From: a virus
Strand: one strand, 5' to 3'
Virus record (IMG/VR): IMGVR_UViG_3300047586_000088
Coordinates: 1 to 53,950 of that record
Length of the DNA stretch: 53,950 bases
Positions 1-53,950 of the stretch are shown here, in pieces. Position numbers and translations under genes: made by a program. The notes below the pieces were generated by a model that saw only the letters and a program-made list of their open reading frames with translations, did not search any database and was not told where the DNA came from. Position 1 is the first letter of the stretch, and the number at the start of each line of letters is the position of its first letter.

Positions 1-213
1 GTCGGCGCCGCAGCGCGGGCAGAGGCCGGCCTGGTGGTACTTGGCGGATACCCGCTCCGACCGGGGAAACACCGCCTTGCAGGCCATGCAGCCAATATCG
101 GTGGGGCCGATGCGCCGGGCGAGGATGCAGAGCGGCGAGTTGTCGTCGTCATCTCGGTCGTCGATCAAGCGGAGTAGCCGCTCGTGTAGGCGTTGCTGAG
201 CCTCGATAGTCAC
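1..213 (-). CDS. Zinc-ribbon protein, N-terminal part (gene crosses the join)
   Basis: GTG start at 213 behind an AGGAGG ribosome site. The 71 codons here continue across the circle join at 53823 and the frame stays open to 53479, about 185 residues in all. Residues around 43-70 hold two Cys pairs (CMAC and CPRC) typical of a zinc ribbon. After the second pair the frame turns Arg/Pro-rich and overlaps a better-looking gene at 53451-53696, so the true end is uncertain. The function is unknown; small zinc ribbons in phages are often nucleic-acid or protein binders. It is the last gene of the minus-strand unit that ends near the RHH gene. Confidence 0.6.
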   Translation of the reverse strand, partial: MTIEAQQRLHERLLRLIDDRDDDDNSPLCILARRIGPTDIGCMACKAVFPRSERVSAKYHQAGLCPRCGAD

Positions 214-265
214 TGGCTGGCCTCCTGGCGCTGGCTGAACTCGACTGCTCGCCGGGGACGGAAAG

Positions 266-292
266 GCCCCTCGCGTGGGTGCCACGAGGGGC
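266..292 (-). terminator. Hairpin terminator after RHH gene
   Basis: The arms 266-273 and 285-292 pair perfectly (GCCCCTCG with CGAGGGGC) around an 11-base loop. Read on the minus strand the stem is followed by CCTTTCC, a weak T tract. It lies 2 bases beyond the stop of the RHH gene, so it probably ends that transcript. Confidence 0.5.
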
Positions 293-293
293 G

Positions 294-503
294 CTAGGCT
301 GCTGAGTCGGAGGTGTTCGCTTGGGCGTCGCCAGCCGTCGCCGTGACGTCACTGTCAGTCACTTTTCGGTGCAAAAAGTAGAGCTTCAGGGCCCGCCGGA
401 TGATCGAAGAGACCGAGGAGGCCTCGTAGTCGGCCAGCCTGGTAAGCTCGTCGTCCATCTCCGGCGGGATCGAGACTGTGGTGACTCGGCTTCGCCTGCT
501 CAC
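294..503 (-). CDS. Ribbon-helix-helix (CopG/Arc-type) regulator
   Basis: 69 residues from a GTG start with an AGGAGGTGAGGC ribosome site. The N-terminus reads SRRSRVTTVSIPPEMDDEL, a beta strand followed by helices and SVSSIIRRALKLYFLHRK, the pattern of CopG/Arc DNA-binding dimers. The last 20 residues are Ala/Asp/Ser-rich and probably disordered. It is divergent from the XRE gene at 609 and is driven by a consensus promoter at 526-554 that carries a short dyad, so it may repress itself and help set a lysis/lysogeny-type choice (inference). Confidence 0.8.
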   Translation of the reverse strand: MSRRSRVTTVSIPPEMDDELTRLADYEASSVSSIIRRALKLYFLHRKVTDSDVTATAGDAQANTSDSAA

Positions 504-525
504 GCCTCACCTCCTGATGTCACTG

Positions 526-554
526 ATGGTAACACCATTGTGGATACTTGTCAA
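526..554 (-). promoter_or_regulatory. Minus-strand promoter with dyad operator
   Basis: TTGACA (554-549), a 17-base spacer and TACCAT (531-526) on the minus strand, upstream of the RHH gene at 503. The -10 box forms one half of the dyad ATGGT-AAC-ACCAT (526-538), a natural operator for a small repressor. No equally good plus-strand promoter for the XRE gene was found in 504-608. Confidence 0.65.
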
Positions 555-608
555 TACACTTCAGGGTCAACATTTGTTAATCTGAGTCACGGCCTGAGGG
601 GGATCGCC

Positions 609-854
609 GTGACTCTTGGTAGCAGGATCAGGGAGCTGCGTAAAGGGCTCCACATGACTCAGGAAGAGCTTGCTGAGAAGGTCGGCCTGGACCGCTCCTA
701 CATCAGTCAGATCGAGACAGCTAAGAAGGATGCCCCCTCCCTAGATGTAGTGGCGTCCCTTGCCCGCGCGCTCGAGACGACCCCGGAAGACCTGTTTAGG
801 GCCATGGTCGGGACCTCGGAGCGTCAAGCTGACGACGACTCGACGCCAGGCTAG
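609..854 (+). CDS. XRE-family helix-turn-helix repressor-like protein
   Basis: 81 residues from a GTG start behind GAGGGGGATCGCC. Residues 5-65 match the Cro/CI-type HTH pattern, with RELRKGLHMTQEELAEKVG, LDRSYISQIETAKK and LARALETTPEDLF. There is no peptidase or dimerisation domain, so it is closer to Cro or to plasmid-type XRE regulators than to a full CI. It is divergent from the RHH gene and is followed at once by the integrase remnant, whose frame overlaps its last few codons. Confidence 0.85.
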   Translation: MTLGSRIRELRKGLHMTQEELAEKVGLDRSYISQIETAKKDAPSLDVVASLARALETTPEDLFRAMVGTSERQADDDSTPG

Positions 855-1387
855 CCCGGATCCGCAACCTCTACGGCTGGGGCGACCTCGGCGAGCGGGA
901 GTACCTGACGGAGCGAGAGGACATCCAGCGCCGCCTCGGAGCGTTGCAGCCGCCGGCGGTGCAGCGGCGCAACCTCGAGACGCTGGCTCAGCTCGCGCGG
1001 TCGGCTCACGTGGTCTGGACGAGCGCGCCCACGGAGCGACATAAGCTGCTCGTGCAACTCGTCGAGCGGATCGTCGTGAGAGACGGAAAGGCCGTGGCTG
1101 TTACGCCACGGCCCCTCCTCCACGACTTGCTTCCCGGCTGGGAAGCCTCGTCATGGTGCTGCGGAAGCGACGGGGATCGGTGCCCCACGGCCATGATTCG
1201 CCGAGGGAATCCGCCTGAGGCGGACACGGCCCCGCGCTATTCGGTGCCTCACAACCTCCTACCCGAGCACGAGCTCCGCGCGATCGCCGAGAGCGCACGG
1301 CGGGGGAGCATCTCGGGAGCGGCGAGGGAGCATCGGGTGGCCCGGCAGACGGTGAGGCGGGCACTGGCACTATTCGGTGCCAAATGA
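833..1387 (+). pseudogene. C-terminal remnant of a large serine recombinase (integrase)
   Basis: An open frame of about 184 codons begins straight after a stop at 830-832 and has no good start; the first possible one is TTG at 944. The residues RIRNLYGWGDLGEREYLTER, a coiled-coil stretch, and KLLVQLVERIVVRDGKAVAV followed by TPRP are the usual C-terminus of phage large serine recombinases. The catalytic Ser domain and the zinc domain are absent. An extra tail of about 80 residues ends in an HTH-like segment (GSISGAAREHRVARQTVRRA). I read it as a decayed integrase; an active short DNA-binding protein made from TTG 944 is possible. It contains one TCCGCCTGAGGCGGA palindrome (1210-1224). Confidence 0.7.
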
Positions 1388-1389
1388 AA

Positions 1390-1420
1390 GAGGCCGACTC
1401 TTTCTCAAGGAGTCGGCCTC
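1390..1420 (-). terminator. Strong hairpin terminator
   Basis: Perfect 11-bp stem (1390-1400 with 1410-1420, GAGGCCGACTC) and 9-base loop. On the minus strand it is followed by TTTCATTT, so it should terminate the 1439-2096 operon; it also lies 3 bases after the stop of the integrase remnant. Confidence 0.8.
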
Positions 1421-1438
1421 GGGACGGAAGGGGAAGGG

Positions 1439-1642
1439 CTAGGCCTGCTTGTACAGGAACCGCAAACTGACCACACGGCGCACCCGCCCGCCGAACTGGT
1501 TGACGTATTCAACGTTGGCCTTGTCACCCCTTACGCCCCGCACGGTTGCCTGGACCTGGTAACTTTGGCCGTAGCCCGCCATGCTTCGGCAATCGTAGGT
1601 CAGCACGTCCCCCTCGTGGACCTCGCCGTCGATGATCTGCAT
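1439..1642 (-). CDS. Hypothetical protein
   Basis: 67 residues with ATG start and an AGGAGGGAGAGCA ribosome site. The pattern of alternating hydrophobic strands and Gly (EGDVLTYDCRSMAGYGQ; VQATVRGVRGDKANVEYVN) suggests a small beta-barrel. No family recognised. It is the last gene of the minus-strand early operon and is followed by the strong hairpin at 1390-1420. Confidence 0.7.
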   Translation of the reverse strand: MQIIDGEVHEGDVLTYDCRSMAGYGQSYQVQATVRGVRGDKANVEYVNQFGGRVRRVVSLRFLYKQA

Positions 1643-1654
1643 TGCTCTCCCTCC

Positions 1655-1897
1655 TCATGCGACCAGGCCCAACTCGCGGGCGGTCCTCAAGATGTAGGCA
1701 GGGATCGGCCAGTCGTGCGACCCGTTGAGATATTGACCGACGTTGCTGGCGGAGCACCCGCATTCGCGGGCAAAGGCGGCGTAACTGAGTCCGTGCGCCT
1801 TGAGTGCCAGTCGGAGCGCGACCCGCTGACAGGTCCACTCGGTCACGGCCCGAATCCAGTCGGCTCGCTGCTCGGCTTCTGTCTGTGAGCGGATCAT
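1655..1897 (-). CDS. Small helix-turn-helix protein
   Basis: 80 residues, ATG start at 1897. The middle, with LALKAHGLSYAAFARECG, CSASNVGQYLNG and a C-terminal helix, fits an XRE-like HTH, including the recognition-helix position of SNVGQYL. The start is 1 base from the stop of the upstream gene. As part of the operon controlled by the four-operator region it is a candidate for the protein that binds those operators (inference). Confidence 0.75.
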   Translation of the reverse strand: MIRSQTEAEQRADWIRAVTEWTCQRVALRLALKAHGLSYAAFARECGCSASNVGQYLNGSHDWPIPAYILRTARELGLVA

Positions 1898-1898
1898 C

Positions 1899-2096
1899 TC
1901 AGCACCCCCACGAGAGGCTGGCGAGCTCGGCGGTGAGCATCTGCAACTCACGCTCGCAGAGTTCGACCTCTGCGGTGTCGTGCTCCCGCTCCGCCCTGTC
2001 GAGGTCCTCGGCGACCATCTGGGCGGTGTCGAGGATGACGAGCCGCTTGGCGGCGTTCGACAGGGGCTTGACGGCGATTCTCTGCTCGGCGATCAT
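1899..2096 (-). CDS. Hypothetical helical protein
   Basis: 65 residues from an ATG at 2096 with an AGGAGG ribosome site. A long charged helix (residues 25-60, rich in Glu, Asp, Arg, Leu) suggests a coiled coil. A longer reading from 2171 would run into the promoter and is rejected. First gene of the minus-strand operon, about 70 bases downstream of the predicted transcription start. Confidence 0.65.
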   Translation of the reverse strand: MIAEQRIAVKPLSNAAKRLVILDTAQMVAEDLDRAEREHDTAEVELCERELQMLTAELASLSWGC

Positions 2097-2171
2097 CTGT
2101 GTGGCCCTCCTGGGGCTGTGCGGCCCGCTCTCGTTTTGCTGGCGTGGGGCGGGCCGCTCCTCTATGCCCAT

Positions 2172-2200
2172 ATACTAACCCTGCATATGCAGCGTGTCAA
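2172..2200 (-). promoter_or_regulatory. Early leftward promoter with operator in the spacer
   Basis: Minus strand TTGACA (2200-2195), 17-base spacer, TAGTAT (2177-2172). The spacer contains the perfect 12-bp palindrome CTGCATATGCAG (2181-2192), so a bound repressor would block RNA polymerase directly. It drives 2096-1439. Confidence 0.85.
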
Positions 2201-2320
2201 GAGGTTTGGTATGATGATCCTTGATACTGCATAGGCAGTTTGCCCCTAAACGGGCCCCCTGCATTGGCAGTTATCAGGGATCATCATAGGTCGGCTCTTG
2301 ACTAGAGACTGCGTATGCAG
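2181..2320. promoter_or_regulatory. Array of four CTGC-N4-GCAG operators
   Basis: Four 12-bp palindromes: CTGCATATGCAG (2181-2192), CTGCATAGGCAG (2227-2238), CTGCATTGGCAG (2259-2270) and CTGCGTATGCAG (2309-2320). The outer two sit inside the spacers of the two divergent promoters; the inner two are 32 bp apart centre to centre, close to three helical turns. The region between is itself a large imperfect dyad: ATGATGATCC (2211-2220) and GGATCATCAT (2278-2287) are perfect inverted copies. This looks like a cooperative repressor switch; iterons of an origin are the alternative. Confidence 0.8.
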
Positions 2321-2326
2321 TAGTCT
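2298..2326 (+). promoter_or_regulatory. Early rightward promoter with operator in the spacer
   Basis: TTGACT (2298-2303), 17-base spacer, TAGTCT (2321-2326) on the plus strand. The operator CTGCGTATGCAG fills the last 12 bases of the spacer, mirroring the leftward promoter. It drives the seven-gene plus-strand operon 2359-4184. Confidence 0.85.
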
Positions 2327-2358
2327 AGGGGTGTCAGAGAGAGCCAGGAGAAAACGAG

Positions 2359-2607
2359 ATGGTACGGATCGAGAACGGCAGGCCAGTCACAGAGGGAATG
2401 AGTTTCACCAAGTGCGCGGTCCGGGGCAGCATCGCATTCGGTCAGCGAACGGTTTACCTCGGCGACGGGATGATCTGCAAGGTTCTCGACGATGAGCCCC
2501 TGCTCGGCGGTCCGAAGTTCGCCTGGGCTGATCTCGACGAGTCGGCCTATGCCACGCTGGTGCGGCAGAACCTCACGACGATTGGCGTCCGAATCGAGTA
2601 TCAATAG
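2359..2607 (+). CDS. Hypothetical protein
   Basis: 82 residues, ATG with AGGAG 8 bases upstream. It appears globular and beta-rich (GSIAFGQRTVYLGDGMICKV). No family recognised. First gene of the rightward early operon. Confidence 0.7.
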   Translation: MVRIENGRPVTEGMSFTKCAVRGSIAFGQRTVYLGDGMICKVLDDEPLLGGPKFAWADLDESAYATLVRQNLTTIGVRIEYQ

Positions 2608-2641
2608 TAACCCCGAGACCTAGAACAGAGAGGGAGAGCAG

Positions 2642-2965
2642 ATGGAAACCACAATCGAGCGCGTGATCATCATCACTGTCCGCGTCACGGAGACCAGTCT
2701 CGGCGATGAGGTGGCTACCGATCCAAACCGCGACGCGATGTACGAGGCATACTGTGACGAGTACGCGAGCGATCTCCAGACTGAGTATCCTGAGGCCAGC
2801 GTGGTCGTGGTCGTCGCTCCTCACGGTCAACTCCAGGAGGTCATTGAGGTCGCGGTCGATCCCTACGATGGCAGTCACGAGGCTTACACCCGCTGGGAGC
2901 AGGTGAGGGTTCGCGTGCAGGGCATCGGCGAACAGGTATTCGAGCGCGGCAGTTGGGTACGCTAG
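2642..2965 (+). CDS. Hypothetical protein
   Basis: 107 residues, ATG with GAGGGAGAG upstream. The first strand ERVIIITVRVT and the central YPEASVVVVVAPHGQLQEV give an alternating alpha/beta pattern. No known domain recognised. It ends in TAGTG, its stop overlapping the GTG start of the next gene by one base, so the two are translationally coupled. Confidence 0.65.
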   Translation: METTIERVIIITVRVTETSLGDEVATDPNRDAMYEAYCDEYASDLQTEYPEASVVVVVAPHGQLQEVIEVAVDPYDGSHEAYTRWEQVRVRVQGIGEQVFERGSWVR

Positions 2966-3171
2966 TGCCTGACACGATCCCCGAGCACAAGCGCTGGATT
3001 CGCAAGCGGCCCAACGTGGTCCTGACCCTCGCCCCCAGCACGAGCAAACTGCTGGGGGCCATCGCCGTGCGTCTCGGCGTCAAGCGGTCTCACGTGGTTG
3101 AGCGTCTAGTCATTGACGAGGCCCGCCGCCTCGGCCTCGCCCAGGCGCCCCAGGAGGAGGCAGCACCATGA
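2965..3171 (+). CDS. Small RHH-like basic protein
   Basis: 68 residues from GTG 2965. A strand (NVVLTLAPSTSKLLGAIAV) followed by two helices (RSHVVERLVIDEARRLGL) is consistent with a ribbon-helix-helix fold, but the match is weak. The C-terminus QAPQEE is encoded by the repeated CAGGCGCCCCAGGAGG element that also serves as the ribosome site of the next gene. Confidence 0.6.
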   Translation: MPDTIPEHKRWIRKRPNVVLTLAPSTSKLLGAIAVRLGVKRSHVVERLVIDEARRLGLAQAPQEEAAP

Positions 3172-3401
3172 TCGTCGATCGACCAGTCAGCGATTACCCT
3201 GACCTGCACCGCGACTTCGGCTGGGCGCTCGGGATCCACCGCGCTCCCGCCGGCTACCAGCACCACTGGCTTGTGGTAACGAGGGGCGCCACGTTCGGGG
3301 CGTGGACACGGGCAGAGGCTCGCTCGATCTGGTGGCACTCTGAGGATTACCAGTGGCCACTCGCGCCCCAGGCGTCCCGAGAGGAGGGACAAGATGGCTA
3401 G
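3168..3401 (+). CDS. Hypothetical protein
   Basis: 77 residues; the ATG overlaps the previous stop (ATGA). Trp- and His-rich (FGWALGIHRAPAGYQHHWLV; IWWHSEDYQWPL). No family recognised. The last codons carry a diverged copy of the CAGGCG...GAGGAGG element. Confidence 0.6.
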   Translation: MIVDRPVSDYPDLHRDFGWALGIHRAPAGYQHHWLVVTRGATFGAWTRAEARSIWWHSEDYQWPLAPQASREEGQDG

Positions 3402-3798
3402 CTATCGGTTTGCCAGAGAATACCTTGAAGAGGCCAGGCGAGCACTGCATCTCGCCGCCTCAGAGTTGCTGGCGTTGGAGCAATTCGAGAGCGCCATTCG
3501 GCTCACACAGGCGAGCCAGAACATTGCCGAGATGCGCAATCAGTATGCTAGGGCCGCCAAGGACGAAGGCCCAGAGAAGCCGAACTCTGAGGAGCTAAAC
3601 CTCGGCGACCGCGGCCCCGACGACTCCGGCCAGGCGCCACAGGAGGGCCGCGACTCCTCGGCACGGGCGACGCTCGAGCGAGTGCCCACGCTCATCGATC
3701 CCCTGATCCACCGAGTGGTTGAGGAGATCGACTACTACAGCACGTCTGACGAGGCCCAGGCGCCCCAGGAGAAAGAGAGCGATGCAGCGAACGGTTGA
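3394..3798 (+). CDS. Hypothetical two-part protein with YYST C-terminal domain
   Basis: 134 residues from ATG 3394 (overlapping the previous gene by 8 bases). Residues 1-60 form an Ala/Gln/Glu-rich helix; a linker containing GQAPQEGRDSS follows; residues 88-125 hold the motif ERVPTLIDPLIHRVVEEIDY then YST. The same C-terminal domain ends the protein at 35909-36319. The linker DNA is a copy of the ribosome-site element found at neighbouring gene ends, so the gene may be a fusion of two once separate genes (inference). Confidence 0.65.
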   Translation: MASYRFAREYLEEARRALHLAASELLALEQFESAIRLTQASQNIAEMRNQYARAAKDEGPEKPNSEELNLGDRGPDDSGQAPQEGRDSSARATLERVPTLIDPLIHRVVEEIDYYSTSDEAQAPQEKESDAANG

Positions 3799-3994
3799 CG
3801 ACGCACGTCGCGAATGCATGGAGGAACTCCGAAGGCGAGCCATCCTGCACGAGCGCCAGGGCTGGTTTCATGCGGGCGACGTGCTGGCGAAGGCCAAGGC
3901 CGAGGCCTACCTGGATGCCGTCGAGGTCGTCCAGACGTGCTTCGCTGGCCTCGATCAGGCACCCCAGGAGGGAAGCGATGGCCTCGGGAGTTAA
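3782..3994 (+). CDS. Hypothetical helical protein
   Basis: 70 residues from ATG 3782 with AGGAGAAAGAGCG upstream, overlapping the previous gene by 17 bases. It is mostly helical (DDARRECMEELRRRAILHER, AKAKAEAYLDAVEVV). The end QAPQEGSDG is again the repeated element. No family recognised. Confidence 0.6.
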   Translation: MQRTVDDARRECMEELRRRAILHERQGWFHAGDVLAKAKAEAYLDAVEVVQTCFAGLDQAPQEGSDGLGS

Positions 3995-4184
3995 CCGTCG
4001 CCCTGTTGTCAAGCGCCCCCCAGTCGTGCTCGTCTGCGAGGCCTGCGGACACGAGGGATGCAAGGCGGACCTGATCGACGATCCCGATTGGTGGGCGATC
4101 ATCACCTGCCCAGCCTGCGGGCACGTCAGGATGATCGGGGCCAAGACCGAGTGGGCGAGAGAGCGGCTGGCGGAAACGCCCTAA
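3978..4184 (+). CDS. Zinc-ribbon protein
   Basis: 68 residues from ATG 3978, with CCAGGAGGGAAGCG upstream. Two knuckles, CEACGHEGC and CPACGH, are separated by about 20 residues, a standard zinc ribbon. Last gene of the rightward operon; a large hairpin follows at 4195-4225. Confidence 0.7.
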   Translation: MASGVNRRPVVKRPPVVLVCEACGHEGCKADLIDDPDWWAIITCPACGHVRMIGAKTEWARERLAETP

Positions 4185-4194
4185 TGCAAGAGAA

Positions 4195-4225
4195 GCCCGG
4201 CCCGTGCGCCGCACACGAGCCGGGC
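4195..4225. terminator. Hairpin between convergent units
   Basis: GCCCGGC (4195-4201) pairs with GCCGGGC (4219-4225) between the end of the rightward operon (4184) and the end of the late leftward operon (4292). On the minus strand it is followed by TTCTCTTGC, so it should work best for the late transcript; on the plus strand there is no T tract. Confidence 0.6.
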
Positions 4226-4291
4226 CCCCGAGGAGTACGCAGAGGCTGGGAGGTGGCAGCCCTGCGTCTTGCCGCTCTCCAGCCGCCTGCC

Positions 4292-5755
4292 CTAATACGA
4301 TTCTCGCCAATGCAGTGCGACGATCACGAGGTCCTGGCTGTCGATCACCCCGTCCTGGTTGACATCGGCCCGGATCCAGCCAGGCGGCCCCGTCTCCAGC
4401 CAGTGCGCGTCGACGGCCTCCACGTCGGCCACATCCACGCGGTAGTCGCCGTTCACGTCCCAGGCGGGCGGCGTCGGCGTGGGACTCGGGGTGACTGTTG
4501 GAGTCAGCGTCGGCGTGTTGGTCGGTGTGGGACTCGGAGTATCGGTCGCGGTAGCCGTCGCCGTTGGAGTCGCCGTGTAGGTCGCGGTCGGGCTCGGTGT
4601 CGCGGTCAGCGTCGGCGTGAACGTAGGCGTTGGCGGCGTGGGCACGGTCGTCGGAGCGGGCGTGCTCGTCACCGTGCGGGTCGGGGTCGGAGTAGTCGCC
4701 ACTCGCCAGGTCACGGTGAGCCGAGGGGCGTTGGCCGCTGAGCCCTCGTAACTCGTGACGAACTTGCGTGCCCAGGTACCGCCCGAACCCTTGAGGACGA
4801 GCGAGAGGGCGTTGCCACTCTGCCAGTCGGCGCGGTTGACGACCTCCTGCACGACCGCTGGCATCTCACCCAAACTGTGCCAGGTGCCCGCGAGCCACTG
4901 GGAACCGTCGCTGAACGTCAGGCTCATCGTGCCGAGCGTCCGCTGTGACGGCTTGCTGGTCGTCGAGAACGCAGCACTGTTGCCCGATGCCTCAGCTCGG
5001 AGCACGAGCGATGTCGAGATCCAGCTCGCGGCGGGCTGGTAGACGTCGAGGTGCGCCGAGGTGATGACCGCACCCCGTGGGACTATGACGCCCTGGAACC
5101 TGACGCCCGTGTAGCCTGCCGTCGTCGACGATGCATTGCCAATCCAGACGGTCGAGCCGCCAGCGGTGAACGTCGTACCGTCCTCGTTCACGTCGTCCGC
5201 GCCCGAGGCAACCTGGAACGTGCCGAGCAGATCGCTGCCAGAGGGGGTCGGAGTGGCCGTCGGTAACACGGTCCGTGTCGGCGTGGGCGTCGAGGTGCGG
5301 GTCGCCGTCGGCAGGACGATCGGCGTCGGGGTGAGCGTCGGTATTCGAGCATCCGGGTAGTCGTAGCCGATCACTGAGGCCGTAAACTGCTGGTCCGCTG
5401 AGACGACGACGGTGCCGCTGAACGGACTCGGGATCTGCGCCATGTCGGCGACGTGGTACTGGTTGTTCGAGTTGGGTGGCAGCGAGTCCTCGAACTGGTA
5501 AACGGGATTGCCGCCGGCGTCCTTGAACGTGTGCAGCACGGCCAGCGCCGTCGTGTTGCCGTTGTAGACCGAGTACACGGTCTCCGCCCCAGAACCCGGC
5601 GTCGGCACGGCGTCGATCGCCGCCACGGGCACCACCTGAAAGGCGCGGTCTGGCTGGAACGTTGCCCCCGCGAGGCTCGGTCGGAGCAACAGCGCGAGGG
5701 CAATCAGCAGCGCCACAATCACCAAGGCGAGGACGTGATAGCGGCGGAGGGTCAT
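4292..5755 (-). CDS. Secreted Thr-Pro-rich protein with C-terminal dockerin
   Basis: 487 residues. A signal peptide (RR at 4-5, long hydrophobic core to about residue 29, then AGA) is followed by a beta domain (about 32-137), a TPTPT linker, a beta-sandwich domain resembling DNRLRE carbohydrate-associated domains (about 178-350), a second TP/TAT linker of about 75 residues, and a type I dockerin: [20 protein letters not shown] and [20 protein letters not shown] are the two calcium-loop duplicates. Such proteins are normally part of cell-surface or cellulosome-like assemblies, not of phages. It is the last late gene, after the holin and a zinc ribbon, so it would be exported from the infected or lysogenic cell. 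The linker style points to a Chloroflexota-like host (inference). Confidence 0.85.
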
Positions 5756-6183
5756 AATGGAGGCTCCTGCCCCAGGATTTGATTCGCCTCTTGGACGGCA
5801 TCAGAGACTGTCAGCCGTGCCTCGGGTTCCTCTGGTAGGTTCGTCTCCACCCGACCGTATCGCTGGCGCAGATCCTGAATCTCCGCGTCGAGCGTCAGAG
5901 CCGGTTGCTCCGGGTGCTGCGCCTGAAGCTGCTTCGCCGCGTTGTAGACGAACCGAAGCATATCTGGCGCCTTGTCCGGTGTGGAGCCGCCACTGTTACA
6001 GTGACCCGCCCAGCGCTCAGCCCAAATGACCAGCGCACGAAGGGTCTGCCAGTTGACTCGGACGGCTACATTGTCCTGGATTCGGACGGGAGGGTATCTC
6101 GTTCCACAGTTCGGGCAGGTGCTCAGGCCGTCGAAACTAGCCACCTCGTGATTACAGATCACGCAACGTCCCACGTTAACCAC
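5752..6183 (-). CDS. Zinc-ribbon protein of unknown function
   Basis: 143 residues from GTG 6183 with GAGGAGGCCGGTC upstream. An N-terminal ribbon CVICNHEV / [10 protein letters not shown] (residues 7-30) is followed by a helical region ([19 protein letters not shown]) and a Gln/Glu-rich tail. It overlaps the dockerin gene by 4 bases. No family recognised. Confidence 0.7.
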
Positions 6184-6194
6184 GACCGGCCTCC

Positions 6195-6539
6195 TCAGCC
6201 CTGAGGCGGCGGAGGCATCGGCGCTACCTGCACCTTCGCTGCTGCGGCCGCTTGCATCGGCTCGACGACAGCGTTCCGAGCTCCCGACCAGATCCCGCTG
6301 GCGGCGAAGCCAGAGAGCAGCCCGTAGAGGATAATCGTCGCGGGCCGGGCGTCCGCCGCTTGCAGGAACGCGAGCAGCAGCCAGTTCCAGCCGATCCCGC
6401 AGATGAGCGCGATCACGGGACGCACCCGCTTGTCGAGTGCGTCTGGTAGTGCGAGCGCGTTGCAGAGTACGAAGACGAGCGCCACGGTGGCACCAGCTCC
6501 ACCTAGCCCGATAAGCCCTGAAAGCTGGGTCGGGTCCAT
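6195..6539 (-). CDS. Holin-like membrane protein
   Basis: 114 residues from ATG 6539 with GAGGAGGAGCTGAC. Three hydrophobic segments (about 8-28, 42-63 and 68-88) and a Pro-rich soluble C-terminus. Its position beside the amidase and the spanin-like gene supports a holin that releases the endolysin through the inner membrane. Class I topology would fit; family not established. Confidence 0.7.
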   Translation of the reverse strand: MDPTQLSGLIGLGGAGATVALVFVLCNALALPDALDKRVRPVIALICGIGWNWLLLAFLQAADARPATIILYGLLSGFAASGIWSGARNAVVEPMQAAAAAKVQVAPMPPPPQG

Positions 6540-6721
6540 GTCAGCTCCTCCTCTTGGATCATTTCGTGGTCCGGATCCTCGATCGTGATTGGCTCACCGC
6601 AGCCGTAGCAGCGCACGAGGTCGCCCGAGCTGGCCTCCAGGTAGAGCGCTTCCCTGCAATGAGGGCAGGTGAGGGACCGCCACTCGAGAATCAGTCCTGT
6701 TGGCTCGTCATCCCCGCTCAT
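6503..6721 (-). CDS. Zinc-ribbon protein
   Basis: 72 residues. CPHCREALYLEASSGDLVRC followed by YGC forms a four-Cys zinc ribbon at residues 19-41. The start overlaps the amidase stop (ATGA) and the end overlaps the holin start by 37 bases, so it is embedded in the lysis operon. Function unknown. Confidence 0.7.
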   Translation of the reverse strand: MSGDDEPTGLILEWRSLTCPHCREALYLEASSGDLVRCYGCGEPITIEDPDHEMIQEEELTWTRPSFQGLSG

Positions 6722-7536
6722 GGCAACCCGTGGAGCTGCCGCGGAAACGCGACCCCGTTGTTCCAGATCGTGTTCTTGGCCGCCTGAAGCACAGCGATCT
6801 GCGTATGTACCGCCTTCGCGCTCGCGGCAATCGTCGGGTCCGCCGGGTTCTTTGCCACCGCCGCGTCGAGCAGCGCCGCTGAACTGGTCAACCAGTCGAG
6901 GACGGTCTGAATCCTGTTCTCGGCGGCCTCAACCTGGCCGGTCAACTGCGCCATCTTTGCCTGCCCTGGGCAGGTCGTCGTCACTGGCGGCACGGTCAGC
7001 TCCTTAATCCTGGCATCCACCAGGCCCATGAAGTATGCCCAGTTCCACATCGGCCCCGGATCACTCTTGCCCCTCGACCAACCCGAGTAGGCGTCTTCGT
7101 GGCCGAGGATGCCTCGCCGTCGCACGATTGACGTGTATTGCTTGCCGAGGTAGACGGCGGGAAACTCGTACTTGATCGACCACCTGGCACAGATATCCGC
7201 TGTCGCCTGGTACTGGAAGTCGACGTAGCGTGTCATGTAAGTCGGCTGAGCGACCTCGACACCGCAGAACAGCGGGTTGTCGACTGTCTGGTTGTAGCAC
7301 TCGTCATCGTCGTGGATCATCCGAGTGACAGAGGTAGGCCCGACGACGAAGTGAGGCCCCTCGCCCGTCGGGTTCTGGTGACTGGCGAAGTTGACCGTGG
7401 CCTCGTAGTCGGCCTGGAGCGACGAGGTGCCGCCGCGAGTGCTGTGGATGAACACGCCGAAGGTCGCCCTCCGCGGTCCTCCGTGGTTAGGACTCGGGGT
7501 CCAGACGTGAGGCGCACTCGGAACGATATCTGGCAT
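6718..7536 (-). CDS. Endolysin, N-acetylmuramoyl-L-alanine amidase (amidase_2 type)
   Basis: 272 residues. The amidase_2 zinc site is visible: H31 in FGVFIHST, H146 in GILGHEDAYSGWSRG and D159 in KSDPGPMWNW, with K157 nearby. The central segment QYQATADICARWSIKYEF is typical of the family. Residues 190-272 are a helical C-terminal extension that may bind the wall or be a linker. It cleaves the amide between N-acetylmuramate and the stem peptide. It has no signal peptide, so it needs the neighbouring holin. Confidence 0.9.
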   Translation of the reverse strand: MPDIVPSAPHVWTPSPNHGGPRRATFGVFIHSTRGGTSSLQADYEATVNFASHQNPTGEGPHFVVGPTSVTRMIHDDDECYNQTVDNPLFCGVEVAQPTYMTRYVDFQYQATADICARWSIKYEFPAVYLGKQYTSIVRRRGILGHEDAYSGWSRGKSDPGPMWNWAYFMGLVDARIKELTVPPVTTTCPGQAKMAQLTGQVEAAENRIQTVLDWLTSSAALLDAAVAKNPADPTIAASAKAVHTQIAVLQAAKNTIWNNGVAFPRQLHGLP

Positions 7537-7548
7537 CTCTCCCTCCTC

Positions 7549-8007
7549 CTACTCCCGCCCGGCAATCTCCCTAGCCGGCGCCGGCGTCACGTCGGGGTCA
7601 TGCAGCTGCACGAGCCGCGGGCACGGCAGCGTGCGCCATACCTTGCAGTTGGCCTTGATGAGCGCCCGCTCCTGATCCTCGGAAAGCTGGATCACCGACC
7701 GATAGTGCTCGACCTCGCCCTCGAGCTTGACGACGCGCTTCCGCACCTCGTCGAGGTCGCTTCGGAGCCGCCGATTCTCCGCCCAGAGCGCGTTGACGTC
7801 GTCGCGATCGTCGTCGCGCTCCGAGGCTCGCTTCGTCGCCGCGACCGTCTGGGCCTCGACGACTGTCTTTTGCGACTCCGCCTTGGCCTCGGCGACTGCC
7901 TTCTGAGCCTCAGTCCTGATCTCCTCGAGCTTGCCGCGGAACGTGAGGTAGGCGACTGTGAACGTGGCGAGTGCTGTGATGATGGCTGCTACGATTACTG
8001 GCTCCAC
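7549..8007 (-). CDS. Membrane-anchored coiled-coil protein (spanin-like)
   Basis: 152 residues from GTG 8007. An N-terminal transmembrane helix (about 3-22, IVAAIITALATFTVAYLTF) is followed by about 100 residues of charged coiled coil (AQKAVAEAKAESQKT ... ENRRLRSDLDEVRKRVVKLE). The topology and the place next to the amidase suggest an i-spanin; no separate outer-membrane partner is visible, so a different lysis or tail role is possible. Confidence 0.65.
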   Translation of the reverse strand: MEPVIVAAIITALATFTVAYLTFRGKLEEIRTEAQKAVAEAKAESQKTVVEAQTVAATKRASERDDDRDDVNALWAENRRLRSDLDEVRKRVVKLEGEVEHYRSVIQLSEDQERALIKANCKVWRTLPCPRLVQLHDPDVTPAPAREIAGRE

Positions 8008-8039
8008 AGTGGTCTTCCCCTGGCGTGATGTGAGCTGCT

Positions 8040-8053
8040 ATTCGGCGCCGAAT
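8040..8053. repeat. Palindrome TATTCGGCGCCGAATC, copy between genes
   Basis: Perfect 14-bp palindrome ATTCGGCGCCGAAT, flanked by T and C, between the spanin-like gene and the tail-fibre gene. The same 16 bases recur at 40870-40885 and near copies occur at 21774, 29113 and 48785. Confidence 0.8.
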
Positions 8054-8055
8054 CT

Positions 8056-9285
8056 CTAACCGATGATGACTGCCTGTGAGCGCCCCACGGCGACGACCTC
8101 GACCTGGTTGACCCCGACGATGTTGCAGAATCTGGCCGTCGTGTCCGCCCCGAAGATGCTCGACATGTTGCCGTCGCGCACCGTGTACGTATCGCTGGCG
8201 ACGCTGTAACTCGCGATCCACGGCGCTCCCCAGGGCCCGAGGATGGTCGGCGGGGCCATCGTCACCAACAGCAACGTGGAGTCGATCCACTTGGCCGCGC
8301 GAACGCTGTTGGGCGCGGCGGAGAGAGTCGTCCAGGTCGATCCTCCGTTCGTGGAGGTGTAGAGGCTGCCGTATCCGGCGGCGTCGAAGCTACAGAGCGT
8401 CGTGGTCGCGTCCGGTGCACCCGTCAGCGCCCCGCCGTAATCCGTGTAGGGTGGTGTCAGGGACGAGAGGCTCGAGCCGCCATTAGTGGTTTTGCGCTGA
8501 CCGCCGTACCGGAGGGTGCTCGTGCCCCAGTAGACGGTCTGAAGTGTGCTACTCTGTAGCGGCGCGAACTGGGTCTGGATCTGCGAGCTGCCGTCGTATG
8601 CCGACGAGAGGGTGTGCCCGCCGTTCGAGGACCTGACCCAGGCGAGCACATCGCCGCTGTGGGAGTTGTAGGATGCGTGAATGGTCGCGCCGTCAGTCGA
8701 TATGGCCAGGCCGACCCAGCCATTGAATGCCCAACCGTAGAACGTGTTGAACGAGACAGCCGTCCATGTGCCCCCCTGGTCGTGGCTGTGGACCAGGTAC
8801 TGCGTCGTGCCGCCGGGCCGTGTCGTGGAGACGCCCGCCGCGACGATGCCGCTGGCCGTGCCTACCGCTCCGACCGTGATCGCCGTGATCGTGCTGTCGG
8901 CGACCAGGGTTTTGAAGGCGGCCAGCCCCAGGCAGTTAGTCCAGGCACCGCTATGTCGAATGTCGTCGCACCGCCAGAGCGCGTAACTGTCGCCGCTCGC
9001 GCCGTCGTACAGCGCCCCGTATACCCTGTCCAGCGGAGCGTCGATATCCAGCGCCCAGGTGGAGAGCGCGTCGTTGCCAGGGATGGGGCGATCGGGCAGT
9101 CCGCTGACGTTGTTCGTCCAGGTGGGGGATGCCGCCAGCACGTCAGGAGTCCAGATCATGTACGGGTGAGTGTCGGAGTGGCCTGCCGCGAAGCAGAACA
9201 GCCCGGTCGGAGGCGGCGGCGGGGTAGTGGTCAGCGCCTTGCCGCTACTCGTGAGCAGGTGTCCGCTCGAGCCGAGGATCGCCAT
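8056..9285 (-). CDS. Tail fibre / receptor-binding protein with Asp-box repeats
   Basis: 409 residues. A short N-terminal anchor (MAILGSSGHLLTSSGKALTT) and a PPPPP hinge precede a beta-propeller with Asp-box signatures: SHDQGGTWTAV, SNGGHTL, TNGGSS and STNGGSTWTTL. Asp-boxes occur in sialidases and glycan-binding propellers; no catalytic sialidase residues could be assigned. It directly follows the lectin-like tail protein and shares the propeller design with the hub protein. Confidence 0.75.
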   Translation of the reverse strand: MAILGSSGHLLTSSGKALTTTPPPPPTGLFCFAAGHSDTHPYMIWTPDVLAASPTWTNNVSGLPDRPIPGNDALSTWALDIDAPLDRVYGALYDGASGDSYALWRCDDIRHSGAWTNCLGLAAFKTLVADSTITAITVGAVGTASGIVAAGVSTTRPGGTTQYLVHSHDQGGTWTAVSFNTFYGWAFNGWVGLAISTDGATIHASYNSHSGDVLAWVRSSNGGHTLSSAYDGSSQIQTQFAPLQSSTLQTVYWGTSTLRYGGQRKTTNGGSSLSSLTPPYTDYGGALTGAPDATTTLCSFDAAGYGSLYTSTNGGSTWTTLSAAPNSVRAAKWIDSTLLLVTMAPPTILGPWGAPWIASYSVASDTYTVRDGNMSSIFGADTTARFCNIVGVNQVEVVAVGRSQAVIIG

Positions 9286-10665
9286 CTACGTCACCGCCCA
9301 GGACAGGAAGGTCGCACCGCACGGATAGGTCCCGTTGTTGCTCTCGACGTAGACGCCTATGTGTGTTGGGGTGATGTAGTCGGTCCTGGTCTGCTGGTCG
9401 AACTGAATGAAGTGCTGCCCATCTACCGACCAGTAGAAGGTACGGTTGGTGTTGTTGTCGTTGATGCGCAGCCAGACCATCTGCTGGCTGAAGCAGGCGA
9501 CGGACGTGTAACCTCCACTCCAAGAAGTAGCCGAGCTGTACTTTTCATCTCCCAGGGCCGGCGTCGGCGTTCCGCCATAGTGGAATACCACGAGCTTCCC
9601 GTCGTCCTGCTGTAGCACGATGCCTGCAGCGTTGTACTGGACAGAATGTCCGTGGAACAGCATAGCGATCGTGAACGTGTAGGGGGCAGCCGGGGCGGCG
9701 ATCATCAGACCCTTGACGTTGTTGCCGGCAGCAGCGGGCGCGTACAGGTAGAACCCGCCATTGGTCTCGTCGACCGTGGCGGAGCCCTGGTTGAGCCAGG
9801 TCAGCGTCGATACCGCGGGCGGCGGGGTCAGCGGGAAGATCGGTCCCCATGGCGCCTGAGCCGCCCCGCTGTACCTATACAGGCTCGATCCGTTGTTCGG
9901 CAGCCAGAGGTCGCCTGTGGCGGGAGTGCTCGGCGGACTCGCGTAGGCGGAAGTCGTGGTCGCGTTGCCGCCGGCGCCCCCGGCGGGCGTGTAGCGCGCG
10001 ACTCCCGAACCCTGGTCGGAGAGCGTGCCGTTCGGCAGCTCGAGCACGGTCGCCGTCACGGACGGGGAGGCGTCCACCTCGCGGATCGTGATCGCGCCGC
10101 CGCCCACGGGCGCCGCCCAGATGAGATGGTGCGTCGTGGGATCGACGGTCAGCACCTGGCCGTCAGAGCCCTTGGCGAGATGCGATGGCGCGCCCGACGC
10201 TCCCCCGACGATCAAATCATCCTCAGCCGTCATCGGGTTGTCGACGAGGAGGATCGCGGCGCCGCCAGCGGCCCGCTTGTAGACCTTGCCGCTCTTTGTG
10301 TAGATGTCTGTGTGACCCGTCGCGGGCGCGGTCGGGTCCGAACCCTGGTCCTCGAAGTTGACAGCCTGGACAAGCGCATCGTCGGAGGCGATGTCGACCG
10401 TCTCTAGCGACCCACCCGCCGGCGCCGAGGCAACCCACTTGCCCGACGCCGCGTCCCAGGTGACTACCTCGCCGTCACCTGGTGTGTCAGTCGAGTCGAC
10501 GTCGGTATGCTTCGCGCCCCAGAATGCATGCGCGGCGAGGCTCGACACGGGCACCGCGCCTCGGACGTTCGCGCCGTTGATGACCAGCCCGTCGAGCCGC
10601 TCGTTGATCCGCTCGTCGATGTGCCGGATCAGGGCGGCCAGTGGGTTCGGTCCCTGTCCTGCCAT
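9286..10665 (-). CDS. Tail protein with C-terminal lectin-like domain
   Basis: 459 residues from ATG 10665. Residues 1-240 contain small repeats with Gly/Asp turns (GDGEVVTWDAASGKWV, DGQVLTVDPTTHHLIW) as in phage tail fibre shafts. Residues 270-459 resemble a concanavalin-like beta-sandwich (QYNAAGIVLQQDDGKLVVF, TFYWSVDGQHFIQFDQQ), a fold used for carbohydrate binding. A longer start upstream overlaps the hub gene and is rejected. Confidence 0.7.
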   Translation of the reverse strand: MAGQGPNPLAALIRHIDERINERLDGLVINGANVRGAVPVSSLAAHAFWGAKHTDVDSTDTPGDGEVVTWDAASGKWVASAPAGGSLETVDIASDDALVQAVNFEDQGSDPTAPATGHTDIYTKSGKVYKRAAGGAAILLVDNPMTAEDDLIVGGASGAPSHLAKGSDGQVLTVDPTTHHLIWAAPVGGGAITIREVDASPSVTATVLELPNGTLSDQGSGVARYTPAGGAGGNATTTSAYASPPSTPATGDLWLPNNGSSLYRYSGAAQAPWGPIFPLTPPPAVSTLTWLNQGSATVDETNGGFYLYAPAAAGNNVKGLMIAAPAAPYTFTIAMLFHGHSVQYNAAGIVLQQDDGKLVVFHYGGTPTPALGDEKYSSATSWSGGYTSVACFSQQMVWLRINDNNTNRTFYWSVDGQHFIQFDQQTRTDYITPTHIGVYVESNNGTYPCGATFLSWAVT

Positions 10666-10666
10666 C

Positions 10667-13600
10667 TCAGCCCCTCGGGTCCACGGCCAGGCCGTAGAGG
10701 TCGACGTTCGTTCCCCAGGTGGGATCGCCCACACTCGTCAGGTTGACCAGGTCGGCGCTGTACCAGGCCGCCGCCCCGTTGCCCGCACTGTTGCTGCCCG
10801 CGCCGTAGTACCTGGGCATGTCGGAGGATGCCGGCTGCCAGATCGCCGTCGCGTGAGCGCCCCGGGGCGTGCTGCCCGCCGCGACCCAGGTCGCGCCCCC
10901 GTCGGTCGTGATCTTGTAACTGCCCGCCAGCTCGACGGCGAAGCGGAGGTTGTCCTTCGGCGCGCCCCAGAGCGCGACGGCGCCCAGGATCGGCGTCGAG
11001 TTGCCGAACGCAGTCATCGCCCCGCTGACTACGTGGTAGAGAGAGCCCGCGCCGCCGTAGTAGGCGGGCACGTAGAGTCCGCTGGGCGAGGCTCCCGAGG
11101 GCGCGGTCCGCGCGAGCGCGAGCAGTGGCGTGTAGGTGCCCGCGACGACCGGCGAGCCCCAGGTCGCGCCGGAGTCCACGCTCTTGTAGAGGTACACCGC
11201 CCCAGTCCCCCAGGTATCGGAGGTGATGTACCAGAGAACGGCTGCCGAGAGCGGGTCGCAGGTGAGGCCGATGCGCGAGACGGACGTGGGAGTGAGCATC
11301 AGTGCGTCGTCGTCTTCTACCTTGCCCTGAATCGTCCAGGTGCTGCCCTGATTCGTGGATCGTGCCGCCCAGAACGTGTGGTGAACGTAGAGGCCGAAGA
11401 CGCCGAGCGAGACGGCGTGGATGTAGGCGTAGACGGCCCCGCCCGCGGCCACGTCGTAGGCGTCGACCGTCACGGCGGAGATGTCGCCGTCGGGGATGCC
11501 CTGAGCCACCACGAGCGCCCTTGCCTGGGCGACGGAGAGCACCGAGGTCCACGACCCCGCCGTCTGCCAGTCGGAGGCGTAGTAGATCGCGCTGTCCACC
11601 CGCACGTAGGCGCGGCCGTTGCTGGTCGGATCGAGTCTGACGTCGTAGGCCGTGCCCGATCCTGGCAGCCCTGTCGAGATGGCCGTCCAGCTCGGGGTCG
11701 GCGCGAAGACGTCGCCGCACCACCAGACGGCGGGCGCCGTGCCGACGAGACCAGAGGCCAGCACCCGCGCGCCCGTCGCCGGCGCCACTACCCAAGACGC
11801 CGCACTCTGACCGACCATCTTGGAGTGGAGCGCGCCGCTCGCCGCTCGGAACTGTAGCCAGCGATCGCCCGAGTCGGGCGACTTCCAGAGCCCGGTCGCC
11901 TCGTCGCAGGCGAGGAGCAGCCCGGTCAGCGTGTCGTCGTTCATGCTGTAGTTGATGGTCGTCGATCCGGGCACCGACGTCGCCGCGATCGCCGCCTGGC
12001 GGCTCGTCGTGTAGTCGCTACGATAGACCCTGCCATCGCGCACGATCATGTGGATCCGGGGCCGGCCCGCGTCCTGGGTGATCGCCCGGACGTCGGCCAC
12101 GTCGCTGGCCAGGCCGGGCATCTCGGGAGGATAGTGACTACCGCCCGTCAGTCCCTCCTGGCGGACCGCAATGTCGTCGGTGCCGATGCCGCAGACCCAG
12201 TGGTCGGGCGCGTACTCGTTGCCCCTGACCATCGCGTCGCCGATCGCCACGCGCATCGCCTGGGTTTGGAACGAGGTCAGCACTATCCAGGTCGTGTACG
12301 GCGGGCGCGCGATGTACTCGTTCTGGCCGGCGCAATACCTGACGAGGCCATCCCAGCCGCGATGGATGTCGGTAATGGCAGCCGCGTCGTCGTGGACGAG
12401 AGTCCAGTCGGTGCCGCCGTTCAGGGTCCGCCAGAGGTTGCCGTTGGCGAGCCCGACCCACCATTCACTCTGGCTGCCGTAGTAGACCCAGATGCAGTTG
12501 ATGGCCGCCGCGAATGTATGCACCAGCGTCGGCGCGGTTCTGAGGTAGTCGCTCGTGCTGACGAGGCGACCGTCTGAGAGGCCGAAGAGCCCAGTGCCCT
12601 GTGCTGGGTGCCGTGGTGTCGAGATGACGGTCGCGCCCGCCGGTGTCCACGTCTGCCACGTGAGCCCGCCGTCGTCGGAGGCCTCCGCCCGGCCCGCGAA
12701 GGCGTGGTAGTAGTCGCGGATCACCTGCGTCGTCGTCGAGGTGATCGCCTTGCTGACGTGGTCCTCGTTGGCCGCGGGGTCGGTCACGCTGAGCGTGATC
12801 GTCTGCCCCGCCGCGAGCTCCGAGGCGGTGAACCACGTCACGTAGCGAGTCTCGCTGCCCACGTCGGCGTTGGCGCTGTTGCTCCAGGCGAGCGTGAGCG
12901 TGTCGGGTGCGTCGTCGTAGTCGCGGGCAGCGCTGACGCAGAAGGCGAAGTAGAGCGTGCCCTCGCCGGGGAATGACTCGCGCTCGAGCGTCAGCGTGAA
13001 GTCGGCAATGGGCGGGGAGCCCGTGCTGTAGCCCGCGTCGCCGACGCCGCCCTCGACCTGGACGTCGGTCATGTAGCCGCTGGCGTTGACCTTGTGGCTG
13101 ACCGAGGTCACGAAGTAGTTGGTGGCCACGTCGATCCCGAAGCCGGGCGCGAGGATGCTATCCGTCTGCCCTGGCACGACGTAGGGGTTGCCGAGGAGGT
13201 CGAACGACTGCTTCTCGACCCTCCTGTTGAGCTCGAGCATCCAGAGGCGGGCGACCTCGTCGGCCATCGCGTCGGTGTCGACGAGTGCCGAACTCGTCTT
13301 GTACTGAACGTAGCCCGAGACGTAGGGGCTCGGCGCCTGGCGGCTCCTGAGCACGCTGGCGTCGGGGTGTCCCTCGACGACGACGCGGTTGCGGATGCCC
13401 GAGATGGTGCGGTCCCTGCTGGGATCGCCGAAGAGGTCGACGCCCTCGACGAAGGCGAACGCCGCGCTCGCCGAGGGCACCTTGTTCATCTGGACGCGGT
13501 ATACCCTGCCGCCTGGCCCGTCGCAGGTGTAGCAGCGCTCGACGTCGTCGATGTCGTTGATGAGGCTCGCGTAACTCTTGCCCTCGGCGAGCACCACGTC

Positions 13601-14053
13601 CTCGACGGTCCCGAAAGTGGCCCAGCCGGCCGAGAGGTCGTAGTCCGTGATACCCGCGGCAGTCAGGCAGTCGCCGATGATCGTCTTGCCCTCGGTGACT
13701 GACCAGGCAAGCCCGCCGACGCCTGGCGCCTGCTCAGCGCGCGCCATCGGCCCCTGGGCGGAGAGCGTCCAGACTCCGTTCTCGAGCCTGGCGCCGTCGT
13801 CGAGCACCTGGCCCTTGAAGATGCACTCGACCTCGCCGTTCCACCCCGCCCATATCTCGAGGTCCTCGCCGCCCGCGTACCAGTCGGGTAGTTGCGTGAG
13901 CGTTACGCTCCCCGAACTGACCATCTGGGAGACGGCGTAAGAGCACGACGCCTCCAGCACCCACGAGGCGTCGACCGTGCGATGCCCGAGGACCACCTGG
14001 AGGGCGGGCACTCTGCCGTGCGGGTTGGCGCGGATCGTGTCGATGAGGGCCAA
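10667..14053 (-). CDS. Baseplate hub/tail protein with Asp-box beta-propeller
   Basis: 1128 residues from TTG 14053 behind GGGAGAGTTAATC. The first 350 residues look like a phage hub protein of the gpD/late-control type (LTQLPDWYAGGEDLEIWAGW; CIFKGQVLDDGARL). A fibronectin-like region follows (about 345-440), then a propeller of some 650 residues with many Asp-boxes: DDGGLTWQTW, NGGTDWTL, DSGDRWLQ, NQGSTWTI, DSGATWGS and DGGATWVA. The fusion of hub and glycan-type propeller implies a tip protein that contacts the host surface. The gene is followed by two more receptor-binding candidates. Confidence 0.8.
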   Translation of the reverse strand: MALIDTIRANPHGRVPALQVVLGHRTVDASWVLEASCSYAVSQMVSSGSVTLTQLPDWYAGGEDLEIWAGWNGEVECIFKGQVLDDGARLENGVWTLSAQGPMARAEQAPGVGGLAWSVTEGKTIIGDCLTAAGITDYDLSAGWATFGTVEDVVLAEGKSYASLINDIDDVERCYTCDGPGGRVYRVQMNKVPSASAAFAFVEGVDLFGDPSRDRTISGIRNRVVVEGHPDASVLRSRQAPSPYVSGYVQYKTSSALVDTDAMADEVARLWMLELNRRVEKQSFDLLGNPYVVPGQTDSILAPGFGIDVATNYFVTSVSHKVNASGYMTDVQVEGGVGDAGYSTGSPPIADFTLTLERESFPGEGTLYFAFCVSAARDYDDAPDTLTLAWSNSANADVGSETRYVTWFTASELAAGQTITLSVTDPAANEDHVSKAITSTTTQVIRDYYHAFAGRAEASDDGGLTWQTWTPAGATVISTPRHPAQGTGLFGLSDGRLVSTSDYLRTAPTLVHTFAAAINCIWVYYGSQSEWWVGLANGNLWRTLNGGTDWTLVHDDAAAITDIHRGWDGLVRYCAGQNEYIARPPYTTWIVLTSFQTQAMRVAIGDAMVRGNEYAPDHWVCGIGTDDIAVRQEGLTGGSHYPPEMPGLASDVADVRAITQDAGRPRIHMIVRDGRVYRSDYTTSRQAAIAATSVPGSTTINYSMNDDTLTGLLLACDEATGLWKSPDSGDRWLQFRAASGALHSKMVGQSAASWVVAPATGARVLASGLVGTAPAVWWCGDVFAPTPSWTAISTGLPGSGTAYDVRLDPTSNGRAYVRVDSAIYYASDWQTAGSWTSVLSVAQARALVVAQGIPDGDISAVTVDAYDVAAGGAVYAYIHAVSLGVFGLYVHHTFWAARSTNQGSTWTIQGKVEDDDALMLTPTSVSRIGLTCDPLSAAVLWYITSDTWGTGAVYLYKSVDSGATWGSPVVAGTYTPLLALARTAPSGASPSGLYVPAYYGGAGSLYHVVSGAMTAFGNSTPILGAVALWGAPKDNLRFAVELAGSYKITTDGGATWVAAGSTPRGAHATAIWQPASSDMPRYYGAGSNSAGNGAAAWYSADLVNLTSVGDPTWGTNVDLYGLAVDPRG

Positions 14054-14055
14054 GA

Positions 14056-14400
14056 TTAACTCTCCCGGCTGAACTGGAGGTCGAGCTGCCAGAAGTCCAG
14101 GATCGGGTGTCGACGCTTCCCCGTCGCCTGGTCGAGGCAGGCCGCGGGGAACGTGACGCCGTCGCGGACGAGCTCGCGCGGCGTGACGCTCACGGCGGCC
14201 GTCAGAGTGTCGACGTCGGCCTCCGTGAGCCTCGAGGCTGTTACGGCAAGGGTGTAGTCGCCTGAGCCCGTGTCGATCTTGTAGTCGAAGGAACCGTTGA
14301 CCGGAGAGAGCCGAACGATCCTCCGCTCCCGATTCCAGTCGGGCACGAGGTCGCCCGACCAGAACTCCTCGAACGTGACGCCGGCGTAGGTCGTGGCCAT
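14056..14400 (-). CDS. Hypothetical distal tail protein
   Basis: 114 residues, ATG with AGGAGGGATC. Beta-rich (GSFDYKIDTGSGDYTLAVTA) and ends with PILDFWQLDLQFSRES, in line with small tail-tip proteins. Its place between the tape measure and the hub is where distal tail proteins sit. No family assigned. Confidence 0.6.
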   Translation of the reverse strand: MATTYAGVTFEEFWSGDLVPDWNRERRIVRLSPVNGSFDYKIDTGSGDYTLAVTASRLTEADVDTLTAAVSVTPRELVRDGVTFPAACLDQATGKRRHPILDFWQLDLQFSRES

Positions 14401-14408
14401 GATCCCTC

Positions 14409-17400
14409 CTAGCCCGTGACCGAGCCGAGCGGTCGGCGGCTGCGGCTGCTGATCTGCCCCTGGACGAGCTCGCCGAGCACCTTCGAGATCCTCTCGGCGA
14501 GGCGATCCTCGTCGGCCTCGTTCTGGACCGTCACATTGGCGATGAGCGGCCCGTTGATCACCAGACCCCGAGGCTCCGCGCCGACCGTGCTCGACGGCAC
14601 GAGCGTCCTCTCGAGTCGGTCATTCGGGACGATCAAGCCCGGCATCCTCGGCACGAACACCTCGGGACCGCGCTCGCCGACGACGTAGGGAGAACCCGCC
14701 TGCACGGGACCGCCCGTCTGTCTCGGCGGTAGGGATAACTGCACCTCGGACAGCATCTCCGGCATGGTCCTCAGTGCGTCGGCGACACGGTTGAGCGCGA
14801 CCTCGATGCCCGCGGGGAATGCAACGCCGATACTCCGGGCGGAAGTCGCGATGTCTGGGGCGCCCCGCGCGTCGCTCAGCATCCGTCTGGACTCGGGAGC
14901 CGTAAACACCTGAGCGCCCTTCGGCACGTAGGCGGTCGTCGGCCTCGGCACGTAGACGATCTCGCCCCCTCGCTCGGCGAGATCGGCGATCCCGCCGGGA
15001 GCGGAGCTGGTGCCCGATGCGAAGCCCAGCCGCCTCTCAGCGTCGGCGATCTTCTGGAGGTTCAGGTTGTCGATGTGGGAGCGGAGTGCCGCGAGCTTTG
15101 CCTCGGCCTTTGAGAGACCCGCCGCCAGACCCGCCGAGATGCGCTGGCCAATCGTCAGGCCGTCAGAGTAGGCGAAGCTGGAGGCCACCGCCGTCGCCTT
15201 GTTGACCATCGCGGCGGCCGCACTATTCACGCTCCCCTGCTTGCTGGGGATGCCTGACGCCGCACCAGCCCCCCAGGCCATGCCCGACGAGGATCCGGCC
15301 GCCCTGGCCGTGGCATCGACGGTTACGGGCATCTGGTTCAGTGCCGAGAGGGCCGCGCTGTTGAGGGTCAGCTGGCCGGCGGTGACTCCGCCCGCCGCGC
15401 CAGTGCTCCAGGCCGCTCCCGTCGAGGTTCCGTGCAGCTCGGCGTTCGGGAGCATGGACGTCGTCGCACCGCCGACAGTGGTGCTCATGTCCAGACCGAG
15501 GGCCGCCTGCTGGCTCTTGATGTCGGCGCCGAGGGAGTTTGCCCAGGCCTGCGCGGCGTCGCCGAGTCCGAGCGGCGCCCCCTTCAGGGCGTTGGCGAGC
15601 GGCTGGGCGATGTTGTCGAGGACCCACTGCTCTGCATTGAAGCTAATCTTGGGCATCTGGATCCCAGAGAGCCCTGCAAACAGGGAGTCGACGGCCCCCT
15701 TGGCCGTGCCGAAGGCCCCCGTGATCGCATCTCGGATGCCGTTGACCGTGTCGGTGATCGGCTTGGTCAGCCCATTCCAGGCTGCCTGAATCGCGGCTAT
15801 CGTGTCAGGGACGATGGACTTGCCGACCAGGAGGTCGTAGATCGACTGGAAGCCGCCGACGATCAGGTCGACCAGTTGCTTGACCGGCTTCGGGATGACG
15901 TTGTCGACGAAGTTTTGCCAGTCACTCTTGATCGCGTCGAGGGTCGGCTGGAAGTCGATGGTCGGCAGGGTAATGGCCGGGAAGGCGAGGGTCGGGAGAG
16001 TCGGGAGAGTGATAGTCGGCAGATTTAGCCCCTTGATCCCCTCGTCCCAGTCCTTCTTGAGACCGTCCCAGAGGCCCTTCAGGTAAGGGGCCAGGGCTTT
16101 GCCGTCTAGCCAGTCACCGAGCATTGTCGAGAAGTCGACGGCCTTCTTCCAGGCGCCACCGATCCATCCGCCGATGCTCGCGAAGCCATCGGAGATAGTC
16201 GACTTCCAAAGCTCGATCTGGGTGGAGATGGTGGAACCTACGGATGCCACAGACTGCCCGACACTCGACACCGCAGCACCGATCGGTCCAGTGATCCCGC
16301 TCAAATCGATTGGCGTGTTCAGGGCCTTCCAGACCGTGCTCAACGTGCCTCCGAGCGCGGCGAACTGAGGGCCGATAAAACCTCCAACGTCAGAAGCGAC
16401 CTTACCCAGGGTACTTCCCAGATCGCCTACGGCGGTTCGGAACCCTTCCGACGAGTTGTATGCGTAGATGAACCCACCGACGAGGGCAGCGATGGCCACT
16501 CCGGCGATGACAAACGGTGAGGCTACAATACCCGCCGCGGCAGCAAGGGCGGCGAGTGCGATTTCCAAGCCCGTCGTGGCAATGGCCGCCGCCGAAACCG
16601 CCACCGTATACACTGCGAGTTCTACGGCTATCGTCCCGAAGAATCCCATTACCGCCTTGCCGGAAGGCGACCCGAGCCAGTCGCCAAGAGACTTGAGAGA
16701 ACTCATGAGGCCGTCGATAGCCGTAGTCACGTCGGCGGCCCCGATATCGGCCGCGCTCATCTTGACCTGGCCCCAGACGTCAGCCCACTTGATGCTTACC
16801 CAGACAGACTTCAGCCACTCAAGCACCGTGTTGGCGATGGGCGGGATGCCCGCGATGAGGCCTGAGCCAATGGAAGATGCTTCCGCCCAGACGTCAGCCC
16901 ACTTCACGCTCTGCCACTGAGCCCCCAGCCAGGTCGTTACGTCGGAGACGATGCTGCCCAGAGCAGTCCCGATATCCGTCGCGACGCCAGTCACCTTCGA
17001 CCAGACGTCGGCCCACTTGACGCCAGCGAACTGGTTGCCCAGCCAGGTGGTCACGCTCGACACGATGCCCGGCAGCTTCGACGCCAGATCGCCGCCAGTC
17101 ACCTTGACCTTGGCCCAGACGGACGCCCAGTTGATCCCCGCGAACTGGGTTCCGAGCCAGGTCGTCACGGTGCCGGCGATACCCTTGGCAGTGGACCAGA
17201 TGCCCGACCAATCGATCCCCCCGATGGCTCCCTGGACTTTGGTCAGCAGCCCCTCGCCGAGCCCCTTGAGCGTTCCCCAGACGTTTGCCCAGTCGATGCC
17301 CGAGAATATCCTCTTGATTTCCTCGGCCACCCCGGCGAAGTTGCCCGTCTGGAAGGCATTCTTGAGGATCTTGCCGAACTGGCCGATCTCCTCGACGACC

Positions 17401-18773
17401 ATCTTGACCTTGTAGGCCATGTCGGGGCCGAAGATGTCCTGGAATGACAGATACAGATTGGTCCAACCCGCGCCCGACACGACATCGGCGACCCCGCCGA
17501 GCACCTTGCCGACCGTCTCGATCAGCGGCGTGATCTTCTCCAGCGCCCCTGGCAGAGCATCGCCGAACTTGGAGATCAGCGTCGCCACGGTCGGCAGCAG
17601 GGCGTTGCCGATCGTGTCCTTGACGTTCTGGAAGGCAGCCGCGATCTTCTTCTGACTCTGCTCGATTCCCGTGCCGTTCTTGGCCAGGTAGTCCTGCGCC
17701 TTGGCGGTGCCCTTCAGGATGAGTGAGAGACGAGCCTGGGCCATCGCGTTGTCCGAGACCGACTTTGTGCTCTTTGCCAGTCCGAGTCTGACGGCCTCTT
17801 GCTTGATCTGGGCCGTGGTAAGGACGATCCCATAGTCCTTCAGGCCCTTCGTCGCGCCCGTCACGCCCTTGTAGATGGCCTCGTATGCGTCCGCGATGGG
17901 GATGCCCTTCACCAGAGCCTCGGCGGAGGCGATCTTGAGGATCTGCTCCGCCATGGTCGCCGCTTTCGGCGCTCCGATGCCCAGGTTCTCGAGCATCAGG
18001 GCCGACTTTTCATTGAACCCGAGTGCCTCGCTCTCCGCGATGCCAAGGGACTGCGCGACCGTCTTGGACCAGTTGATGACTCCAGCGGCGCTCTTGCCAA
18101 AGACGGCGTTGGTCAGGGCGATCTGCTTGTTGAGGTTGACGGCCGCATTGACTGGCCCCATGATCGCGCTGGCCATTCCCCCGACGGCGATAATCATCGC
18201 CTTGATACCGATGGCCGCGAGTCCGATCTTGCCGAGGACCGACGTCAGCCCACCGATCGCACGGATGGGTGCCGTGAACGCGGACCCCAGCCCGCCGGCG
18301 GCCGTCCGAAGCGCGTTTATGGGCACCGCGGTGATTCGGCCCACGGCGGACGCGAGGGTCCCGACAGCGCGGATCGGCGCCGTGAGCACGGAGCCCAGGC
18401 CGCTGACGGCTCCTCGGAGCACGTTCACGGAAGCCGAGCTGATTCCGCCCACGACGGATGCGAGAGAGCTGGCTGCCCTCGCCGGAAGCGAGAACGCCGA
18501 ACCGAGGCCGTTCACCGAGGAGGTGACGGCGCCCAACGAGAGACGGCCGAGCGCCTGGAGCGGTGATGCCAGCTTCGACGACAGGCTCGCGCCGACCGAG
18601 GCCATCTGCTGATTGACACCTGATAACTTCTGGCCCAGGCCGGCGAAACTCGACTCGATCTTCTTGGCCGCCGCGTCGGCTTTGGCCTTGGCCTCAGAGA
18701 GGTCCCGATCGAGCTGGTCGAGGGTCGCCCGGATCGGAACGACGGCTGTCCCGAGGATCGTCTCTCCTGCCAC
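14409..18773 (-). CDS. Tape measure protein
   Basis: 1454 residues from GTG 18773 with GGGAGGGACCC upstream. N-terminal coiled coil (LDQLDRDLSEAKAKADAAAK), long Ala/Gly/Ser-rich helices, several hydrophobic segments (residues about 190-210 and 740-800) and C-terminal disordered region. Residues of roughly 490-720 form about six tandem repeats of about 37 residues with a W-A-D-V-W core (IDWANVW, INWASVW, VKWADVW, IKWADVW). If the common scaling of about 1.5 angstrom per residue holds, the tail would be near 220 nm (inference). It overlaps the frameshifted chaperone product. Confidence 0.9.
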   Translation of the reverse strand: MAGETILGTAVVPIRATLDQLDRDLSEAKAKADAAAKKIESSFAGLGQKLSGVNQQMASVGASLSSKLASPLQALGRLSLGAVTSSVNGLGSAFSLPARAASSLASVVGGISSASVNVLRGAVSGLGSVLTAPIRAVGTLASAVGRITAVPINALRTAAGGLGSAFTAPIRAIGGLTSVLGKIGLAAIGIKAMIIAVGGMASAIMGPVNAAVNLNKQIALTNAVFGKSAAGVINWSKTVAQSLGIAESEALGFNEKSALMLENLGIGAPKAATMAEQILKIASAEALVKGIPIADAYEAIYKGVTGATKGLKDYGIVLTTAQIKQEAVRLGLAKSTKSVSDNAMAQARLSLILKGTAKAQDYLAKNGTGIEQSQKKIAAAFQNVKDTIGNALLPTVATLISKFGDALPGALEKITPLIETVGKVLGGVADVVSGAGWTNLYLSFQDIFGPDMAYKVKMVVEEIGQFGKILKNAFQTGNFAGVAEEIKRIFSGIDWANVWGTLKGLGEGLLTKVQGAIGGIDWSGIWSTAKGIAGTVTTWLGTQFAGINWASVWAKVKVTGGDLASKLPGIVSSVTTWLGNQFAGVKWADVWSKVTGVATDIGTALGSIVSDVTTWLGAQWQSVKWADVWAEASSIGSGLIAGIPPIANTVLEWLKSVWVSIKWADVWGQVKMSAADIGAADVTTAIDGLMSSLKSLGDWLGSPSGKAVMGFFGTIAVELAVYTVAVSAAAIATTGLEIALAALAAAAGIVASPFVIAGVAIAALVGGFIYAYNSSEGFRTAVGDLGSTLGKVASDVGGFIGPQFAALGGTLSTVWKALNTPIDLSGITGPIGAAVSSVGQSVASVGSTISTQIELWKSTISDGFASIGGWIGGAWKKAVDFSTMLGDWLDGKALAPYLKGLWDGLKKDWDEGIKGLNLPTITLPTLPTLAFPAITLPTIDFQPTLDAIKSDWQNFVDNVIPKPVKQLVDLIVGGFQSIYDLLVGKSIVPDTIAAIQAAWNGLTKPITDTVNGIRDAITGAFGTAKGAVDSLFAGLSGIQMPKISFNAEQWVLDNIAQPLANALKGAPLGLGDAAQAWANSLGADIKSQQAALGLDMSTTVGGATTSMLPNAELHGTSTGAAWSTGAAGGVTAGQLTLNSAALSALNQMPVTVDATARAAGSSSGMAWGAGAASGIPSKQGSVNSAAAAMVNKATAVASSFAYSDGLTIGQRISAGLAAGLSKAEAKLAALRSHIDNLNLQKIADAERRLGFASGTSSAPGGIADLAERGGEIVYVPRPTTAYVPKGAQVFTAPESRRMLSDARGAPDIATSARSIGVAFPAGIEVALNRVADALRTMPEMLSEVQLSLPPRQTGGPVQAGSPYVVGERGPEVFVPRMPGLIVPNDRLERTLVPSSTVGAEPRGLVINGPLIANVTVQNEADEDRLAERISKVLGELVQGQISSRSRRPLGSVTG

Positions 18774-19502
18774 GGGTCCCTCCCTTCTGTGCGATCAAGT
18801 TGGCCGACAGCTGCTCGAAGTCACGCTTGCTCTTTGCCTGCTCCTCAGCGGTCAACTGCCGTGGCTTGTCTCCCCCGAGGAGCTTGTTGAGACTTGGCAG
18901 CCGCTTGCTCCGAGCGAGCGCGGCGGAGAGCCAGGCGAGGCGGATGTCGCGGGCTTGCGCTTGCTCCTCACGCCAGGCGTGGGCCTCGAAGACCGCGAAC
19001 GTCTCTCGGGGCGTGAGTGACCAGAACTGTTCTACCGAGAGCCCCGCCCTCAGTCCGTCAGCCAGGAGACGGTCCCAATCCCAGGTGCCTGAGGCACCCT
19101 CAGGACTCAGCCCCTGGCCTACGCCGGGGGGGCGGGCTCATCCCCCTCAGCATCCTCCTCGACTTCCTTCTGCGGGCTGTAGCCGAGGACGTCGCCGATG
19201 GCGCTGAGCACGACCGGCAGCACGGCGGTGAAGCCGAGAGCGTCCATGACGTCGTAGGCGTCGCCGACCGTATAGGGTGCCTTCCTGCTCTTGGTATCCC
19301 GCCGTGCGTGCTCGAGCCCGATCGCGAGTAGCTGGACCGTGTCGCCCATCCCGAGGGCGTTGTTGTTCATCGCGTTGACGAACTGGAGCACGCTCTTTCC
19401 TGTCGCCCCCTCGGCCTCGACGAGCGCCCTGTTAGTGAAGAGGACGGCGAGCCTCTCGCCGTCCACCTCGAGAAAGCCCTCTCCTCTGGCCCCCTTCGGC
19501 AT
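18694..19502 (-). CDS. Tail assembly chaperone, -1 frameshift product (gpGT-like)
   Basis: The frame of the chaperone 19502-19119 slips by -1 at the heptamer C-CCC-CCG (19131-19125), inside a run of seven C on the coding strand. The fused frame then reads WDWDRLLADGLRAGLSVEQF and on through a helical region with HAWREEQAQARDIRLAW, a typical gpT-like extension that otherwise has no start codon. A stem CCTGAG/CTCAGG lies about 20 bases downstream. The product ends at 18694, overlapping the tape measure start. This is the conserved lambda gpG/gpGT arrangement. Confidence 0.8.
19119..19502 (-). CDS. Tail assembly chaperone, short product (gpG-like)
   Basis: 127 residues, ATG with AAGGAGGAGGAGTC. 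EGFLEVDGERLAVLFTNRAL then VEAEGATGKSVLQF is the usual beginning of small tail assembly chaperones, and the last residues (EDAEGDEPAPPA) are acidic and Pro-rich. It lies between tail tube and tape measure, as expected. The stop follows directly on the frameshift site. Confidence 0.85.
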   Translation of the reverse strand: MPKGARGEGFLEVDGERLAVLFTNRALVEAEGATGKSVLQFVNAMNNNALGMGDTVQLLAIGLEHARRDTKSRKAPYTVGDAYDVMDALGFTAVLPVVLSAIGDVLGYSPQKEVEEDAEGDEPAPPA

Positions 19503-19561
19503 GACTCCTCCTCCTTCGGCGCTAGACTATGGGACCTTCACTAGAGAGGCCCCGTCTAGCA

Positions 19562-19987
19562 TCAACTTAGAAGCTCATCCCAATCTCCATCGATCGACAG
19601 GCCGACCGAGACGGTCGACACATCCATGTCCGGGTGCGCCTCGCTCAGATCGGTGATGATGGCGCGCGCCTCTCTGGTTGGGACGCCATTGACGGACTGC
19701 TGCACCATGATGAAGTCGCGAGCCTTCTGCGCCGCGTCGAGCGCCTGGTAGGCGGCGTCCGACGGGATGTAGAGGGCATCGCAGGTGATCGTCACCGTGA
19801 CACGGCCGGGCAGCACGCGGTGCGCCGCCGAGTCCTTCGACGAGGCGTCGATCTCGTCGCCTTTGCGACCGACCGTCGCGCCTCGCTGGCCGCCGAGGAC
19901 GGTGTAGCTCGGGGACGACTCGGAGCCAGTGTTAACATACAAAAGTACGTCCGTTCCGCTGGTTGCTACCACGGCGGGGAGAGGCAT
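19562..19987 (-). CDS. Major tail tube protein
   Basis: 141 residues from ATG 19987 with AGGAG 7 bases upstream. MPLPAVVATSGTDVLLYVNT, VGRKGDEIDASSKDS and a strand-rich C-terminus with DVSTVSVGLSIDGDW match TP901-1-type tail tube proteins. Hexamers of this protein form the tail lumen. The upstream boundary is the EDxHD endonuclease insertion. Confidence 0.85.
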   Translation of the reverse strand: MPLPAVVATSGTDVLLYVNTGSESSPSYTVLGGQRGATVGRKGDEIDASSKDSAAHRVLPGRVTVTITCDALYIPSDAAYQALDAAQKARDFIMVQQSVNGVPTREARAIITDLSEAHPDMDVSTVSVGLSIDGDWDELLS

Positions 19988-20020
19988 GTTCAATCTCCTT
20001 TTGTGACTTGAGCATAACTA

Positions 20021-20046
20021 GAGCGTCCACCCTGGGGCGGACGCTC
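20021..20046. terminator. Hairpin between endonuclease and tail tube gene
   Basis: GAGCGTCC (20021-20028) pairs with GGACGCTC (20039-20046). No T tract follows on either strand, so it may be an RNA-processing or stability element, or a weak terminator that insulates the inserted endonuclease operon. Confidence 0.4.
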
Positions 20047-20084
20047 GGCAACGCTTTCGACAGGTTAGTCGGCAGTTGGGATGG

Positions 20085-20867
20085 TCAGGGCGGAGCTATA
20101 CGTGCTAGCCCTGCGAGTACAGCTTCCCTGGCGTCGGCTCGAATTGCCTTTTCGCTCAGACGTAGCACGCGATATCCCCTCTCGCCAAACCAGGCATCTC
20201 GGTTATGGTCCCGATCCCTCATTCCAGGTAGCGAGTGCCAATAGAGACCGTCACATTCGACATCGAGTTGAAGATGCGGCACGAAGATGTCGCAGATGAA
20301 CCTACCGACAACCTTCTGTTGCTCGAAGTCGACCCCGAGTGCTGTAAGGGCTTCTGCTACAGCGACCTCGATCGAGGTTGGTTTCTGGATGTCTCTGAGA
20401 TAGGCGATCCCCTTCGCCCGAAAGTCAGGGTCTTCCCACCTCCCTTTGCGCTCCACGATCATCTGCTCTCGATACTCGGGATTCTGCCAATGCCTCTTGG
20501 ATGCCTCGCCGATCTTCCTGATAGCCTCTGGACTCTGCCTGTCCGCCTTGGTCCAAGCTCGCTTTTCAGGGGAAATGGACTTGCCTTTCGTCGAGCTTGG
20601 GCGTCCGGTGATGGCCTTCAGCAGTGCGGCTCTGTGTGATTCCGAGATGGGGCCGCGCTTTGTGCTTTTGCGACCCTCGGCGATCGCCTGTCTGATGGCT
20701 TCCCCGATATGTTGCCGATGTTCGCCAGAGAGTGGAATTCCCGACTTGTGCCCCGCCTTTGCCTTGTCGGTATCGCCGTGGGCTCGCCAGCGTTTCCAGT
20801 GCATCGAGCACCAGCCGCGAGCCTTAGCTGGCCGGTCGCAGCCCTCGACTGAACACAACGGCTTCAT
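20085..20867 (-). CDS. Homing-type endonuclease, Vsr-like (EDxHD) with NUMOD3 motifs
   Basis: 260 residues from ATG 20867. An N-terminal Cys cluster (CSVEGCDRPAKARGWCSMHW) may bind zinc. Residues about 55-150 contain NUMOD3-like repeats (SGEHRQHIGEAI, SESHRAALLKAITGR, SPEAIRKIGEASKR). The C-terminal 100 residues form a Vsr-fold nuclease: TSIEVAVAEALTALGVDF, FICDIFVPHLQLDVECDGLY, RDRDHNRDAWFGERGYRVLR, fitting the I-Bth0305I/EDxHD family (known family; match judged by eye). It is coupled by ATGA to the RHH gene upstream and lies between tail completion and tail tube genes, a typical mobile insertion. Confidence 0.8.
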   Translation of the reverse strand: MKPLCSVEGCDRPAKARGWCSMHWKRWRAHGDTDKAKAGHKSGIPLSGEHRQHIGEAIRQAIAEGRKSTKRGPISESHRAALLKAITGRPSSTKGKSISPEKRAWTKADRQSPEAIRKIGEASKRHWQNPEYREQMIVERKGRWEDPDFRAKGIAYLRDIQKPTSIEVAVAEALTALGVDFEQQKVVGRFICDIFVPHLQLDVECDGLYWHSLPGMRDRDHNRDAWFGERGYRVLRLSEKAIRADAREAVLAGLARIAPP

Positions 20868-21037
20868 TCGGCTGTCTCCGGTGGAGCCTTTGGCGCGTCT
20901 GCGATTCCCTCCTGACGTGCTCTCTCTCTGACCAGTAACTCGATGGTGCTGGCCTGGCTCAAACCCAGTCGGCCTGACAGTAGCAGGAGCAAGCGACGGC
21001 ACTCGTCTGACAGGGTGTAACTCGTCTTGCGCTTCAT
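20864..21037 (-). CDS. Small RHH-like regulator of the endonuclease operon
   Basis: 57 residues: KRKTSYTLSDECRRLLLLL then SGRLGLSQASTIELLVRERA, a strand and two helices with SQASTIELLVRE like the RHH second helix. Its ATG sits at the predicted transcription start, so the mRNA would be leaderless. The promoter is covered by a perfect dyad (21035-21066), which makes self-repression likely (inference). It overlaps the endonuclease start by 4 bases. Confidence 0.75.
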   Translation of the reverse strand: MKRKTSYTLSDECRRLLLLLSGRLGLSQASTIELLVRERARQEGIADAPKAPPETAE

Positions 21038-21072
21038 ACCGTAATACTACCGCGCTATACGGTATGCGTCAA
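21035..21072 (-). promoter_or_regulatory. Promoter and dyad operator of the RHH-endonuclease operon
   Basis: Minus strand TTGACG (21072-21067), 17-base spacer, TAGTAT (21049-21044). The 9-bp arms CATACCGTA (21035-21043) and TACGGTATG (21058-21066) form a perfect inverted repeat with a 14-base gap that spans the spacer, the -10 box and the ATG. Start of transcription is expected at about 21037, the A of the ATG. Confidence 0.8.
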
Positions 21073-21082
21073 GGTTAGCTCG

Positions 21083-21496
21083 TTAGCTTGTTTCCATCAT
21101 CGTGTAGCGAACGCTCACGATTCTTCCATAGGCTTCGGGCTCGTCGGCCTGGGTCGGACCTTGAGCCACCGCGACGAGGACCTGGAACCCGTCTACCTCC
21201 AAGCGATAGCGATGAAGCAGCGCGCGGACCCGCTCGGCAATCTGCTCGACGACGATGGCCGAGCCACCGGCGGGCGCGTAGCAGCGCGCGTCGCGGGTGA
21301 GCCGCCGGCCCCGCGTCGTCTTCGAGTCGAAGGGCTCGTAGGTCACTTCGCCGACCGCGACGACGTAGGGCAGTTCGGCGTCTTCGGGCACGTCAGCCGT
21401 GAAGACGGCAGGCGCGCCTCGGTAGGTCGCCAGAAGAGAAGCGAGGCTGGCGTCGCCGCTCAGCCTCGCGTGGATCGACTCAGTCAGGTTACCCAT
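21083..21496 (-). CDS. Tail terminator/completion protein (DUF3168-like)
   Basis: 137 residues. TESIHARLSGDASLASLLAT, YVVAVGEVTYEPFDSKT and QIAERVRALLHRYRL follow the DUF3168 pattern of tail completion proteins, including ARCYAP and VSVRYTMMETS. It sits after the HK97 gp10-like gene, as in many siphoviruses. Confidence 0.75.
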   Translation of the reverse strand: MGNLTESIHARLSGDASLASLLATYRGAPAVFTADVPEDAELPYVVAVGEVTYEPFDSKTTRGRRLTRDARCYAPAGGSAIVVEQIAERVRALLHRYRLEVDGFQVLVAVAQGPTQADEPEAYGRIVSVRYTMMETS

Positions 21497-21500
21497 AGGC

Positions 21501-21836
21501 TTACCCCTGCGCGATCAGGCGGACGATTTCGGAGGCGTTGCCGAACACGGCCGGGCGAAGGTAGGGGTGCGCAGGCACTCCGCGACTGGTCCCCATTTCC
21601 TGATAGATTCCGTAGAAAGCCGGCCCCGCCTTCACGCCGACCCGTCCGACGATCGCGCTCGGCTCGGCCTCGACCTCGTGAGCGATCTCGCTTCGGAGCA
21701 GACCAGTCCGTACTGGCGCCTTCGCCTTGGCCTGGCCCTCCGCGAACTCGCACGCCTTGCCGATCCCGCTGGTTATTCGGCGACGAATGGCGACGAGGAG
21801 CTTCTCCTGATCCCAGTTGACGACGTACTCGCTCAC
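21501..21836 (-). CDS. HK97 gp10-like tail component
   Basis: 111 residues from GTG 21836, overlapping the head closure stop (GTGA). AEGQAKAKAPVRTGLLRSEI, GRVGVKAGPAFYGIYQEMGT and HPYLRPAV are the signature of the HK97-gp10 family, which joins head and tail. A longer upstream reading in the same frame is a shadow of the glycosyltransferase gene. A TATTCGGCGACGAAT element lies at 21774-21788 within the gene. Confidence 0.85.
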   Translation of the reverse strand: MSEYVVNWDQEKLLVAIRRRITSGIGKACEFAEGQAKAKAPVRTGLLRSEIAHEVEAEPSAIVGRVGVKAGPAFYGIYQEMGTSRGVPAHPYLRPAVFGNASEIVRLIAQG

Positions 21837-22180
21837 GACCCCAACTCCTCGACCGTCGGCTTCTGCACCTGGTAGGCGTCGATTTCCAGGTGATGCCCGC
21901 TGTAACTCGGCTCTCTGACGGCGACTACCTCGACGACGACACCCCCCAGCGTCAGCAGGTCCTCCCGCTGGACGTCCTCGTCGGCGGCGCAGTAGAGGAC
22001 GTGGGAGACGTACGCCTGCTGCTGAGCCGCGACCGTCCGCTCGTAGGCGCTGGCGGGTCGGAGTCGTCCCGTGAGCGCGCCTCGATCCTCGTAGCCGACC
22101 GCCCAGCCGCCCTGGCCGTCGGAGGTCCTGGTCGGGCGGAAGTGGCGGAGTTCGTGGATGTAGAGCGAGCGGATCGACAC
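21833..22180 (-). CDS. Head closure / head-tail adaptor protein
   Basis: 115 residues from GTG 22180. IHELRHFRPTRTSDGQGGWA, GRLRPASAYERTVAAQQQAY and SYSGHHLEIDAYQV match the SPP1 gp16-like head-tail joining family. It starts just after the glycosyltransferase stop and overlaps the next gene by 4 bases. Confidence 0.8.
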   Translation of the reverse strand: MSIRSLYIHELRHFRPTRTSDGQGGWAVGYEDRGALTGRLRPASAYERTVAAQQQAYVSHVLYCAADEDVQREDLLTLGGVVVEVVAVREPSYSGHHLEIDAYQVQKPTVEELGS

Positions 22181-23002
22181 CTAGCGCCTCCTCGCCGCGG
22201 CGGCAAACTGCTGGCGGTAGAAGTCCGCTTCCTCCGGCCGACAGCAGACGGTCCGTCCGGGCGCGATCTGGACGTGGATCAGGCGGTTGTCCCCCGAGAT
22301 GCGGTGCGCGTTGCTCGGGCTCGTCCGCGCCGTCTTGGTTCCGAAGCGATGGTGCAGCAGCGTCGTCTTGACCCCTTCTCGGCAGTTCCAGGTGTAGGGC
22401 ACCGTCAGGTAGAGCGCGTCTGACCGCAGGAGCGCCCGGAGGAGCGCGACCTGCTCGTCCCAACCCTGGAACCGCAGCCATTCCTCGGCCCAGAGGTCGA
22501 ACAGCCGCTCGACCGCCGGAGAGCGTCGCCAGAACAGCATCCCGCTGTTGTGGTAGAGCAGCAGGGGCGTGCCGAGCCACTCGGACGTCCAGGCGCGCTC
22601 GTGGTGCTCGCCGATCGAGCTCCCGATGGTCCGCGTCTCGGTCTCGGCGACGACGAAGTCCCATCGATCTAGCAGGTCGAAGGCCCGCTCGGGCGAGACT
22701 CGGAAATCCGAGTCGGCGTCCACGTAGAGCGACTGATCGAAGGACGAGAGTCGGTAGAGGAGCGGCTTGACCCGACCGGCACGGAACTGAAAGCCGATCG
22801 GCTGTGAGCGATCGAAGGGATCGACCTCGATCTGCGTGAACCGCACGCCCTCCCGTGCCTGGTAGTGCTGCCCGGCCACGGCGTCGCCGACGACGAGGAC
22901 CGGCATACCGGGTGCGACTTTCCAGAGCGACCGCATGCTCTCGTCGGCGTCCGTGATCGCCCGCTCGCCCCAGGCCATGTAGACCACGCCGCGAGTCGTC
23001 AC
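22181..23002 (-). CDS. Glycosyltransferase (GT-A-like)
   Basis: 273 residues. RGVVYMAWGERAITDADESM is a nucleotide-sugar-type N-terminus; RLSSFDQSLYVDADSDFRVS carries the DxD motif (D-A-D) expected to bind metal and the sugar nucleotide; YHNSGMLFWRRSPAVERLFD and LRALLRSDALYLTVPYTWN complete a GT8-like layout. It resembles the C-terminal half of the fusion protein at 23619-24821. It overlaps the methyltransferase gene by 4 bases and lies among head-tail joining genes, so the acceptor is probably a virion protein or a host surface polymer (inference). Confidence 0.8.
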   Translation of the reverse strand: MTTRGVVYMAWGERAITDADESMRSLWKVAPGMPVLVVGDAVAGQHYQAREGVRFTQIEVDPFDRSQPIGFQFRAGRVKPLLYRLSSFDQSLYVDADSDFRVSPERAFDLLDRWDFVVAETETRTIGSSIGEHHERAWTSEWLGTPLLLYHNSGMLFWRRSPAVERLFDLWAEEWLRFQGWDEQVALLRALLRSDALYLTVPYTWNCREGVKTTLLHHRFGTKTARTSPSNAHRISGDNRLIHVQIAPGRTVCCRPEEADFYRQQFAAAARRR

Positions 23003-23622
23003 TTCACCCCTCCTGAGGCGGGCTTCGGCGACGGCCTCAGCCTCCGAAACGCGATCGTGTAGTCCCTGAGTCCGACGAACTCCCAGCGTGGCTCCGTCAC
23101 GTCGTCCCGCTCACTTGCCCACCACTCCGAGACGGCCTGGCAGACGCCCGGCACCGAGGGATAGAACATGTCGTGGAGCGCGACCACGCCGCCGACCTTG
23201 ACTCGCGGTGTCCAGGCCTCGAGGTCCCGCGCGACCGCCTCACGCGAGTGGTCGGCGTCGACGAACAGGAGCGCGATCTCGTCCTGGTGATGGTCGAGCG
23301 CCTCGTCGGAGGTCATCTCGAGGAGCGCCGGCGGGTTCAGCCCGACACCCTCGAGGTTTCGGCGCCACCGGGCCGCCGATGACTGCGTCTTCTGGGTTGG
23401 GATCGAGACGAACGGATCGACGGTCGTGAGCGTCGCGCCCCAGATCGCACCCGCCTGAAGCAGGATGCTGGTCGTTCGGCCCATCCAGCAGCCGAGCTCG
23501 ACGAAGCGCCCCCTCCGCCGTGCCAGGCGGTAGAGGAAGCGCGCCTCCCCTTTGCGGTAGAGGCCGGGTATCCGCCAAGCCGTCTTGATCGCCGCGTCGA
23601 CCTCCTCGTCGGCTATCCTCAC
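22999..23622 (-). CDS. Class I SAM-dependent methyltransferase
   Basis: 207 residues from GTG 23622 (GTGA overlap with the fusion gene). GRFVELGCWMGRTTSILLQA is the SAM-binding motif I, LTTVDPF motif II, and EIALLFVDADHSREAVARDL with GVVALHDMFY the later motifs of the Methyltransf_24 family, which often acts on sugars or small molecules in cell-surface gene clusters. It is flanked on both sides by glycosyltransferase domains, so the simplest idea is O-methylation of a transferred sugar (inference). Confidence 0.8.
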   Translation of the reverse strand: MRIADEEVDAAIKTAWRIPGLYRKGEARFLYRLARRRGRFVELGCWMGRTTSILLQAGAIWGATLTTVDPFVSIPTQKTQSSAARWRRNLEGVGLNPPALLEMTSDEALDHHQDEIALLFVDADHSREAVARDLEAWTPRVKVGGVVALHDMFYPSVPGVCQAVSEWWASERDDVTEPRWEFVGLRDYTIAFRRLRPSPKPASGGVK

Positions 23623-24821
23623 GCCGGCGCCCCCTCTCGCCTGGCCGCGCGGTGGTTGTGCCAGACGAACTGAGCGAGCGGTCGGTGGTGGGTGTTCCAG
23701 CACTCCCGCACCGCGACGACTCGGACGGGATTCTGTGCGAGCGCCCGAAGCAGCGCCATCTGGTCGTGTCGCTGGAAGCGGAGCCACTCGCGATGCCACG
23801 CCTGGAAGAGCGACCGCGCCCGCTCGGACCGGCGGAAGAAGATTACGCCGCTGTTCCAGTAGAGCAACTCGTCGGTCGGCAGCTCGGCCCGCGTCGCCGC
23901 GACCTCGGCGGGGTCCAGGTGAGGCCAGTGGTTCTGGCTGAAGATCCGGGTCGGGTCCTGCGACAGCACGACGTCGCCGTAGTCGAGGAGTCCAAAGCCC
24001 GGCTCGGGGCTCGCCAGCACCTGGGTGTCGGCATCGAGGAAGAGCGTCCTGCGAAAGGGCGAGAGGCTGTACATCCTGGTCTTCTGCGCCCGCGCGCCGC
24101 GGTCGACCTCGACGTGAACGATCGAGTGGTCGGCCCCAGGGAAGGGCGTGTCCGAGACGACGGCGACGGGGAGGGTCGGCATCTGGGCTCGCAGGCTGGC
24201 GATGCTGGTCTTTGCCTGCTCGCGCGCCTTGTCGCCGTAGGCACAGTAGAGCGCGCCCCTGTCGGCGATGATGTGGCGGAACGCGATCATGGTGCCGGCT
24301 TGCTCGACTTCGGCCCAGGAATCGCTCCGCCACTCGTCGACGGCGGTCTGGACTTCCGGCCGGTCGAGCGTCGCCTTCCGCGCCTTGCCGTAGTCGTGGA
24401 CGCAGATGGCCCCGCCGGGCTTTACCTTCGGCGCCCAGTTCGCCAGGTCGTCGCGGCACTCCTCGTAGGAGTGGCCGGCGTCGACGTGGAGCAGGTCGAC
24501 GGTCTCGCCGAACCCGTCGGCGGCCTCCGTCGTCGTCGCGTTGACGATCGTCGGCGAGAGGCCGAGCCTCTGGAAGTTGGCCCGCGTTTCGGCCTCAGTC
24601 GAGCCCTGGTAGCCACGATGGCTCATGTCGCCGAACGAGTCGACGGCCCAGGCGCGCGCCTTCGAGCTCGTCAGCATCATAGCGGCGAGACTTCGGCCCT
24701 TGAATGTGCCCAACTCGACGATCGACCCGGCTGACCGCGCCATCCGACAGAGGAGCGCGAGCTCGTCAGTAGTCATCAGCCCAGGGATCGCCTTCGCGGC
24801 CTCGGGTATCTCAGCTATCAT
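23619..24821 (-). CDS. Methyltransferase-glycosyltransferase fusion
   Basis: 400 residues. Residues 30-170 are a Methyltransf_24 domain (GSIVELGTFKGRSLAAMML; WAVDSFGDM; VDLLHVDAGHSYEECRDDL; GGAICVHDYG). Residues about 185-395 are a GT-A/GT8-like glycosyltransferase: GALYCAYGDKAREQAKTSI, FRRTLFLDADTQVLASPEPG with a D-A-D metal motif, and LLYWNSGVIFFRRSERARSL. The two single-domain genes downstream repeat both activities, so the cassette has two methyltransferase and two glycosyltransferase domains. It overlaps the connector gene by 4 bases and lies inside the structural operon. Confidence 0.85.
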   Translation of the reverse strand: MIAEIPEAAKAIPGLMTTDELALLCRMARSAGSIVELGTFKGRSLAAMMLTSSKARAWAVDSFGDMSHRGYQGSTEAETRANFQRLGLSPTIVNATTTEAADGFGETVDLLHVDAGHSYEECRDDLANWAPKVKPGGAICVHDYGKARKATLDRPEVQTAVDEWRSDSWAEVEQAGTMIAFRHIIADRGALYCAYGDKAREQAKTSIASLRAQMPTLPVAVVSDTPFPGADHSIVHVEVDRGARAQKTRMYSLSPFRRTLFLDADTQVLASPEPGFGLLDYGDVVLSQDPTRIFSQNHWPHLDPAEVAATRAELPTDELLYWNSGVIFFRRSERARSLFQAWHREWLRFQRHDQMALLRALAQNPVRVVAVRECWNTHHRPLAQFVWHNHRAARREGAPA

Positions 24822-25378
24822 CCCCCGCCGTTCCTGAGCGCTTCATTGATGAGGCGCTGACGGTAGCTGAAGTCGTCAACCACAAGCTCGGCGACGGCCC
24901 AGTTCGCGCCATCCGCGCCGACGCCAGTGCTCACCTGCTCTCTGAGCGAGGCCGCGTGTTTGCGGAGACTGTCCGCGACCCGCGACCCGTCGATCTGGTA
25001 GTCGCCAAGCCTGATCGATCCTTCTACGATGGCCCGTTGATCCGCAATGCTGTCCAGCGCGTCGGCCGCCGCCAGGCGATCATCGCCCTCCAGCGTGAGG
25101 AACGTCGTGAGGTCGGTGTCGGAAATGAGCGTGTGCTGGTAGGCGACGACGATCTGAGTGCCCGGCGCGGGCGCCGCCACGAACGTCACGAGCCCGAGGT
25201 CTGCGTCCACCGTGTAGGCGGCCGCCAGTTGCAGCACGCCCGACAAGTACACCTTGACGGTGGCGGCGATGAGCGGCGGATTCTTCACCTGGAGGTCGAG
25301 CTCGCCACTCGCGACGAACGTATCGCGCGCGAGCTGCGCACGATCAGGGATCAGGGCGCGGATGGTTGCGATGGTCAA
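24818..25378 (-). CDS. Head-tail connector-like protein
   Basis: 186 residues from TTG 25378 behind GGAGGTGCTGC. The C-terminal half (DRLAAADALDSIADQRAIVE; DGSRVADSLRKHAASLREQV) has the helical pattern of gp6/gp15-type connectors. The N-terminal half is beta-rich (VKVYLSGVLQLAAAYTVDAD). It lies between the capsid and the joining genes. Confidence 0.65.
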   Translation of the reverse strand: MTIATIRALIPDRAQLARDTFVASGELDLQVKNPPLIAATVKVYLSGVLQLAAAYTVDADLGLVTFVAAPAPGTQIVVAYQHTLISDTDLTTFLTLEGDDRLAAADALDSIADQRAIVEGSIRLGDYQIDGSRVADSLRKHAASLREQVSTGVGADGANWAVAELVVDDFSYRQRLINEALRNGGG

Positions 25379-25405
25379 GCAGCACCTCCAGGGGCGGGAA
25401 TGAGA

Positions 25406-25431
25406 CTGCCCCCGCCTCGCGACAGGGGCAG
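25406..25431 (-). terminator. Intergenic hairpin downstream of the capsid gene
   Basis: CTGCCCC (25406-25412) pairs with GGGGCAG (25425-25431), 22 bases beyond the capsid stop. No strong T tract on the minus strand; it may cap abundant capsid mRNA or reduce read-through. Confidence 0.4.
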
Positions 25432-25452
25432 CGGGTCAGATTAGCAACCTAC

Positions 25453-26583
25453 CTACGTAGCGGCGACCTGTGCGTAAGTTGCGCGTGGATCCAACCTGGC
25501 AGCCGAGCAGATGTGCCGGACCCGATACATGATGTTGTCGCTGGCGAAGTCACCCGAGTAGGGCGACATCAGAGCACCGCCGGTCGTCGCCTTGTCGGAC
25601 GCCTTCATCACGACTTCAGGAGACTCCTGGCCCCGGAGGAAGTCGACCTGCACGGCCGCCCGGACGTTCGGATCGGCGAACAGATACCAGGTGAAGTCGT
25701 GGTTGCCCGAGGTGTCGACGATGGGCAGCAGCGGGTTGACGCAGAGCTGGAGGTTGAGTTGCGAGATCACATTCGCCTGCGGCAGCGGCACGTTCGCCGT
25801 CGTCGTGACCATCTGGTACGCCGAGTTCAGGATCTGGAGCGCCCGGATCTTCAGTCTGGGCGGGACCATCAGGACAGCACCCTCGAGCCCGAGCGGTCGA
25901 CCGAGGGAGTCCTGCTGAGCCGACATCAGCCCGATCGTGGTCTCGAGGTTCGTGATCGAGAGCGGCAACGCGCCGAGGTTGGTCACGTTCTGGGCATCGG
26001 CAGCGTCCGCGATGGGCGCGCCGTACAGCAGCGCGTTCGGGCCAGCGGCTTGCGCGACTGCCATCGTCGCCAGGTAGGCCTCGGTGTAGAGCGCAGCATC
26101 CGCGAACCGCTGCGGGATGTCGCTGAATGCGCCGAGGACGTCGTTGACGATGGCCTCGAAGCTGACGTCGAACGCGCCGCCCCACTTGGCGAGCTGGCGG
26201 TGGTAGTGGCCGTTCGAGGTCGTCATCAGCGGGTAAGGCGCCTTCTCGGCGACTTGGGCCAGCAGACCGTCGTTGCCCTGGACCTTGTGGGCCTCGGCGA
26301 TGTTGAAGTTCGGCAGCGTGCCGCGCTTCGCGAACATCCGCCAGTTCGGAGTCGCGAGCGAGTAGCGGGCCAGCAGGTCGCGCTCGATGATGAACCCGAA
26401 GAGGTTGGGGAAGTCGGCCGTCGTGATGGCCTCACGGAGCAGGTACTCCTGCTTCCACGAGGGCAGTCGCTGGCTGTTGCCCATCAGGTCGATGAGACGT
26501 CCCACCGCGGCCTCGTTGATCCGCGTGGTGGTGACGGGGTTGAACCCGTCCCAGGACTCCATCAGCTGGAGGAGCTCAGGCAC
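25453..26583 (-). CDS. Major capsid protein
   Basis: 376 residues from GTG 26583, chosen because AGGAG stands 7 bases upstream; a GTG 21 bases earlier has no ribosome site. LLREAITTADFPNLFGFIIE then RDLLARYSLATPNWRMF begins the shell domain, and the C-terminal SPEVVMKASDKATTGG with FASDNIMYRVRHICSA matches capsid proteins of the Mu gpT/HK97-like group in similar phages. It follows protease, scaffold and decoration genes and is flanked by hairpins on both sides. Confidence 0.9.
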   Translation of the reverse strand: MPELLQLMESWDGFNPVTTTRINEAAVGRLIDLMGNSQRLPSWKQEYLLREAITTADFPNLFGFIIERDLLARYSLATPNWRMFAKRGTLPNFNIAEAHKVQGNDGLLAQVAEKAPYPLMTTSNGHYHRQLAKWGGAFDVSFEAIVNDVLGAFSDIPQRFADAALYTEAYLATMAVAQAAGPNALLYGAPIADAADAQNVTNLGALPLSITNLETTIGLMSAQQDSLGRPLGLEGAVLMVPPRLKIRALQILNSAYQMVTTTANVPLPQANVISQLNLQLCVNPLLPIVDTSGNHDFTWYLFADPNVRAAVQVDFLRGQESPEVVMKASDKATTGGALMSPYSGDFASDNIMYRVRHICSAARLDPRATYAQVAAT

Positions 26584-26639
26584 TGTGATTCTCCTATCCG
26601 CCACGCAGATCGGGCGGTTGTTTCTCTGAGGATGCGAAA

Positions 26640-26663
26640 GGGGCCGAGTGTCTACTCAGCCCC
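26640..26663 (-). terminator. Hairpin between decoration protein and capsid gene
   Basis: GGGGCCGAG (26640-26648) pairs with CTCAGCCCC (26655-26663) with one wobble, loop of 6; on the minus strand followed by TTTCGC. It is 56 bases ahead of the capsid start and could attenuate read-through or mark a processed 5' end. Confidence 0.45.
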
Positions 26664-26689
26664 CTGCCAGGATCGGATGGACGCTTGGG

Positions 26690-27712
26690 TTACGCGACGA
26701 CGAGAGCCTGAACGAAGACGGTGCAGCCGATCTGGCCGGCACCGCTCGCGCGGACTCGAGTGATGCGGAGGGTGCCGCCGGCGGCGATCTCCCAGTTCGC
26801 GTCGTCGATCGTGCTGGCCCGGATGATGGTCTTGTCGGGGGTGTTGTTCATCGCCATCACGTCGGTGATCGCGCTCGCGGCGTTCTTGATCGTGATGCTG
26901 TTGGCCTCGGCGCTGGCCTGGTTCGCGGTCTTGACCAGCCAGACGTTGACGACCCGGACCTTGTGGAGGGCGCTGACCACGACGTCCTGATCACCCGACG
27001 CGGCGTCGGCGCTGGCGATCTGGAACATGATGGGGATGCCGCCGATGGTGTTGGCGTCGGCGACGGTCTTGACGACGGTGCCATCGAGAGAGGCTGGCGC
27101 GAGCTTGGCCTGAGTCCAGATGGCGTCGGCGAACAGCGCGCGGGTCGGAGCATCGGCAGCGAACGCGCCGTCGGCGATGAGCTGAAGCAGCGCGGCGTTG
27201 GCGATGCTATCGGTCGCGAACTTGGCGAGGACCGTCGCGACGTTGAAGAAGTTGGCAGCGAAGAGCGCCCGTCCCGTGGCGTCCGCCGAGATCGCCCCAG
27301 CGGCGATGTTGGCCGAGTTGATCGTGCCCGCGCCGATGGTGCCACTGCCCGGCGAGGGAACGTGGAGGACGCGGATGCTGGCCGTCGCGCCGACGCCGAC
27401 GGTCGCGCATGCGAAGCCGAAGAAGCGACCAGCCGGGTTGTTGCTGATCGTGCCGGGCGCGCCGTCAACATAGAAGAGCGCGTCGCCGAGTGCGATGCTG
27501 CCGCCGACGGTGTCGGTGACGGTGAGGGTCCAGACGCGATGACCGAAGTCGACCGTCGCCTCCAGGGCGGTGTTGCCGCCGCCCCCGGCGACAGTCAGAG
27601 CGACGCCCGTGGCGACGCCGTAGCGGCAGGGTCCGCCGGCGGCCGGGGCGACCGGGTTGGTGACGACGACCGACAGCCGGTCGGCGTACTCGAAGACCTC
27701 GTTGGTGGGCAT
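26690..27712 (-). CDS. Capsid decoration protein (DUF2190-like N-terminus)
   Basis: 340 residues. Residues 1-120 (FEYADRLSVVVTNPVAPAAG; GDALFYVDGAPGTISNN; AGRFFGFACATVGVGATA) match DUF2190 head decoration proteins. The following 110 residues repeat Ala-rich motifs (FAANFFNVATVLAKFATDSI, ALFADAIWTQAKLAP) and the last 100 form a beta domain with VRVVNVWLVKTANQA. The extension is unusual for the family and may trimerise or project from the capsid (inference). Confidence 0.75.
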   Translation of the reverse strand: MPTNEVFEYADRLSVVVTNPVAPAAGGPCRYGVATGVALTVAGGGGNTALEATVDFGHRVWTLTVTDTVGGSIALGDALFYVDGAPGTISNNPAGRFFGFACATVGVGATASIRVLHVPSPGSGTIGAGTINSANIAAGAISADATGRALFAANFFNVATVLAKFATDSIANAALLQLIADGAFAADAPTRALFADAIWTQAKLAPASLDGTVVKTVADANTIGGIPIMFQIASADAASGDQDVVVSALHKVRVVNVWLVKTANQASAEANSITIKNAASAITDVMAMNNTPDKTIIRASTIDDANWEIAAGGTLRITRVRASGAGQIGCTVFVQALVVA

Positions 27713-27769
27713 TTCTGGATCACCCTTTCAGCCGGCTTGCCGGCTACGTTCCTTTGGCTGTGCCAGGGA

Positions 27770-29584
27770 TCAGGCGCCAGCGGCGAGTTCCGCCATCTTC
27801 TCGGCGTCGGCCAGTGACTTACCCTGGCGGAGGTAGATCTGCTTCCAGGATTCCTTGAGGTTGATCGCCGGCGGGGTAGCGCTCGTCGTGCCGAGCCCCT
27901 TGATCGGATTGCCGCCGGTCAGCGCCGCGACGTAGTCGGCCTCGACTCGGATAGCCTCGGCGATCGCGGTCCCGAAGGCTTCGACGTCGAGCGCGCCGTC
28001 AGCGACGATGGGAGCAGCCACCAGCGACACGGCGAGCCGAGCTCGGGTGATCTCTGGCAGCTTCGACTCGGCGAGCTTCTGACTCACCAACTCGCGGGCC
28101 GCCCCGAGCGCGATGGCCTCCTTGAGCCTGGCGACGTCGGCAAGCAGCGTCGCGTTCGCCTCGCGAAGGGCCTGGGCTTCCTGTTCCGTCACGTTCTGCT
28201 CCTTTGGGGCGAGCGGCCCCTCGTTGTCGCCCGACACGGCGCTTTCGCGCTGCTGAGCGGGCGTATTCCTGCCCCTGGCACTCTCGAAGAGCTGGACGGC
28301 CTGGCCGCCAGCGCCGGGGACCGTTACCCAGTCGGTCGAGAACGCCTGAGTGATGCCCTCGATGATCTTGCCCTTCCGACCAGCAACCTCGCCGTCCTTG
28401 CCCATACCGGACGCTCGAATGCTGACCCCGATGTGCGGGGCAAGCTCGGAGACCGTCGCCCGGTACGGCTCGAACACCTTGGCGCTCGCGTAGAGGCCGG
28501 GACCGACCGGGCCGGCCTCCTCCCACTGAGCAGGTGATGTGAGCACGCCGGCGAGGTCGCGGAGGCTCCGCTCCGGTCGGTCACGCTCCTCGGACTTCGA
28601 CGGATGGTCCCAGTACATGTGGAGCCCTTCGGCGAACTGCTTCGGGCCGTCCCGCTTGAGGAGTTCGGGAGAGTAGTAACCGCTCGATCCCCAGCCGGGT
28701 GCGATCAGGCGGAGCTTCGCCGAGCCATCGGCGCTAACCGCCTTGGCCTCCACGAGGGGGATCACGTCACCGCGCAGTTCGATTACCTCCGACTCGGAAG
28801 AGATCGATTCCTTGATCCCCTCCGGCATGTCGGCAGCGGACTTGTCGGGGTTCGCCTTCTTCCAGGCAGCACGGACCTTCGCCTTCGCGGCTGCCACGTC
28901 GGCCACCGGCAGATCAACCTGCTGGCCACGGTTGCCGCCGGGAGAGAAGGCCGCGGCAGCCGCCCCGACGATCGCGGGGTCTGGATCGCCACCTGGCGTC
29001 GAGGTCAATCGGAGCTTCCAGGAACCCGGCGCGTCCGATGGCGTGTAAGCCCAGTCGGACTTCGGATAATGCTTGCCGTCGACGGTCTTGGTCGGCGCGC
29101 CGGCCTCGGAGATATTCGGCGACGAATCTCCGTCCGCCTCGCTTGCCCCCGCGGCCACTGGCACGTAACTCGTGACCCTCTCGACCTCAACGGGCGTTCC
29201 GAGCGTCACCTGACCATCCAAGAGCGTGTAGCTGACCTGGTAGGTCTTGCTCGAATAGGAGGCCGCCATCTCCAGCTCGACCGAGTAGATAGCGGAGTCG
29301 GGGTAGGTGGCGATCAGCCAAACGTAGGTGTTCTGCCCGCCCCCGATCTTGGCTTTGATAGCGTCTCGGATGAGCGACTCCTGCTCGTCGTAGGAGAGCG
29401 CCTCCTCGAGGGCGAGGCATGCAGCAGCCTGCTGCTCGGCAGATATTGCGCTCTCCGACAGCGAGGCCAGCACGGCTTGGAGCGCGGCAAGCGCATTTCG
29501 GATCTTGGCTTCGTTTGCCGCCGAGAGGACGCGACCCGCCTCGGCGAGGAATGCCAGTCGTCCTATCAGAGTCTTCGGGTCCAT
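27770..29584 (-). CDS. Capsid maturation protease with scaffold-like C-terminus
   Basis: 604 residues from ATG 29584 with GAGGAGTAGACG. Residues 1-130 hold a helical and beta region (YDEQESLIRDAIKAKIGG). Residues 150-255 contain SDWAYTPSDAPGSWKLRLTS and SAADMPEGI, seen in other phage proteins upstream of the protease. Residues about 290-440 are the protease domain: GYYSPELLKRDGPKQF, MYWDHPSKSEERDRPERSL and APHIGVSIRASGMG. The remaining coiled coil (QALREANATLLADVARLKEA) is scaffold-like and is expected to be cut. H in WDHPS and S in GVSIRAS are the likely catalytic pair. Confidence 0.8.
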   Translation of the reverse strand: MDPKTLIGRLAFLAEAGRVLSAANEAKIRNALAALQAVLASLSESAISAEQQAAACLALEEALSYDEQESLIRDAIKAKIGGGQNTYVWLIATYPDSAIYSVELEMAASYSSKTYQVSYTLLDGQVTLGTPVEVERVTSYVPVAAGASEADGDSSPNISEAGAPTKTVDGKHYPKSDWAYTPSDAPGSWKLRLTSTPGGDPDPAIVGAAAAAFSPGGNRGQQVDLPVADVAAAKAKVRAAWKKANPDKSAADMPEGIKESISSESEVIELRGDVIPLVEAKAVSADGSAKLRLIAPGWGSSGYYSPELLKRDGPKQFAEGLHMYWDHPSKSEERDRPERSLRDLAGVLTSPAQWEEAGPVGPGLYASAKVFEPYRATVSELAPHIGVSIRASGMGKDGEVAGRKGKIIEGITQAFSTDWVTVPGAGGQAVQLFESARGRNTPAQQRESAVSGDNEGPLAPKEQNVTEQEAQALREANATLLADVARLKEAIALGAARELVSQKLAESKLPEITRARLAVSLVAAPIVADGALDVEAFGTAIAEAIRVEADYVAALTGGNPIKGLGTTSATPPAINLKESWKQIYLRQGKSLADAEKMAELAAGA

Positions 29585-29587
29585 CGT

Positions 29588-30181
29588 CTACTCCTCAGCC
29601 GCATCGAGCGAGCATAAACAGTTCGACCTACAGTCCGTTCCATGAGCTGGCCAGACGCCGCCCGCCTGCCACTCGGCCGCCGTCTTCGTCTGTCCGTCGT
29701 TCATCAAGCAGGTGTCACAACTATCGGTCGCGTGGCGTACCCAGGTCAGCCGCTCCTCAGGCGCATCGCCGAGCGAGGCTGCCCCGAAGGCGTCGCGCAT
29801 CCCGCCGCCGTAGAGCGCCGCCCGAGCGATGACGAACATCGTCAGAGCCTTGCCAACCGCGATCCTCGCTTTCACGGCGTCTCTGAACTTGGCAAGGTAG
29901 CCGTACTGGGCGATGATCTGGGCATTGGCCGCCTTGCGCTCGTCAGCCGTGAGCCTGACCTGATTCGGCGCCACACCCCGAGACTTCGCCAGTCCCAACC
30001 GATAGCCGTCTAGCACGTGGTCCTGCACGACGACCTGACTGCGGTAGTACCACTGATCGACCGTGATGGCGCCCGAGCGCATCTCGGCGGCGAGCTCGCG
30101 CATCTTGCCCTGGAAGACGGCCTGCTGATCGGCCAACTTGGCGGCGTAGTCATAGGCGCGGGCCTCGAGGAGGTCGGCCAT
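29588..30181 (-). CDS. Minor head protein (MuF-like)
   Basis: 197 residues. The helical N-terminus (LADQQAVFQGKMRELAAEM; DQWYYRSQVVVQDHVLDGYR) and the Cys-rich C-terminus (HATDSCDTCLMNDGQ; HGTDCRSNCLCSLDAAEE) are typical of SPP1 gp7/Mu gpF proteins downstream of portal genes. The start overlaps the portal stop (TGATG). Confidence 0.8.
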   Translation of the reverse strand: MADLLEARAYDYAAKLADQQAVFQGKMRELAAEMRSGAITVDQWYYRSQVVVQDHVLDGYRLGLAKSRGVAPNQVRLTADERKAANAQIIAQYGYLAKFRDAVKARIAVGKALTMFVIARAALYGGGMRDAFGAASLGDAPEERLTWVRHATDSCDTCLMNDGQTKTAAEWQAGGVWPAHGTDCRSNCLCSLDAAEE

Positions 30182-31926
30182 CAGTCAGTCAGCCTGGCGT
30201 CCGACTCGGCCTCGAGCGCCGCCCAGGCCGCATCGTCGTCAGGGTCGGGCAGCTGCACTTCGGACGGCTCGACGGCCTTGGCAGCCTCCTGCGCGGGCTG
30301 AGCCTGTGCGGGAGTCGCGGGCAGATTCTCGGGTGATGCCTGCTGTCCTGGTTGCTGCACCTGTCCGCCTCCCTGCTGTGCTGTTTGTTGCTGTGCCAGC
30401 GCATCAGCCTGCTGCTTCGCCTGGGCTGCTGCCCTGTCCTGCGCTGCTTGGGCGTCAGCCTCAGCCTTCGCTTTCGCCGCGTCGTGGGCGACGACGAGCC
30501 TCTTCATCACCTCGTCGATGTCGTTGACCCCGAGGCTCGACAGGATCAGGTAGATATAAGTCTCATAGTCAAGTGTGTCGGCCCACGGCTGGCCATTCAG
30601 CGTCGAGGCCGAAATGATCGACCCGATCCGCTTCTCGGGGTCGTGCTCGACGAGTGGTGGGAACGACACGGTAACGTGCTTGTCCGCGTCCTCTGCCAGG
30701 TTCGCCTGCTGGTCGAGCACGTACCTGAGGATGCGCGTGATCACACTGGCCCAGAGTTTCTGACGATCGCCGAACTTCAGTTCTGTCGGGCGGTCGAGGC
30801 TCTGTGCCGTGGCGAGAGACCCGACACTGGCATCGCCAAAGAACGTCTCCGGGAGTCCAAAGCCCGCGAATGCCATCAGGGCGAGTCGCCGACTCTCGTC
30901 GGGGTTGATGGTCGCCCCGCTAGTGCGGACGGGATCGAGCGAGGCGCCTGTGGGCGTGACGGCCATCGAGCCCGTGACAGGCGAGGGGTTCGTCTCCCCT
31001 GATGTCGAGCCGACCGTGGTCGAGAACTTGGTCGCAACTCCCTGAACCGCCTTCGTCCCGCCGGGCGTCTTGGCGATCCAAGCGAACCGGGAGAGTGCGC
31101 GGGCAACCGTCGCTCGATCCTTCTGGAACTGGGCGTAAGCCTTCGTCCAGGGGATCGACTGATACGTCTCAGGCAAGCCGTAGAGCGAGTCGCCGAGGCC
31201 ACCCACCTTGACGTGGAAGACGGTCGTTTCCTGGACTTGGCCGCCGAGAAGGTCTCCGGGCTCTTGCGCCGTGTCGGGCTTGCCGATGTCCGGATAGAGC
31301 GCGGTCCGCTGCTCAATCTTGCCGTCGAGGCCCTTCTGAGACCACGCTCGCCTGTACCACCAGACCTCGAAGGCATCCTCGGGGTTCGTGATGATGTCGG
31401 TAATCTCGCCCGGCGGCAGCCTCCGCAACTTGACGGTGCCTGTGGTCGCATCGGCGAAGAAAGCCCAGTAGAGGTCGCCGTGGATCTGGAGATCGATCTC
31501 GGCTTGCAGCATCCCCTGGTGCGAGTAGAGGATGGCCTGATTGCTCGGCTCATCCATGTGCTGTTGGACGATCTCGTTGACCGCTTTGTCGGGTGCCCCG
31601 ATGCTGACGCCCTGGCCGAACACGTAGCTTGCCTGGATGTTGACGGCCCTGTTGGTCAGAGGGTCGTTCAGATAGGCGAGCCGAGAGAGTGTGCGGGCGC
31701 GCTTCCGATCCTCGGCCGTGAGGTCGCCATCCTGGGAGGCCCCGAGTCCGATCCAGCCCACGTCCTCGCCGGCGAGCGACAGCAGGTGACTGTCCAAGAT
31801 CGATTCTCGCAGCTCGTCGCGGTAGAGGTCGGCGTTGGCATGGGCCGTCCGCAACTCCTCGCGCAGGGCAGACTCAGCGGGCTGAACCACGAGTGCTTGC
31901 CCTTGCTGCCGCCGTCGCTTGCTCAC
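30181..31926 (-). CDS. Portal protein
   Basis: 581 residues from GTG 31926 with AGAGGTAGCAG. YLNDPLTNRAVNIQASYVFG, IDLQIHGDLYWAFFADATTG and GFGLPETFFGDASVGSLATA with AQSLDRPTELKFGDRQ are portal signatures. The last 100 residues are Gln/Ala/Pro-rich and probably disordered inside the head. It lies between terminase and minor head genes. Confidence 0.9.
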   Translation of the reverse strand: MSKRRRQQGQALVVQPAESALREELRTAHANADLYRDELRESILDSHLLSLAGEDVGWIGLGASQDGDLTAEDRKRARTLSRLAYLNDPLTNRAVNIQASYVFGQGVSIGAPDKAVNEIVQQHMDEPSNQAILYSHQGMLQAEIDLQIHGDLYWAFFADATTGTVKLRRLPPGEITDIITNPEDAFEVWWYRRAWSQKGLDGKIEQRTALYPDIGKPDTAQEPGDLLGGQVQETTVFHVKVGGLGDSLYGLPETYQSIPWTKAYAQFQKDRATVARALSRFAWIAKTPGGTKAVQGVATKFSTTVGSTSGETNPSPVTGSMAVTPTGASLDPVRTSGATINPDESRRLALMAFAGFGLPETFFGDASVGSLATAQSLDRPTELKFGDRQKLWASVITRILRYVLDQQANLAEDADKHVTVSFPPLVEHDPEKRIGSIISASTLNGQPWADTLDYETYIYLILSSLGVNDIDEVMKRLVVAHDAAKAKAEADAQAAQDRAAAQAKQQADALAQQQTAQQGGGQVQQPGQQASPENLPATPAQAQPAQEAAKAVEPSEVQLPDPDDDAAWAALEAESDARLTD

Positions 31927-31936
31927 CTGCTACCTC

Positions 31937-32653
31937 TTACCAGGAGCCGATCTTGACCTGCGTCTGACCGTTTGCCCAGGCCGTGAAGGCCGCAGCCTCG
32001 AGGTCGGCGCGCGCTTGCTCGAAGGTCTCCAGGATCGCCCGCTCACCAACCCAGCAGGCCAGGCAGAGCGCGAGCAGGAGGTCGTCGTGCTGACCCGATC
32101 GCGCTTCCAGCGTCTCGTAGCCCGACTCGGAGAGCTTGCCGTCGAACACCTCGAGCTCGTGGACGAGCGTCTCGGCCTCCGGAAGGGCCTTCGCGATTCG
32201 CAGGCGCTCGGCCTGGAGCGCCACCTGGACGGCGCCCACGAGCTCCCGCTTCGGCACCGTGAAGCCCAGATCGGTCGCGTTGGGCTGGCGCCCGGCCGTG
32301 ATCGTCACCCCGACGTGAGGAAGCCCGGCCAGCGTGAACAGGTTGCCGACCGCGATGCCGACGCCGCCGAGGTCGATCCCGAGGATGGGCGGAGGCGAGA
32401 GTCGTCGGGCAAGTTGGCCGACGTCGGCGACGATCCGGGGATAACTGGTCCCGAGCGGCCACCGCTGGAGATGCCGGCAGCGGAAAGACACCGGCGGGCC
32501 GATCAGGACGTGCTCGATCGGACGGGCGACGTGATACTCGGGGTCCTCGCCCTGAGTCGTCAGCCGCACCTCCGTGCCATTACACTCGACCGCCGCGAGC
32601 GCGCTGTAGTCGGAGCGCTGGCCGAGGTCGAGTCCGAGCGTCGTTAGCGTCAC
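31937..32653 (-). CDS. terL: Large terminase, nuclease domain (separate gene)
   Basis: 238 residues from GTG 32653 (GTGA overlap with the ATPase gene). It has the RNase H-like fold of terminase nucleases: D9 in GLDLGQRSDYSALAAVE, D94 in LGIDLGG, and D190/D191 in SGQHDDLLLALCLACW. In most phages this domain is fused behind the ATPase. No slippery heptamer is seen at the junction, so the two are presumably made as separate chains that assemble in the motor. Confidence 0.85.
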   Translation of the reverse strand: MTLTTLGLDLGQRSDYSALAAVECNGTEVRLTTQGEDPEYHVARPIEHVLIGPPVSFRCRHLQRWPLGTSYPRIVADVGQLARRLSPPPILGIDLGGVGIAVGNLFTLAGLPHVGVTITAGRQPNATDLGFTVPKRELVGAVQVALQAERLRIAKALPEAETLVHELEVFDGKLSESGYETLEARSGQHDDLLLALCLACWVGERAILETFEQARADLEAAAFTAWANGQTQVKIGSW

Positions 32654-33453
32654 ATCCCCACCTCGGCAAACAGCGGCTCGTCGTCGACGAGCGCTCTACC
32701 TGCCACGAGCCCTGGGAACAGCGGCGCCAGGTCCTCGTCAAGCGCTCGCGCTATCTGCTCGAAGTTGAACACCGAGAACGCGGAATCCTCAAAACTGCAC
32801 TGGTACTCCTGGTTGTACAGCCGCTCGCCCAAACTCTTCCGCTCCTCGGCGAGAAAGGCGGCGGGAATCCGGGGGCAGGTCTCCGCCTTCACCTCGAACC
32901 GTCGCCAGCTCTCTTCTGATATCCACGCCTTGTGCCACCAGCCACGCTTGCCCGCTGGCGTCGAGAGGGCGATCAGCCGTCCCCCGCTGACCGCGAGCAT
33001 CGGCCGGACCGCGGCGATCAGCTCGTCGGGCACGCGCGACGCCTCGTCGACGACGATCAGCCGCACGCCGCTGAATCCTCGAATCGTCGCCTCGCTGCTC
33101 GGTAGGCTGATGATCCGCGAGCCGTTCTGTAGCTCGAGCGTCAGTTTCGTCTCGGCTTCCGGCGGTACGGGCCGATCGGCGAGACGGTAGGCATCCAGGC
33201 ACTTTCTGAAGAGCTCGCCACTCTGGCGGAGGCTGGGCGACAACAGGATGATCGGCGACTTAGGGACGAAAAGCGCCGTGTGAACTGCCAGAATCCCGGT
33301 CGTCGTCGACTTCCCGCATTGGCGGCTCGCGTTGACGAGCACCCGAGGGTCGCTACTACGCAGCAGGTCCGCTTGCCACGGATCGGGCTCCGTTCCAATC
33401 GCCCGAGCAAAGGCAGCGGCATCGATCGCGAGCGCCAAGTCACTTCCGAACAC
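32650..33453 (-). CDS. terL: Large terminase, ATPase domain (separate gene)
   Basis: 267 residues from GTG 33453. Walker A SRQCGKST (43-50), Walker B LIVVDEAS (D136, E137) and coupling motif STPAG (164-168) identify the packaging ATPase; YNQEYQCSFEDS marks the usual end of the ATPase half. The nuclease is encoded by the next gene. It overlaps the small-subunit gene by 14 bases. Confidence 0.9.
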   Translation of the reverse strand: MFGSDLALAIDAAAFARAIGTEPDPWQADLLRSSDPRVLVNASRQCGKSTTTGILAVHTALFVPKSPIILLSPSLRQSGELFRKCLDAYRLADRPVPPEAETKLTLELQNGSRIISLPSSEATIRGFSGVRLIVVDEASRVPDELIAAVRPMLAVSGGRLIALSTPAGKRGWWHKAWISEESWRRFEVKAETCPRIPAAFLAEERKSLGERLYNQEYQCSFEDSAFSVFNFEQIARALDEDLAPLFPGLVAGRALVDDEPLFAEVGM

Positions 33454-34132
33454 GGGACCCGTCCTGACTTGGCGCCTCCAGGGTGAGGAGCGACGTCGAC
33501 ACGCTCGCCCGCGCCTCCGGGTAGGGTTGGAGAGCCAGCAGCATGGCCGTTCGGACGACGAGCCACTCAGGCGCCAGCAACACGTTCACCTGGGGTCGCT
33601 TATCGAGCTCGCCAATGAGCTCGGCGAGGAGCTCGATCTGCTGGCCGAGCTGGGCGACCACCTTGACGGTCAACTCCCGAATGTCGGCGTGCTTGGTCTC
33701 CCAGTGCTCGACCTCGAGCCCCTTGTCCTCGAAGCGCTCGATGAGCGCCGACGCCGGTACCTTCTTTCGGCGCTTCACCCCGTCGGGGTCCCACTCCCAG
33801 TAGACAACCTCGACCTCCTCGGCCCTGGGCTCGAGCGTGTAGCGGCTCGAGTCAGCCGGGTCGGTCAGCCAGACGTCGCAGGCCCCCCGAAGCTTGTGGA
33901 GCGTCTCGAAGACCTGGCGGAGCTCCTCCATCACGTCGAGTGCGCGCGCTTCGTCGGCCGCCTGCTTCGCCTCGACGACACCGGCGGCCAGGTGGTCGGC
34001 CTTGTGACGCTGCACCGCCGTCGGACTGAGCCGATACCGTGCCGCTATGTGCCGTATCGACTCACCGCCGACGATCGCCAACTCAATCGCCGAGCGCTCC
34101 GGGTGAGCGCAGATCGTGCAGGTTCTCGGCAC
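33440..34132 (-). CDS. terS: Small terminase subunit (HTH protein)
   Basis: 230 residues from GTG 34132. The N-terminus has CTICAHPERSAIELAIVGGE and an HTH (SIRHIAARYRLSPTAVQRHK). Central helices include VMEELRQVFETLHKLRGACD. The C-terminus LLAPEWLVVRTAMLLALQPY is common in small-subunit-like proteins just ahead of TerL. It should recognise the packaging site. Confidence 0.75.
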   Translation of the reverse strand: MPRTCTICAHPERSAIELAIVGGESIRHIAARYRLSPTAVQRHKADHLAAGVVEAKQAADEARALDVMEELRQVFETLHKLRGACDVWLTDPADSSRYTLEPRAEEVEVVYWEWDPDGVKRRKKVPASALIERFEDKGLEVEHWETKHADIRELTVKVVAQLGQQIELLAELIGELDKRPQVNVLLAPEWLVVRTAMLLALQPYPEARASVSTSLLTLEAPSQDGSRVRK

Positions 34133-34152
34133 GATTCCTCCTCACCAAGCGC

Positions 34153-34344
34153 CTAGTCCGTCCGCTTCCGTCTCGGCGTCCTCTGCTTCGGCGGCCAGTC
34201 CCAGTCGGGCAGACGGTTGCCGCGGTCGACTCGGTCCTGCTGGTGGATGGTGCGGTAGTAGAGCAGGTGCGCCCGCTGATCGAGCATCATCTCAGCGAAG
34301 GCGTCGAGGCGCCGTTTGATCGACTGGTACTGACTCGGCGTCAC
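34153..34344 (-). CDS. Hypothetical basic protein
   Basis: 63 residues from GTG 34344, coupled by GTGA to the micro-gene upstream. Helical start (QYQSIKRRLDAFAEMMLDQR) and a basic end (PPKQRTPRRKRTD). It lies directly before the small terminase. Confidence 0.6.
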   Translation of the reverse strand: MTPSQYQSIKRRLDAFAEMMLDQRAHLLYYRTIHQQDRVDRGNRLPDWDWPPKQRTPRRKRTD

Positions 34345-34433
34345 TGCCGCCTCCCTGTTGCCATCAGGCAGAGTGAGAGGATGAACACCAACAGCATCAG
34401 GATCACCAAGGCCGGCATCAAGAATGGCAGCAT
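34341..34433 (-). CDS. Single-pass membrane micro-protein
   Basis: 30 residues from ATG 34433 (GGGGGCGGGT upstream), or 25 from ATG 34418 which overlaps the previous stop. A single hydrophobic helix (PALVILMLLVFILSLCLMA) and a basic end. No known family. Confidence 0.5.
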   Translation of the reverse strand: MLPFLMPALVILMLLVFILSLCLMATGRRQ

Positions 34434-34654
34434 ACCCGCCCCCAGTTGGCGTCTACCCAGGCGCGAATCCACTGCTCGTCTGCAAGGTCGCCTCGAAACA
34501 TTGAGCCTCCCAAGGGCGACTCGCCGATGCAGAGAGAGATCAAGTGCAGGTACTGCGGCAGGTTGGCGTCGCGCGCGATGGCCACGGAGAGGACGCGGTG
34601 GTGTAGGCGAGTGAGTTCGTCGGCGATGATATCGATGGCGGGCGCGAATAGCAT
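34418..34654 (-). CDS. Hypothetical protein
   Basis: 78 residues from ATG 34654 with GAGGCGAGGCCG. Helical first half (APAIDIIADELTRLHHRVLS), Trp-rich end (EQWIRAWVDANWGRVCCHS). Longer upstream readings would cross three hairpins and are rejected. First gene after the tandem terminators, so it may begin the late transcript. Confidence 0.55.
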   Translation of the reverse strand: MLFAPAIDIIADELTRLHHRVLSVAIARDANLPQYLHLISLCIGESPLGGSMFRGDLADEQWIRAWVDANWGRVCCHS

Positions 34655-34692
34655 CGGCCTCGCCTCTATCGTGCGCTCTGGGGCAAAGAGAA

Positions 34693-34716
34693 ACGCCCGA
34701 CCAGGAGATCGGGCGT
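34693..34716 (-). terminator. Rho-independent terminator
   Basis: Perfect 8-bp stem ACGCCCGA (34693-34700) with TCGGGCGT (34709-34716), 8-base loop, followed on the minus strand by TTTCTCTTT. It separates the accessory genes from the late genes. Confidence 0.85.
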
Positions 34717-34720
34717 CGGG

Positions 34721-34739
34721 CCAGGGTTGTTCGCCCTGG
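34721..34739. other. Middle hairpin of a three-hairpin region
   Basis: CCAGGG (34721-34726) with CCCTGG (34734-34739) around a 7-base loop, between the two terminators. No T tract; probably a structural element. Confidence 0.4.
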
Positions 34740-34771
34740 AGGAGTTCGGGAGAGACCAAGAGGACACAACA

Positions 34772-34790
34772 AAGCCGCCGAGTAGACGGC
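34772..34790 (-). terminator. First of two tandem terminators
   Basis: AGCCGCC (34772-34778) pairs with GACGGCT (34784-34790) with one wobble and a 5-base loop; on the minus strand followed by TTGTTGTGT. It lies about 75 bases beyond the gene ending at 34866. Confidence 0.65.
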
Positions 34791-34865
34791 TGGTCACATT
34801 CTCTCAGACTACACTTTACCATAGGTCCGAAGCGGTTTGTGCGGCTTTTGCGGCTTTCGCGGCAA

Positions 34866-35366
34866 CTAGTTTTTCCAGGCACCCAACTTGCCCGCGATCA
34901 GGTCAAACCCCCGATCCATTCGCTTTCCGATGGTTTCGCGGTACAGGTGAAACATCTCCCCAAGTTGATCATCGGTCAAGTCGCCATCGAGATGTTCGGA
35001 GATGATCCGATGCAGGTCAGGATACTCGACCTCAAGTGCCTTCCACGCGAGAGCCAGGGGCGATCGGGTATGCTCCTTGTCGAGGTAGGTAATGAATGCG
35101 TTAGCGAGTGCCAGACCTCGCACGGCGACAGGATAGCCCCCAGCCTCGACGACGACTCCCCCCACGTCCTGATGACTGTTGATCAGGCCAGTGTACTCAG
35201 TCTCCTTAAACTTGTCGTAGAGGATGTGGAGGTCGCCATGGATGGCGTCCCGAATACCCTGCCGCCGCTCCGCACGTCGCTCCTCGGGCGTCTTCTCCAC
35301 GGGCACGGGGCGTGGGAAGACCTGCGTCGGTAGTTGAGTGCGATTGTGCTTCGACACTGCGATCAT
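34866..35366 (-). CDS. Hypothetical protein
   Basis: 166 residues from ATG 35366 (GAGGGG upstream); a GTG at 35357 with AGGAG 9 bases ahead is an equal choice. Basic Pro-rich N-terminus, then a globular helical part (LHILYDKFKETEYTGLIN; LALANAFITYLDKEHTRS; LTDDQLGEMFHLYRETIG). No family recognised. Confidence 0.65.
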   Translation of the reverse strand: MIAVSKHNRTQLPTQVFPRPVPVEKTPEERRAERRQGIRDAIHGDLHILYDKFKETEYTGLINSHQDVGGVVVEAGGYPVAVRGLALANAFITYLDKEHTRSPLALAWKALEVEYPDLHRIISEHLDGDLTDDQLGEMFHLYRETIGKRMDRGFDLIAGKLGAWKN

Positions 35367-35384
35367 CTCCTGTCCCCTCTCTGC

Positions 35385-35702
35385 CTAGACGCTGATCCAA
35401 TTCCGATGGATGCACACGGCCATAGCTGACGTGCGGTCGGGCACTCCGAGTTTCCGATAGATGTTAGTCAAGTGGTTCTTGACCGTCTGGTCGCTGATGC
35501 CCAACTCGCGAGCGATCAGTTTGTTTGTGCAGCCGACAGCAACCTTGGCCATCACCTCCAACTCCCGCGAGCTCATCAAGCAGTCACTCAAGTCTGTTGC
35601 GATGACCCGAACGGGCAAGGGCATGCCGGCAGCAACGAACCGACCAGGGCAATCCAAACATTCGGAGAACCGCAGTATGACCGGCATGTCAAGCTTTGTC
35701 AT
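35385..35702 (-). CDS. LuxR-type (GerE) HTH regulator
   Basis: 105 residues, ATG with AGGAGACGAG. Residues 43-100 are a LuxR/FixJ HTH: SSRELEVMAKVAVGCTNKLI, ARELGISDQTVKNHLTNIYR, KLGVPDRTSAM. The N-terminal 40 residues are too short for a receiver or ligand domain but hold CLDCPGRF. It could act on phage or host promoters (inference). Confidence 0.85.
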   Translation of the reverse strand: MTKLDMPVILRFSECLDCPGRFVAAGMPLPVRVIATDLSDCLMSSRELEVMAKVAVGCTNKLIARELGISDQTVKNHLTNIYRKLGVPDRTSAMAVCIHRNWISV

Positions 35703-35735
35703 CTCGTCTCCTTGCCCACTCGTTCACTCTGAGAA

Positions 35736-35912
35736 TCAGTCAGACTCTGGATTCTCAGGTTTAAGTCTCCGCGTCTGCCAGAGAAGGTCGATGGACTGGG
35801 TAAGCACGATGAATCCCCAGAATATCGAGCCTAGCCACGCCTCATGGATGACGTTCGCGCCGAGGAGGAAGGCCCCAATGGTGAGCACCATCAGATTGAT
35901 CTTGACGCTCAC
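35736..35912 (-). CDS. Small membrane protein
   Basis: 58 residues from GTG 35912 (GTGA overlap). Two hydrophobic stretches (KINLMVLTIGAFLLGANVI and GSIFWGFIVLTQSIDLLW) suggest one or two membrane passes. No family recognised. Confidence 0.55.
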   Translation of the reverse strand: MSVKINLMVLTIGAFLLGANVIHEAWLGSIFWGFIVLTQSIDLLWQTRRLKPENPESD

Positions 35913-36319
35913 TCCTTGGCCTCCTTGCCCTGGTCTCCCTCGTCAGGATCGCCCGTCGAGTAATACTCGACGTCCTCCATGACCTCATGGATGGCGGGGT
36001 CGGTCAGCACGGGCACCCGTGCGAGGGTTGCAGTTGCCGAGGCCTCCTTGCCGTCGAGGGCGGCGAGGGCGGCGTCGAAAACTTCCTGTGCCTCGAACAC
36101 GTGTGAGTCGAGTCGTGCGACTGTTTCCGCCCATTGCGCGTAGGATTGGGCAGACACGTCGTACTCGGGCAACTGGGCTAACTCCCTTTGCGCTCGCTTC
36201 ATATTCCTCGCCGCCACAGCCACCGCTTCGAGGAGTCGCATGCGCTCTCTATCCTGCTTGGCCTTCGCCTCGAAGTCGCGTATCACGTCGCGGAAGGACG
36301 CCGTTTGCCACTCACTCAC
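35909..36319 (-). CDS. Hypothetical protein with YYST C-terminal domain
   Basis: 136 residues. Helical N-terminal two thirds (FEAKAKQDRERMRLLEAVAV) and a C-terminal segment ARVPVLTDPAIHEVMEDVEY then YST, homologous to the end of the protein at 3394-3798 on the other arm. The domain shared by two otherwise different proteins is unexplained. Confidence 0.65.
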   Translation of the reverse strand: MSEWQTASFRDVIRDFEAKAKQDRERMRLLEAVAVAARNMKRAQRELAQLPEYDVSAQSYAQWAETVARLDSHVFEAQEVFDAALAALDGKEASATATLARVPVLTDPAIHEVMEDVEYYSTGDPDEGDQGKEAKE

Positions 36320-36801
36320 GGTTGTGCCTCTGTCACTGCGAGATAGACCTGACGGTCTAACTTAACCTTGCCGCTCTTTCGGAACGACCTGCGACGCGCC
36401 GAATCCTGACGATGGCACTCTCTACATCGTCGCCTACCCTTGTTATAGGTCACATTCGAGCCTGACAGTAGATGTCCTTTCGGACAGTGAATATGGAGGC
36501 TTTGCTGATGGCTGATGCTGTTCTCGTGAAGCAAGTAATGCTCAGTTGCCCTTACCAACATAAGGTGATCGGGATTGACGCAGCGGCGATTTTCACAAAA
36601 GTGATGCAGACTATAGCTATCAGGAACCGGCCCGTTAACCCATTCCCAGGCAAGACGGTGAGCATACACGCGCTTCGTGCTGGGGGCATCCGCCTTAATC
36701 TGACCATAGCCATCTGATAATGCGCCAGTCCAAGGCCAACAACCCTCGACCTTGTCCACGTATCGCCAGAACCGTTCCGTCAGAGGTATCACTCTCACCA
36801 T
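36316..36801 (-). CDS. HNH homing-type endonuclease (third copy)
   Basis: 161 residues from ATG 36801 (TAATG overlap). CWPWTGALSDGYGQIK, VYAHRLAWEWVNGPVPD, LHHFCENRRCVNPDHLML form the HNH_3-type nuclease with its zinc Cys. The C-terminus holds an extra zinc-like knuckle (HCPKGHLLSG and RRRCRECHRQ) instead of the HTH of the other two. It is embedded between ordinary small genes with coupled starts. Confidence 0.85.
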   Translation of the reverse strand: MVRVIPLTERFWRYVDKVEGCWPWTGALSDGYGQIKADAPSTKRVYAHRLAWEWVNGPVPDSYSLHHFCENRRCVNPDHLMLVRATEHYLLHENSISHQQSLHIHCPKGHLLSGSNVTYNKGRRRCRECHRQDSARRRSFRKSGKVKLDRQVYLAVTEAQP

Positions 36802-37373
36802 TAGGGCTGCGCCTCCTCTCGATATCGCTCGACCATCGCCGTCAGGCGGGCGACCTCGGCACGGAGTGCCTCTGTTTCTGCACAGCGAACACATGCCGTT
36901 GGGCCGCCCGCTACCGGCGTTCCGCAATGGCGACATCGGCGCACGGTCCAACCGTCGTAGAACGTCTCCTCCTGTTCACCGAGTGCAGTCAGCATTTCCT
37001 CCCGCCCCGGCTCCCGCCGTCTCAGGCGGGCGACCTCGGCCTCGGCACGATCGGCACGGGCGCGGGTAGAGTCGCGTTCTGCCCTGAGCGATTCATACCG
37101 TTGTCCCAGGTCGTCGTAACCTCCAATGCAACGATAGAGGCTCGATTGAGTAGGAACGAGCAACCTCCTCGCCTCGTCTCTCTCCCCCTCGACCCTCCTG
37201 AGCGATGCGAGCGCCTGGTCTGCACGCCAGTTGGCGTCGTCTCGCTCTGACTCGACACCACGGAGATCGCCAATCAGACGGAGCGTATCTCTCGCCCCTA
37301 GCAAACAGCCCTTGTGGGCGGCATGCTCGATGATCTCGACCTCCTCGGGCGTCAGAATGCGCGGCTCAGACAT
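36801..37373 (-). CDS. Coiled-coil protein with C-terminal zinc ribbon
   Basis: 190 residues from ATG 37373. Long coiled coil (residues about 40-125: ERDDANWRADQALASLRRVE, RADRAEAEVARLRRREPGRE) then a zinc ribbon CRHCGTPVAGGPTACVRC and a final helix (AEVARLTAMVERYREE). Function unknown. Confidence 0.65.
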   Translation of the reverse strand: MSEPRILTPEEVEIIEHAAHKGCLLGARDTLRLIGDLRGVESERDDANWRADQALASLRRVEGERDEARRLLVPTQSSLYRCIGGYDDLGQRYESLRAERDSTRARADRAEAEVARLRRREPGREEMLTALGEQEETFYDGWTVRRCRHCGTPVAGGPTACVRCAETEALRAEVARLTAMVERYREEAQP

Positions 37374-37638
37374 GGACAGCCTCCATCGCCATCTCCGCTG
37401 GTCGCTCCACGCCCACAGGCCACCCGACCATATCGTAGAAGGCGCACGCGAACTCATACCCGCCCCTCGCGTTAGCCGCGACGAGCTGGTACACTCGCTC
37501 GGCGTCGGCCTGGTTGTAGCGCTCGCTGATTGCCCAGGTGGCGAGCGCCCGGATCTGGTCCAGCGCCTCCTCTGGCTCGGCGGCCTCGGGCCACCAGTCG
37601 ATAGCCTCGACGATGCGTCTCACGATTCCGATCCTCAC
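37366..37638 (-). CDS. Hypothetical protein
   Basis: 90 residues from GTG 37638 (GTGA overlap). Helical (RRIVEAIDWWPEAAEPEEAL; RYNQADAERVYQLVAANA; YEFACAFYDMVGWPVG). No family recognised. Confidence 0.6.
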   Translation of the reverse strand: MRIGIVRRIVEAIDWWPEAAEPEEALDQIRALATWAISERYNQADAERVYQLVAANARGGYEFACAFYDMVGWPVGVERPAEMAMEAVHV

Positions 37639-37718
37639 TTCCGCCGCGGCGCGGCATACCGAACCATCAGAACCAGCAGCCCGAAAAGCACCAGGTAGGC
37701 GACTACCTCTCGGACCAT
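37635..37718 (-). CDS. Membrane micro-protein
   Basis: 27 residues, ATG 37718 with GAGGAGGGAGAG upstream. One helix (VAYLVLFGLLVLMV) and a basic tail RYAAPRRK. A 17-bp palindrome (37731-37747) lies just upstream. Confidence 0.5.
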   Translation of the reverse strand: MVREVVAYLVLFGLLVLMVRYAAPRRK

Positions 37719-37730
37719 CTCTCCCTCCTC

Positions 37731-37747
37731 ATCCGCCTAAGGCGGAT
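37731..37747. repeat. Palindrome ATCCGCCTAAGGCGGAT
   Basis: Perfect arms ATCCGCCT/AGGCGGAT around one base, between the stop of the 71-residue gene and the ribosome site of the micro-gene. Variant copy of the TCCGCCTGAGGCGGA family found at 1210 and three times in the Erf gene. Confidence 0.8.
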
Positions 37748-37962
37748 CAGCAGCCAGGCGAGCCCGACGCCCCCATCCTCTTGGCTCTCCTGAGATGCCC
37801 TCGCGCGCGCTCGATCACGATCTCGGGCGGGTCGCCGCGGACGTAGCGGAGCACCCGGACGCCCTTTGCCCGATCGGTCCCCCGAAGGCCCTCGGGCGTG
37901 GACTTCCACTCGACCTCCGGATAGCGATCCCGAGCGATCCGTAACAGCTCGTGGCCGTTCAC
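37747..37962 (-). CDS. Hypothetical protein
   Basis: 71 residues from GTG 37962 (GTGA overlap with the ASCH gene). Mixed alpha/beta (HELLRIARDRYPEVEWKST; KGVRVLRYVRGDPPEIVIER). No family recognised. Confidence 0.6.
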   Translation of the reverse strand: MNGHELLRIARDRYPEVEWKSTPEGLRGTDRAKGVRVLRYVRGDPPEIVIERARGHLRRAKRMGASGSPGC

Positions 37963-38486
37963 AGTTCCATCCCCTGATCACGGATCCGCTCGACGACATC
38001 ATCGGGCACCACCCAGAGCCCCCGTGCGCCGCTGCGGGGGATCGGCTTCGGCAGTCGCTGGACGTTTTCGAGGAGCCACGCCCATCGGCCTGGGCTGTAA
38101 TCGCCGAAAGCGAAGTCGGCTTGGGGGATCGCGTAGTAACCGCCCTGGTTCCAGCCGTAGGTTGCCAGCTTGGCGTTCAGGTGCGGACAGACGTTGCGGG
38201 TGGGCATGCAGTCGACGAGTTGAGCCACGGCGACGATCGCGCCGAGTGGCAGTTTCGAGTAGTCGGGGTAGAGTGGCGCGAGCGCCTCGCGCATCAACGG
38301 CCCGACCTGTGGATCGTAGTATGTAGCGCTCCCGGAGAACTCGAAGGTCTTGGTCGCGTGGATTGCCAGCAGTCCCCGATAGCCGATCTGCCAGGACCGA
38401 GTCTCAATGCGCTTGGCGCCCACAGCGATCAGGGATGCCCATGGTTGCCACAAACTGATGCCCTTGAGCAAGCAATCGCTTGACAA
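37959..38486 (-). CDS. ASCH-domain (PUA-like) protein
   Basis: 175 residues from TTG 38486, supported by GGAGG 8 bases upstream. LLKGISLWQPWASLIAVGAK followed by RIETRSWQIGYRGLLAIHAT is the ASCH pattern, an RNA-binding PUA-like fold; LGAIVAVAQLVDC and FGDYSPGRWAWLLENV are later conserved parts. Its start lies under the promoter of the oppositely oriented LAGLIDADG gene. Confidence 0.8.
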   Translation of the reverse strand: MSSDCLLKGISLWQPWASLIAVGAKRIETRSWQIGYRGLLAIHATKTFEFSGSATYYDPQVGPLMREALAPLYPDYSKLPLGAIVAVAQLVDCMPTRNVCPHLNAKLATYGWNQGGYYAIPQADFAFGDYSPGRWAWLLENVQRLPKPIPRSGARGLWVVPDDVVERIRDQGMEL

Positions 38487-38508
38487 TCCAGCTGCCTCCG
38501 TCTACAAT
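38480..38508 (+). promoter_or_regulatory. Consensus promoter of the LAGLIDADG gene
   Basis: TTGACA (38480-38485), 17-base spacer, TACAAT (38503-38508), an almost perfect sigma70 promoter on the plus strand, 42 bases upstream of the ATG at 38550. It overlaps the start of the ASCH gene on the other strand. Confidence 0.9.
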
Positions 38509-38549
38509 GCGTGTAGTAACGCTGTACCAAGCGCCGAGGATGTACGCCG

Positions 38550-39353
38550 ATGACCGCCGAGCTTGCTTACCTGACTGGGGTTCTCCAAGGTGATGGCTTC
38601 TGCTCCCAGTCTCTCGGACTTCGAGTGAAGGATCGTGACTTCGCCGAAGCATTCGCGGCTGCCGTTACCGCCGCCTTTGGCGTGTCGGCGAAACTTCATC
38701 TGGAAGACGGCCGGTACTGGAAGGTGCGCTCGGGCAACGGGACCGGCCGCTACAACTTCCTTCGGACCTACGAGCCCTCCGAGATCGAGTATGGTGACTG
38801 GCTCCGCGGCTACTTCGACAGCGAGGGAAACGCCCAGCTCCTCCGCCTGCCCCGCGTCTCTGAGAACGCCTACCATCGCCGAGTCGCCTTCTACTCGACC
38901 AATCAGACTACTCTTTGCCAGGCTCAGGGCTACCTTACCGCGCTGGGTATCACGGCCTCGATCGCCCGGCAGACGCTCAGCAGAGGCCACTACGGCAGTC
39001 GGCCTGTCTTCGAGCTCAAGCTGTCTTGCGGCCGGGCCAACTTCGCGCGCTTCGCCGAGGTCGTGGGCACAAGCATCGAGCGCAAGCGGATCGCTCTCGC
39101 AGCCATAGTCGGAACCTACCGCCCTGACGTGGCGGCGCACTGCCGAGCTGCCCAGCTCAAGGGCGCCGCCGCTAAGAACCGGAAGCGGGAAGAGGTGATG
39201 GTCCCCCAGGTCCTCCAGAGCATTCGCGACCTGGTCGCTCGGGGAGTCAAGCCGACAATGGCAAACTGTGCCACCATTCCTCACTACCAATCGATCCGAG
39301 GCACCTACTACCGGCACAGCGACCTGGTCAGGATGGCCAGCGGTCAGTCCTAG
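38550..39353 (+). CDS. LAGLIDADG homing endonuclease
   Basis: 267 residues. Two LAGLIDADG motifs are visible: YLTGVLQGDGFC (about 7-18) and WLRGYFDSEGNAQ (about 84-96), the second with D and E in the catalytic position. The remainder (FARFAEVVGTSIERKR) fits a single-chain two-repeat enzyme. It is the only long plus-strand gene in the right half, inserted between ParB-like and ASCH genes with its own promoter; it is free-standing, without intron or intein sequence around it that I can see. Confidence 0.9.
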   Translation: MTAELAYLTGVLQGDGFCSQSLGLRVKDRDFAEAFAAAVTAAFGVSAKLHLEDGRYWKVRSGNGTGRYNFLRTYEPSEIEYGDWLRGYFDSEGNAQLLRLPRVSENAYHRRVAFYSTNQTTLCQAQGYLTALGITASIARQTLSRGHYGSRPVFELKLSCGRANFARFAEVVGTSIERKRIALAAIVGTYRPDVAAHCRAAQLKGAAAKNRKREEVMVPQVLQSIRDLVARGVKPTMANCATIPHYQSIRGTYYRHSDLVRMASGQS

Positions 39354-39397
39354 CTCGCTCGGCTGCCACAGAGAAAGGCCTCGCAGCACTCGACCGC

Positions 39398-40897
39398 TTA
39401 CAACTTCGGTATCCCGGCGGGCTCGCGGCCGGCCGCCGCCAGAATCTCGGGCGCCCATTCGGCCACCTTCCTCTCGGCCTCGGTCGGAGGCTCTCCCAGA
39501 TACCACTCGCCCGCTCTGAGGTTGACCCTGCCGCTGACGTAGTTGCCAGAGTCGAGCTCCTGATGGCACTCGCCCTGGACGAGTGCCTCGACGACCGCGA
39601 GCAGCAGGTCGCGCGGGTCCAGCTTGGCGTACTCTTCGAGGAGCTTCGTGTTCGTCGTGTAGGTCTCGGGCTTCTTCCACACGTTCTCCGGGATGCCTCT
39701 CGCCTTCAGCGCCGGCGCGATCGCCGAGGCATCGGCGCACGAGAGCGCGTAGCACGCCACGATCGCGGCCTCGCGCGGGCCGATCTCCGTGAGGGGCTTC
39801 GTCGCCGCGGCGAGCGCCTTCGCCATGGCCTGGATAGCCAGCTTCCGTGCCTTGTTCTCAGCCTTGGTCTGCGCCGTCTTCAGCCGCTTGAAGCACTTCG
39901 GGTCCATGCAGAGGGTCGCGGGCCGGCCGTGGAAGAGCACGTGGCTGTAGTTGGGACACGCGGTCAGTTTGCAGCCAGCGGGCGCTCCCCGACTGCTGAG
40001 GTCCTCGTAGGTGCCGTACTCGAGCCTGTCGACGACGGGGAGCGACTCGCCTGAGGCCGAAGTCGACCTCGACTCCGCGATCACCGCGGCGTGGCGCTCG
40101 GCTTCCTCCGCCGCCTTCAGATCGTCGAAGTGGGCGGGTTTCAGGCAGCGGCCCCAATAACCGTCGTGGCCCTGGTTGCTGTAGGCCTGGAAGGGACACT
40201 GCTTGCAGTGCGTCTGCCTGAAGGCATAGCGGCTGTCCACCGTGCGGATCAGCCCTTTCTGCTCCAGGATGTAGGAATACGGGATCTCTTCTGAGTCGAT
40301 TCCCTTCGACGTCAGGTTACTTCTGACCGCCTGCTCGGCGATCGCCGAGCACACCTCGGGGAACTTTGCGAACCGCGCGAGCGAGACCCCGTGCGCCGTC
40401 GAGAGCTCGCCCCGCCGGATCCGCTCCTGGACATCGGCGGGGAGATTCAGCAGCCGGAGCGTGTTGGCGACCAGTGGCTGACTCTTGCCGACGCGGCGCC
40501 CGATCTCCGCCTGCTTCACGCCGAGGTCGGCGAGCTTCTGGAAGGCAAGCGCGACCTCGATAGCGTCGAGGTCCTCGCGGACCAGGTTCTCGACGAGGCC
40601 GAGTTCTTGGGCGGTCCGATCGTCGACGTCGACCACGCGGACGGGCACGGTCGGGAGATTCGCCTGGTAGGCCGCCTTCAGGCGGCGCTCGCCGGCGATG
40701 AGTTGATAGCACGAGCCACCGAGCTTGCGGCGGACGACGAGCGGCTCGAGGATGCCGTGCTCGCGGATCGAGTTCGCGAGCTGGATCAGGGCCTCGAAGT
40801 CCCAGTTGGTGCGCGGGTTGAACCCGGCCACTTCGACGTCGTCGATCGGGACCTCGAGGAGCGTCGCGGTATTCGGCGCCGAATCGACGTCGATCAC
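39398..40897 (-). CDS. ParB-like nuclease/partition protein with Cys-rich insert
   Basis: 499 residues from GTG 40897 (GTGA overlap). Residues 15-110 are the ParB/Srx domain (DVEVAGFNPRTN; LIAGERRLKAAYQ; GLVENLVREDLDAIEVALAF); residues 118-170 the HTH (VKQAEIGRRVGKSQPLVANT). The middle adds Cys clusters (HCKQCPFQ, CLKPAHF, CKLTACPNY, CMDPKCF) not found in chromosomal ParB. No ParA gene is seen, so it may be a transcription or DNA-binding factor rather than a partition protein. Its first codons contain the palindrome TATTCGGCGCCGAATC. Confidence 0.85.
   Translation of the reverse strand: MIDVDSAPNTATLLEVPIDDVEVAGFNPRTNWDFEALIQLANSIREHGILEPLVVRRKLGGSCYQLIAGERRLKAAYQANLPTVPVRVVDVDDRTAQELGLVENLVREDLDAIEVALAFQKLADLGVKQAEIGRRVGKSQPLVANTLRLLNLPADVQERIRRGELSTAHGVSLARFAKFPEVCSAIAEQAVRSNLTSKGIDSEEIPYSYILEQKGLIRTVDSRYAFRQTHCKQCPFQAYSNQGHDGYWGRCLKPAHFDDLKAAEEAERHAAVIAESRSTSASGESLPVVDRLEYGTYEDLSSRGAPAGCKLTACPNYSHVLFHGRPATLCMDPKCFKRLKTAQTKAENKARKLAIQAMAKALAAATKPLTEIGPREAAIVACYALSCADASAIAPALKARGIPENVWKKPETYTTNTKLLEEYAKLDPRDLLLAVVEALVQGECHQELDSGNYVSGRVNLRAGEWYLGEPPTEAERKVAEWAPEILAAAGREPAGIPKL
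40870..40885. repeat. Palindrome TATTCGGCGCCGAATC in the ParB-like gene start
   Basis: Identical over 16 bases to the copy at 8039-8054. It encodes part of the N-terminal DSAPNTA of the ParB-like protein, 12-27 bases after its GTG, where binding by the protein could regulate its own expression. Confidence 0.8.
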
Positions 40898-41547
40898 GCT
40901 GTCACCTCCGAGGCCTCGACGACCACGCTGCCCTGGCCGTTCGGATGCTCGCGGTGCCAGCGACGCATCGCGGCATGTCGGCAGTCGTCGGAGCAGTAGA
41001 AGTGCTTGACCCGGAGCGGCTGGAACGTCGTCCCACAGACCTTGCAAGCACGCTCGGGGAGCGTCGCCGCCGCTCGGACCTTCACCCGCTGGCTGAACGG
41101 CTTCGGCTCGCCCGTCGGGGTCAGCAGAGAGAGCTCGTGGTCGAGCTGCGCCCGCGCGTCGCCCATCTGCTGCTTTGCCGTCGCGACCGTGCCCTCGAGA
41201 GCAGTGGCCCTCTCTTGGGCCTCTCGGATCCTCGCGTCGGCGTCGCGGAGCTTCTCGCTCGCCTCCAGGTAGCGGGTCGTCGTGGCGTGGTACGTCTCGA
41301 GCGCCTTCGCCGCCGAACTATCGGGCTTGGGCGTAGCTATGGGTCGCGTAGCTCTCAGATCGCCGTTGACTGACGTCTTGGTGTCGTTCACCTTTCCCTC
41401 CTCTATGACAGGACTAGTCTTATGCGGTGCCGGCTGCACTCGCCTGCACTGAAAGCAGATGGCAACGTATCGCCGGAGGTCGTCGTCCCATTCGAGGACG
41501 GTGTTGTGGCCGCAGTGGTAGCAGGCACCGACGATCGCCGCGACCAT
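40894..41547 (-). CDS. Zinc-finger / coiled-coil protein
   Basis: 217 residues. N-terminal ribbon CYHCGHNTVLEWDDDLR then CFQCRR, a coiled coil (residues 85-140, YLEASEKLRDADARIREAQE), and a C-terminal zinc knuckle CKVCGTTFQPLRVKHFYCSD with CRHAAMRRW. An internal GTG (KVNDTKTS) with GAGGAGGGAAAG upstream could start a second product lacking the first ribbon. Confidence 0.7.
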   Translation of the reverse strand: MVAAIVGACYHCGHNTVLEWDDDLRRYVAICFQCRRVQPAPHKTSPVIEEGKVNDTKTSVNGDLRATRPIATPKPDSSAAKALETYHATTTRYLEASEKLRDADARIREAQERATALEGTVATAKQQMGDARAQLDHELSLLTPTGEPKPFSQRVKVRAAATLPERACKVCGTTFQPLRVKHFYCSDDCRHAAMRRWHREHPNGQGSVVVEASEVTA

Positions 41548-41548
41548 G

Positions 41549-41743
41549 TCAGACTCCCGCCCGCTTACATGCCAGGTGATGCGCCTCGGCCTTGACCGTC
41601 AGCTTGCCGCCTTGCTCGGCGGTGAGATACACGATCTTGTACCGCTGCCCCTCGGTGATCTGCTTCTGGCAGACGCTGCACGTCAGCGGCGAGCGCCCCG
41701 GGCGGCGGGTGTAGACGACGTCGCTGACAGGCAGTTCGGTCAT
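41549..41743 (-). CDS. Small zinc-binding protein
   Basis: 64 residues. CSVCQKQITEGQRYKIVYLT with a distal HHLACK gives a C-x2-C ... H-x3-C pattern like PARP/LIM-type zinc knuckles. ATGA coupling with the gene upstream. Function unknown. Confidence 0.65.
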   Translation of the reverse strand: MTELPVSDVVYTRRPGRSPLTCSVCQKQITEGQRYKIVYLTAEQGGKLTVKAEAHHLACKRAGV

Positions 41744-41952
41744 GCCGTTGCCTCCCAGATCGGTCGGCAGTCATCCCACCGATGGCCTTCGACCGAGTAG
41801 CGGTGGTGCTCAAGCCCAATGCACTCGGCAAACACGTGGACGCCGACGTGGCCGTCGCCGTACTCGTCAGGCTCCTCGCCAAAGGCGAGTGGCTTGCCGC
41901 ACTCGGGACAGTGGCCGTCGTCGAGGATGTCCTGCGCTTCTTCATCCGTCAC
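41740..41952 (-). CDS. Small Cys/His protein
   Basis: 70 residues from GTG 41952. CPECGKPLAFGEEPDEYGDG followed by HVGVHVFAEC and HHRYSVEGHRWDDC suggests a zinc-bound fold. Coupled on both sides by 4-base overlaps. Confidence 0.6.
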   Translation of the reverse strand: MTDEEAQDILDDGHCPECGKPLAFGEEPDEYGDGHVGVHVFAECIGLEHHRYSVEGHRWDDCRPIWEATA

Positions 41953-42218
41953 GCCTCTACCTCCTCTCGCGCCACCGCCCTGAGCGGCGCGGAGTAGATT
42001 CGAAAGTCCGCTGGCGTCGGGGCAAGCTCGCCTGGGAGCCCGACGATTCGTCGGAGCACTCGGTCCGCCGTTGCTCCGAGCAATCTGGAGTTAGCTGGCT
42101 CCGTCGTGCGCTTCGCCACCCGCCAGCCGAACAGCACGGCGGGCACCTCCCACCATGCGCCCCGTCCGTCGAACGCCACCAGGTGCTCGCCGCTCAGCCT
42201 CAGTCGGAGCATGCTCAT
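41949..42218 (-). CDS. Hypothetical protein
   Basis: 89 residues, ATG overlapping the previous stop. LRLSGEHLVAFDGRGAWWEV then PAVLFGWRVAKRTTEP; mostly beta in the first half. No family recognised. Confidence 0.55.
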   Translation of the reverse strand: MSMLRLRLSGEHLVAFDGRGAWWEVPAVLFGWRVAKRTTEPANSRLLGATADRVLRRIVGLPGELAPTPADFRIYSAPLRAVAREEVEA

Positions 42219-42433
42219 GCCCTCACCGTCCTGGCCTTCGTCCGTGCCTCGCGCATCCTCGAGCGCCGCTTCCTCGCGTCGGCGATCTTCTGGGCATCGG
42301 GCTTGTCGTGCTGCTCGTGACGAGCCGCCCAGAAGATCCGCTTCGCCTCTTGCTTCCCGGCCTGTCGAGCGCGTCCCTGGCGCGACACGTTGATTCCCTG
42401 GCGCCGGAGTGCCTCGTAGGTTTCTCGATTCAC
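42215..42433 (-). CDS. Hypothetical basic protein
   Basis: 72 residues from GTG 42433. Highly basic (RQGRARQAGKQEAKRIFWAA; RKRRSRMREARTKARTV), probably helical and nucleic-acid binding (inference). Four-base overlaps on both sides. Confidence 0.55.
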   Translation of the reverse strand: MNRETYEALRRQGINVSRQGRARQAGKQEAKRIFWAARHEQHDKPDAQKIADARKRRSRMREARTKARTVRA

Positions 42434-42603
42434 TTCGCCGCCTCTTCGCGCTCCATCTGCTCGACTCTCTCGGCCAGAGCTCGATACTCGGCCGTGGTCT
42501 CGAGTAGCTTGTCGATCGCCTCGACCACTTCCCGGGGCACCTTGACCAGATACGCCTTGCCCTTGAGTACTTGCTTCCAGGCGAAGTACTGGATGATGTC
42601 CAT
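42430..42603 (-). CDS. Hypothetical small protein
   Basis: 57 residues from ATG 42603 with AGGAGGGAGAGAGGC. DIIQYFAWKQVLKGKAYLVK then a coiled-coil end (ALAERVEQMEREEAAK). A longer start inside the HNH gene is rejected. Confidence 0.6.
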   Translation of the reverse strand: MDIIQYFAWKQVLKGKAYLVKVPREVVEAIDKLLETTAEYRALAERVEQMEREEAAK

Positions 42604-42616
42604 GCCTCTCTCCCTC

Positions 42617-43195
42617 CTAGATATCTCGCCAGACCTTTCGGCGAAGGATCCTCCAGACCCCAGCTTGACTAAGGCCAAACCTCTTGGCGAGGGCCTTCTG
42701 AGTCACCCCGGGCATGTGAGCCTGGGCACGCATCTCCCTAACCTGATCTACCGTCACCTTATGCCCGGGGTGAGCCTCTCCCCTGGGTAATCGTTCTGGA
42801 TGAGTACGCGAGCCGTTTGCATCCCCCTTGCAGCGACTCTCGGGATGCGTGTATGCCCCGGACCGCGTTCCATATGGCCAGTTAGCCCGCCCCTTAGCGA
42901 TCTTGTCGCGCATGTTGTCCAGATCGGTTCCAAGGGACAGATGAGCGGGGTTACAGCAAGGCGGGTTGTCGCACGAGTGCAGTACGCGAAGCCCCTCCGG
43001 GATAGGGCCGACGGCGACTTCGTAGGCAAAGCGGTGCGCCGGCACGCGGCGGCCAGCAAGCGCGAACCGCCCATAGTCGTCGGAGCCTGTTGCTGTTTGC
43101 GGCATCCGGACCCCGAGCCATGGCCAGCAGGCGTTCGGCCCTCCGGACTTGTCCACCTTGGGCCAGAAGTCGGCGGGTGTGTGCTTGCGTGTCAT
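42617..43195 (-). CDS. HNH homing-type endonuclease (second copy)
   Basis: 192 residues. CWPWLGVRMPQTATGSDDYG, VPAHRFAYEVAVGPIPEGLR, CDNPPCCNPAHLSLGTDLDN form an HNH_3-type nuclease; the C-terminus has an HTH (VTQKALAKRFGLSQAGVWRI). It shares its layout with the copy at 43775-44365, so they are likely duplicates. ATGA overlap with the DUF1064 gene. Confidence 0.85.
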   Translation of the reverse strand: MTRKHTPADFWPKVDKSGGPNACWPWLGVRMPQTATGSDDYGRFALAGRRVPAHRFAYEVAVGPIPEGLRVLHSCDNPPCCNPAHLSLGTDLDNMRDKIAKGRANWPYGTRSGAYTHPESRCKGDANGSRTHPERLPRGEAHPGHKVTVDQVREMRAQAHMPGVTQKALAKRFGLSQAGVWRILRRKVWRDI

Positions 43196-43593
43196 CGATC
43201 GTTCCCCGTGCGGATTAGTCGAAACTCGACTTCGCGGTGTTTGTAGAGGAAGAGACGGATTCGCAGCGCTGCGGCCGTGTCCATGAATCCCTTGATTTCC
43301 TCGACGATTACTTTGCCGCTATCTCTCTCGACATACAGGAAGTCTCCGTGGTAGCGAATCGCCGACTGCCGGCGGCCCTTGTTGTCGACGAAGGCGGGCT
43401 GAAGCTCGAAGGCGGGTTGGAGCCGGAGGTCCGTGATCGCTCCCGTCCGCTCGAGGATCACGAGCTCGGCGAAGCGCCTGGCCTCGGCCTTGCTCGCGAA
43501 GCGGACGCCGTCGACGACCTGGGGCTCGGCGCCGTACTTGTTGCCGCCGGCCCGGGTCCTCAACTCGGCGAGGTCCGTCAGCCCAACGGCCAT
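43192..43593 (-). CDS. DUF1064 nuclease-like protein
   Basis: 133 residues from ATG 43593 (TGATG overlap). NKYGAEPQVVDGVRFASKAE followed by ARRFAEL, then YHGDFLYVERDSGKVIVEEI with KG, is the DUF1064 pattern; the D...E-x-K residues resemble PD-(D/E)XK nucleases. It could take the place of a Holliday junction resolvase (inference). It sits between the zinc-ribbon gene and an HNH gene. Confidence 0.8.
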   Translation of the reverse strand: MAVGLTDLAELRTRAGGNKYGAEPQVVDGVRFASKAEARRFAELVILERTGAITDLRLQPAFELQPAFVDNKGRRQSAIRYHGDFLYVERDSGKVIVEEIKGFMDTAAALRIRLFLYKHREVEFRLIRTGNDR

Positions 43594-43778
43594 CAGCGCG
43601 CCACCTCCGCCAGCCCGGGCAGCGGGGTCGCCCCGAGCCTTCGGAGCACCAGGTCGACGGGGAGCCGCTCCTTCCGCTTGCAGCCGGGGCGAGTGCAAAT
43701 CAGGTACTCACCCCACCCGTTCGCCCGGATCTCCAGGATCGCGCCGCAAGCTGGGCACCCCTTCGTGATGTTGCTCAT
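43593..43778 (-). CDS. Small zinc-ribbon protein
   Basis: 61 residues. CPACGAILEIRANGWGEYLI then CTRPGCKRKE matches a topoisomerase-type C4 zinc ribbon. Overlaps the HNH stop (ATGA) and the DUF1064 start. Confidence 0.7.
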   Translation of the reverse strand: MSNITKGCPACGAILEIRANGWGEYLICTRPGCKRKERLPVDLVLRRLGATPLPGLAEVAR

Positions 43779-44365
43779 GCGCTCACCTTCTCCCGCCAGG
43801 TCATACCCTGGACGACGAACTGGATAGCGCGCTTCGAGACACCGTAGAGGCCGGCCAGGGCCATCAGGGTCTCGCCTTCTCGCCGACGCTCCCGGATCTC
43901 GCGGACCTTCGCCCAGGTCAGCTTCGCCCAGCCGTTCAGCTCACCACGCCTGCGCTGCTCGGGGTGCGTGTAGGCGCCGTTCAGTTCGCCCCAGGCGGCT
44001 TTTTCCGGATGGAGGTGCGGCCAAGCCTGATCGCCTCTCGGCAGGCGCCCCTTGGCGATGCAGTCCCGCATGTTGTCCAGGCCAGTGCCAAGGAAAAGGT
44101 GAGCAGGGTTGACGCAGCGACGGTAGGAGATATCGCCCACTGAGTAGCTCGCGTCACAGTTGTGGCAGACCATCATGCCCTCTGGGATCGGGCCAACGAA
44201 CAGCTCATAGGCAAGGCGATGCGCCAGCACCCCACCGCCTGGCCCTTTGTGCAGGTGCATCCGGCAGTAGCCGTTGGGGTAGGGCTTGCCGCGCCAGAGC
44301 CAACAGGAATCGGTCTTGTCGACGCGAGCCAGGAATCGCTCGGTCAGGGTTAGATCTCGGGACAT
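43775..44365 (-). CDS. HNH homing-type endonuclease (first copy)
   Basis: 196 residues from ATG 44365. CWLWRGKPYPNGYCRMHLHK, LAHRLAYELFVGPIPEGMMV, CHNCDASYS, CVNPAHLFLGTGLDNMRDCI form the HNH_3 nuclease; the C-terminus carries an HTH (GETLMALAGLYGVSKRAIQF). It has its own promoter and a long structured leader (44402-44533). Upstream same-frame residues come from the leader and the helicase shadow and are not part of it. Confidence 0.85.
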   Translation of the reverse strand: MSRDLTLTERFLARVDKTDSCWLWRGKPYPNGYCRMHLHKGPGGGVLAHRLAYELFVGPIPEGMMVCHNCDASYSVGDISYRRCVNPAHLFLGTGLDNMRDCIAKGRLPRGDQAWPHLHPEKAAWGELNGAYTHPEQRRRGELNGWAKLTWAKVREIRERRREGETLMALAGLYGVSKRAIQFVVQGMTWREKVSA

Positions 44366-44401
44366 AGCAGAAACCCCCGCATCGAATCCGTTGCCAGCAC
44401 C

Positions 44402-44533
44402 GCCTACCACAGCAGAGCGGGATACGGAACGACGCGAAGGTTCTGCACACTCCCCAAAGGGAGCGTCCATAGGGCGCGTGTGCTGGCATTCTGCCCTAGA
44501 AATGCAGAATCCCGCTAGACTGCCGTGGTAGGC
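44402..44533 (-). ncRNA. Structured RNA leader upstream of the HNH gene
   Basis: A long stem encloses the whole segment: 44402-44410 pairs with 44525-44533 (9 bp), 44412-44415 with 44520-44523 (4 bp) and 44416-44423 with 44509-44516 (8 bp), with one mismatch and a 3-base bulge. Inside are GCACAC (44445-44450) with GTGTGC (44478-44483), CTCCC-CAAA-GGGAG (44450-44463) and ATTCTGC (44488-44494) with GCAGAAT (44504-44510), so a multi-branched fold is likely. It begins at the predicted transcription start and ends about 36 bases before the ATG. No known RNA family recognised. Confidence 0.65.
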
Positions 44534-44539
44534 ACCCTT

Positions 44540-44568
44540 AGAGTAGCACTCTGACAGGCGGGTGTCAA
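44540..44568 (-). promoter_or_regulatory. Promoter of the structured leader and HNH gene
   Basis: Minus strand TTGACA (44568-44563), 17-base spacer, TACTCT (44545-44540), beginning next to the helicase stop. Transcription would start near 44533, the first base of the long stem. Confidence 0.8.
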
Positions 44569-46362
44569 TCATCTCAGCACCATCTGGGCGATGTGGTGTG
44601 TCGTGACTTGAGCTGCCTGCCCCTTGGTCATGCCGTCCCGCCAGATGCCCCAGCGGGCGAGGAGCCTTCGCTGCTTGTCGGTCGCCGGCTCGCGCCGCCA
44701 GCCGCGCTTGCGTTGTGCCAGCACGCCGTCCGCGTGCTCGTCCGCCCACTCCTCGGCGACCTCGGAGGCCTGCTCCCAGGTCGGAGCGAGGCCAAGCAGC
44801 GCTCCCTCGTGCTCCTCGACGACGTAGACTCGGAAGCTCCTCACTTCCTGGTAGGTCCGCTCCCAGCGGGGCTCCCAGCGGCCCGAGGCCCGCAGCGCGT
44901 CCGCCTTCGCGACACGCTCCGCGTCGGGGAGTCGGACCGCGAGGATATGGCGCTCGCCCGCCGAGGCCGAGGCGAGCTTGCCGTCGAACGTCCAGGCGAG
45001 CCGGTGATTCGAGAGGTAGTCGAGGACCGCGAGCTGGACCGCGTCCGGGTCGGCGTCGATCCCTGAGCCGTCGGAGCGGATCCCGAAGGAGTCCAGCACC
45101 ACGCCGGCGGCCTTCGCCCGCTCCTCCGCCTTGCGCTGCTTCCGCGGCTTGCCGAGGAGGTCGCCGGCCATCCGGAGGTCCCGGGCGTCCTCGGGGACCA
45201 TGTCCATCAGCAGCAGCTCGGTCTTCCCGGGGTAGAGCCGGAGGCCTCGGCCGGCCATCTGCACGTAGACCAGATCGCTCTTGGTAGGCTTGATCTGGAG
45301 GATGCAGGAGGCCATCGGGAGGTCGAGGCCCTCGGTCCAGAGCTGGGCGTTGGCGATGATCCTGGTCCGACCTTCCCGGAAGCGCTGGAGGATCCCCCGC
45401 CGGTCGTCTCTGTCGGTCTCGCCGTCGGCCGCCTCGGCCGCCACTCCTGCCCGGCGGAAGGCCTCGGCGAGCGAGTAAGCCTGGGCGACGCTCGCCGTGA
45501 AGGCGATGGTCGGCCGGCTCTCGGCGTGCTTCTTCCAGGTCTCGACGATCACCGTCTCGGCGTTGTCGGCTGACAGCACTCGGCCGGCCGACTCGTCCTC
45601 CCAACCGTTCTCGCCGGTCTCGGGGACGCCGGCGAAGCTGACCGGGAGCTGGACGGCAACCGCGACGAACGGGCAGAGCGCTCCAGCCCTGATCGCGTCG
45701 CGGATCGAGATCCGGTAGGCGACCGACTTGAATACCCGCGAGAGCCCGTCGCCGTCGGTCCGCTTGGGCGTCGCCGTGATGCCGAGGAGCCGGAGATCCG
45801 GGTTGTGCGCGCGAAGGCGCTTCGCCAGGTCGAGGTTCGTCCTCGCCGGAAGGTGATGGACTTCGTCCCAGATGACGTGGCTGATCCGGCCGTGGGCGAA
45901 GATCCGGGCGAGCCTGGCCGGGTTGGCGAGCGTCTGGACGGTGGCGGCGATGATCCGAGCGTCGGAGTCGTCGCGACTCGCCTGGACGATCCCGGCGGGC
46001 GCGAGGTCCGGCCAGCTCCGCTCGATCCTCTCGACCGGTTGATCGACGAGCTCAGTTCTGTGTGCCAGCCAGAGGCAGCGCTCCAGCCTTCCGGCCTCGT
46101 GCTCGGCCTGGAGCACGCCGAAGCCGAGCTCCGACTTGCCTGTGCCGGTCGCGGCAGCGACTAGAGTGGCCAGATGTCCGGCCGCCCATTCTCGAAGCAC
46201 CGCGTCTCTGGCCTCGCGCTGGTAGGGGCGGAGAGTGATCCGAGGTTCTGCCGGGTGGTCTTCATGCAGGGCGAAGAGGTTGCCGGATCCGGCTAAGGGT
46301 TGGTTAGCCGGCCCGTTGAGGGGTTGTTCCCGGTCGTGTACATGATTAATCATGATGGTCAC
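44569..46362 (-). CDS. DEAD/DEAH-box SF2 helicase
   Basis: 597 residues from GTG 46362 with GGAGG 9 bases upstream. Motif Q/I: LRPYQREARDAV and AAATGTGKSE; motif II DEVHH; motif III GITATPKRTD; motif V/VI NAQLWTEGLDLP and QMAGRGLRLYPGK. The C-terminal 150 residues are family-specific and end with a helical domain (TDKQRRLLARWGIW). Likely acts in replication or recombination. It overlaps the gene upstream by 17 bases. Confidence 0.9.
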   Translation of the reverse strand: MTIMINHVHDREQPLNGPANQPLAGSGNLFALHEDHPAEPRITLRPYQREARDAVLREWAAGHLATLVAAATGTGKSELGFGVLQAEHEAGRLERCLWLAHRTELVDQPVERIERSWPDLAPAGIVQASRDDSDARIIAATVQTLANPARLARIFAHGRISHVIWDEVHHLPARTNLDLAKRLRAHNPDLRLLGITATPKRTDGDGLSRVFKSVAYRISIRDAIRAGALCPFVAVAVQLPVSFAGVPETGENGWEDESAGRVLSADNAETVIVETWKKHAESRPTIAFTASVAQAYSLAEAFRRAGVAAEAADGETDRDDRRGILQRFREGRTRIIANAQLWTEGLDLPMASCILQIKPTKSDLVYVQMAGRGLRLYPGKTELLLMDMVPEDARDLRMAGDLLGKPRKQRKAEERAKAAGVVLDSFGIRSDGSGIDADPDAVQLAVLDYLSNHRLAWTFDGKLASASAGERHILAVRLPDAERVAKADALRASGRWEPRWERTYQEVRSFRVYVVEEHEGALLGLAPTWEQASEVAEEWADEHADGVLAQRKRGWRREPATDKQRRLLARWGIWRDGMTKGQAAQVTTHHIAQMVLR

Positions 46363-48424
46363 CGGGAAAAACCTCCTGACCCTGGGGCACGGCGATCAAC
46401 TTGGGGCGGCCGCCGCTCAAGGTCTCCGGCACTAGTCGGTCAATCCGCCAGCGTGCGTCGAAGCCGACGATCGCCGCGAGCCACTTCTGATCGAGCGCCC
46501 ATCGTTCTGACACTCCCGCCGCACCTGCGACCGCCTGATTCGTGATGCTCTGCCCGGCGGCGAGCTGCTCCTCGAGCCAGGGCTGGAGCTTGAGCCAGGG
46601 CGCCCAGTGGATGCCCTCCGGGCCGAGCGGCGGCTCGTCGAAGAAACCGTCCAGCGGCTCGGACGTCGGGATCGACGTGAGGACCCAGACGTCGCACGGC
46701 CGGATGTTCGGCCGGGCGCGGTGGATAGCCTGGACCAGCTCCTGCTCGCGGAGCTGGTCGTAGACGGCCGTCAGGTCGGGGTCGGTCCAGAAGCCGCCGA
46801 CCGCGCGCCAGGGGACGAGCCCTCCGTGGGCCGCTCGAAGCTCCTCGGAGACCGCGTACTCCCGGAGAGCGGTCGTCCAGACCGGCCGCGCCTTTCCCTT
46901 GTCGTCGATCGCGACGAAGCTCTTCACCCGCTCGTGGGCGAGCGCCGTCGCGGCGTCGACGACGCCCTGGAGGGTCGGCGAGGGACCGCCGGCGACGATC
47001 AGGCAGTCGACGTCCTGGAGGGCGTTCGTCCCTCGGAGCGCGTGGAAGTGGAGCGTGTTGGCCTCGCCGAAGGCAGTCGCGAACAGGGACACGAGCCGCT
47101 TGTGGGTGACGACGGCGGTCCGACCCTGGTAGCGACTGGCGATCGAGCCCGCGATCTGCACGAGCTGGCGGGCGCGCTGCGTCGGCGCCGGTTCTTGGCC
47201 TTCTTCCTGGGCGAGGAGCGACCCGACGCCGTTTAGCCGGTGGACGACCTGGTAGACCCGGCCCGGGCGCTTCACCCTCGGCTCGTAGACCTCGACCTCG
47301 CGGTCGAAGAGGGCTCGGTAGATCGGCGCCTGGCCGGTCGCGTCGAGAACGACGAGCTTCCGGGGCAGCTTCGCCCAGGGCTTCTTTCGATCGAGAAGGT
47401 TCAGCCCCTTGGGGTCGAGCCAGACGCGCTCGGCCCAGCGCGGCCAGCCGTTCCGCCAGGCGTCGTACTCGTTCGACGCCAGCCGGAGGAAGTCGAGGAC
47501 GTAGTAGTAGGGGACCTCTCCCACCATCTCGCTGTTGTAGACCCGGGGGACCTGGGGAAGCATCTCCGGGAGGATCTCGGCCTGGGCGTACACCTCGCGC
47601 AAGGTCGGCCCGATCTGGTCGAAGAGGTCGCGGCCGGCGAGGCGCTTCGGCGCGAGGCCGACGAGCTGGCCGAGCTTCACGACGAGCTCGCCGAGTGGGC
47701 CGGTCGCGCCGACGTCGAGCCCCTTGCTTGGAACGTGCCGCCGTCCGACGAACGCCTGCAGGGGCAGCTCGTCGACGATGCAGGCGCCGAAGTCGTCGAT
47801 CGCGAGGCCCGAGCTGAGGTGGTTGTGCATCGCGAAGACGATCGGCTCCCTCTGTCGCCGCTGCAGTCGGTAGGGGCACTCGGCGATGTGCTTGTCGTTC
47901 ACGCAGAGCTGGCGGCAGAGGTCGAAGGCCGGGTAGCCTTTCTTGAGCCAGGCGAGCTGGGCCGGAGCGAAACGGCAGGTCGTCGGGATCGGGTCGTGCT
48001 CGTCGGCGTGCAGGTGGATCGGGAGCCAGTGATACCAGAGAGAGGGGTTGAAGCCTGGGATGGCCTGGAGATCGGCGAGGAAGTTGTGGCGGGCCGCCGT
48101 GTAGAGGATCCGGCGATCGCTTGCCACGCGCTGGACCGCCTGCACGGCCGCGTGAGTCTTCCCGACGCCGGCGGGGACCCGGATCAGCAGGACCGACTCG
48201 GAGTCGGAGTCGACGTACCGGCCGACCTGCCCGGGGATCAACTCGCGCAAGCTGTCCACCTCGACTACCTCTCCCTCTGGCTGATGCTGTGGCGGCTCGA
48301 AGTGGGGTCGGTACTGGCGATCCTCTTGCAGCCACTCCGGCTCGGGAGGGACTGTCCAGTCGGCTTCCTCCGCCTGCTCGCGGAGACGGCGGAGATCCCG
48401 GAGTACCCTCTCGATCTCATCCAC
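46346..48424 (-). CDS. P-loop helicase-like replication protein
   Basis: 692 residues from GTG 48424. N-terminal helix, Walker A LIRVPAGVGKTHAAVQ (about 79-94), Walker B CIVDELP, a Cys-rich insert (CRQLCVNDKHIAEC) between them, VVLDATG, AVVTHKRLV, and a motif-VI-like QAIHRARPNIRPCDVW. The C-terminus has a winged-helix-like segment (ITNQAVAGAAGVSERWALDQ). The arrangement fits a divergent SF2-type helicase of mobile elements. It lies between primase and the other helicase. Confidence 0.75.
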   Translation of the reverse strand: MDEIERVLRDLRRLREQAEEADWTVPPEPEWLQEDRQYRPHFEPPQHQPEGEVVEVDSLRELIPGQVGRYVDSDSESVLLIRVPAGVGKTHAAVQAVQRVASDRRILYTAARHNFLADLQAIPGFNPSLWYHWLPIHLHADEHDPIPTTCRFAPAQLAWLKKGYPAFDLCRQLCVNDKHIAECPYRLQRRQREPIVFAMHNHLSSGLAIDDFGACIVDELPLQAFVGRRHVPSKGLDVGATGPLGELVVKLGQLVGLAPKRLAGRDLFDQIGPTLREVYAQAEILPEMLPQVPRVYNSEMVGEVPYYYVLDFLRLASNEYDAWRNGWPRWAERVWLDPKGLNLLDRKKPWAKLPRKLVVLDATGQAPIYRALFDREVEVYEPRVKRPGRVYQVVHRLNGVGSLLAQEEGQEPAPTQRARQLVQIAGSIASRYQGRTAVVTHKRLVSLFATAFGEANTLHFHALRGTNALQDVDCLIVAGGPSPTLQGVVDAATALAHERVKSFVAIDDKGKARPVWTTALREYAVSEELRAAHGGLVPWRAVGGFWTDPDLTAVYDQLREQELVQAIHRARPNIRPCDVWVLTSIPTSEPLDGFFDEPPLGPEGIHWAPWLKLQPWLEEQLAAGQSITNQAVAGAAGVSERWALDQKWLAAIVGFDARWRIDRLVPETLSGGRPKLIAVPQGQEVFPGDHHD

Positions 48425-48425
48425 G

Positions 48426-49361
48426 TCATGCGCTAGCCATCTGACTGGCTACGGGGCTAACCCCGCGGATCGTTCGCAGAACGACGTCGGCGAGGTCCTC
48501 CTTGGGCTTGTCCGACCAGACCCAGTGGTGGACGTGGACGGGAACCCGGGCCCTCGCCAGCGCGTTGCCGATCTTCACCGCGGCATTTCGGCCGGCCGCA
48601 TCGTTGTCCAGCCAGACCACGACGTCGGCTGGCCTCGACTCGGCGATCGCCGCCGTCCACTCTTCCTTCCAGCTCGCCGCGCCCGCCGTTCCCGCCACGG
48701 CGGCAAGCTCCGGTCGCTGCTGTCTAAGCAGAACGCAGGACAAGGGCGCCTCGGCGACGAACACCTCGGCCCCCGGGAAGAGAGTTTCGGCGCCGAATAA
48801 CACCGTGTCGCCGCCGGCGGCCTGGAGCCACTTCGGGTGATCGCAGCCCTCGAGGCAGGGGCGGAGTTGTCGGCCGCCCGGGACGACGCGGCCGCGTAGG
48901 TTGACGAGCCGCCCGTCCTGGATGACCGGGAGAATGAGCCGCTCCTGGCCGCAGCGGGAGAGGGGGAGCGCCCCCGAGCCGAAGCAATACTCGTCGAGCG
49001 TCGAGTCCGTGAGGCCTCGCGAGTGGGCGTACTCGAGGGCGGCGGGCGAGAGCGGCTGGAAGCGCCGCCAGAAGTCCCGCTCGTGACGCCAGAAGGCGGA
49101 GCCGTCCGCCTGGCGGCGGCGTGGTCGAGGCCGTGGGCTGGCGACGCTCGCTCCGGGCGGAAGGGGACCTCTGAGCCCGACCAGCTCGGCGAGCTGCCAG
49201 AGAGAGCCTGACTGCCCGCAGGCAAAACAGCAGAAGCCTCTTTCGGAGTAGGAGAACGACCCTGGCCGCGCGTCGTCATGGAGTGGACACAGCGGCCACC
49301 TCTCGTCTCTGACCACCCTGGGCCAGCCGAAATATCTGTCTAGCTCGTCGAGTAGATCCAT
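48426..49361 (-). CDS. DNA primase (DnaG-type zinc ribbon + TOPRIM)
   Basis: 311 residues from ATG 49361 with GGGAG 8 bases upstream; longer readings would run into the tRNA. Zinc ligands C25, H28, C45 and C48 (CPLHDD ... CCFACG). TOPRIM motifs: EVFVAEAPLS with the catalytic Glu, and VVVWLDNDAAGRNAAVKIGN with the D-x-D. Makes RNA primers for phage replication. A near copy of the dispersed palindrome lies inside at 48785-48798. Confidence 0.9.
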   Translation of the reverse strand: MDLLDELDRYFGWPRVVRDERWPLCPLHDDARPGSFSYSERGFCCFACGQSGSLWQLAELVGLRGPLPPGASVASPRPRPRRRQADGSAFWRHERDFWRRFQPLSPAALEYAHSRGLTDSTLDEYCFGSGALPLSRCGQERLILPVIQDGRLVNLRGRVVPGGRQLRPCLEGCDHPKWLQAAGGDTVLFGAETLFPGAEVFVAEAPLSCVLLRQQRPELAAVAGTAGAASWKEEWTAAIAESRPADVVVWLDNDAAGRNAAVKIGNALARARVPVHVHHWVWSDKPKEDLADVVLRTIRGVSPVASQMASA

Positions 49362-49388
49362 CAACTGACTCCCGCGATCTGCTGTGAC

Positions 49389-49465
49389 TGGTGGAGTCGG
49401 TGGGCCTCGAACCCACGCCCCTCCCGGGCCGCGACCGGGTGCTCGACCATCCGAGCTGCAACTCC
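49389..49465 (-). tRNA. tRNA-like gene, anticodon GCG (Arg) by position
   Basis: Cloverleaf on the minus strand: acceptor GGAGTTG/CGACTCC, D stem GCTC/GAGC, anticodon stem CCCGG/CCGGG with loop TCGCGGC, T stem GTGGG/CCCAC with loop TTCGAGG, then A and an encoded CCA. The anticodon position reads GCG. Two usual bases are off: position 8 is C instead of U and position 33 is C instead of U, so charging and function are doubtful. It lies between the primase and the gene at 49540. Confidence 0.7.
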
Positions 49466-49539
49466 AAACGCTGGCCTGCTCGCTCACTCACCGAGCAGGC
49501 CAGCTATGGCTCGTTCAAGCCTCCTTTCGGCGTGATCGG

Positions 49540-49875
49540 CTACTCGCCGTCGTGCGGGTAGTCGTCGTCGCGATCGCTGTAGGGTCCGCCGTACTTGGCA
49601 GGCTCCTTTGGCGCGGGCAGCTCCCAGCGATGTACAGGCTCGGGCACGTTCAGCTTGGCGACTTGGCGCGCGACCACCTCGGTCGTCGGGGTGATGCAGT
49701 AGACGGCCGCCGGCGCGTAGAACTGGCTGGCAGCGGGGCCATCCTCGCCCGGCACGTCGATTCGGATGAAAGCGGCGCCGGCGATTTCCTGCTCGCGAAG
49801 GAAGCCGGCCAGGCGACGATGTCCCATGAGCTCGAGGATGGCCCAGCCCTCGAAGGATTCGGTCCGCTCCGTCAA
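49540..49875 (-). CDS. Conserved phage-like hypothetical protein
   Basis: 111 residues from TTG 49875 with GGAGGGAGCGCC. FEGWAILELMGHRRLAGFLR, IAGAAFIRIDVPGE and SQFYAPAAVYCITPTTE suggest a compact beta-rich fold; the acidic tail (YSDRDDDYPHDGE) is disordered. Proteins of this type are common in phage replication modules but I cannot name a function. TTGA overlap with the clamp gene. Confidence 0.65.
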   Translation of the reverse strand: MTERTESFEGWAILELMGHRRLAGFLREQEIAGAAFIRIDVPGEDGPAASQFYAPAAVYCITPTTEVVARQVAKLNVPEPVHRWELPAPKEPAKYGGPYSDRDDDYPHDGE

Positions 49876-51074
49876 GGCGCTCCCTCCTCTCGTCGATCTG
49901 GTCGCTGGGTCGCCTCCTTGTCATTGACTGCCATCGGCATTACGACCACGAGCTGGCTCTCGTCGCCCTGGGGACGGAACACGGCTGGGCGATTCGCCGT
50001 GCTGAGCTGGAGCTTGACGTTCTCGGTCGGGATCGAGGCCAGCGCCTCGGCGAGGTACTTGCCGTTGAGAGCGATCTTGAGTCCGTCGCCCTGGATCCCA
50101 CAGGGCAGCCAGTCCTCAGCTTCGCCGAGCTCGCCCTTCGCCGAGACCGAGAGCTTGCCGAGGCCGTCCTCGCCGTTCCGCTCGATCCCGAGCCGGACGA
50201 TGCCCGTCGCCGTCTCGGCGAAGATCTCGGCTGACCTGACGGAGCGCTGGAAGATCGCGCGGTCGACCGAGAGGGTCGTCGCGATCTGGGTCGGGACGAT
50301 CTGCTGCCAGTTCGGGAACCCGCCCTCGATCAGCCGAGTGACGAGGGCCGTGTCGCCGACCGTGAACACCGCCCGCGAGGGAGCCGTGCCCGCCGAGCCG
50401 CCAAGCCCGAACGTGACGGGCGCGTCGTCGGCGACCGAGCCCAGGATCCGCGCCATCTCGACCAGCGCCGTCCGCGGCAGGATCGTCGAGACGTCGGCCA
50501 GCTCGGGATCTGGGTAGGCCAGTGGCAGCCGCACCCAGGCGAGCCGGAAGCTGTCGGTCGCGACGAGCTCCAGGCCGCCGTCCCTCGTCTCGACGTGGAC
50601 GCCCCCGAGCGTCGGCCGGCCGGCCGCCTTGTCGCCGGTGGCCGCGGCGAAGATCACGCTCGCGATCGCGTCTCGGAGCGCGCCGGCCGTGAGCGCGAGC
50701 GGCGCGCCAGTCGTCGAGAGGTCGACGGCGGGGAAGTCGGCCGCCGTCCATCCCCGGATCTCCGAGCGGCACCGGTCGGCCCGGATCTCGACCTTGTGCT
50801 TGTCGTCCGCCCTGAGCGCGAGCTCGTCGGAGACCGCCGCGGCGACGCACTCGCCGAGCGGCTTGGCGGGTATGGCCTCGACGCCCGGGGCCCTGACTGT
50901 GGCCTTGATCCTGGTCGCGATCGACGTGTCCAGGTTCGTGGCTGCCAGCTCGAGCGACTCGCCCTCCGCCGTGAATCGGACGCCTGCCAGGATGGGCATA
51001 GAGTGGGTCGAGATCGCGCGCGAGACCACGCCCAGCGCCACGTGAAATGCTTTGCGGTCGACTGTGATGTCCAA
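49872..51074 (-). CDS. dnaN: DNA polymerase III beta sliding clamp
   Basis: 400 residues from TTG 51074 with GGAGGAAACCC. Three clamp domains are visible: TVDRKAFHVALGVVSRAIST (domain 1), SVIFAAATGDKAAGRPTLGG with VATDSFRLAWVRL (domain 2), and the third ending in PAVFRPQGDESQLVVVMPM. The normal C-terminus stops near the MPM residues; here about 20 more residues follow (VNDKEATQRPDRREEGAP). A clamp gene without any phage DNA polymerase suggests it redirects the host replicase. Confidence 0.9.
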   Translation of the reverse strand: MDITVDRKAFHVALGVVSRAISTHSMPILAGVRFTAEGESLELAATNLDTSIATRIKATVRAPGVEAIPAKPLGECVAAAVSDELALRADDKHKVEIRADRCRSEIRGWTAADFPAVDLSTTGAPLALTAGALRDAIASVIFAAATGDKAAGRPTLGGVHVETRDGGLELVATDSFRLAWVRLPLAYPDPELADVSTILPRTALVEMARILGSVADDAPVTFGLGGSAGTAPSRAVFTVGDTALVTRLIEGGFPNWQQIVPTQIATTLSVDRAIFQRSVRSAEIFAETATGIVRLGIERNGEDGLGKLSVSAKGELGEAEDWLPCGIQGDGLKIALNGKYLAEALASIPTENVKLQLSTANRPAVFRPQGDESQLVVVMPMAVNDKEATQRPDRREEGAP

Positions 51075-51097
51075 GGGTTTCCTCCTCCTCGGTTGCC

Positions 51098-51607
51098 TCA
51101 GAAGGGCAAGCTGGCGGGATCGAGCTCGCTCTCTATGCCCTTGGCCTCCATCTCGTCCCGGAGCTCGGCGACGAGTCGATCCCCAGCCTCGGCGTCGGCA
51201 GCCGCCTCGAAGTCCGCCTCAGGCTGATCGTCGGCGATCTCTCCGTGGCCGTTCTCTGGGTGGATGCCCCGACCGTCGAGCGCCGCGGCGAGGCGCGCCC
51301 GGATCCCCCACTCGATTTCGCGCCGAATGTCTCGCTCGCCCTCCAGCTCGGCCTCGAGCTGAGTAGCGCCCCTCTCCAGGGCTCGGAGGACGTTGGTCAG
51401 TCGCTGGTAGTCCTCGTCGGCCGCAAGCGCGATCAGGAGCGCCCGCTCGCGCGCTTCGGCGTTGGCCCCGAGCTGCTTCTCGCCGCCGGCCGCCTCGATT
51501 GCCCGGGATTCGCCTTGTGCTTTGACCAGGACGAGGTCTTCCCTGGCTTCCCTCACCCCGATCTGCAGGGCGGCGACCCGCTTCCGAAGGTCGGGTAGCT
51601 TAGTCAT
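51098..51607 (-). CDS. Coiled-coil hypothetical protein
   Basis: 169 residues. Almost entirely helical (DLRKRVAALQIGVREAREDL; TNVLRALERGATQLEAELEG) with an acidic C-terminus. It starts 8 bases inside the Erf gene end, so it is co-translated with the annealing protein and may be a partner (inference). Confidence 0.65.
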   Translation of the reverse strand: MTKLPDLRKRVAALQIGVREAREDLVLVKAQGESRAIEAAGGEKQLGANAEARERALLIALAADEDYQRLTNVLRALERGATQLEAELEGERDIRREIEWGIRARLAAALDGRGIHPENGHGEIADDQPEADFEAAADAEAGDRLVAELRDEMEAKGIESELDPASLPF

Positions 51608-52538
51608 CGGGGCCCTCCCTCGGCGGCTCGTCCTGGCGCTGGGCTGGCGCGGGCGCGACCCTGGGCTTCGGCGGGTTTTGGAGCACCAGCTTCCGCGCGC
51701 TGAAGACCGCCTTGACCTGGACTCGGACCTGCTCGCCGATCGCCGCCGCAGGCTGCTCGCACTCCGACCAGGCCTTGACGAGCTCCGGAAGGCCCCGCGC
51801 GTCCCGGGCCTTCCTGACCCAGCCCTTGTAGGCTTCCAGGTGGGCGGCCGTGAGGTCCTTGAAGGAGTCCGGCACCCGGTACTGCTGGCCGTCGATCAGG
51901 AGCGTCCAGGCGCCGTCGGCGGTCTGGACGAGCCGAGGGGGCGTCGGGGCGCTGGTCGGCAGCGCGGCGACTCCGTTCGAGCTCGCCGCCTGCACGGGCG
52001 CGGCCGGCCCTCGGAGTGGCACGCTTCCGCCTGAGGCGGATGGCGGTCCGCCTGAGGCGGATCGCTGAGCCTGTGCGGATCCGCCTGAGGCGGACTGGGC
52101 AGTTCGCTCGTCCTCGGGGTCGTCGCCGGTGCTGACCAGGAAGGTCTTGAAGCAGAAGTACTTGACCGCGCCCGTGTAGGCTTTGTAGAGCGCTTTGTCG
52201 GCCTTATCCTGGCCTTCGCCATACCAGCGAGTCGTGATCGACTCGCCGCCATCGGCGCAGCCGATCGTGATGTCGAGGCCGACGCGGGCGATGTCGCCCT
52301 GCGTGCCGCCGGCGCGCGTCTCGACGCCGTCGACCGAGATGAACAGCGCGAGACCGTGCTTGGCGAGGATCGGCCTGAGCATGTCCATCAGGTCGGCCTC
52401 GGTCGCGTACTTGTAGTGGAAGAACGAGTTTTCGCCGGACTTCGGCACGCGGTCGACCTCGCCGAGGACCGCGGCCATCGCCTTGAAGAGGCCCGCTCTG
52501 CCTGTGGCGGCGGGTGTCTGGACTTGCTCGGCAACCAT
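51600..52538 (-). CDS. erf: Erf-family single-strand annealing protein
   Basis: 312 residues, ATG with GGGAGGCATACAG. GLFKAMAAVLGEVDRVPKSG, FHYKYATEADLMDMLRPIL and GQDKADKALYKAYTGAVKYF with CFKTFLVSTGDDPEDE are the ERF core (about 12-145). It promotes annealing of single strands and end-to-end recombination. A linker (about 150-175) is built from SASGG units encoded by three copies of the 15-bp palindrome TCCGCCTGAGGCGGA. The C-terminal 110 residues are helical and basic. Confidence 0.9.
   Translation of the reverse strand: MVAEQVQTPAATGRAGLFKAMAAVLGEVDRVPKSGENSFFHYKYATEADLMDMLRPILAKHGLALFISVDGVETRAGGTQGDIARVGLDITIGCADGGESITTRWYGEGQDKADKALYKAYTGAVKYFCFKTFLVSTGDDPEDERTAQSASGGSAQAQRSASGGPPSASGGSVPLRGPAAPVQAASSNGVAALPTSAPTPPRLVQTADGAWTLLIDGQQYRVPDSFKDLTAAHLEAYKGWVRKARDARGLPELVKAWSECEQPAAAIGEQVRVQVKAVFSARKLVLQNPPKPRVAPAPAQRQDEPPREGPDD
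52026..52094. repeat. Three TCCGCCTGAGGCGGA palindromes inside the Erf gene
   Basis: Copies at 52026-52040, 52047-52061 and 52080-52094, all in the same reading frame and each encoding an SASGG-type linker in the Erf protein. The same palindrome is at 1210-1224 and, as an A variant, at 37731-37747. Confidence 0.9.
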
Positions 52539-52554
52539 CTGTATGCCTCCCGGC

Positions 52555-52635
52555 TTACCAGCCGTTTCGTCTGATGTCGCGGACGCCGTAGATCGCCAGG
52601 ATGAGGATCGCGAGGATACTGATGAGGTCGGTCAC
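52555..52635 (-). CDS. Membrane micro-protein
   Basis: 26 residues from GTG 52635 (GTGA overlap). LISILAILILAIYGV is a single membrane helix with a basic end (RDIRRNGW). Third of three consecutive tiny membrane genes. Confidence 0.5.
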   Translation of the reverse strand: MTDLISILAILILAIYGVRDIRRNGW

Positions 52636-52766
52636 CGGAGCGCGCCCCGCCGCCTTGTGAGCGCGCAGTAGATCACGATGGTGAGGACCACCAGAACGAT
52701 CGCGCCGAGCGTGTCGAGCACCGGCTCGACGAACGGCTGCAACAGGCTAAGTGTCGACGGGTCCAT
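52632..52766 (-). CDS. Small membrane protein
   Basis: 44 residues, ATG 52766. Amphipathic start (PSTLSLLQPFVEPVLDT), one membrane helix (LGAIVLVVLTIVIYCAL) and a basic end (TRRRGALR). Coupled to the next gene. Confidence 0.55.
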   Translation of the reverse strand: MDPSTLSLLQPFVEPVLDTLGAIVLVVLTIVIYCALTRRRGALR

Positions 52767-52771
52767 CTCCC

Positions 52772-52885
52772 CTACCTCTTCCCGAATCCCCGACGCCGAT
52801 CCCGCTTCGTGAGCTGGGCGCCGAGTGCGAGGCCCAAGAGCATCGCCGAGGCGGTGCCGATGAAGGCGAAAGTATCAGCGGTCAC
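52772..52885 (-). CDS. Small membrane protein
   Basis: 37 residues from GTG 52885, whose GTGA overlaps the stop of the gene upstream. One membrane helix (FAFIGTASAMLLGLALGA) and a strongly basic end (TKRDRRRGFGKR). Confidence 0.55.
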   Translation of the reverse strand: MTADTFAFIGTASAMLLGLALGAQLTKRDRRRGFGKR

Positions 52886-53148
52886 GAGAGCGCCCCTTCG
52901 TCGACCGTGAGTGTCTCGCCTCTCGCCAGGCTGGCGGTCTCGATCCTGAGACTACCGACGAGCTCCGACACGCTCGCCCAGCGCTCTCGGAGCCAGGCGA
53001 CGCACTCGTGGCTGTCGTGATCCGTGCCGCCGCAGGCCGTGCAGAGACGGGTGTGCTCGTGCAGGTCCGCGAGCGCCTGGTCGAGCGATGCGAGGTCCGA
53101 GAGCGCCAACTCGCGGAGCGAAGAGCCAGATGCGGATAGGGTTGCCAC
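52882..53148 (-). CDS. Hypothetical protein
   Basis: 88 residues from GTG 53148 with GGGAGG upstream. LRELALSDLASLDQALADLH, a Cys/His segment CTACGGTDHDSHEC that may bind zinc, and ASVSELVGSLRIETASLA. First gene after the dyad-containing region 53182-53245. Confidence 0.6.
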   Translation of the reverse strand: MATLSASGSSLRELALSDLASLDQALADLHEHTRLCTACGGTDHDSHECVAWLRERWASVSELVGSLRIETASLARGETLTVDEGALS

Positions 53149-53181
53149 GGGTTTCCAACCTCCCAATCTGGTAATGCCAGG

Positions 53182-53245
53182 CTGGGAGTGCTATGATGCA
53201 GATAGGAGCAGTTGACCTGACCAGCCCACTGCTTTACACTCCCAG
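53182..53245. promoter_or_regulatory. Widely spaced inverted repeat and candidate plus-strand promoter
   Basis: CTGGGAGTG (53182-53190) and CACTCCCAG (53237-53245) form a perfect 9-bp inverted repeat 46 bases apart. Between them lies TTGACC-17-TACACT on the plus strand (53212-53240), which would give transcripts antisense to the genes at 53309-53823. The 160 bases without a gene (53149-53308) hold no other element that I can see. Confidence 0.45.
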
Positions 53246-53308
53246 GGCTCCAGACCCGACCCCCGATGCTCTCCTGCGCCAACAGGAGGGCACCATCGTT
53301 TTCGGCGA

Positions 53309-53482
53309 CTACCATTCGCCGCGTTCCGCTGCCCGTGTCGCCAGCTCGAGCGCCTGGGCCATGATCTGGTTGGCCTCCCGTAGCATCCTCAGCGCCTCGA
53401 CTCGCCGCTCGCGCTCCTCGGCTGACGTCCCGATCGGGACGTCGATCCGCTCAGAAGGTCGCCTCGCAAGCCTCTCGCTCAT
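53309..53482 (-). CDS. Small helical protein
   Basis: 57 residues from ATG 53482 with AGGAGACAGAGCG. Mostly helical (SAEERERRVEALRMLREANQ; IMAQALELATRAAERGEW). Overlaps the preceding gene by 32 bases. No family recognised. Confidence 0.6.
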   Translation of the reverse strand: MSERLARRPSERIDVPIGTSAEERERRVEALRMLREANQIMAQALELATRAAERGEW

Positions 53483-53696
53483 CGCTCTGTCTCCTCTGAG
53501 GACTGGCCCCGATCGTGACGGCGGCGAGGAGTCGCTCTAGTCGCTCGCTCTGGCGCCGCATCTTCATGAGCTCGCGGCCCGTCTCGCTGTGCCGGTGGAT
53601 CAGCCACGACATGTGGTCGAGGTGATCGTCGAAGGCGTGCTGTAGTTCGGGTACGTTTACCCGGGGCCTTCCTCCCTGATGTGTAATCGCTCTCAA
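53451..53696 (-). CDS. Helical hypothetical protein
   Basis: 81 residues from TTG 53696; no ATG or GTG is available in frame upstream of the well-formed part. From about residue 16 it reads like a real protein (ELQHAFDDHLDHMSWLIHRH; GRELMKMRRQSERLERLLAA). GGGAGG about 15 bases after the TTG suggests that the real start may be further in at a non-standard codon. It overlaps the tail of the join-spanning frame. Confidence 0.5.
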   Translation of the reverse strand: MRAITHQGGRPRVNVPELQHAFDDHLDHMSWLIHRHSETGRELMKMRRQSERLERLLAAVTIGASPQRRQSDEREACEATF

Positions 53697-53823
53697 GGGA
53701 CCTACACTCCTGTCCCGCGCTTTCTGTCGCGGGGTTAATGCGGGCCCTCTCAGGCTCGCTCGATACTGTCAGTGGTCCAAGCTTCGCCAGGTCCTCGCCC
53801 TCTAGCCAGCCCACCGACCACAG
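53479..53823 (-). CDS. Continuation of the join-spanning zinc-ribbon gene
   Basis: Same reading frame as 1-213, completing the second Cys pair and continuing for about 115 codons to a stop at 53479. The first 15-20 residues after the ribbon look protein-like; the rest is low-complexity Arg/Pro/Glu and lies antiphase to the 81-residue gene 53451-53696. Either a long overlap, a frameshift, or an assembly error near 53700-53750 would explain this. A GC-rich hairpin (53714-53733) sits at the point where the quality of the frame changes. Confidence 0.35.
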   Translation of the reverse strand: MWSVGWLEGEDLAKLGPLTVSSEPERARINPATESAGQECRSLESDYTSGRKAPGKRTRTTARLRRSPRPHVVADPPAQRDGPRAHEDAAPERATRATPRRRHDRGQSSEETER

Positions 53824-53950
53824 GTCGGCGCCGCAGCGCGGGCAGAGGCCGGCCTGGTGGTACTTGGCGGATACCCGCTCCGACCGGGGAAACACCGCCT
53901 TGCAGGCCATGCAGCCAATATCGGTGGGGCCGATGCGCCGGGCGAGGATG
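53824..53950. repeat. 127-base terminal overlap of a circular assembly
   Basis: Identical to bases 1-127. The same zinc-ribbon gene runs in frame through both copies, as expected for a circle cut at an arbitrary point. Confidence 0.95.

What the first reader, a model, noticed from the sequence alone, without database searches (positions are those of the whole stretch)
44366..44571. A promoter-driven, highly structured RNA leader in front of an HNH endonuclease
A consensus promoter (TTGACA-17-TACTCT) starts transcription at the foot of a stem of about 21 bp that encloses some 130 bases with at least three inner hairpins. That is far more structure than a terminator or a simple RBS-masking hairpin, and it fits no class I can name. 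It could be a mobile or self-acting RNA, a regulator that delays the endonuclease, or a guide-like partner of the HNH protein, although the protein lacks IscB features.
Basis: partly seen in the sequence, partly recalled or inferred. Interest (0 to 1): 0.8.

Follow-up and report, generated by a model that had tools for sequence, protein, structure and literature searches.

The report
Two-state RNA leader before phage endonuclease
Just upstream of a DNA-cutting (HNH) gene, an uncultured bacterial virus carries a roughly 170-base, unusually structured stretch that could fold into either of two rival RNA shapes, one of which hides the gene's ribosome-binding site; it probably tunes when the enzyme is made, but no relative was found that could prove it.

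Summary
A TTGACA-17-TACTCT promoter (44568-44540) places a predicted start at the foot of a 14+8 bp stem (A/B, 44533-44402) enclosing smaller hairpins. This is the most GC-corrected-stable 170-nt window of 1,266 in the 54-kb phage contig. No fold among 300 shuffles matches it. It shows no codon bias, although the frame is open.

The two folds lie within about 9 kcal/mol, and which one wins depends on the energy parameters. A 9-bp pseudoknot (D) could favour A/B. In silico, A/B forms first and F becomes possible only when the last bases before the ATG are transcribed.

Best explanation: a cis-acting leader that limits or times translation of a free-standing HNH homing-type endonuclease. It would act like the T4/Aeh1 endonuclease hairpins, but with a larger, two-state architecture and a promoter that retains the whole structure. 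There is no Rfam match and no homologous leader among HNH relatives or in the collections searched, so no covariation test was possible. A guide-RNA role is unsupported. Function remains inferred.

The parts
44540..44568 (-). promoter TTGACA-17-TACTCT; lies just downstream of the helicase stop codon
   Evidence: 4 such sites in window, 0.11 expected
44402..44533 (-). conformation 1 (A/B): helix A 44533-44520/44415-44402 and helix B 44516-44509/44423-44416, enclosing hairpins C and E
44447..44466 (-). hairpin E, ACGCTCCC-TTTG-GGGAGTGT (8 bp)
44488..44510 (-). hairpin C, ATTCTGC/GCAGAAT
44392..44488 (-). potential pseudoknot helix D, TGCCAGCAC 44488-44480 with GTGCTGGCA 44400-44392, 9 bp perfect, crosses A/B
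   Evidence: not modelled by the folding programs
44371..44443 (-). conformation 2 (F): GAACCTTCGCGTCG/CGATGCGGGGGTTT, 14 bp plus inner CCGT/ACGG; 3' arm contains the GGGGG ribosome-binding site; excludes A/B
44374..44378 (-). GGGGG Shine-Dalgarno-like site, 8 nt before ATG
   Evidence: paired in the Turner-2004 ensemble
43775..44365 (-). 196-aa HNH_3 endonuclease (homing type)
   Evidence: Pfam HNH_3 E 8.6e-10; PHROG HNH families
44569..46362 (-). upstream ResIII/DEAD helicase gene, intact C-terminus

Best explanation
The 44533-44366 stretch is the 5' untranslated leader of the HNH gene, transcribed on the minus strand from its own promoter and also carried by read-through from the helicase gene. 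It is a cis-acting translational control element with two mutually exclusive folds. While the RNA is being made, the long A/B stem forms first and encloses the 5' arm of F. Once the last bases before the ATG appear, that arm can instead pair with the ribosome-binding site as hairpin F, which holds translation down. The balance between A/B (probably helped by pseudoknot D) and F would set how much, or when, the homing-type endonuclease is made. Shown from sequence: the repeats, the promoter, the competing helices, and the significance of the fold. Predicted by folding only: the order of folding and the masking of the ribosome-binding site. Inferred: that it is transcribed, that the switch operates, and that it limits endonuclease expression.
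For: Exceptional structure: minus-strand z -4.8, 0 of 200 shuffles; most extreme of 1,266 windows, with the minus strand more stable than the plus, -82.1 vs -72.5 kcal/mol. Both the best fold (-85.9, z -4.5) and the best fold using none of its pairs (-77.7, z -5.4) beat all 300 shuffles. The main imperfect helices carry 4 G.U on the minus strand and 0 on the plus, as expected if the minus-strand RNA is what folds. No codon periodicity (GC1/2/3 = .60/.60/.56) against GC3 .80 in the HNH body. Truncation series: A/B probability 1.0 up to 44380, then F 0.84-0.99. With Turner-2004 parameters A/B has 13% for RNA starting at 44533 and at most 0.3% for read-through RNA. Precedent: RNA structures hiding the ribosome-binding site of I-TevI, mobE and segB (PMC2988022, PMC3014915).
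Against: No homologous leader was found, so there is no covariation. Upstream regions of HNH relatives are no more structured than those of control genes (mean z -0.52 vs -0.68). The modelled cost of opening the SD-ATG region (9.8 kcal/mol) equals that of leaders with shuffled upstream sequence and is typical of other genes here. In the A/B state the SD can still pair weakly with early coding sequence, so the modelled on/off contrast is modest. Which fold wins depends on the energy parameters. No transcript evidence.
Confidence: 0.5

Rival explanations
1. A 5'-terminal stable structure that only protects the mRNA or insulates the HNH gene from the helicase transcript; no switch. The stem at +1 would hinder 5'-end-dependent decay.
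For: Predicted start coincides with the foot of stem A; stem A is the strongest helix (-27 kcal/mol).
Against: Does not explain why a second, incompatible set of helices (F, D) is equally improbable by chance.
Confidence: 0.17
2. A separate small non-coding RNA (trans-acting, or a phage structural or packaging RNA) that happens to precede the HNH gene and shares its promoter.
For: Own promoter, discrete compact fold, noncoding composition.
Against: No terminator-like site between it and HNH; no Rfam match; helix F runs to within 6 nt of the HNH ATG, tying it to that gene.
Confidence: 0.12
3. A DNA-level element (protein-binding or recombination site, or remnant of an inserted element made of inverted repeats); the RNA fold is a by-product.
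For: The plus strand also folds significantly, as inverted repeats must; lower GC than flanks; the nearest syntenic relative L148 lacks both leader and HNH at this place, as for an inserted block.
Against: G.U asymmetry 4:0 in favour of minus-strand RNA; minus fold clearly stronger; single copy, no related element in phages, plasmids or E. coli genomes.
Confidence: 0.12
4. The region is coding: the HNH frame is open back to an ATG at 44572 that overlaps the helicase stop (ATGA), giving a 69-residue N-terminal extension.
For: Open frame of 69 codons and ATGA overlap.
Against: No codon bias or GC3 excess in that frame; no protein family or viral relative for the extension; the listed phage tblastn matches all begin near the internal start; a ribosome-binding site stands 8 nt before that ATG.
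Confidence: 0.07
5. Guide-like RNA that works with the HNH protein (IscB/IsrB/HEARO-like).
For: Position directly 5' of an HNH gene, large structured RNA with a possible pseudoknot.
Against: No HEARO or other credible Rfam match even at E 5; protein is 196 aa with only an HNH_3 domain; no homologous RNA next to 80 HNH relatives; single copy, no transposon ends seen.
Confidence: 0.02

Closest known systems
RNA structures sequestering the ribosome-binding site of T-even phage homing endonucleases (I-TevI, I-TevII, I-TevIII, T4 segB, Aeromonas phage Aeh1 mobE; reviewed in PMC2988022)
   Same: Free-standing (segB, mobE) or intron homing-type endonuclease in a phage; helix over the Shine-Dalgarno about 8 nt before the ATG; a promoter close upstream; the gene also lies on read-through RNA from upstream genes.
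   Different: There a single hairpin, and the late promoter lies so that late transcripts lack the inhibitory arm. Here the promoter lies upstream of the whole structure, the leader is about 170 nt, and it has two incompatible folds plus a possible pseudoknot. No sequence relationship shown.
Translational riboswitches and kinetically controlled leaders (metastable folding in nascent RNA; general knowledge)
   Same: Early-forming anti-sequestering stem competes with a late-forming sequestering hairpin.
   Different: No ligand, no known aptamer, no Rfam match.
HEARO / omega RNA of IsrB/IscB
   Same: Structured RNA immediately 5' of an HNH-encoding gene.
   Different: No RuvC domain, no Rfam HEARO match, not associated with HNH relatives.

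Membership tests
T-even-type homing endonuclease RNA-hairpin control | Gene encodes a homing-type endonuclease of phage | tested here: met
   HNH_3 Pfam hit above cut-off and PHROG HNH families; homing activity itself not testable
T-even-type homing endonuclease RNA-hairpin control | Shine-Dalgarno paired in a stable helix | tested here: inconclusive
   Helix F pairs it, 2% unpaired, but the opening cost is no higher than with shuffled upstream sequence, and the A/B fold competes
T-even-type homing endonuclease RNA-hairpin control | Nearby promoter whose transcripts lack the inhibitory arm | tested here: not met
   Promoter 44568-44540 lies upstream of both arms of F
T-even-type homing endonuclease RNA-hairpin control | Structure shown to reduce translation | not testable with these tools
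   needs reporter assay
HEARO / omega RNA (IscB, IsrB) | Match to the Rfam HEARO covariance model | tested here: not met
   no HEARO match at gathering score or at E up to 5
HEARO / omega RNA (IscB, IsrB) | Neighbouring protein has RuvC plus HNH domains | tested here: not met
   only HNH_3, 196 aa
Group I or group II intron / known ribozyme | Match to an Rfam intron or ribozyme model | tested here: not met
   upstream helicase C-terminus intact
Retron ncRNA | Adjacent reverse transcriptase | tested here: not met
   no RVT_1 in the contig

The most novel reading that the evidence does not exclude
A phage-encoded two-state RNA switch (a kinetic or ligand-sensing translational riboswitch with a pseudoknot) that controls a selfish homing endonuclease, of a class not in Rfam.
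Probability: 0.2. Interest if true: 0.65.

Novelty: new variant of a known kind. Interest (0 to 1): 0.42.

Why it matters
RNA control of homing endonucleases is documented mainly in T-even phages, with single hairpins. A large bistable leader in an unrelated high-GC phage would suggest that this kind of control arose independently and can be far more elaborate, and would give a compact model for studying co-transcriptional RNA switching. As an orphan with no homologues it is at present a good candidate rather than a demonstrated regulator.

Tried and rejected
Rfam at gathering score and at E up to 5: only a chance hit. Nucleotide search of phages, plasmids and E. coli genomes: none. Exact and gapped patterns of helix A, of the D/F region and of the E/F region in viral contigs: none, or unrelated chance hits; the apparent cluster of 118-nt spans proved to be redundant copies of a few unrelated sequences. 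Helix A pattern in bacterial genomes: none. Covariance models of A/B and of F over 80 HNH loci and two helicase relatives: only the window itself. Model R1 was built with a mistyped structure and not used. First attempt at the alternative-fold test failed technically and had off-by-one SD coordinates; it was redone. One search printed identical numbers for three energy sets, so it counts as one set only. Structured leaders as a trait of the HNH family: rejected by control comparison. Retron and TnpB-type associations: rejected.

Full report
What is there. The window is a whole IMG/VR virus record of 53,950 bases, a high-GC tailed-phage-like contig with terminase, ParB, DNA polymerase III beta clamp, Toprim primase-like protein, ERF and a ResIII/DEAD helicase. 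The helicase gene ends at 44569 and the HNH gene starts at an ATG at 44365, both on the minus strand. Between them lie about 200 bases holding a promoter-like TTGACA-17-TACTCT (44568-44540) and the structured stretch. Sites of the form TTGACA-16..18-TANNNT occur four times in the window against 0.11 in shuffles, so the promoter call is credible, although its -10 is weak and a stricter scan did not list it.

Anatomy, minus-strand RNA numbering by window position. Helix A: GCCUACCACGGCAG 44533-44520 with CUGCUGUGGUAGGC 44415-44402. Helix B: AGCGGGAU 44516-44509 with AUCCCGCU 44423-44416. Hairpin C around 44510-44488 and hairpin E 44466-44447 lie inside. A perfect 9-bp complement D (44488-44480 with 44400-44392) crosses A/B. 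A further long helix F (GAACCUUCGCGUCG 44443-44430 with CGAUGCGGGGGUUU 44384-44371) takes its 5' arm from inside A/B and its 3' arm from the ribosome-binding site GGGGG (44378-44374), 8 nt before the ATG. In a pseudoknot-free model A/B and F exclude each other.

Is it more than chance? Yes. The folding energy is 4.8 standard deviations below dinucleotide shuffles, with none of 200 as good. Among 1,266 windows of 170 nt on both strands of the contig it is the most stable for its GC content. The best structure avoiding every pair of the optimal one is also better than all 300 shuffles (z -5.4). Inverted repeats make both strands fold, so strand matters: the minus strand is about 10 kcal/mol more stable, and the mismatches in the main helices are all G.U on the minus strand (4 against 0; a small number). 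That points to RNA of the minus strand, the coding strand of HNH.

Coding or not? The leader is an open frame in register with HNH back to an ATG at 44572 that overlaps the helicase stop. It has no codon periodicity (GC1/2/3 .60/.60/.56; -0.37 bits per codon against +0.17 for the HNH body), no family match and no viral relative. The listed phage tblastn matches of the extended protein all begin near the internal start. I treat it as untranslated, while noting that one other HNH gene of this contig also has poor codon bias, so this is strong but not final.

How it would work. In a series of growing transcripts, A/B forms with probability 1.0 once its 3' arm is out (RNA end at 44404 to 44380). 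F takes over when the last bases before the ATG are made (Turner 2004). With the start of the coding region included, RNA beginning at the predicted start 44533 keeps 13% A/B, while read-through RNA beginning at 44573 or further upstream has 0.3% or less. Across four energy sets and two temperatures the two folds differ by between about +7 and -9 kcal/mol, so which is favoured is not decided by calculation. The D pseudoknot, nominally -16 kcal/mol of stacking, would favour A/B. Hence the proposal of a bistable leader that limits or times HNH translation. Two results temper it: the total cost of opening the ribosome-binding site is not unusual for this genome, and in the A/B state the site can still pair weakly with early codons.

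Relatives. The HNH protein belongs to a widespread family (HNH_3; more than a thousand phage records match, all below 60% identity). Eighty viral loci were fetched. None has a related leader by nhmmer or by covariance search, and their upstream regions are no more structured than those of control genes. The two other HNH_3 genes of the window have no leader related in sequence. The nearest syntenic relative found, L148 (helicase 42% identical, with a relative of the 692-aa gene upstream and a primase downstream), has neither HNH nor leader after the helicase. This is compatible with leader and HNH having arrived together, but the relative is distant.

Known systems. T-even phages and relatives keep their homing endonucleases silent early in infection with RNA helices over the ribosome-binding site (I-TevI, I-TevII, I-TevIII, segB, Aeh1 mobE; PMC2988022; PMC3014915). 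The present leader works, by inference, like these. It fails one of their defining traits, because its promoter lies upstream of both arms so its transcripts keep the inhibitory helix, and it is much larger and two-state. It is therefore not filed as a member. Guide-RNA, intron, ribozyme and retron readings were tested where possible and not supported.

Verdict. A real, statistically outstanding, apparently orphan structured leader. The most probable role is cis control of HNH expression (about 0.5). No covariation evidence could be had, and transcription and function are unproven.

Noticed in passing
window 2172-2330: Four copies of a palindromic operator-like site (CTGCATATGCAG and variants at about 2180, 2226, 2258, 2308), none elsewhere in the window, lying in the spacers of or between two divergent promoters; a Cro/C1-type HTH protein is encoded at 321-854. 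Looks like a repressor-controlled lysogeny switch.
   Followed up: partly
window 36316-36951 and 42617-43195: Two further HNH_3 endonuclease genes on the same strand; neither has a leader related in sequence to the one studied.
   Followed up: partly
window 4292-5755: A phage protein with a C-terminal dockerin type I domain (Pfam E 2.5e-9), unusual for a phage.
   Followed up: no
L085:2690-5590: The helicase relative in IMGVR_UViG_3300048592_000232 carries an apparent intein inserted at the Walker A motif (ORF read-through GMGK...HNTHLL).
   Followed up: no
window 44569-44572 and 43775-43778: ATGA stop/start overlaps at the helicase end and at the HNH end, suggesting translational coupling in the operon.
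   Followed up: partly
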